Shown in pieces: positions 1 through 64,000 of a stretch of DNA of 64,000 nt. The stretch is from Norana najaformis (taxonomy: Eukaryota; Annelida; Clitellata; Crassiclitellata; Hormogastridae). The DNA is taken from positions 10,099,719 through 10,163,718 of the forward strand of contig OZ029925.1 in assembly GCA_964023275.1 (NCBI GenBank), given 5' to 3'. The notes under the pieces were generated by a model that saw only the letters and a list, made by a program, of their open reading frames with translations, was not told the DNA's origin and ran no database searches. The translations under genes and the position numbers were made by a program. Positions within the stretch are counted from its first letter, which is position 1; each line of letters begins with the position of its first letter.

Positions 1-46
1 AAAAACAGCTGCTCCATTCAAATCAAATATATACAATAGGTGCATG

Positions 47-59
<13 letters not shown>

Positions 60-75
<16 letters not shown>
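60..75. repeat. (AT)n microsatellite
   Basis: End of an AT tract starting at about 48. Confidence 0.85.
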
Positions 76-78
<3 letters not shown>

Positions 79-362
79 GACTTCTATTTACTGCATATAT
101 AATGTCTAAGCTTGGAACGTTGTTGGTTCTCATTACCGAGGCGTGACAGTTTTCTATTAAAATGACTCTTTTGGGAGATCGATCACTTCATTATCCGACC
201 TTCTCTCTCGATGTCTCGCTCTTACTTTGTTTCTTTCTGTATATCTGTATGCCTGTCTCTCATTCTGTGTTCTTCCACCGTCTGTATACATCTTGACTAT
301 AAGAGTTCCTCTCCTTGCCTCCTCTTCTGCAGCTCTGCATTATCTCTATTCAAAATCAAACG

Positions 363-512
<150 letters not shown>

Positions 513-1631
513 TCTTCTGTTCTCTTCTCTTGGTTCTCTATCACTTCTCTCTCTCTCCGTTTCTGTCTGTCTGTCTCTCCCTCTTTCTTTCTCTCCTTCT
601 ATCTCCATCTCTGTCTCTGACTCTCCGTTCCTGTCTGTCTCTCTTTCTCTGTCTCTCTCTCACTGTGTAATACTGAGCCATCGTCTTTGTCTTCGCTCTC
701 TCAGCATCCTCAGCAGCTTGAGTCCTCATCACTTGACAGAGCTCAATACAGAACTTTGAAGTATGGCACCCGACTCTAAGAGCGGCTCGTCGGCGGCGAT
801 GGTGCCAGCCCCTGAAGAATACGCACTCTAAACCCGAAGACATCTTCATTCATGCGCATCGAGGTCTGTTATGGAACCATGCCTCTTCCATCTCCCATAG
901 TACACTGGCCTGTATGATTTATGACACTCCCGCAGATTCACTCTAAGTAATGGGGTTCAAATCACAACCACTTATTGCATTGAGAACATACTTACTGTTA
1001 TGGTTGAAGCGCGCGCACCTATCGCAATCGTAAACTCGAGATTTCTGCAGTGTTGAACGAAAGCTAAGTCGCGGGAACCAGCTTATTCATGGGCGCTCGG
1101 TCAAAACAAAATCGACAGGCAAGATGGGTTCGGTTCCAGGTCAAGCAAGATCAGGCAGACAGGCAGGCAGGCAGGCAGTGGTGGTGTTTGGAACTGGAGC
1201 GGAAACGATTAGCGTCCTCCTCCTCCTTTATCCAGACTTTGGACTGGCGCCACCGAAGTACGGCAGTGACAGGGTTCCTTTAAGTTCTGGAACTGATGTA
1301 GGCCAACGAGTAGTTGTGTCCTATCGGTTAGATTTGACTTTGTTGCGTAATCAATGAATCACAGCTGCCTCTAGGCCAGCACGAGCGATTGTGTAACGCA
1401 GGAAAACCCTCGATGTTTGAACTGGTTAACTGCTTCTCATTAATGTAGCAGTTTCTCGTTTCCTGTTTATTCGATAGTTTATTGCTCGAGGCAGTCACGG
1501 AAAAAAGGAGAAAAACTGAGTCATATTTATGGAGGTGGTGATATCGCTTCTATAGACTAATAAGAACACTTGTGAAATTCGAGTTTCAGTTGAGCGCCCC
1601 GCGTATTCATTAACGATACATACGAAGCATA

Positions 1632-1672
1632 CACACATACATACATACATACATACATACATACATACATAC
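1632..1672. repeat. (ACAT)n microsatellite
   Basis: About ten copies of a CATA tetranucleotide. Confidence 0.9.
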
Positions 1673-1874
1673 ACATGACATGCTATATAGAAGTTTTAAA
1701 AAGAATCTTAAAACTTACATGTTTAATAGGTCTGCCTAGATTTCTGTGCATTCATATTGACCTATAAACCATGATATTACTCGATATAACCTGATATTAC
1801 TCGATAGAACTTTTTAGGGTCTTTGCATGCGCCTTTGAGGCTGTTTTTAAATGCTCGCGTTATAAATGTTTATT

Positions 1875-1880
1875 TAATAA

Positions 1881-1936
<56 letters not shown>

Positions 1937-2113
1937 CCAATAATAATATAAATATAAAATAATAATAATAATAATGATAATAACATTAATAATGATGATG
2001 ATGATAATAATAATAATTATGATAATAATAATAATAATAATAATTATTATGATGATAATAATAATAATAATATTATTATTATCATCATCATCATCATCAT
2101 TATTATTATTATT
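1875..2113. repeat. Imperfect (TAA)n trinucleotide tract
   Basis: Long, interrupted TAA/TGA tract that turns into its reverse complement (TTA/TCA) near 2070-2113, so it can fold back on itself. It ends about 57 bases before the ADAMTS propeptide exon. Confidence 0.92.
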
Positions 2114-2169
2114 TCTTTAGCTCATTGACTTCGGGTAAAAAGTTCGCCGTGTTGTATTTGTGTGAATAG

Positions 2170-28124
<25,955 letters not shown>

Positions 28125-30770
28125 GCTAACTTGAAACAGGTCTGTGAAACGGGTTCAGCATGAAAAGGTTCAGCGCAGTACTGAGCTGCGAAATGCTGTC
28201 AACAGATTCAGTGCTTGAATCATCAGACAACAGGAGATGGTTCAAACAGATACCTAACGGACTGGAGGTTTCTGAAACATGCCACTGCTGGCTGTGATAC
28301 TGTGATTTAGATTAGTACTACCTGGATCAAGGATGTGAAATGGACGCACACACACTTTTCTGTTAGTATGGAAAAATGAACAGAGTGATTGAGATATGAA
28401 TTTTATTCCAACCAATCACAGATTTTGTCATGAGAGTAAGACATATTCAACTACGATATGTTTTCCCTGCACAGACGTTTATTTTTTTTAAATACTCATT
28501 GAACTGCATTTACAAACGTCTATAGGGCAACTTTCTATGATACTAGTCTTAGGAAAAATAGTGTGATGTACAGTAATTTTTGACACATTGTCGACTTAAA
28601 AGAAAAAAGGTTGTACGTAATCATCTGATTCCTGAGGCTCTGTTTCTTTCTACTGAAGTATTGCTGCAGTTCAGTTTTTACAGCTATTTGAAATTTGTGC
28701 ATGAATTTGGTCAATTTCCTGGTTTATGCTACAAACTAAGTAATTATGCTTAACAGATTCTCCTGTCAATGGTTGACAGTTAATGTTGTTAAGGAGTAAA
28801 TTTACAGTTGAAGGAATTGAATGATCAGTTCAGAGGTTTGAGTTCAAATCCCAACTGGTACAAAGTGATTTAAAGATTGTGTTCCACTGGTGCCCTTGGT
28901 TACAAAAGCAGTACATAGGATCAGATGGTCAGGTTGAATAATGAACGCTAGGGCTCCTTCCAGTGCCGAGGCCAAGGGACTGATGTTGCTGGGTTGGTTT
29001 ATCTTACTCCTTCCAAGTAGGGTTTGAACATGCTTATGCTAGACATGTGTTAAGGACCTAATCTCCTTGTCTTATGCACAGCACGTGTAAATCAGTTTAG
29101 TAACACATTAATATAAACATACCATTATGCACGTGCTTCTAAAGAAACTCCTGTGAAGTATGGTCCGGAGGCTTGTAGCATCTTTCAGCTGAAGCACAGC
29201 TGCTACTCAGGCAATGCAACAGGACATCTTTTTAACCTCAGAACTTGCATTAGCACTTCCTATACTGACCCCGTGAATGTAGGGCCGCTTTGGCATAGAT
29301 GGCCTGGTATTCCGTAGATGGCCATCGAGGGGTCGTCCATAAAGGACGTCTGCAACAATGACCTACTTTGGGCCCCTCCCTTCTTGTCCACATTTGGCAT
29401 TATCCTCCCCATTCCCCTTTGCACTCAGAGTACTAAGGCCTAGATTAGGCTACCCTGTTGATTATGCAGGGCAAATGCTTGTGAAACATGCTGAACATGC
29501 TATGGGGTGGGGTAGTGATACTGCTGCCTCCAGAGTAGGGACTCTGATTAGGTCAAATGCAGTACAGAACATGTACCATCTGACTAAGTTGATGTACTGA
29601 ACCAACTACCAAATTTTAATGCGTACATTCACATAGGCCAAAACTCCCTTGCTCTGTCTGCATTTGGGTGACCCATGCCTCTTCCCCTCTGTGGACGTCC
29701 TCAACGGATGATCCCCAAACTGCCACACGTGCAGCACTATTAAAAGGCCCTTTCATATGTGAAGGTGCTATGTAAATCTTTTCTTACACTTTTACATTAT
29801 TACCCTGAAGGCAATTAATGAGAGCCAGGTTTAATTAAACGATCACATGTAAAGGCAAGAATGGTGAAACAAAAATCAATACAGGAACCAAATAAAGCTT
29901 ATAATTAAGAAATGTACAGATCGGCGCGAAAATTTTCACAAGCATTTGCAGATGGACTGAAGACCGGATTGGCGAAATAATGTCTTCAAAAGCAAACCTT
30001 AAAAAACTAACAAAAAGAGGTTCTAAGCAAAGACATGTCCATCAATCACTTTGGATGAAACAATAAAGCAAGGAATGTTTGTTTAACACAGATTACATCT
30101 CAAGAACTACTCTCTTTCTCACTTCCAGATTACAATAAGAACTATTTACCAGCATTTCATACCACTTGAAGCCATGTTAAACCAGACAATTGTACATTCG
30201 TTGAAGCATGTCCATAATTTCTAAATCATGCACACAGGAGGAACATCATGCAAAACTGTCATGCCACATGACCCACTGGAAATGGCTGTCTGATTGTGGA
30301 TTAGCTGTTGTCATGTCTGTGCTTAAGTCAAAGGAGCCTTCAACCCTGACGTAAAGCCCTGGAGGACTAATATTGCCAAAGGCTAGTTATAAAGAACAAG
30401 TCTACCTACAAGCAAATTCCTATTGTCTTCTGAATATTGTACCTCAACTGAACACAAATAAGTGACATCACACCAGCAGCTTAGCGCACACTCAAACTGA
30501 TGTTTGTACTATATGTTTTAGGAATGTTGCATTGCATTTGCTAGAATGTGCAGCACCATATCACTGAAAAGGAAACGGATGCACTGTTCGCTTCAGGTTT
30601 GCAATTAAACGCAGTGAAACCGTCGTTTTCTCGTTCAGCAGTTTCAGCCCATGGTGAATGCCAACCAAGGACAGGATTTAGAAGTCCTTGAAAAATTGCA
30701 AAATCCTTCATCCAAATAAAAGTTCCAGGGCACCTCAATATTCAAATTAATGACTTCAGTTGGTGTAGAC
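28125..30770. other. Convergent intergenic/3'UTR interval between ADAMTS and PREB
   Basis: No coding exon was recognised. It must contain the 3' ends of both converging genes. The only AATAAA on the plus strand soon after the ADAMTS stop is at 29891-29896 (another follows near 30061), so the ADAMTS 3'UTR could be about 1.8 kb, but an upstream non-canonical signal is equally possible. The interval also holds the MITE candidate at 29329-29716. Confidence 0.5.
29329..29716. mobile_element. MITE candidate with terminal inverted repeats
   Basis: Left end GGGGTCGTCCATAAAGGACG and the reverse complement of the right end GGGGATCATCCGTTGAGGACG are inverted repeats with the same block order continuing inward (GGGCCCCTCCC / CAGAGGGGAAGAGG). 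About 388 bases, no transposase. The left part recurs reversed at 52955-53135. Confidence 0.65.
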
Positions 30771-33700
30771 CTATAATCCAAGAGCAGAAATCAGCCAAAA
30801 TATCAGAAAGACCATGATGGCGCAGCCAAGGATTCCCCACAGTGGACTGTACAGTGCTGAAACACAAGAACAGATAACTCTATGAATATCATTAGCTCAA
30901 GGTGATCACAAACAAACAGCATATATTGAGAATCTAGATTTGTTTTATTTAATTTAATACACAGTAACATGGACCAGGAGTTATGAACACTAAGTCAACT
31001 GCCAACCTGAAATGGACTCCATTAGTTGAGTTCTAATACATGCCAAGAGCCTTTCAGTGGTGATTCTTTCCAAATTGCTTACAGATATAACTACTTATTA
31101 ATCTTAACGAACTCTACGATTAATTATTTAGGCCAGCACAGTGCCTTTAGAGATTCTATACTTAAAAGCCACTACAAGTGTTCAGTTACATAAATACATT
31201 ATGCATACATAGTGCAACACCTCCCGATAAATGTGCACCAGAGACTCATTGGATGAAACTACATTGAAATATGAAGTGCGCATGCATAATGGTCTAGTCT
31301 GAAACAGCTGAGATTTAGGGTCTTTTAAAACGTCAACATACTGACTGATTTCTCTTCCATCTAAATTCACTTAGAATGTTACTACTGGGAATGCCTAACA
31401 CATCACAACAAATCCAATAAAGGAAACTAAGGTAACGGATAAGTAAAACTGAATAGCTTAAGGTAAGAATTGCAAGGAATTGCATATCTTATAAATACCA
31501 ATCAGAAGCATCAGCTTATGGACTGACCTGGGTACTGACCTGATTGTGGCTTGGCTTTGGTGCGCCATTGATTGACGCCTTGTGCATTAGACACTGGTGC
31601 GTTAGAAGTTACTAATTACAATTACAAAGCAGTGCAACCTTCAGACTGACAGGTTTTGCATTTTAAGAACAGTACATATCATCTGAACATACTTCGTTTT
31701 TCCTGCTGATGGACTTTGACCTGGTTGTCAGCCGAAATGCTGAACAACGTGAAATCGTAATCTCCTGTCACAGTCCGTGCTGTATTTGTGTCGGGCACAA
31801 ACTCTAGACCCGTCACAAAGATTCGATGAACCTCAGGTAGGTGGTAAAGGCGCTGCATTTGCAATCACAAGCAGAGAAACATCAGTACTTTCACATAACC
31901 TGCAGTCATATTCTACTGTTAAGAATGTTTATCTGATAGCATTCACATCTGGAACAAAATTTTCACTCCAGTTTCAATTTCAAAATACTTGCCATAGCAA
32001 CCATAGAAGATGACAGTCTGACATTTGCAGAAGGCAAAATACAATATACTGTAATAGAAAAAAAATTTCTGTGCCAAGAACTGCACGAGGTTGGCCTATG
32101 AGTACTGGTATGACTATCAGTACTGCAGAGTGTGCTCGTACTTGAATAGACTTGCCTTATATGATCACTTCAAATGTGTTCTTAAAGAACTAACTTTAAA
32201 CTAGAGCTTTGTCTTACAGAAATCACCAATTGCTTTCCATAATTTGAATAAAGGCTAAACACTTTGTAATGCTACATTCCATAAATACAACCTTATTCGG
32301 GTGTATGTGAAACCTTTGCAAAGCAAATTATGATTTCATAATAAGGCCCAAACTGCATGCTCACTTAGTATGACCAGTAATCAATACAAGTAACTGAACA
32401 GGCATAACCCAATCAAATTTAGAGTTGCTGAATTGTGCCTAAGAGAAGGCATTCAGTTATCGCCAAAAAAGAAGCAAGTTGTTGGAGAACAGAATTAGAC
32501 AAGAACTGTCAAACGAAACGAATAGCCGAGTACCATCAGCATATGAATGATAGTCAAAAGAGCTATCAGTAAGCAGTGAAATGAGCGGAGTGGTAAATAG
32601 CGAGGTAAACAGGAGAGGACACCACAGTTTGTGTAACATTGTAGTTCAAGAGAGTGGAGGCCAGAGTGAATTAATTCATACAACTGATCGAGTACGAGGG
32701 TGCAGGTAAAATGCAAACCAAGTGAAACAGCAAAAGACTGAACTACTGCTTGATCATGTGGAAAGAGTGTCAGATGGGCAAATTAAAAACAAGGTGCTAC
32801 ATGGAAGCTACGAAGAAAAGAGCAGCAAAGAAAAAGCACAACAGGCAATATGAACAAAGACACAAAAAGACTTGGGTAGACATGAGAAAAAAGCACTGGA
32901 TGGGACAAACGACTAAGTTTGTGCATATCACTGCCAAATGTCTTCTATCGGGAAATGATGACGACGACAAAGAAACAGTTAATTCTGAACATCATGTGTG
33001 TTGTGCAGTTCATGAAAAACTAAACTTGTGTATCGTGTGATACTAACCTGGAGATTAAATGCAATGTACACAGAAACGCTACCAGATATCGTTCCAACTC
33101 CAAGATAGATACCATTATCACTAGGAACAGAAAAAGCAACTGTCACTAAGAACAGATGATACAAACTTTATTATATAGAGAAAAGGACATTATCAATAGG
33201 AATTATAACATCCGATACATCTGTCATCAGAAATAGAAATACTAAAGTCAACAGAAACAAAAAATACGGAAATATACAAAATACAGAACAAATACAGAAA
33301 TAGAAAATTCCATTGTTCAGCCACATTTCTAGTTAAATGCAGGATGAAGTCTACTTTTCCACACAGAAAAAGTTGAGAGCAAAGTGTTGTTACTTTTCAC
33401 AGCTATTTCACTGGTGTAGCCACAACGTTATCGCACAGAGCTTTGTAACTATCTTCATCGCTTCCAGGTGAAATAGCCAAAATCAGATGCCATATACTGA
33501 ATTATAATTATTATTACTCTTTGTCGATTTGTAAAGCACAAGACAATGTAACTAAATGCACCACAAATGCACTACAGTAGCTACTAAAAAGAAAACATAA
33601 ATAAGAGTCTTCAGCATCTTTCAAAGGCTCTCTAGCAATAAGACTCATCAACTCATTAATCACACAATTTATCTTTTGAATTAGAACAAGTCATATCTTT

Positions 33701-36700
33701 CCTCTCACAAGAGGACTGCCAAGGAAGGAAGACCAAGGATCATTCAGCCAGAACATTACTCTGTCAAACACTGTGCTCAACTAGACAAAGAGAAATGTTA
33801 AATTATGTCCTAAATTTGTACTCTGAATTCAGTCCTGTAAAGAAGGGCCACACCAATACTTCTAGTTCAGTTGCTAATCGTTTTAGCGATTAAATTAGCA
33901 TACCTGATAGCGAGCGCTGAGAGTATCTCTTTACCCGTACTGACCACTTTGCTCGGCGTGTACTTTCCTGTTTCCCACTTAACTACGTAGCATGGCGCTG
34001 GTCGTCGGTCGCGCACACATGGAATGTGGGTGGTAAAGAGATGGAAGCTCTTATCCTTGTCCTTTACAATACCATATCTAAAGATTTAACAACAGTGACC
34101 ATCAAAACTCAATACTGTATAACGTTTTTTATCATCAAAGTCATTAACTGTTTTTACGAATTGTTACTCTGAACATTAGACTGTTTTGTTGCCTCACAGA
34201 TTGAACTTCTGCAAATTAGTCTGATTTTTTGCTTAATTTTAGTGAGTCAACAGTTAAGACTTTGTGCATTAGACACTGGTGTTTTGTGCACTAGACACTG
34301 ATGCTTTAAAACTTTCTATTTATAATTATGACCATTCTTCTAAGTAATACTAACATTGAACATAAAACGCTTTTCATTGTTTGGTCACAAGCACAAGCAC
34401 ACTCCTCCTAGCATTTAGGTATACAGCGACCACAAACTACACACTGACAAACATGAAAAGCTATGCTGGCCTTTAGACAACTCACAAGTGAAACTCAATC
34501 TTCTCAAGAACATCATTTGACAACAGCCTGCACTGACCCCAAATTGACCCTTGTCTCAACACTGACCACTGATTGATGCTTTGTGCATTATTACAGTAGG
34601 GCTATCAAGGTTCCTTCAGTTAGTCACAAAGAACATGTCCTCTGAATTTTGTCAATACCCCTAGATGACAAAACACTGCCAGTATTTTTACTTTATCAAT
34701 GCCCTACATCATTATTTCCTTGCTCCAGCTGCTGCACCATAATCATTCTCTCTGCACTGGCCTGATCTACCACTCTATAGAACTGTTCAAATGCCAATCA
34801 CATATTGGTGCTCTACTCAAGAAACTACAACTTTTACATGCACCAACCAAAAGCAATCCGATCTTTTGGAAAGGCAAACTGTAGTTCTGATCCTGACATC
34901 TGGCAATTGCTCATAAAGCAAATTTGTTAAAATGTGCTTAATAAAATAACAATACAAATAATAAATTCTCACCGACAATTTCGGAATCTATAACGATTAT
35001 CTGTCTTCCAGACGAGTTCTTGACATTTACTGCCATCTTTAAAGTTCCAGATACAGCCACGATTGTCCTTAGATACAGATGCAATCTGCCAAAACAGCAC
35101 AAAGATTATGTATCAATAACTGACAACTGTTTTGTCTTCAAAATCTTAACTGAGTGACTACTTTCTAAATCTATATAATAAGGGCCTGGGCATTTATTAG
35201 ACTAATATAGCAGCTAAAATTGTTCCAATATGCATACTAATTTCTTTCTACAGGCAACAATCCTAGAAAAAACTAAGAACAAACCTTACTGCCATCTGGA
35301 GAGATATCTAAGTCATCAATTTCATTTGTGTGAGCTTTGACTTCCCTGACTTTCTTCAGAGATGGATACTGAAATCAGTAAAACATTGGAAGTCAACGTT
35401 TAAACCGTAATAGCCATCGGTCAAAACATTCATTCTAAGCAGATATGAGGTTCAGAAGTTATATAACAACAAACTCATCAGTAGAAATGGAAAATGTGCA
35501 TAACCTGCCTTCACTGACCAGAAACTAATACGCTTATGGCAATGAAATGCAACATTTATAATTCCAAATTTTATAATACTGAGTGACATTCCTGACCTTA
35601 CACTGAAACACCAACGTCAACTGCTACATGTAAAGTCACTAAGTTAGGCAACTTCATATTTAATATAAAATATTATAATTTCTCTGCACAACAAAATAAA
35701 GCAGCCTAATCACTGGTGCTCAACTAAATCAAGTTAACAACAGCAAGGAAAGTTAATTCCAGTAAACAAGGCTAAAGTCCAGACAGACCTGACTACATTT
35801 GCTGTGAAGTAAGACTAACAAAAGTAGCAAAACTCACTTGCCAAACCCTAAAGTAACCATCTGCTCCAGCAGTGACTATGTGTGCAAGGTCTTTAGTAAA
35901 CTGAACAACTTTCTGAAATCCACCATCTTTTGCTTGGTCTGTTACTACTTCTTCACCTGGCTCAATTTCAAAACCAATCATCTTCGAGGCCATTTTATGA
36001 TCCGTTGACATGGTCAGGTTGCCCTTCCGCTTTCTCAGACCCTCTAGAGCTGTAGAAAGAAAACAGATAATTAACTGATGTGGGTCCTGTCTTTAAGCAA
36101 TGGTGTCCCTTTGTTGCAATGCTCCATTTATTGGACTACTGTGGTGATGTCTGTACCTCAGCTGAAAGATCCTTCCACCCCTGTACCACAAAAATCTTCA
36201 CACAGGCACAAAACAAGGGTGTTAACTTAAACCTATTTCAATGCTGGCTATGCTGCTCACATTGTGGTAGTGCTAAGTGGTAAGGTGGTGCATTATGAAC
36301 GCAGTGTTGCATCTTCAAGATACAAATACAGTGGTAGGGAAAGCAATAACACTGTGGTAACCAGATTTAAATCTGCAGTAACTGTGTCAACTGAACAACA
36401 TGCGGTGGTAAAGCAAGGCTGATGGTAACAAGGCCTGTAATAATACCATGGGATGGAAATACTATTTTGCATCTTATCTTGCAAAAGATACTGTCCTGAA
36501 ACCACGCTTGATTTCAAACTTGTTTTGTCTCCAAAACCTTAGCCAAGTGATCACTTTCTAAAATCTGTCCTGAAACGTTATGGTGTAGCTCTTCAACTCA
36601 AAAGCTGTTCTGTCTCTCATAAAGTTCAAATCACAAATGCCTCAGAGTACTTGGTAGGTTCAGGAGAAGTTTGATATATAAATTTTGCCATAACATTACA

Positions 36701-38110
36701 CATATCACAAATATTATAGTTCTAAAAAATTTAGAAATATTAATTACACATTTATTTATTTTTAATGTTCACTTATTTCACACACAAAGTCAGTACACCT
36801 GAATACAAGAGGCAAATGAATGCTTGAGAGAGAGTTATGCAAAGGCCAGAGTAAATTAAAGTGATTTAAATGTCAATAGTAGGTTTGCCCAGTGGACACC
36901 TACAGCTCTCGGCCCATGGATCATGATGATGATGATGATGAGTAGGTTTGCAATACCACGCTAACTCACCCTCATTTTCGACTTTTGGTGTGATAACTTT
37001 ATATCTCAGCGTGTACAGGCGGCAGCTGCCTTCAAGACCAGCCGCACAAACGAACTGCTTCTCTTGCTGAACCACCGCACAGTTCATGACGGCTCTTGTC
37101 TCCGTTTCATAGTGCGTCACTTTTCGTGCAGTCAGACTGTTGTTTTCATGCTTCAGCTCAAATATTTCCTATTTTTCAGAAATTTTACTCATTGTCGGAT
37201 CTCAAATATGCACGGGCATGTTCAAATAGCTTAAATTCTAATTTAAACTTAACACTTGTATAGCACCTTTTAAAGACTTGGTCACACTGACTGTAATCTA
37301 ACCTAAATCAAATCTGACAACTTCCACAGCGCAACTGTAACAATGTTCAAGGCATCAACTGATGGTTGCTACTAAGAAAAATAGGTGTGTGTGCCAAAAT
37401 CTATGGGCTGAGTCCAGTCAAAACCAAGAGAAGACACAAAAACAGCCTAAGGAGAAGTTAGTTACTGAAGAGGTCAATTTTTAGTCGAAATCTGAAGACC
37501 AAAAGACACAACACAGAGTGAAAGTCTGCCAGAAAAGAGTCCCAGAGACTGAGGCTGCCCACTGACAGCTATCATTGGCAAAGGACCTTCTCAAGTAGCG
37601 ACAAGTCTTGGGAGTCAGCATACAGTGAAGATAGTGATGTTGGCTAAAATGTACATACGTACAGTCTAGTCGACAGGTAGCCCGATCTTGAAATTTATTC
37701 GCTTTTCTATGGAAGCCAATGCAGTGATTTAAGGAGTTTGATACTTTGGAGTTTTTAGTGACAGCTAAATTCCAAGGTGTTTGAAATATTTAATGCTTCA
37801 TCAAGTTTCAGTTTGAATGTCCGAAATAAGCCACGACCGGGACGTGAACCGGCACCCTCACGACCAAAAGCGCCTTGACGTACGTGTTAACCAATGTAGC
37901 TAACCAGGCCAGTATGCGATAACCATCAACACAGTAAATAAAACTCTAGTTTTACAAGACTAGATAATAAGCAAGCCTCACCAACGCATTAGCAATTCCA
38001 GTTTTTGCAGCCCCGCCTCCTCCAGCAGCTAAAAAGTGCCGATCTCCGACCAAACGAATTGAGTATAGTGGAAAATCTGTCTGAGCGATTGTGATCCCCT
38101 TGGCAGCCAT
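30771..38110 (-). CDS. PREB: PREB / SEC12, SAR1 guanine-nucleotide exchange factor, 9 exons
   Basis: ER membrane WD40 protein that loads GTP onto SAR1 to start COPII vesicle budding. Exons in transcript order: 38110-37982, 37168-36970, 36049-35838, 35368-35285, 35085-34973, 34077-33904, 33120-33048, 31852-31693, 30856-30771. Phases agree throughout: 1230 nt, 409 residues plus TAG, against about 417 in human PREB. The N-terminus has the Sec12-type loop AAGGGGAAKTGI (28-39), which in yeast Sec12 forms the K-loop needed for SAR1 exchange. Beta-propeller blades follow (ETETRAVMN; TAGADGYFRVWQ; KAHTNEIDDLDISPDG; LGVGTISGSVSVYIAFNLQ). The last exon encodes one hydrophobic segment ending ISALGL, the tail anchor. 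Start: the ATG of MAAKGITIAQ; an in-frame ORF extends upstream but lacks family similarity. Confidence 0.96.
31540..31620 (+). repeat. LINE-A 3' tail fragment in PREB intron
   Basis: TGACCTGATTGTGGCTTGGC, GCGCCATTGATTGACGCCTTG, GCATTAGACACTGGTGCGTTA. Nearly the same as 39663-39733. Confidence 0.75.
32455..32720 (-). mobile_element. LINE reverse transcriptase fragment in PREB intron
   Basis: Minus-strand frames (with frameshifts) read LLFTSLFTTPLISLL and then DYHSYADGTRLFVSF. This is the conserved block of LINE reverse transcriptases around the catalytic YADD motif, here YADG, so the active site is lost. Which of the two local LINE families it belongs to cannot be told. Confidence 0.7.
34255..34312 (+). 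repeat. LINE-A tail-like duplicate
   Basis: TTTGTGCATTAGACACTGGTG followed by TTTGTGCACTAGACACTGATG: two adjacent copies of the tail core. Confidence 0.6.
34560..34612 (+). repeat. LINE-A tail fragment in PREB intron
   Basis: CCACTGATTGATGCTTTGTGC then ATTATTACAGTAGGGCTAT, matching the extreme 3' end of the copy at 38776-38825. Confidence 0.65.
37310..37620 (-). mobile_element. LINE-A 3' end, reversed, in first PREB intron
   Basis: Minus strand carries the ORF-end block (...TTCAGATTTCGACTAAAAATTG) and the tail GTAGCAACCATCAGTTGATGCC...GTTACAGTTGCGCTGTGGAAG. Same layout as 15275-15545. Confidence 0.7.
37820..37918 (-). repeat. SINE-A tRNA-like head, reversed
   Basis: On the minus strand TGGCCTGGTTAGCTACATTGG (A box) and GTGCCGGTTCACGTCCCGG (B box) followed by TCGTGGCTTATTTCGGACATT. 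Matches the head of 24625-24868. Confidence 0.78.
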
Positions 38111-38372
38111 CTTGTCATCGTATAAACCGCAGAAAAATATGACGAGTTTAGAAACTCGAGTTACGAGTAGAGACAATCGAGCATTAACAAAATTACTACA
38201 TGAAAACCGAGTAATTTACGTAAAGTATAGGAGATCCGATGTCTTGTAGTTTTTCAAGTACTGTGAATCAATATTTGAATACCGACCACTGACTCTCAGG
38301 CTACACTGTATTTATGGACTTCTTTTATAAGAGGACACTTCCAAAATCGAAAGATTCTTCCGCCCCTTTTAT

Positions 38373-38835
38373 TTGGATGTTCCTCCTCCCGGCTGCCATG
38401 AAGACAAACGAATGGGTCCTAGAGACTGCCAGATTAGAAGAGAGTCTGTTCGGCTTAATCAGAGGAAGCTTTTAGCACAGCTACTAGATCCCGAACTCAG
38501 GTCTTCTGGCTGTTTAAATCTGACTATTCCGTGGACGAGAACAGCTCTTGGCAGGCGTGTCTTCTCTGTTTCTGGCCCTAGACTCTGGAACTCTCTTCCG
38601 GCAAATGTTCGCACGGCAAAGTCTGTTCCTGCCTTCAGATCTCGACTGAAAACTTATCTTTTCCTGAACTCATTTCCTCCGTAGGCTGTCTCTGTGACTT
38701 CTGCACTCCTCTCTGGCTTTTCGACCCGGACTCACCGAGGACTTTGGCTTGGACAATGATTTTGTTTAGCAGCGACCATCGACTAATGCCTCGAGCATTA
38801 TTACAGTGGGGCTATAGAAGTTTATAGATTAAATT
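38373..38835 (+). mobile_element. LINE-A 3' end with tail
   Basis: Encodes IPWTRTALGRRVFSVSGPRL, WNSLPANVRTAKS and FRSRLKTYLFLNSF, the C-terminal hallmark of CR1/L2-type LINE ORF2, then a stop. The 3' tail ends CATTATTACAGTGGGGCTATAGAAG and TTAGATTAGATT-like repeats. 5'-truncated; starts about 260 bases upstream of the PREB start codon. Confidence 0.85.
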
Positions 38836-38884
38836 AGATTAGAGCTCAGGCAATGTAAATCACAAAGTGAATGTAACTGTACAC

Positions 38885-38992
38885 GGTTTTCTATAGTGAC
38901 CGTATGTCCTAGACCCTGTTCGGGTGAGATCCTTCATCACCACTGCCCGTTTGAATGGGCGCCACGCCTTTAAGGTCCCCGTACATGGACTG
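38885..38992 (-). repeat. SINE-A 3' body, reversed
   Basis: GTTTTCTATAGTGACCGTATG, CTGTTCGGGTGAGATCCTTC, GAATGGGCGCCACGCC, CCGTACATGGAC: the reverse complement of SINE-A body. Confidence 0.78.
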
Positions 38993-39209
38993 AAAGGGAA
39001 GACCCAAGATAACACGGATCGATAACATCAAGTAGGGGACTAAATTATCGTTCGACCAGTTAGGCCTACTACACGAGACAAGGGATAGAAGCCAATGGAC
39101 AAAATTGTCCGTTGTGCAGCCAATCCTTGGCTCGAGTACAGTTGAAGACAAGAGCAGACCTCCTCCAGAAGATGTGTGAACCCCATTCGTGGACCGTAAA
39201 ATTGTACAA

Positions 39210-39292
39210 TTGCACACGTTTTTATAGCGACCGTATAGCCTCGATCCTAACGGTGAGATCCTTCACCACCGGTACACGCCATTTAAGGAGCA
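39210..39292 (-). repeat. SINE-A 3' end, reversed, abutting LINE-A
   Basis: TTTTATAGCGACCGTATAGCC, GGTGAGATCCTTCACCACCGG, CGCCATTTAAGG; it is joined directly to the LINE-A segment at 39293. Confidence 0.75.
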
Positions 39293-39733
39293 TATTACCC
39301 CTGTGCTTAAATCTTTGCATTGGCTTCCTGTTCGGCAAAGGATTTGTTTCAAATTGGGGCTTACAGTTTATAAAACATTGAACTGTGGCCAACCACAATA
39401 CTTAAAATCAGTCCTTATTCCCAAGACTTACCATTATTCAGCAAGGTCGTCTGATTGTGTTTCTCTGGTCATACCTTGGACTAGAACTATTCTGGGTAAA
39501 CGGGCTTTTCAGTTCCTGGACCTAAATTTTGGAACTCCCTTCCTGTGTCTGTTCGTTCTGCTCAGTCGCTTTTGTCATTTCGTTCTCAACTTAAAACATA
39601 CCTTTTTCAAATTGCTTATCCACCGTAGGCCGCCTCTCTGTCCTGTGGACTGACCTTCTGGATATTGACCTGATTGCAGCTTGGCTATGGTGCGCCATCA
39701 GCCTTGTGCATTAGACACCGGCGCATTAGAAGT
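39293..39733 (+). mobile_element. LINE-A 3' end, second copy
   Basis: Encodes LKSLHWLPVRQRICFKLGLT and VIPWTRTILGKRAFQFLD, typical of the region after the reverse transcriptase core, then frameshifts. It ends in the GCGCCATCAGCC...GACACCGGCGC tail, followed directly by the (TTC)n tract, which may be the element's own simple-repeat tail. Confidence 0.85.
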
Positions 39734-40012
<279 letters not shown>

Positions 40013-40124
40013 TACGAACTGTTATGTAGGATATTGCCATATTTTCACCATATATTCTACATATGACGTGGGTTAGGGTTGTGTTCCGAGGCGTATTAAT
40101 TCTTAAGTTTAAATGCCAAGTAAT

Positions 40125-40345
40125 AAATCGTAATCGTAATTCTGAGATTTCTACAGCGCCCAACGAAAGCCGCGCCGCGGGGACCAGCTTACTCACAGGC
40201 GCTCAGTCAAAACAAAATCGATAGGCAAAAGTCAAGATCCAAAAGTCAGACTGAGAGACAGCGTGGCAGCTACAAGGTGGTGGTGTTTGGGGTTGGACAG
40301 GAGAGAGGTAAGAGGAAGAAGGGGTGCCAGGGTAAAAAACCGCTA
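40125..40345 (-). repeat. LINE-B 3' tail, reversed
   Basis: AGATTTCTACAGCGCCCAACG, GGGACCAGCTTACTCACAGG, CAGTCAAAACAAAATCGATAGG: reverse complement of the LINE-B end at 53700-53812. Confidence 0.82.
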
Positions 40346-40620
40346 AACTCCAGTGTCCACCTTACCCACCGAAAGACGAAGTTTCTTGAATGAAACCCGA
40401 TCTCCAAATGGACGTCTTGAGACTTTTGACTTTTCTACCGGGGTAATCTGCTGGTAATCTAATTCCAGTTTTGCCTATTTTGTTATTTCAATAGATTAGT
40501 TCTTTACACATGGAATTTGCGCAATAATTTATTGTATATTCGGAGTTTTCCAGTGACCTTGTTTGTGTTTCGGAGTTATTTGTTGATTGCGCAGTAGATT
40601 TCGAGTGTTTATTAGGGTAT

Positions 40621-40682
40621 TTGCGCCATTGGTTGATGCCTCGTGCATTACACACCGGCGCTCTAGAAGTTTCTAACTAATA
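40621..40682 (+). repeat. LINE-A tail fragment
   Basis: GCGCCATTGGTTGATGCCTCG, GCATTACACACCGGCGCTC. The two GCGCC/GGCGC ends are complementary and could form a hairpin. Confidence 0.72.
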
Positions 40683-40953
40683 ATAATATTTGATTGCGCG
40701 TGATCGAAGAGTTCACCAATCTGGACCAGTCTACCTATAAAGGGTGGACAGGTTTCCACCTAGACATTGTTGAGCCTCCGACCTACGTAAACCATCTACA
40801 TCTGGGAAATCTTGATTCAGTGAAGAAATGGAGTCTGGAGTGGCGTCCGCCGTCAATGTGGGAGAGGTTTACGACTCACCGGCTGACTGGTGATAAATCC
40901 CGGTCTTGCCCAGAGCTCACACACAGTAGGCCTAGTCTAGGTCTGGATGATGC

Positions 40954-41103
40954 CAGTGGCGTAGCTAGCCTTCCGAAGGCCCTTGTGCAAACTGAACTTT
41001 CGCTATCTTGCTTTAATTAACTGAGCAACCAGGCTTTGGCCTCTTGGGGCCCAGGCGGCCCCCTGGCCTTTGTGATTTGCACAAGCCTATTGCTACGCCC
41101 CTT
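40954..41103. mobile_element. hAT-like MITE candidate
   Basis: Starts CAGTGGCGTAGCTAGCC and ends GCTACGCCCCTT, so the ends are inverted repeats around GGCGTAGC. CAGTGGCGTAGC-type ends are common in hAT-derived elements (recalled). 150 bases, no coding capacity. Confidence 0.5.
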
Positions 41104-41634
41104 GATGGTGGATCCAGGCAGACCGAAGGCGAAATCAGATCTCTGTACTGAAGCCAATATCCCCCTATAGGTCAAATGGCGTTATGGGTGCAAGAAAGAT
41201 CAGCTTATCATCCTGTGATCGCTTGAAAGTTTAGCGTTGTTTATCTGAATTCAGCTGATTAGTTGGTGTATATTTATCGAAAATGACAAAATCACATGCT
41301 GATTACGGATATCTATTTCAAGTTCATTATTTATTATTAATGAGTCACAATCGCGACTGGAAAATGACGAGTTTAAACTAATACTCGAGAAGCAACCAGC
41401 ACATTGAAACGTGATAAGCTAGACATGTTTTTCATATCTCCAGCACAAATGTCTGAATATGCTATAGCGAATTTATAAAGTACACCGTTAGCTTTGCCGC
41501 CAGTTAACACCTTGCTGTATTGCAGTAACTGATAACAAAATCGACCCGTTTAGTAGTGAATAAGAAGAGCCATATTAACCTCTGAAAGCCATCTGCAGAT
41601 TTAATCATAATCTGCAGGGAAACGGAGAATGGTA

Positions 41635-41835
41635 ATTTAGAGAGTTCTAAAGCGCCAACGAAAGCTGCACCGCGGGGACCAAATTATTCACAGGCGCTCA
41701 GTCAAAACAAAATCGATAGGCAAAAGGGTTCGGTTCAAGATCGAAAAGTGAGACGGAGAGACAGCTATGGGTGGTGGTGTTTGAGGATTGAGAGGAGAGA
41801 GGGATAAGAGGAAGGATAGTTTCTGTGAAAGAGGA
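41635..41835 (-). repeat. LINE-B 3' tail, reversed
   Basis: GAGTTCTAAAGCGCCAACGAA, CAGGCGCTCAGTCAAAACAA, AATCGATAGGCAAAAGGG, then a GGTGGTGGTGTTTGAGGATTG stretch shared with 40260-40330. Confidence 0.82.
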
Positions 41836-42032
41836 TTGTTTTCAGTTTCGAGTGAAAGGTCAAAGCAGAAATTGCAAGCGTTGGAAATATATAAGCAGTG
41901 TCTGGAGGATATCAGTGTTAAAACAGCTTCATAAAAAACGAAAAAAATAAGTTGCTAACACTTCACACCCAAGGCTACCTCTTTAAGACTTCTACTATTG
42001 TAATAAAACGTACATATCCGTAAAATGAACAT

Positions 42033-42037
<5 letters not shown>

Positions 42038-42064
<27 letters not shown>
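42038..42064. repeat. (AT)n microsatellite
   Basis: Short AT tract. Confidence 0.9.
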
Positions 42065-42481
42065 TTCATATAATTCCATCTTGTTTTATATATATTCACA
42101 GTATATACGTAGAATTAAATTACTTTCTTTTGCCTACGTAAACATTGGCTGAAGGAAGACATTGAAATGTAAATTGTAAATAACTATCATATAATAATAA
42201 TCTCTTATAAGAAGAAATAAAACAATGTCAGTGGGATCGGCTAAACATTGCAAATTGCTGTACACGTCAATGCAAAATAAAAACTTCAGCAGTTATGGTA
42301 CTTTTTAAAACGACTAAGAAAAGATCATCCAGCTTATTCATTAAGTATTAAGTGAAAATCCTGCTGATTTTATACATTGTTTTTCTTTGTATGCAAATGA
42401 TCATTTATAAGGCACCTTTTTCCAATCTTCCTCCTCTCTCTTCATCATATGACCATACCATCTCAACCTGGCTTCTCATAT

Positions 42482-42701
<220 letters not shown>

Positions 42702-43189
42702 ACTGAAGAAACAACATCACCGAAAGACTTCTGCTAATCAGCAAACTTCATCATTAATCAAACCTAACATTGTATTCTGGAAACTGGTTTTGCCAGTCAT
42801 GCCAAAAAGCCATCTGCAGCTTAAACATGGCAAATTTGATCAAATATTAGGCAAAACATTAGTAAAAGCGACTCAATACACAAATATTGGTTAATAAGTC
42901 AATATACATATTCAGTATTGTCCACGATTTTTAACGATGATACATAAGGCATTAATCAATACAATGACACCACGACACTTGAGACTCGTTAAAAACTGAG
43001 TTCTTTTACTTTGAGGTCACACTAATGTTTCAATTTAAAAAATGCTAAAAATCTAAAAAATAAAAATTGCATTGAACAAAGTTTGTTTCAAGCATTAAAT
43101 AAACATTACGCTTTTGTTAAAAGGAAACCAAGGAAGCAACACCTGTACTCATATAAATAAAAAGTCATCAAGAAACTGATGGACACCGC

Positions 43190-46100
43190 TCAGCCAAAAA
43201 GCAGATCAGACTTTGGTGTTTGCTGGTCAACTTCCACACACTGTTTCTTGTCATCTGGAATCTGCTGTGACAAGGGAACGAGTCCCAGAAGAAGGACGTG
43301 GCGCTGGTAGGCCTTGGAAGCGCGGAATAGCGTGTCCGTCCCGTGGAGACGATCCAGAACGCCGAGCATTCCAAAGTTGTTCACAAATCTGGAAAGCAAA
43401 GCACACCCACAACTGAAAGACATCGGATCAACAACCACCTGTATGGTGATGATACATTGCTCTAGATAAACACCCAAGTAAGCACTTGCAACCCATTCTA
43501 TTCGATCAAGGTTTTGTGTTGTCAGGTCGGGAGAATCTCTGATGAGTTCCTCCTGAAGTAGCACTATATAAATTCACAATTACAATTATCCATTTAAAGG
43601 ACATGACGGACGCCATAGCTCGACTGTATTTCTTTGTTGAATACATTCGTAACTTGTACAATCTGGAACCAAATGAAGACCAAATTGATCTGGTGCTGCA
43701 CCAAAACCAGCATTCGGAGGCTTGTGAACATGCATGCAAATTTCCAACATAGGATCATACCTCATCTCACCAGCATCAGGCATCAGCTACCTTGTCATTG
43801 TTGCTTGGAATGGAGCAACACATCAACAAGGTAACCCAAATGTGCCTCTACCACCTGCATCACCTGAAATATGTTCAGTGCCTCCAATATCAAAAGTAGC
43901 CAACAACCATATTTCTGCATTCATCATCTAACAGTTGTCCTGCAGGTCAATTGTTGTGCTCACGTTTGTGCCCGAGATACAAGATCCATCAAATTCTAGA
44001 ATCAATCTCCGGAAGTGCACTTGCAGAGGGCATGTAAGCAACATATAAGATTTACCTGTAACTTTTCTTCATACTTCATTACACCGGAGCCACTGAATTT
44101 TTTAGATTAGATTAGACTAACTCTGAGCAACAGCAATTACATTAGGTTAGATTAACTGTCGTACTTGTAATGATGAAAGTCATGGGCTTCAGGTGATGGA
44201 AGGAATGGAAAATGATATCCACAGTGAGAGATGGTGGTGGAGACAATGGCCAGTGTGTACCACATGATCGCTGTTGCAATGTGAGACCCCATCAGAAAAG
44301 GACCAAGAGTAGGTGGCAGAAGGTTGCTGAAGATGTGTTCAATTGGATGAGCGTATATGGATGTCACTCCAACTGGGGCTGTCCACTCGTGATGCTTCTT
44401 ATGAATGCTACGATAGAGCATTGGCTGATGCAACAGCCTACAACAGATTAACGAAAATATGACACATTATTATTATAAACTTTATAATGTGCATAAAGTG
44501 ACACAGAAATGTTAATCTGATGTGAGAAATTAACAGATTTTACATTGTAACATGTAATACATATACTACATTGTAATTGTAACAGTGTCTTTCACAAGTC
44601 CTCTACTGTGGCTGTCATATTATCAGTCAGATGGAAGGTGTGGCATTACAGCTCTGTTATTAGTATTATTATTAAATAGTAACTTCTATGGCACAGTTGT
44701 TTACTCCACAAGGCATCAAATGATGGCACACAAAAATCAAGCTACCTATTGTATCAATTTCCAGGTCAGTCCAGTAAGACAGTCTGTGGGGTAAGCCTGC
44801 TGAAAGATGTAACTCTTGAGTTAATATCATATACGTACATTTATTAAGGTGCACATGTGCACACACACCAAGGCATAACTCCATTAAATGCATACTATAT
44901 TTTAATGAAAATCTTATTTAAAAATTAATACCAAAATAAAAAACCTGTGGCTATAGTAGAATATGACTTCTTCAATGAGAGTAAATATGACCAGCTCAAA
45001 GACAACCCAGTGGAAGGTTGGCAGTTCAGGTCCAAAGCTACAGCCGCGCCACTTCATGGCTCGAAAACACAGCAACATGAATGGCATCGAGATTACGAGC
45101 TGGTTGAACAGAACCAGCAGAACCGCCGAACACAGCTTGTTTTTGTCCACCTGGAGTTAGAAGTTCAACAACAAGCAAGTCACATGCACCATACTTTAAA
45201 TTACACCTCAATACAACACAACCTTCTTCTTGGGTGGTTCTTGATATGGCTTCCATAAACAGCATAATAATGCATTCTGGAGCACTTTCTGAGCAGTTTC
45301 TTTAAATGCATGTAAGAAAGAGTGTTACCAGTACCTTTTTTACCTTGTCTAATTACACTTGTGTCATTCAGCTCCAAAAAGAAACTTTGGGGTTAAATGG
45401 CCTTCATTTTATCACTTCACCTTCTGTGAAACTGAGCTTGGGAGACAATGACCCTCATTTTAGTCCAGACATCATAATTGGCTGGTAATTATCAGGACAA
45501 CTAATACTAAACCTATATTTCCATGTTCACATGAAGCACCAAAGTCTGGCTCTTGCATACAGTGGTGGAATGCAGACAGCCACAACGTGAGTCTTTCTAC
45601 TATGAAAAACAGGGCTGGGTATTTAAAGATTTATTTTCACTAAGAGCACCATTAAATTGGTTTACATTTAAATACATACCAGTCAATCTCTAGGTATGTC
45701 ACCAAGACACTGCAAATGATTCAACTGATAAACAAATACCAACACTGAAGTCGTATAAAAGGCCCCATATTAAGCCCCATGCAAGACATATAGGAACATT
45801 TCTACTAGCAAATGCAGAGAAAATTACAATAATTTTATGAGATTTAAAAAAGGCATTATGGAAAGCCGTCATTTTCCACTGATACCTTCCAGAGATTGAT
45901 AAGTCACAGCTACTCAGGTCACATACCTACCATTCACGATCTTCAAGCTGACCAGAATTAAACGTCTTACCCTTCAGCCATTTTCCAAATGATAAACTAA
46001 TAAGCTTTATGATTACCGGTCTGTTTTTGTCTTCTTGAATTTTATACTTCAACAGAAATTGTGGCCAACCAGTCAGATCCAAGACCATGAGAAAACCACT

Positions 46101-47359
46101 GAATCCCCAAAATGCAGTATTGACAACAATAAATGTGCCTGAAAAACGATGACAATCATAAAATGAATAAAGAAATTATGAAAGACAAATTATTTAAAAC
46201 AGTAAAAATGCACTTACATCAAGAAAAAATTTTGGTTTAAAAATAACTTTATACTCACTTTTTTCCACTTTGCTATGGCTATGACTTATTTCTGAAACTA
46301 ATAAAATTTCAGACGATCTATTCAAAAATTTCTCATTCAATGGAAAATGCACATAAACATACATAAAAAAGGTTTTTCAGTAGACAAATTTCAAAATTAT
46401 TTGGACATATTAAGTAATTCTCACGTGCATTGCTTACCCCAAATAGCAAGAGCCATCTCGTCCCCACTGAACAGCAAATAGATGCACTCCCACTTGCTCT
46501 GCCAGTAACTTCCAGACGCTCCCCAGAAGTGCTGAACATGCCTGAATCATGGCATTAATTCATAAAACAATCATATCTTAAATCTAGATTCTAATCAAAT
46601 AAAAATGATCTAATTCATCAGCCTCTGAACTTGATTTTCTGATAGAGTTAACTCATTAATAAACACAAATACAACTGCATTTGACATTGCCCTCCTTCAA
46701 GAATTCATAAGTGCACTCATCACTGAACAGCTGTGCTTGAATTATGGACAGAGGAATAACTACAGTCATTGCAGAAGGAGCTTTTAACAACACTTCAAAA
46801 ATCAAGCTAATTCTCTTGCCCAATTGTCTTAATAATTTGAAGGTCACTACGGCACATGAGCAGCACAACAATGGATATTTCATTCCTTAAAAATGTTGCA
46901 ACATTTCAACATTGTAAACACCTACATATTTATGATCTAACCATACAATAATCAAAACTTTACTTATATACTTGTAATTTTAAATCAGTAAATTAACAAA
47001 TAATACAATTTGGCAGTTAATTGCAATCCTACTATTCAATGATGTAACTAAATCATGACAAACAGTGTTTAAGCAGCATGTTTAACCAATCAAAATTTGC
47101 CTGCAAGACAGCAAATTCAATACCAAGTGATGCTGTTTCTGGCTGCAATGAAGATCACCAGCGCTGTTCCAATCACGAAAAGTGATATGCGAATTGAGTC
47201 CCACAGCTGTCGAATATCTGCGATAATATTCCTTGGAATGGACATTTTAACAGATACATCCTTCTTTCTTACAGAGAGAGACAACATGCTCTCGGAATTC
47301 TCCGACTCCAAATTCTCTGATTCCTCAGCATTGTGAGGTAGGTCTCGGAGTGCCGACAT
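43190..47359 (-). CDS. FAXDC2: FAXDC2, fatty acid hydroxylase domain-containing protein 2, 6 exons
   Basis: Integral ER membrane protein of the di-iron fatty acid hydroxylase / sterol C4-methyl oxidase superfamily. Exons in transcript order: 47359-47124, 46541-46438, 46138-46017, 45150-44945, 44437-44165, 43388-43190. Phases agree: 1140 nt, 379 residues plus TGA (human protein 333). The three histidine boxes are complete: HRLLH (222-226), HKKHH (235-239) and HDFHH (308-312), which would bind two irons. The blocks HHEWTAPVGV, YAHPIEH, ISHCGYHFPFLPSPE and LHGTDTLF follow the FAXDC2 pattern. Hydrophobic segments lie near residues 60-77, 118-140 and in the HWVVFELVIFTLIEEVIFYY region. The acceptor at 46542 (not the AG seven bases later) and the donor at 44164 (TACAA|gtacga) are needed to keep the frame. 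The first exon adds about 45 polar residues before the first membrane segment. Confidence 0.95.
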
Positions 47360-48324
47360 TTCTAAGATTAACAAAGAAGCGATACAAGATTCCAGACTGA
47401 GAAGTCAAAATTAAATGTAATCAAACATTTATATAGCTCCTTTCAAGAGACTTTCATCATACTCCAGTTCTAGTTGGACTGCTATACTGGCAAAGTATCA
47501 GTTATTCTCTAGGGGTTTTCATAATGCAATCCCACAGAAAATACATTGCATGAAGCTCATCTCTGACAAGTCCTACATAATTCTATTTGCTCAACTTAAT
47601 ATTCAAGGCAAGATACACAATGACAGACTACAGCATTCCAGATTTTGTGCACCTATTTTAAATATTCTACCACTTACCAGTCATAATTTTTAAATGCTCA
47701 GTCAAAGAAATGTTATACAGTTCCCAGCTGTGAAACTGACTGCCAGAACTGCTCAACAAAATGACAGAGGCTTATAAAAACAAGTGTTATTATTGTAAAT
47801 CATATGACTGCGTGGGGATATGCCTTTAGGCCAGATCACTCAGCTGTGTACAAAACCTGATTCTGACCTCTCCAACCGAACTTCGTACAGGTTGGTAGCT
47901 GGTAAACAAGTTATTCGTCAGCTTGGCCTACATTGATCGCAATGTACCGCCCAACGCACATGCCAAATGGACGCGCCTACATAATGCATTTAAATAAACA
48001 GCCCTCACTGATCCTGCCTATCTAGCAGTGTGTGCCCCTCTCGAACTGACGTACCAGTATTTAGTACACAAGGCCTTGGCTGCTAGTTCAATTCGGTGTA
48101 ATCGAACGCAGGTCAGCTATATATAGGAATGGGGAATTCGGACGTTACAAAATTTAAATACGAAATTTACAAAAATTTCTAGTCGATTTTCGGCATTGAT
48201 GTGCTTGTAAACAAATCACTGCATATAATAAAATGTTTATTTGATGAACTTGATTAATTCTTACATAGCAACACCGCGGGAAAGGGACAATGTATCAATT
48301 ACTTTCTGGGGTGCTTCGTATTTG

Positions 48325-48570
48325 TAAACTCGAGATTTCTATAGCGCTCGCATTCAGCTAAGTCGCGGGAACCTACTTATTCATAGGTGCCCAGATGGCA
48401 AGATGGCTACAGTATATGGTGTTTAGAATTAGAGAGACGAGAGAGATAATGGGAAGAACAGAAATCAAGATGGGATATGTGGAAAATGCGTGTTTTTATT
48501 TTGAGTGAATGATTACGCAGAGATTGCAAGAGGTGCAATGTTGGTGAGATAGCGAGAGAAAGTAGAGCTC
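48325..48570 (-). repeat. LINE-B 3' tail, reversed
   Basis: AAACTCGAGATTTCTATAGCG, CTAAGTCGCGGGAACCTACTT, then GGTGTTTAGAATTAGAGAGACG; reverse of the LINE-B end, in the region upstream of both FAXDC2 and the HARBI1-like gene. Confidence 0.78.
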
Positions 48571-48846
48571 TACATACTACCAAAATAACTACCACATGCA
48601 CAGCGCCAGAAAATCCGTGAGTGTTGGATCACCCTTCTAAGCATTGTTTTCCAAGTGGATGCGTGCTAAACGCAAATCGAAAATACAGTTATTAGCACAC
48701 AAGCAGGGATTTATATATAAATAATATATAAAACATCACAAGCTATATAAATGTATTTGTTTTTTTGTTTAGGTTTATGCAATGACATTGATTATAAAAA
48801 TTATTTTATATTTTAGATTATTAATTGTTTTACTCATAATTATACG

Positions 48847-48882
48847 GTCACCTATTTGTAATCCATGATGCAAATAGGTGAC
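48847..48882. repeat. 12-bp perfect inverted repeat beside the assembly gap
   Basis: GTCACCTATTTG (48847-48858), a 12-base loop, then CAAATAGGTGAC (48871-48882). Confidence 0.9.
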
Positions 48883-48895
48883 ATTCGTAGCGGAA

Positions 48896-48905
48896 NNNNN
48901 NNNNN
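48896..48905. other. Assembly gap (10 N)
   Basis: Ten consecutive N. A fixed length of ten suggests a placeholder of unknown true size rather than a measured gap. It lies 14 bases after an inverted repeat, which may be why the assembly breaks here. Confidence 0.99.
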
Positions 48906-49046
48906 GACGTGCATAATTTATATTCGTTTAGTCTCACCAAGGTAGATAATTCAGAGATAAAACGAAGTACTGTAATCTTTTTCTTTTCCAAAACAGGTAT
49001 TTTGGTTGCATTGAAGAACAGGATATTTTAAGACATGATGTGAGAT

Positions 49047-52000
49047 ATGGACAGCATAGGCATACACAGGTAAACTCGTGCAAAAGTCAAAAATGCCTTC
49101 TTAGGTGACATTGACATTGAAGAATTAAGAGCGTTGTCATTACCATATATTGTTATTGATAAAATAGTTAAACTTGGCTAGATCCAAGTAAGAGTTTTAT
49201 TGAAAAGTTGCTAAATAGTTGTTTGATTACATTACATCTAATTCCGTGCTTTCAGGCTAAAAACTTACATCGCTTTCATTACATGTAATTCTCTGCATTC
49301 AGGCTAGCAGCAAGCACACCAAATTCCGCCTTGGCTTTCTTGTTTGTGTCTGCACAACTTCATCAGGACACTATGTGAAAATCCTCATTGACTCAGGCTG
49401 AGATTTGCTGTCTTCATAACACATGCAATGACTGATGATTGGAATAAACTGTCATTTTTACATATACAAGACTAAATTGATTCTGACTGTGATACGTTTA
49501 GGTTAGGTGTCGAGTGATATATTAAATTTGTTGTTTCAGAAGAAAGGTTGTGGCTGTTGTTGCTGCTGGTGATATGTTCTTCAATGATAACACTGAACAT
49601 GAAGACGATTACACCAGATGCAATGGAAATCACCTGGCTAAAGTTTTATTAGCGGGCTGTTTGGTACAGAGTCAAACGCCAGTGGTCACTATTTGCCATG
49701 TCAGTAGAATGATCAATGGATACACTGCTGTGGAGTTTAAAAATCACTTTGGGATGACAAGCCATACATTTAATATAATCTTAGGTGGGCTGCAAAACTA
49801 TCAGAAATTTACTGCATGCTAAGTAACTAATTGATTGTTTTTACTAGGCAGTGAATTGAAGTTTTCATAATATTACATATGTACACTAGCCAAGTTCCAA
49901 TGACTAATATCATTCTATTAATGTAATTGCAGTAAGAGTCATTACTGGTAACATCACATGGAAACTGCAAAAGACCAGTTTTAAGCAGTTACTAAATGCA
50001 TGGCCAGATATGCAAATTAAATTTTATGAAAAAGATTTGGCCTGAAAGACTGACAAGAAGCCAAGTGAGGAGAAAGAGCAGACAACATGTTTCTACAAGC
50101 TATCAAAACAGCTCCACAAATTGATTGGAATTTAAAATAATTACCCTTACAGCAACATCTGAGAGGCTAAGGTCAAAGAGCACAACAGCTTGTAAACTTG
50201 GGATCTCGTTCTTTAGCTTATACACTTCCCCATACTTCACTTATGTCTCTATTTACCAGTTGCAATTATGGTAACATGAGATTACGTATGATCTTTCTTA
50301 TATTCATTATTAACAGTCTCCATGGCTGCAGTAGGTTATCTATGGTTACCTCCAGCCAAGTCAGTTGGCCAGGTGGGCATGACATTGGCCTCAACCTCTC
50401 CTAGACCTGAGATTTTTACCTGTCATTTGGCTATTACCCAAAGGTCAGTACAAACATGGTTTCTGTCAGACTCTTGGGGACCTACCAATATCAGGAGCTG
50501 TGAAACAGGTCATAGTGGTACGGAGACTGGTTGCTGTTTCTTTGACACATATCCTGATGCTTCATGTGACATTAGAAACACGTCTAATACCATGGAGCCC
50601 ATAGGAAAAGGTTCCTAGTTGAATAGGAAAATGGTTGTAGTTGAATAAGTGTTGTCCAACTTTCCAGAAAAGCTGTTTTTCCTAATAGTTATTGCTTGAT
50701 TATTATAACTCACTGCATATTTACCCTCTTGTTTCTGCCGTTTTTTTACAGTAATGTTAAAGAAGAGTGGGGTGGTTCCTATGCACACGCATGGAGGACG
50801 TGAGAAAATTGGCGTGGAGAAACATCTCCTGATCACGCTGTGGTACTATACGAGCCAGTCGTCCTACAGGGCGATCAGCGAACGTTTTGGTGTGCGCCAG
50901 TCTTCTGCTTTGGCTGTGGTTCGGCGTGTTACGGAGTGGCTTTGTAGCCTGGCATCGGTTTTCATCCGTTGGCCAAAGGGACAGCGAGTAACAGATGCAG
51001 ATCAGGGTATGAGAATGCAGGCTATGTCTTCTTTGGGTATAATTGGTGTACACATTCTTACAAGGAATTTAGTCTGGAAACTTGTAAACCTCAGTAAACA
51101 TCTATATGTGTTGTTGACTGTTAAGCTGGAGGAGAATCCATTGGTTGGGTTCTGTTTGTGTGAGAGAGACTGCCAGTGGAATCTTTTCCCAGGTGTTCAA
51201 GTGTCATTCACCTGCAGATGAACTTGTCATTCTTAGCAAACTCTAAAATCATTTAGGCTGAGTGGGGAGAACCTTTGAGAGATACTTAGAAGGCACAGTA
51301 TAAATACTAGTTACGTTACAGTACAGTACACAGCGACATTAAAATGATTCATTTAAGACCACTTTAAAACATTAATTTGTGTGTTTTAAATTAGATTTTT
51401 GTTTTCTGCTGTTGATAGGATTTTCTGCTAAAAGTGGCATGGCTGACATAATGGGTGCAATTGGATGCACACACATAACAATTCTTCCACCCAAGTTGCA
51501 CAAAGAGGACTACTGGAATGCCAAGTCTGGACATTCAGTAATTCTCCAGGGGGTGACTACAGCCAACTTGCTCTTTACTGATCTTTATGTTGGAGAGCCA
51601 GGGTCTCTTAGCAATGCTGAAGTCCTGAAACGATCGCCATTGTTCTCGGAAGCAGAAACTAATCGTGTTTCCATGTTTCCAAGCAGGAAGTGCCTCGTGG
51701 GAGATTCTTCTTTTCCTTCCCTGCCATGGCTCATTCCTTCATTTCCAAACTTTGTTAACCTGACTCAACAGGAGGCTGCTTTCAATGAGGTGCATGCATT
51801 GACACGTTCGGCCATTGTGGTTGCGTTCAGTCGCCTGAAGGGCAGGTTCCACCGGCTGAAAAAAGTAATGATGGCTGACGTAAAAGAAGTGCCAAATGTT
51901 GTGATGGCCTGCTGCGTACTCCATAACTTGTGTGAGCTGAATGCAGATGTGCCAAGTGAAACTGCTGCGAACTGTAGGAAAAATGATGGTGAACTCAAAG

Positions 52001-52062
52001 CTAATGTTGGTATTGGCAATGACAGACGAAATGAGTTAATGCAGCAGATGTTCAATCTTTAA
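49047..52062 (+). CDS. HARBI1: HARBI1-like domesticated Harbinger transposase, catalytic triad lost
   Basis: Exons: 49047-49069, 49540-49784, 50752-51006, 51419-52062; phases agree, giving 388 residues plus TAA with no internal stop. The start MDSIGIH splices in frame to RKVVAVVAAGDMFF. Exon 3 has the helix-turn-helix-like part typical of PIF/Harbinger proteins (REKIGVEKHLLITLWYY, SYRAISERFGVRQSS). Exon 4 has the DDE nuclease fold: KSGMADIMGAIGCTHI, GEPGSLSNAEVL, CLVGDSSFPSLPWL, SAIVVAFSRLKGRF, ACCVLHNLCEL. At the three acidic sites the residues are Gly190 (usual Asp), Asn240 (usual Asp) and Val308 (usual Glu), so transposase chemistry should be lost. No terminal inverted repeats were seen around it. 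Length is close to vertebrate HARBI1 (349). Its present role is unknown; the first exon is the least certain part. Confidence 0.88.
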
Positions 52063-52419
52063 CAATCTCATGGCAAAATGCTTACAAATCCTGGTGCTTC
52101 CTGTGAAATCGAAAACATGTTTGACAACCATAAGGAAAAACTTTCTGCTTGTATACTTTATAACTGTTGTCCAGCTTAAACTGAATTATCCTGCATCCTC
52201 TGGTTCAGTATAACTAAAGGAGTTTTGTTGGTAGAAGAATATTCCTCTGATAGCCAGCCATATTCATTATTTCCACAGATGAGCAACATGCAGTTACTAC
52301 CAGTGGAAAAAACTGATCTGCTATGGGTTAATGAACACACATTGGCTGTCTGGGATGTTGCCTAGGAATTGGGTAATTTCACTTTTTGAATCTAAACCAG
52401 TCATCCCATTGGTTAATCA

Positions 52420-52492
52420 TAATCATGAACTCAAGATTTCTACAGCGCCCAACAAAAGCTAAGTCATGGGAACCAGCTTATTCACTGGCACA
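52420..52492 (-). repeat. LINE-B tail, reversed fragment
   Basis: AACTCAAGATTTCTACAGCGC, CCAACAAAAGCTAAGTCATGG, ACCAGCTTATTCACTGGC. Confidence 0.75.
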
Positions 52493-52889
52493 AGACTTGT
52501 CATGTTATATGCATGATCCTTGCTACTGAACAATATTTCTGGTTGCAACAATTCCATTGATTCTTGCATAATTTTATTTTCTAATTTATTGTTTACATCG
52601 TGCATTGTATTTATGAACCTCATAGACTTGAATACTCGGTTGTGAGACAAATAGAAAAGGTGGGACAGACTAAATTTCTGTTTAAAATGTAACTACTGTA
52701 ATAATTTCAGCAATGATAAAATAAATTCATATTAATATAGCAGTAAGTAAAAGTAATACTGCACTGAATTGCTGGAGCCTTTAGTCTATTTCAGTACAGC
52801 CTGTGTCGTTAACATCAACTTCAGTCAGACGGCAGCCTGTACTGTGTTGAATCTAATTGCGGGATGCGGCAGTATCAAAGTAAAATGTA

Positions 52890-53140
52890 AATGTACACTT
52901 TTTTGTAGCTACCGTATGACATCGACCCTGCTCATTTTTGAATAGGCACCACGCCATTTAAGGTACCCATTCCACGCACAGTTAGCCATGAAAGATCAAC
53001 AGGGTAGCCTAATCTGGGCCTTGGTACTTCGCAAGGGGTGGTGTGGGGGAGGGTAATGCCAAATGCGGAAAAGGGAAGGGAGGGATCCAAAAGAGGCCAA
53101 TTTATGTGGACATCCTTTACAGATGACCCCATGCGTACCT
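52890..53140 (-). repeat. SINE-A 3' end plus MITE-end sequence, reversed
   Basis: 52895-52990 is reversed SINE-A 3' body (GACCCTGCTCATTTTTGAAT, GCACCACGCCATTTAAGG). 52990-53135 reversed matches the left part of the MITE candidate at 29329 (AACAGGGTAGCCTAATCTGG, GGGTAATGCCAAATGCGG, GACATCCTTTACAGATGACCC). Confidence 0.7.
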
Positions 53141-53284
53141 GCCGGGACTGTAGTTGATACTCACAAATCCCTTCATTAGTAGAATGTTTTGGTGCATGAA
53201 TCCACGTAGAAATGTTGGAGATTTATACAGTATTACGTTTGGTTTGGGTGTAAACCCGTATCACGGCACTTATTATCGTACGAA

Positions 53285-53815
53285 AGATGTGTCAGTACAC
53301 ATCTCATCCCTCACCTACAACACACTTCAATCCTCCCAACCCTCCTATCTTCGTCAGTTATTTACTATCCAACCACTCCGTTCAACCCGCTCCTCATCTG
53401 TCCTAACACTTCTTCGCCCTCCCGTCACCTCATCCTTAAAATTTGGAAATCGCTCCATAGCCATAGCTGCCCCACCCCTTTGGAATAAACTCCCGCCAGA
53501 ATTGCGACAGTTGTCTGGTCAATCATACGAACTCACCAACACTTCACCTCTTTCGGTTTCGCGCAAGTCTTTCACTCAAGACTGAAAACACTTCTTTTCC
53601 AGAAATCTTATCCTGATTCTTATTCCCCTTATCCCTCTTCTCGCTTCAATTTCAAACATCATCCACCGTAGCCGTCCGACTGTCTGAGTGCCTGACTCCT
53701 GGATCTTGACCCTTTTGCCTATCGATTTTGTTTTGACTGAGCGCCTGTGAATAAGCTGGTTCCCGCAACTTAGCTTTCGTTGAGCGCTGTAGAAATCTCG
53801 AGATTACGATTACGA
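53285..53815 (+). mobile_element. LINE-B 3' end, copy with C-terminal ORF
   Basis: Encodes SLTYNTLQSSQPSYLRQLF, RSTRSSSVLTLLRPP, GNRSIAIAAPPLWNKLPPEL and, after a frameshift, the RLKTLLFQKSYPDS block: the C-terminus of a CR1/L2-like LINE ORF2. The 3'UTR ends GTAGAAATCTCGAGATTACG. Confidence 0.88.
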
Positions 53816-53877
53816 AATGATGACAAATTCCACCCCTCAATTTAACTTTCCTTGAGCGCTGTAGCATCTCGAGTTTA

Positions 53878-54370
53878 CGAGTTCACCTACAACACACTTC
53901 AATCCTCCCAACCCTCCTATCTTCGTCAATTATTTAATATCCAACCACTCTGTTCAACCCGCTCCTCATCTGGCGTAACACTTCTTCGCCCTCCCGTCAT
54001 CATCCTTAAAATTTGGAAATCGCTCCATAGCCATAGCTGCCCCACCCCTTTGGAATAAACTCCCGCCAGAATTGCGACGAACTCACCAACACTTCACCTC
54101 TCAGTTTCTGCGCAGGTCTTTCATTCAAGACTGAAAACACTTCTTTTCCAAAAATCTTATCCTGATTCTTCCTCTTCCCTTATCTCTCTTCTCGCTTCAA
54201 TTTCAAACACCATCCGCCGTAGCCGTCCGACTGCCTGACTCCTGGATCTTGACCTGGAACCGAACCCTTTTGCCTATCAATTTCGTTTGACTGAGCGCCT
54301 GTGAATAAGCTGGTTCCCGTGACTGAGCTTTCCTTGGGCGCTGTAGAAATCTCGAGATTACGATTACGAA
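53878..54370 (+). mobile_element. LINE-B 3' end, second adjacent copy
   Basis: Nearly identical to 53290-53815 but with small internal deletions (for example near 54080). Both end with the same tail. The two are only about 60 bases apart in the same orientation; the second ends 142 bases before the TRMT6 start codon. Confidence 0.88.
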
Positions 54371-54511
54371 AGTACCTAAGCATGGCGCTAGTAAAAGTTT
54401 GCCATAGATGCTCCATGCACGCATGGCAATTGTCGTGAATCTTTTGTAAAGCATTAGAGTTTAAAACTTACCTTAAAGTAGATAAAATATTAGATATATT
54501 ATAAACCCAAG

Positions 54512-57500
54512 ATGACAATAAACGAGTTTGATTACGTTCTCCTAAAGAAAGACACGAACATGAAAGTGGTCCAAGTGGTAACTAAGAAGTATGCAAGTTA
54601 GCGATAATAGGGTTACTTATGTTCGGGTAATGTATATTTGGACCAATAATCGTGTGGCCATGTAAGACATTCTTTGGATTTGAATCTCAATTAGGCAGCC
54701 TGTTCGATTTCGAATGAAAATTTGAATCAAATAACACGTTGCCTAATAATAGTCAAAACCAAGCGGGTCGCCATTTGGTGATGTTAATACGACGTTGTGA
54801 GGCGCAATTGGAAATTTTCGCAGTGGTTGGATGGGTGCCTCCGTGGAATACCATGTCATGTGGTACCTACTTAGGACTTCACCCTTTCGGAGTCGTTTAC
54901 TGAGTTCCAGCGCAAGTTTGGAGGCTTAGAGGTGTCCAGCCATTGGATTGCTGTCATCGTGTTTGCAACTTGTCCAAGTGACCCTTAGACTTTGGAAGTG
55001 TGGGTTATCTTTCGCTTTTGGCTGGTAACTTATCAACAACTTGGTGGCCCAGGATAGTGTCAAAACAGTGCTGCATGCTGAAAATATCAAATAAATTAGT
55101 AAGTAAGTAATCTGTAATAATGTATTTTTTACAAAATACTTGTATATACGTGTAGGCTATTATTGGCTTATGCTAGTACCAGACCTGTACTCTGTGACTC
55201 AGTTTAAATTTTGATTTGAAATCAAATCGTGCCGCTGTCACACAGTCAAAATCTTTTGGGAAATCCATTTGAAACTTAGCCTGTTGGGACATTCTTAGCA
55301 GTCTGTAGTGATAGAGGTGCAACATTATTGTGGACTAATATTTTGCCCAGTGTCAAAGTGATTGGACAGAACGCATTTTCCACTAGTGCATGACAAAAGC
55401 CACGAGTGTGCAGTTGTGTGCAAAAGCCAATGTTTTGTCTAATGAGCTGTTTGATCTCTACAACACAACCTTCAACCTTGTGTTCTATAATTCATGTGTT
55501 TCCCTTGCAGAAGCAATAAAATAACTCCTTGGTTTGATCTGGACTGTAGAGTGATGGCATATATATGTGTCTGCACTTTTTTTGGCACCATTTCACTGCC
55601 TCAGAAAGGGGGTTTATGCTAGCCTAACTGATGTTATATTTCTAAAAGAATGATTTCATCTGTATATGAATGATCTCTGAGAAGTTCTTAAAGGCTTTAT
55701 GTAAGAATAAAGACACACACACGCACACACGTACGTATGCATTAATGCCATTTAAGTTTTAGTTGAAAGGACTTTGATTTTTCGTTGTAGACCTGTGAAT
55801 ATGTGTAAAATGAAGTTTGTCTTGGATGGTATTCTGGGCCATGGCTATGGTAGTTCATTCAAACTTCAGAATGGGCAGCTCGAAAAGATCGACTTCAGAG
55901 ATCTTCTGGATGAGAACAACCCAACAGATAAAGGTTTGAAATGAAGAATTTCTTAAACCAAACACTAATTTCATTGCATCATTACCAGCAGATAAATTAT
56001 CAACTTCTCAGTAGTTTGTCTGCCATTGCTCATGCCATAGTTCATCCTCTTCTATATATACCATATCTCAACTGTCGCAGTCAACTGTTTGTTACACTAC
56101 ATTGCATTAAATACATCTGTTGTCTGTAATACTTTGTTTGCTTGATTGGGCTCATCAGAATGATAGCTTTAGAACAAATTAGGATCGTTTTGTAGAGTTT
56201 CAAGGTTTCACTAAATGGTCTTAACTGTTCATCAGATGAAGAATTGGAGACTAATGAAGCACGAGATAATCGCAGCTTGGAAGACAAACGAGAAAACCAG
56301 CGATTGTCAAAGGAGGAGATACATACTCTTCGCCAGCAGGGTGTTACAGGAGAGGTAAAGCTGTTAAAAGGTCAACATAGAAGGCCCTGCATAAATGTTT
56401 GTTGGTTATATTATTCTGCATTGTCAGAGTAATAGAAGAACTGGTTTTAAGGCAGCTGCTATTATGTCTGCTTCAAACATTAGTGTGATAGCATGCTGGA
56501 TTGTTAACTCAAAGGTGTGGGGTTGAAAACTCTGCAAATACAGATGAATTCAAAATCTATGTTCCATGGGTGCCTTCTGGACTAGTTATAATGTTGCTGC
56601 AAGCGTTAGAGAATGAGAGAAAAGAAGGCATCTGCTGTCATATGCCAAGGGTAAAAACCTGAAATTGCCAGCATTCCATACCCACATAATATGTCACAGG
56701 GTTGGCTTAAGCATTGATCTTGCAAGGTAGCAGGTATGCTGCATTAAAAGGTTTAAGATATGGCTGGGCAGATTTAGTGGACCTTACTTGAAGGCTTTGA
56801 TTGAAGCATCTTTTGATCATCTAGCTCAGCTGCCTAGAAATCTATAAACTGCTCTGCTGGAATGATTGACAGTGAATCAGTCACTTGTTTAATCCCTTGT
56901 CTGCGCTAGTTTTTCATAGTGGAGTAACAATCGGCAGAGCATCTTTCCACTTAGGGTAGAGGTGAGGGAAAGATTTTCTCTGCTTTACTGAAAGATTTGC
57001 TCCACTCTGAAGCACCTATGGTTGGTTTTCAGGGTATCATAGAACATCTTGTGGAAAACAGTTCCACTTTCCAACTGAAGACTGAATTTTCTCAGCAGAA
57101 ATACCTCAAGAAGAAAAAGAAAAAGTAGGCTTTTAATAAAGTAATAAAAATCCATTTATATTCGCTTGCTATGACTTGCTTTGTAAGCATCTTTGAGTTC
57201 TCTACTTTTAGCTGTCAAACTGTTTCTCAGTTTGATGAGTGTTAGCAGTTGCTACTGACTTCCTGTACCAAGAAGGTGTCTCATGAAAAGCAACCTAATT
57301 GGATATATACTTTAGAATGTAGTGAAGAGTTTGGCATCAGAGAAAATCTGCTACTTCTAGGGGTTTGGCTTGGAGGCAAACTGTACAGGAGGATTATAAT
57401 CGGTTTACTAAGCAGAAAAAATATGTCATTTTTAGTACCTGTAAATCCGCTCTTCAATGAAGTATTGTAGAATTTAAGTATGGTTGGTCATTAGTATTTA

Positions 57501-60500
57501 GTTTTCAGAGGTCTGAGCATATTTCACTGTGAATGCTTTTAAAATTGTGCTGTGTGTCTGGTTAAATTGGATTGGAAAGAAATGCATTGATTTATTTGAA
57601 TATGGGTATTTTTTAGGCATATCCCAATCTTTACTGTTCTACGACCCAACACTCGTACACTGATCGAAATGTACTACAGCCATGGTCCAACCAAGATATG
57701 GTGAGTTTCTTAGACTTCTGCATGTAGAGCATTCTGCTGTATGCAATACAGAATCCCATCCTCACATAGCACCTTTGATTTCTCATGCTGTTCAGAGGAC
57801 AGTATCTACTTCTGTAGTTTCTGCATTGTATTTCCTTTACATGTCCAATATCATATTTCAGCTGAAGATAATTATGATACCATCGGACTATCTTCTTTGT
57901 GAATTGCTTGGCACGACAGTGAATTTCTGATTGCACATATTGCACTTTGGTTTGATTAAGGTTGGACTGTTGAATTTGGGATGTGAACATGTCATTTCTT
58001 AGATTGATGATTTATCTTTCAGCAATCTGAGGATGGACTCATTAGCACAAATCTTGACACAGGCTAACATCAGATCTTCCACGAAGACAATGGTCGTTGA
58101 GTCTTGCAGTGGACTTGTAATAGGTGCTATTCTTGAGCGCATTGCAGGTAAATTGCTCTGAAGTGACACTTAACTGCAAAGCAAAACTTAAGTTTTCTTT
58201 ATGCTCAGTGACTGGCACTCAAGGGGCAGATGGTGGAAGAAATGGTATCCTGATATACGTATCTCAGGCCACCAAGATTGGGCAGGATGAGCATTCCTCA
58301 GTAGTTGGCCACCTGGTGGTAGAATCTCTCCATGATTGACTGTCAGTGCTGCTGCAAAAACTCCGCCTTGCCAGTGCATCACTGAATTCGAAATTTCCTG
58401 TGGACACCACATGGCACATGTAAGCAGGCTTGACTGTCCAAATAGGAACCATTCTACATGCTACAGGTCGATCAATTCAAAATCGTGATGAAGCTGAGGT
58501 ATGTCCAAATACTGTCCAAAATGCTTGGAATCCAAAGAAGACTTAAGAAATAACTCTGGAATGTAGAGTTGGACACGGTAGACGTCCGGACAGTTGAGTA
58601 TTGTCAAGGAAATTTAGCATGCAACAAACAACTCATGATGAACAAGATAAGTCAACGACTGCCATATTGGTGTATGACACTATTTTGATAAGGTCTTTAT
58701 ATGTTGGTAGTTGGCTTGCTTATTAATAGGATGTAACATAATTTAATATGAGGTTTTGACCAAATTTGAGAAATAAAACATACCAGTTATCTTTCCTAAA
58801 GTGAGATTATCCAATTGTGTTTGATTTGCAGGCGAAGGTGCTGTAGTCCACCTGTACACAGGTAGTGCACCAACTAGGTAAGGTTCCAAACTGAAAACTT
58901 GCATGAGTTTTATGCAGTTTAGTTTTTTTTATATGTTTAATATGGCAGGCACTGCAAATAGTTGATCCAGGTAGATGTTTCTGTTATCTTACTTAGGTTG
59001 AACTAATAGAAACATCTGTTATTTTTGTATGTACAAGTGATTTGTGTGAATACCTGAAGGATTAGCCAGTGAACATAAATGACTTTTATTGAAGTGTTGT
59101 AGTATTCTCAAAAGTGTGCTGTAACACTATTTTGGAAGCACTTTATGCAGTATGCTACATCTTTCTTTACATTACACTTTACATTACTACATTTGTTATG
59201 TTTGCAAGGCCTGCTCTGACAGAAGGATATCATTTCTCCAGTCAGTGCCTACAGAGCCTCTACAGCTTTCCACTTGACCAAGTCAGTACACTGAAGCGAC
59301 CTTTGAACTCAAAACTACCACCCGGTGATGAGTTAAATAACAGCGAAGCAGATGTACCAGCAGACAACCTGCCAACAGAGGTGCAAATCTTTTTTCATTT
59401 AACAGTAGCAGTAGATTACATTTAGACTGTTTAGTGAAAGCTTACCTCTTAATTTGCCTGCTTATCTTATTTATTACCCGTAAGAGAGGATCATTCAGTT
59501 GCTCGAGGGTTATTTCAATAATTTATTGAGCTACTCATGATCTGTTGAGTTGATCATTATCTCCCATCACTTGCTTTGTGATTTGTATTCATGACATTTG
59601 CCTGTTGAGTTGGCTTATGCTTCACAGTCTGTTGTAAATTTGTTACAGCAGATTGAAAAGTTGTCAGCTGACTCAAGCTGTAGCATGACAGCAGCAGCAG
59701 AGGAGCGGCCAAGTAGTTCTAGTGACATTTCATCTGTAGGGAAACCAACTCAGTCCGCCTTGGGATGTGATGTGGCTCAACCAGTGTCAGTTGAAGTGGA
59801 ACACCCTGTTGAACCAGATAGTTTTTGTGTGGCTGAGGGAGAGGCAAAGGTCGAATTACAAGAAACTGCCAAGAGTTGTCTTCCATCCAAGGAATCAGGT
59901 TCAGCACAAAAGGAGGATAAAGGAAACTGGAGGAAGCGAAAATTTCAAGATGTAAGTACTGGTACATACTCAGATGACTGCAGGGACAGTTAATATAAAA
60001 AAGATTTTGTACAACTCACACCAGCTTAATTCCCTTTAACCCTAAATAGAAAACAGCAAAATTGCATAAGCTGTGGAATATTTAACACTATTCAGAATAC
60101 ATTATTCTTTATAGCATTACTGAATTCAAGAATGGAATTCATTCTTAATGGTTTATGTCCATTCTGCAGTCTGTTCTATTGAAAAATTCACAACGCATCT
60201 ATTTCTCTTAATGTATATTCTCTTTTTTCGTACTTAAACTTTAATACAACTTGAGTGTGAAAATCATGCTGCAGTCTGTTCTGATTCTGCTCTGTTGGAT
60301 TTGCTTTGTGCTGGGATTTTGCCATTGCAACCTGTTTGGCAGCAGTTTCATCTCTTCTTGAGTTTTTAACTGTGTACATATCCATATGTATCAGGAGTTA
60401 CTTGAAAACGGAACTAAAGCATTGCATGTATAGAGTAGAAGAAATGTAATAAAAGGAATTTATAGATTGAAAATTTTACTGTTCTGTCATGTAATTAATG

Positions 60501-62673
60501 AATTCCTATTAGCAGCAGACAAAAACATATTCACTTTGACTATTTTATAAAAGTAAAGTGTTTATTGCACACACCGGCCATCACACATACTGTCCAACGT
60601 ATGTATGTGCTGGCTGGGACTATGTAATACATATTCTGGTATGCTTAGTACTGGTAAACTCTTCATCATAATATGAATCCTGAAATAATGTGTATGCAAT
60701 CCTAAATTGGATTTATGTATAGGACATCATTATGATGCAGTACTTCAGTGTACTTAGTTGAAGTGGTGATATATAAGTGCTACATTAGAACTGTTTAATA
60801 CAGACTGAAGACAGAGAAAAACGAAAAGTTGAAAGACTGGCTCATCTCCAGCAGGCAAAGTCGCTTATAGAGAAAGCCGACATGGATGGGTAAGTTTCAC
60901 AGCATTTTATCTGCTGTTCTGTTAGTGTTTTCTCCTTTTAATAAGTAATTGAGAAACATACCTCAGATTAATTTTAAAACACATCTCAGACACAGTTTAC
61001 TGTCCATCTAAGAAATTGTTGAAAATAAAATCAAAGCTAAATTTATTTTTAAAACTTCAAGAAATTATGTATTTGAATGATTTTCCAGACTCGTAGTTGC
61101 AGCCAAACTTCACCCAACACCAATCGTCATGAGTCTTATTGATTTTGTTCGTCCAAGTCGGCCGATTGTCGTCTTCTCACCATACAAAGAGGTACAACTA
61201 CTTAGTAATAAATTATTTGCCTTGAATGTTCTGATGTTCTGCAATTTTGTTCAGGGTGAGTTATCTTCTCATGGGATGTGCCTGCGTTATACAATAAGAC
61301 TAAATAAACAAATGAAAAGTCCTGAAGTCAACTGAAATTTGTTATGATCTGTAGTGCCATTAGAATTCAAAGGACTACATTAGTAATTTTATTCTATTCT
61401 GTGAATTTTTAAACCAGTCATGATTAATATTTTAAAGCTGGCTTCACTACTGCTTTTGTTTTTTTGTAGCCATTGATCGATTGTTTTGTTAAACTACGGG
61501 AGAAAAATAGTGCTGTAATGATCAGACTTACAGAGACATGGTTTCGTGATTACCAGGTTAGTTTTTGCATACAATGCCAAAGTTAGTGTTTTTAATCTAG
61601 ACTTAAAAACTTCAAACTTGTGCTTAAATTTAATGTACATTAGCAGCGTAGATTTGTTCTTCAAGTGAAACCAAATCAGTTGCTCTGTAGTGATATGCTT
61701 TGCTTGTAAATAAAATAAAACATTCTAATTGCTCGTGTCTTCTAGCACATAGACTAAAAACAATAATGAAATGAAATTGCTCTGAGCTGCTCAAATTTAC
61801 CATATTTCCCAGACCATAAGTCAGACCACTATTCTAGAAAAGCAGCAAAATTATTTAAGTTGCTAAGTTTTGCTTCTAAAATTCATAGAAATTGCTTTAA
61901 TTTGCTTTATCAGATTTGCTCCAAAAGTGAATTCAGATCGCTTGCTCTTAATTCCCGATCTCTGCTAAATGGAAACGGAATCACTGCTCTAAATTGCTTA
62001 AGTTCATCTCTAAGTGCATAAAAAATCATTTATTTTAACTTGATCAGACCTATTCCTAAAATGCACAAAATTCTCTTGCCTTAAGTGGTTTGCATGTGTT
62101 GCTGAAATAGACAACAATCAGATGTTCTAAGCTGCTAGTAACTGATGATTTTTCCTGAAACCCAGTGAGTTTACAGGACTGCTCCAAACCCACAGGAGAG
62201 TGTTCTTTTGCAACATTTCCCATTCATGTTCCTGTGGTTATTCTCTTCATGACCAAAACATTTTGCATTTTTATTCTCTCTTAGCCACCATCTTCCTGTC
62301 AGCTCCTTTGCACTCTAGTGTTTAGGTCCAAACTTCAAATCCTGGTGTCGCCACAGCTGATAAATGCGGTTGCTTTGTGGTCATTTGAATTTAGAGCACT
62401 TGTATAAATAGAACATATGGACATTGCATTACCGTAGGTTTTGTTTCTGTCATTAATTTGTAGTTCTCTTGGTTTTCCTGCTTCTTGCTTATTCATAGCT
62501 ATTTTTGAGACGTGTAAAAATTAGGTGTTTTTGCGACATATTTCAGGCATGATTCACGTGTTCTTAAACGTCATCTCATTTTGTAGGTTTTGACTGATCG
62601 AACACATCCAAGCATAAATATGAGTGGATCAGGTGGTTACCTCCTGACAGCTACAACAGTCGCACAAGACTAA
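54512..62673 (+). CDS. TRMT6: TRMT6, non-catalytic subunit of tRNA m1A58 methyltransferase, 13 exons
   Basis: Partner of TRMT61A; binds tRNA and supports N1-methylation of adenosine 58 (yeast Gcd10/Trm6). Exons: 54512-54588, 55791-55933, 56236-56354, 57033-57124, 57617-57700, 58023-58147, 58832-58877, 59209-59380, 59649-59951, 60804-60889, 61089-61191, 61470-61556, 62587-62673. Phases agree: 1524 nt, 507 residues plus TAA (human 497). Conserved blocks: the N-terminal barrel (DGILGHGYGSSFKL), STFQLKTEFSQQKYLKKKKKK, FTVLRPNTR, MDSLAQILTQANIR, ESCSGLVIGAILERI, the C-terminal fold (KLHPTPIVMSLIDFVRPSRP, LRLTETWFRDYQ-like block) and MSGSGGYLL near the end. Exon 9 (101 codons) is an acidic, Ser/Glu-rich linker, as in other TRM6. 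Start: first ATG before the conserved FDYVLLKKD block. Confidence 0.96.
54589..55790. other. First TRMT6 intron
   Basis: 1.2 kb. A short (AC)n run at about 55712-55732; otherwise no repeat or gene recognised. Confidence 0.6.
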
Positions 62674-64000
62674 TAATAAGCTCAACATCCTGATGAGCAC
62701 GCCAGTGTGGTGCAACTCCAGTCACTAAACAGACAGGCAGGCTGCATCTGGCTGGTGCATAATTGAAATGAAAACAGTTCCATCTATAACTCATTGACTT
62801 TTTCATGACTTTTCAGTGCTTGAGCAGATAAATGACAGATAAATGATATTTCAAAATATTGTCTGCTTTATAAGACATAAATTACAAGATAAACATGCAT
62901 TAGGAATGGCAAAATTCCAAAAATATTTTACATATACATATTTGTTTATCATACTGCTGTGCTAAAATGCAAAGGCAAAATCCAGTCGACCAAATCCGAA
63001 AGCACAAGTACAAAAGATAGTTCAAATGCCAGTGTTGCTAAGAGTGGAAGCTGGTTTGGTAATAGTGTTATTTAGAGACTTGCAAACCAACAAGTATGTG
63101 CTGATATTGGATCAAGGTGGTGCAGCACAGTGTTAATTTGCTCAAAGCATGGACACATTTCAGCCTCTGACTATTCAGGTTGGGCTTCCCCTAACTAGGA
63201 TAGAGGGGTCCATGGCCCGGCTGGTTTCTCCAATCCTCCTTTGCACTCCTAAGGAAGTGGGCTATTATGAGCCTTCCTTGGAGAGAACAGGTACTGCCAT
63301 TTGGAAAAGCAGAACAGTTCTATGTCAGAAGCGAGGTAGGCGTGGTGCTTTGGGTGTAGAACTTGTCTTGAGGCTACATTTTTGGGTCTATTCAGAAACC
63401 AGAAGAATCTATATTCCGAAGAGCAGTTCAAATAAAACGTTCAGAAGAGTTAAGATGAGCTTGAGCAAATAAGAACTCTGGTTCAAAAATGAATTTGGGT
63501 CCGACGTCGGCAAGTAGGCAACGTAGAGCACAATCATACTAACTGCCTTTACTGCCACTTTCTCACTCCACACAATCAGCTGCAATAATCACCACACAAT
63601 AATTATTGCCAATTTTCAAATATTTCTCGGATTTATGACAATAATCGGAATGTTACTTATATAAAATATAAATACATCTAAGCTACACACTTGTCTGAAG
63701 TCTTCTCTGACTCGTTTTCAGATGAGTTCTGTTCTTTTGGAATAAGAAGAGCCCAGTAAAACAGCTGAGTCTATGTTTTTTACAAGTATCATCTGAAACT
63801 TTAGCTCCTCTAAAATTGATCACAAATGTACCAGGAGACAGTTAACAGGCATACTGTAAAATATTGGATCTATGTCTAAGAATAGCGACTATGCTACAAG
63901 GCACAACGTTGTCTATGCATTTGGTTTATCCCCTGTACTTCTGCATACAGTGCTGAGCAAATTCTGATGTGTAAAATAAAGAAGTCCCACAAGAAAAAAG
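62674..64000 (+). other. TRMT6 3'UTR and downstream sequence
   Basis: No further gene was recognised. AATAAA hexamers occur at 63431-63436 and 63975-63980 and could serve as polyadenylation signals. A 107-codon ORF at 63149-63472 overlaps the first of these and has no recognisable domain. Confidence 0.4.

Follow-up and report, generated by a model that had tools for sequence, protein, structure and literature searches.

A HARBI1-like gene of the annelid Norana najaformis is probably a former transposase gene kept by its host after the loss of two catalytic residues

A gene that resembles HARBI1 lies on the forward strand of the window, by which we mean the whole stretch of 64,000 nucleotides that was analysed (G000:C13:10099719-10163718, from a genome of 608,420,607 bases in 17 contigs). 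Its frame is open from start to stop, and its protein carries G, N and V at residues 190, 240 and 308, the positions that the original prediction took for the three catalytic acids of the DDE triad. The question that this locus raises is whether such a gene has been retained by its host for work other than catalysis, as that prediction proposed, or is a transposon copy that died with its frame open. We find that it is probably a single-copy, intron-bearing host gene derived from a PIF/Harbinger transposase, catalytically dead and kept as a binding module. Two residues of the predicted triad, rather than three, appear to have been lost.

Gene structure and domain content

The four exons of the window gene (Table 1) join into 388 codons and a stop with no internal stop in the joined translation, and all three introns are of the GT..AG type. 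The exon translation and the splice sites agree with the intact four-exon gene originally described. In Pfam searches the DDE_Tnp_4 profile matched residues 189–344 over its entire length (profile positions 1–158 of 158) with a score of 88.8 bits (cut-off, 24.8; E value, 3.7e-25), and exon 4 alone gave 90.3 bits. Plant_tran also matched, with 37.3 bits against a cut-off of 22. With a full-length DDE_Tnp_4 domain above the curated cut-off, the window protein is a member of the PIF/Harbinger-type transposase family. No PDB chain matched the window protein at E values up to 1, while a PDB search with alignment profile A2 returned three chains that were unrelated or of helix-turn-helix type, at E values of 0.06 or worse. 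The same database searched with a cyanobacterial IS5-type transposase (L047) gave a single unrelated chain.

Much of the exon model can be compared with a paralogue in the same genome, referred to here as C7 (G000:C7:26137476-26138363, minus strand; L009:3345-4484, minus strand), which consists of one uninterrupted frame of 380 residues from its first methionine. The two proteins share 97 of 292 aligned residues (33%), and the window frame is free of gaps at junctions 2/3 and 3/4 when aligned to C7. The weakest part of the predicted model is exon 1, which was placed by splice rules alone, outside the region with homology support. The next methionine is residue 20, within exon 2, and a run of 10 Ns that marks an assembly gap (48896–48905) lies ~140 bases upstream of the proposed exon 1. 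Because of this methionine and this gap, the true 5′ end of the gene may differ from the one proposed and may lie past the gap.

Table 1 Exons and active-site codons of the window gene (positions in the window)
Feature	Position	Strand	Description
HARBI1-like gene	49047..52062	+	
Exon 1 (proposed)	49047..49069	+	23 nt, 7 full codons (MDSIGIH) and 2 nt; ATG, GT donor, in frame
Exon 2	49540..49784	+	AG acceptor, GT donor; end (YTAVEFKNHFGMTSHTFNIIL) in aligned core; collinear with C7 from residue 56
Exon 3	50752..51006	+	Splice sites; helix-turn-helix region, residues 110–155; collinear with C7 across junction
Exon 4	51419..52062	+	DDE_Tnp_4 catalytic-fold domain and stop codon; open frame 51376–52062
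Gly190 codon	51463..51465	+	First catalytic Asp replaced; column of C7 Asp177, C3 Asp, IS903 D121
Asn240 codon	51613..51615	+	Conserved GSvHD Asp replaced, probably outside triad; column of C7 Asp227, C3 Asp, IS903 D172
Asp270 codon	51703..51705	+	Second catalytic Asp (probable), kept; column of C7 Asp257, C3 Asp, IS903 D193
Val308 codon	51817..51819	+	Catalytic Glu replaced; column of C7 Glu295, C3 Glu, L047 Glu233

The predicted triad reads G-D-V

C7 and a decayed copy elsewhere in the genome (C3) share an acidic residue at six aligned columns, where the window protein has Gly190, Thr222, Asn240, Asp270, Val308 and Glu355. Conserved acids are therefore missing at four of its positions, 190, 222, 240 and 308. 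The motif acids of C7 have exactly the spacing of window residues 190, 240, 270 and 308 (50 residues from 190 to 240, 80 from 190 to 270 and 38 from 270 to 308).

Two non-animal relatives bear on which of these columns form the triad. L047 scored 92.2 bits with DDE_Tnp_4 and 80.7 bits with DDE_Tnp_1, and its match to both profiles supports a bridge to IS903-type enzymes. IS903 is a well-studied IS5-family transposase with the published triad D121/D193/E259. The IS903 sequence used here is up to 98.7% identical to database records that carry the annotation IS5 family transposase, and the letters at 121, 193 and 259 were confirmed. Column 190 holds the first Asp in C7, C3, L047 and IS903. Column 308 holds Glu in C7, C3 and L047, while Glu259 of IS903 falls elsewhere in that alignment. 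In L047, column 190 is filled by the first Asp, column 240 by the HD Asp and column 308 by the Glu, but the Asp of the LVDKGY motif missed the Asp270 column in the MAFFT alignments, with a gap opposite in one and an offset of one residue in the other. Thus, neither of the two relatives (IS903, L047) aligned at all three triad columns.

Because D121 and D193 of IS903 meet Gly190 and Asp270, while D172 meets Asn240, the window triad probably reads G-D-V, with the first Asp and the Glu lost and the second Asp (Asp270) kept, an assignment made from sequence alignment and the published IS903 triad. Asn240 as the second triad residue is, on the same alignment, probably wrong. The UniProt entry of HARBI1, which presumably lists four metal-binding acids with the equivalent of residue 240 among them, counts against this re-assignment. 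The literature matches listed for the HARBI1 acid positions held nothing relevant. A description that places the second D between a strand and a helix (PMC4482050) fits either of the two middle Asp residues and does not decide between them. The claim that all three DDE positions have been replaced thus holds for Gly190 and Val308 but probably not for the middle residue, as Asn240 appears to lie outside the triad and the retained Asp270 had been missed. An acid at a shifted position, which had been named in advance as a finding that would speak against the claim, accordingly turned up for one residue of the three.

Catalysis by the window protein should still be lost with a G-D-V triad. The complete DDE triad by which active PIF/Harbinger elements are recognised is absent (G190, D270, V308). 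With two of the triad acids gone, the first Asp and the Glu, the protein would not hold the two catalytic metals and would be expected neither to cut nor to join DNA. Some residual or altered nuclease activity, built on Asp270 together with other acids, is conceivable given that the second triad Asp was retained, but we regard it as very improbable: Gly and Val, which now occupy the first Asp and Glu positions, are both unable to bind metal, and a single triad mutation in Ping (D295A) is described as lowering mPing excision about 150-fold (PMC2836001). Loss of the fourth conserved Asp (Thr222) is compatible with decay and with repurposing alike.

Copy number, relatives and transposon ends

A search of the whole genome with the window protein returned 39 places at E values up to 1; repeat counts from this search are lower bounds. 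Three of these are the exons of the gene itself. The next best is C7, at 33% identity over residues 56–349, and two are pieces of the broken C3 copy (34% over residues 111–224 and 24% over residues 218–365). The other 33 reach 27–31% identity inside residues 78–202, with E values of 6.6e-4 or worse. These weak matches are spread over several contigs, and the open frames that hold them are for the most part 161 or 190 residues long; the matches may represent another transposon family within the PIF/Harbinger superfamily. At the protein level, the window gene is single-copy in the 608-Mb genome; the copy count for which the original prediction had called yielded no near-identical second copy.

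The genome has 18 places that match DDE_Tnp_4, and internal stops interrupt 14 of them. Only two of the four stop-free places span all 158 profile positions, and these are the window gene and C7. We searched around both genes, for the window gene over 2.5 kb on either side, for terminal inverted repeats (TIRs) of 14 bp with at most 2 mismatches, flanked by a 3-bp TNA duplication, and found none; ten shuffles of each region likewise gave none. Copies bounded by TIRs, which had been put forward as evidence that would overturn domestication, were therefore not seen within this distance. Inverted repeats do occur near the window gene, and were considered as transposon ends and rejected, as they recur at four places and by eye resemble retroelement 3′ ends.

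C7 has a full DDE_Tnp_4 domain in which each of the four motif acids is retained, and no close second copy of it was found. It is a second candidate host gene and may still be catalytically competent. Its intact, DDE-type, single long open frame could also suggest that the window gene is a duplicate of C7, a former host gene that is now losing its function. The identity of merely 33% between the two would make any such duplication ancient, however, and the window frame has stayed open, which leaves this explanation quite improbable. With C7 as the query, seven weak plasmid matches were obtained. The contig that carries C7 begins with a CCCTAA telomere run (longest stretch, 642 bases), a run that three other contig ends do not have.

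L011 (G000:C3) and L012 (G000:C4) are PIF/Harbinger transposase copies in decay, interrupted by internal stops; in C3, the columns for D, D, D and E still hold acids. At L002 (G000:C8) a broken DDE_Tnp_4 copy adjoins an open reading frame that by eye resembles a THAP domain, an arrangement that recalls ISL2EU-type elements.

Neutral decay does not readily account for the window gene

A gene that has lost catalytic residues may be a transposon copy that died and whose frame stayed open by chance, a neutrally decaying pseudogene around whose damage the exon model was fitted. Indeed, conserved acids are gone at four positions, the surroundings are repeat-rich and by eye resemble retroelement ends, and clearly decaying relatives exist elsewhere in the same genome. 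No relative was found in viral contigs or in the bacterial and archaeal contigs of GTDB genomes, collections that say little about orthologues. We simulated neutral decay from the coding sequence of C7 with random substitutions, half of them transitions, and with 10% of the steps scored as bringing an indel, a design that presupposes a neutral clock and this one starting sequence. By the time that the first Asp and the Glu were lost, 18 of 5000 runs were stop-free and 2 of 5000 had neither stop nor indel. When loss of the GSvHD Asp was required as well, so that the same residues were gone as in the window gene, just 1 of 5000 runs was stop-free and none of the 5000 lacked both stops and indels. 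With the three positions of the original prediction, the corresponding numbers were 4 and 0 of 3000.

The pattern of divergence points, indirectly, the same way. C7 and C3 are identical at 72 of 237 aligned columns, and the window protein shares 39 of these 72. At 61 sites exactly one of the window protein and C7 matches C3, the window protein at 28 and C7 at 33 (p = 0.61), so the window gene is not noticeably faster diverging than C7, which kept its DDE residues; in this comparison the outgroup C3 is itself decayed, and some of the constraint in common may date from before the residues were lost. Over 234 columns, identities are 35% between the window protein and C7, 28.6% between the window protein and C3 and 30.8% between C7 and C3. 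Neutral decay of the window gene, as a dead copy with a frame left open by chance, is, under this model, unlikely. Against it also stand the collinearity of the exons with C7 over two junctions and a protein search and TIR search that gave neither a second copy nor transposon ends.

Domestication is the best reading of the locus because the gene is single-copy by protein search, has no TNA-flanked TIRs within 2.5 kb, maintains an intact spliced frame, is unlikely to be decaying neutrally and diverges no faster than its intact paralogue. In this respect the original prediction probably stands, with the amendment that two rather than three of the triad residues were lost. The properties by which domestication is judged in PMC9710019, namely a single copy (here at the protein level), absence of TIR/TSD and an intact coding region, are all found in the window gene.

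Comparison with known domesticated nucleases and a possible function

Loss of the triad in domesticated PIF/Harbinger nucleases has clear precedents in ALP1 and HDP1, as described in PMC4671723 and PMC7282668. ALP1 of Arabidopsis is a PRC2 subunit derived from a PIF/Harbinger nuclease, and like the window gene it is single-copy and has lost two of three triad residues, its triad reading DGA (PMC4671723). By contrast, the loss in the plant protein spared the first Asp and fell on the second and on the Glu; the window protein keeps the second Asp and has lost the first and the Glu. HDP1, which belongs to a histone acetyltransferase complex of Arabidopsis, is likewise derived from a PIF/Harbinger nuclease and is stated to have lost its DDE triad (PMC7282668); unlike the annelid gene, it is a plant protein, and it works with HDP2. 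What would be new here is the particular gene and a pattern of loss that keeps the second Asp, a pattern of which no report was found among the matches listed in a narrow literature search.

Animal members of the superfamily offer other likenesses. In HARBI1 the acidic residues are probably retained, in contrast to the window gene. The vertebrate protein, which pairs with NAIF1, is of the same superfamily and is also a transposase-derived host gene (PMC9710019). The insect PIF genes DPLG, APLG, LPLG and BPLG were judged domesticated because they are single-copy, lack TIRs and bear signs of selection, and LPLG1 and LPLG2 encode 356–428 amino acids, as compared with 388 for the window protein (PMC9710019). 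Synteny and dN/dS back the domestication of these insect genes, some of which lie next to a MADF gene (PMC9710019), whereas the window gene was judged from one genome; the words "DDE" and "triad" do not occur in the main text of that paper. C7 shares with the window gene a full DDE_Tnp_4 domain, the lack of a close second copy and the lack of detectable TNA-flanked TIRs, and differs from it in having all four motif acids and a single uninterrupted frame.

How might a protein without catalysis be useful to its host? Its RNase H-like domain could, along with the helical N-terminal half, act as a binding module, for which the protein would be retained. In Ping and HDP1 the N-terminal part of the nuclease protein is reported to mediate pairing with a Myb-type protein, and pairing has been retained after domestication in HARBI1/NAIF1, HDP1/HDP2 and ALP1/ALP2 (PMC7282668). 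By extension from these other members of the superfamily, the N-terminal half of the window protein may contact a Myb-type partner. The likeliest job would be a docking one, in which DNA or chromatin is joined by such a partner in the way known for ALP1 with ALP2 and PRC2, since the pairing of nuclease and Myb protein survived domestication elsewhere in the superfamily. Elsewhere in the window, a Pfam scan of 20 of the open frames found no Myb/SANT or MADF domain in these 20.

A role of the window protein in binding DNA by itself, the example given in the original prediction, is possible and gained no support: HTH_Tnp_4 reached 17.5 bits against a cut-off of 27, and DNA binding in the superfamily is ascribed mainly to the separate Myb protein (PMC2836001). 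By analogy with ALP1, one could speculate that an animal lineage independently evolved a dead docking subunit of this type, with a different pair of triad residues lost and a DDE-intact relative persisting separately, an extension that we offer tentatively and hold to be rather doubtful. If domestication is the correct reading, an animal would have followed a route documented in plants by ALP1 and HDP1, in which a Harbinger nuclease is retained and its active site abandoned. The pair of an acid-bearing and an acid-less protein in one genome would then give a direct view of what selection keeps after catalysis is gone.

Neighbourhood of the window gene

Exons with thrombospondin type 1 domains, which belong to an ADAMTS-like gene, occupy 17777–27293 of the forward strand, upstream of the window gene. 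An open reading frame at 7853–8116 appears by eye to be part of an ADAMTS-like protease region, and had no Pfam match at E values up to 0.01. The nearest recognised gene upstream is represented by a fatty acid hydroxylase exon (PF04116) at 44155–44466 of the reverse strand. Repeats that by eye resemble retroelement ends lie on both sides of the window gene, at 48.3 kb and at 52.4–54.4 kb. Within the latter, 53311–54371 consists of two tandem copies that are 92–100% alike over several blocks spaced 543–572 bases apart, and that by eye look like a retroelement 3′ end (open reading frame ...LKFGNRSIAIAAPPLWNKLPPELRQ...).
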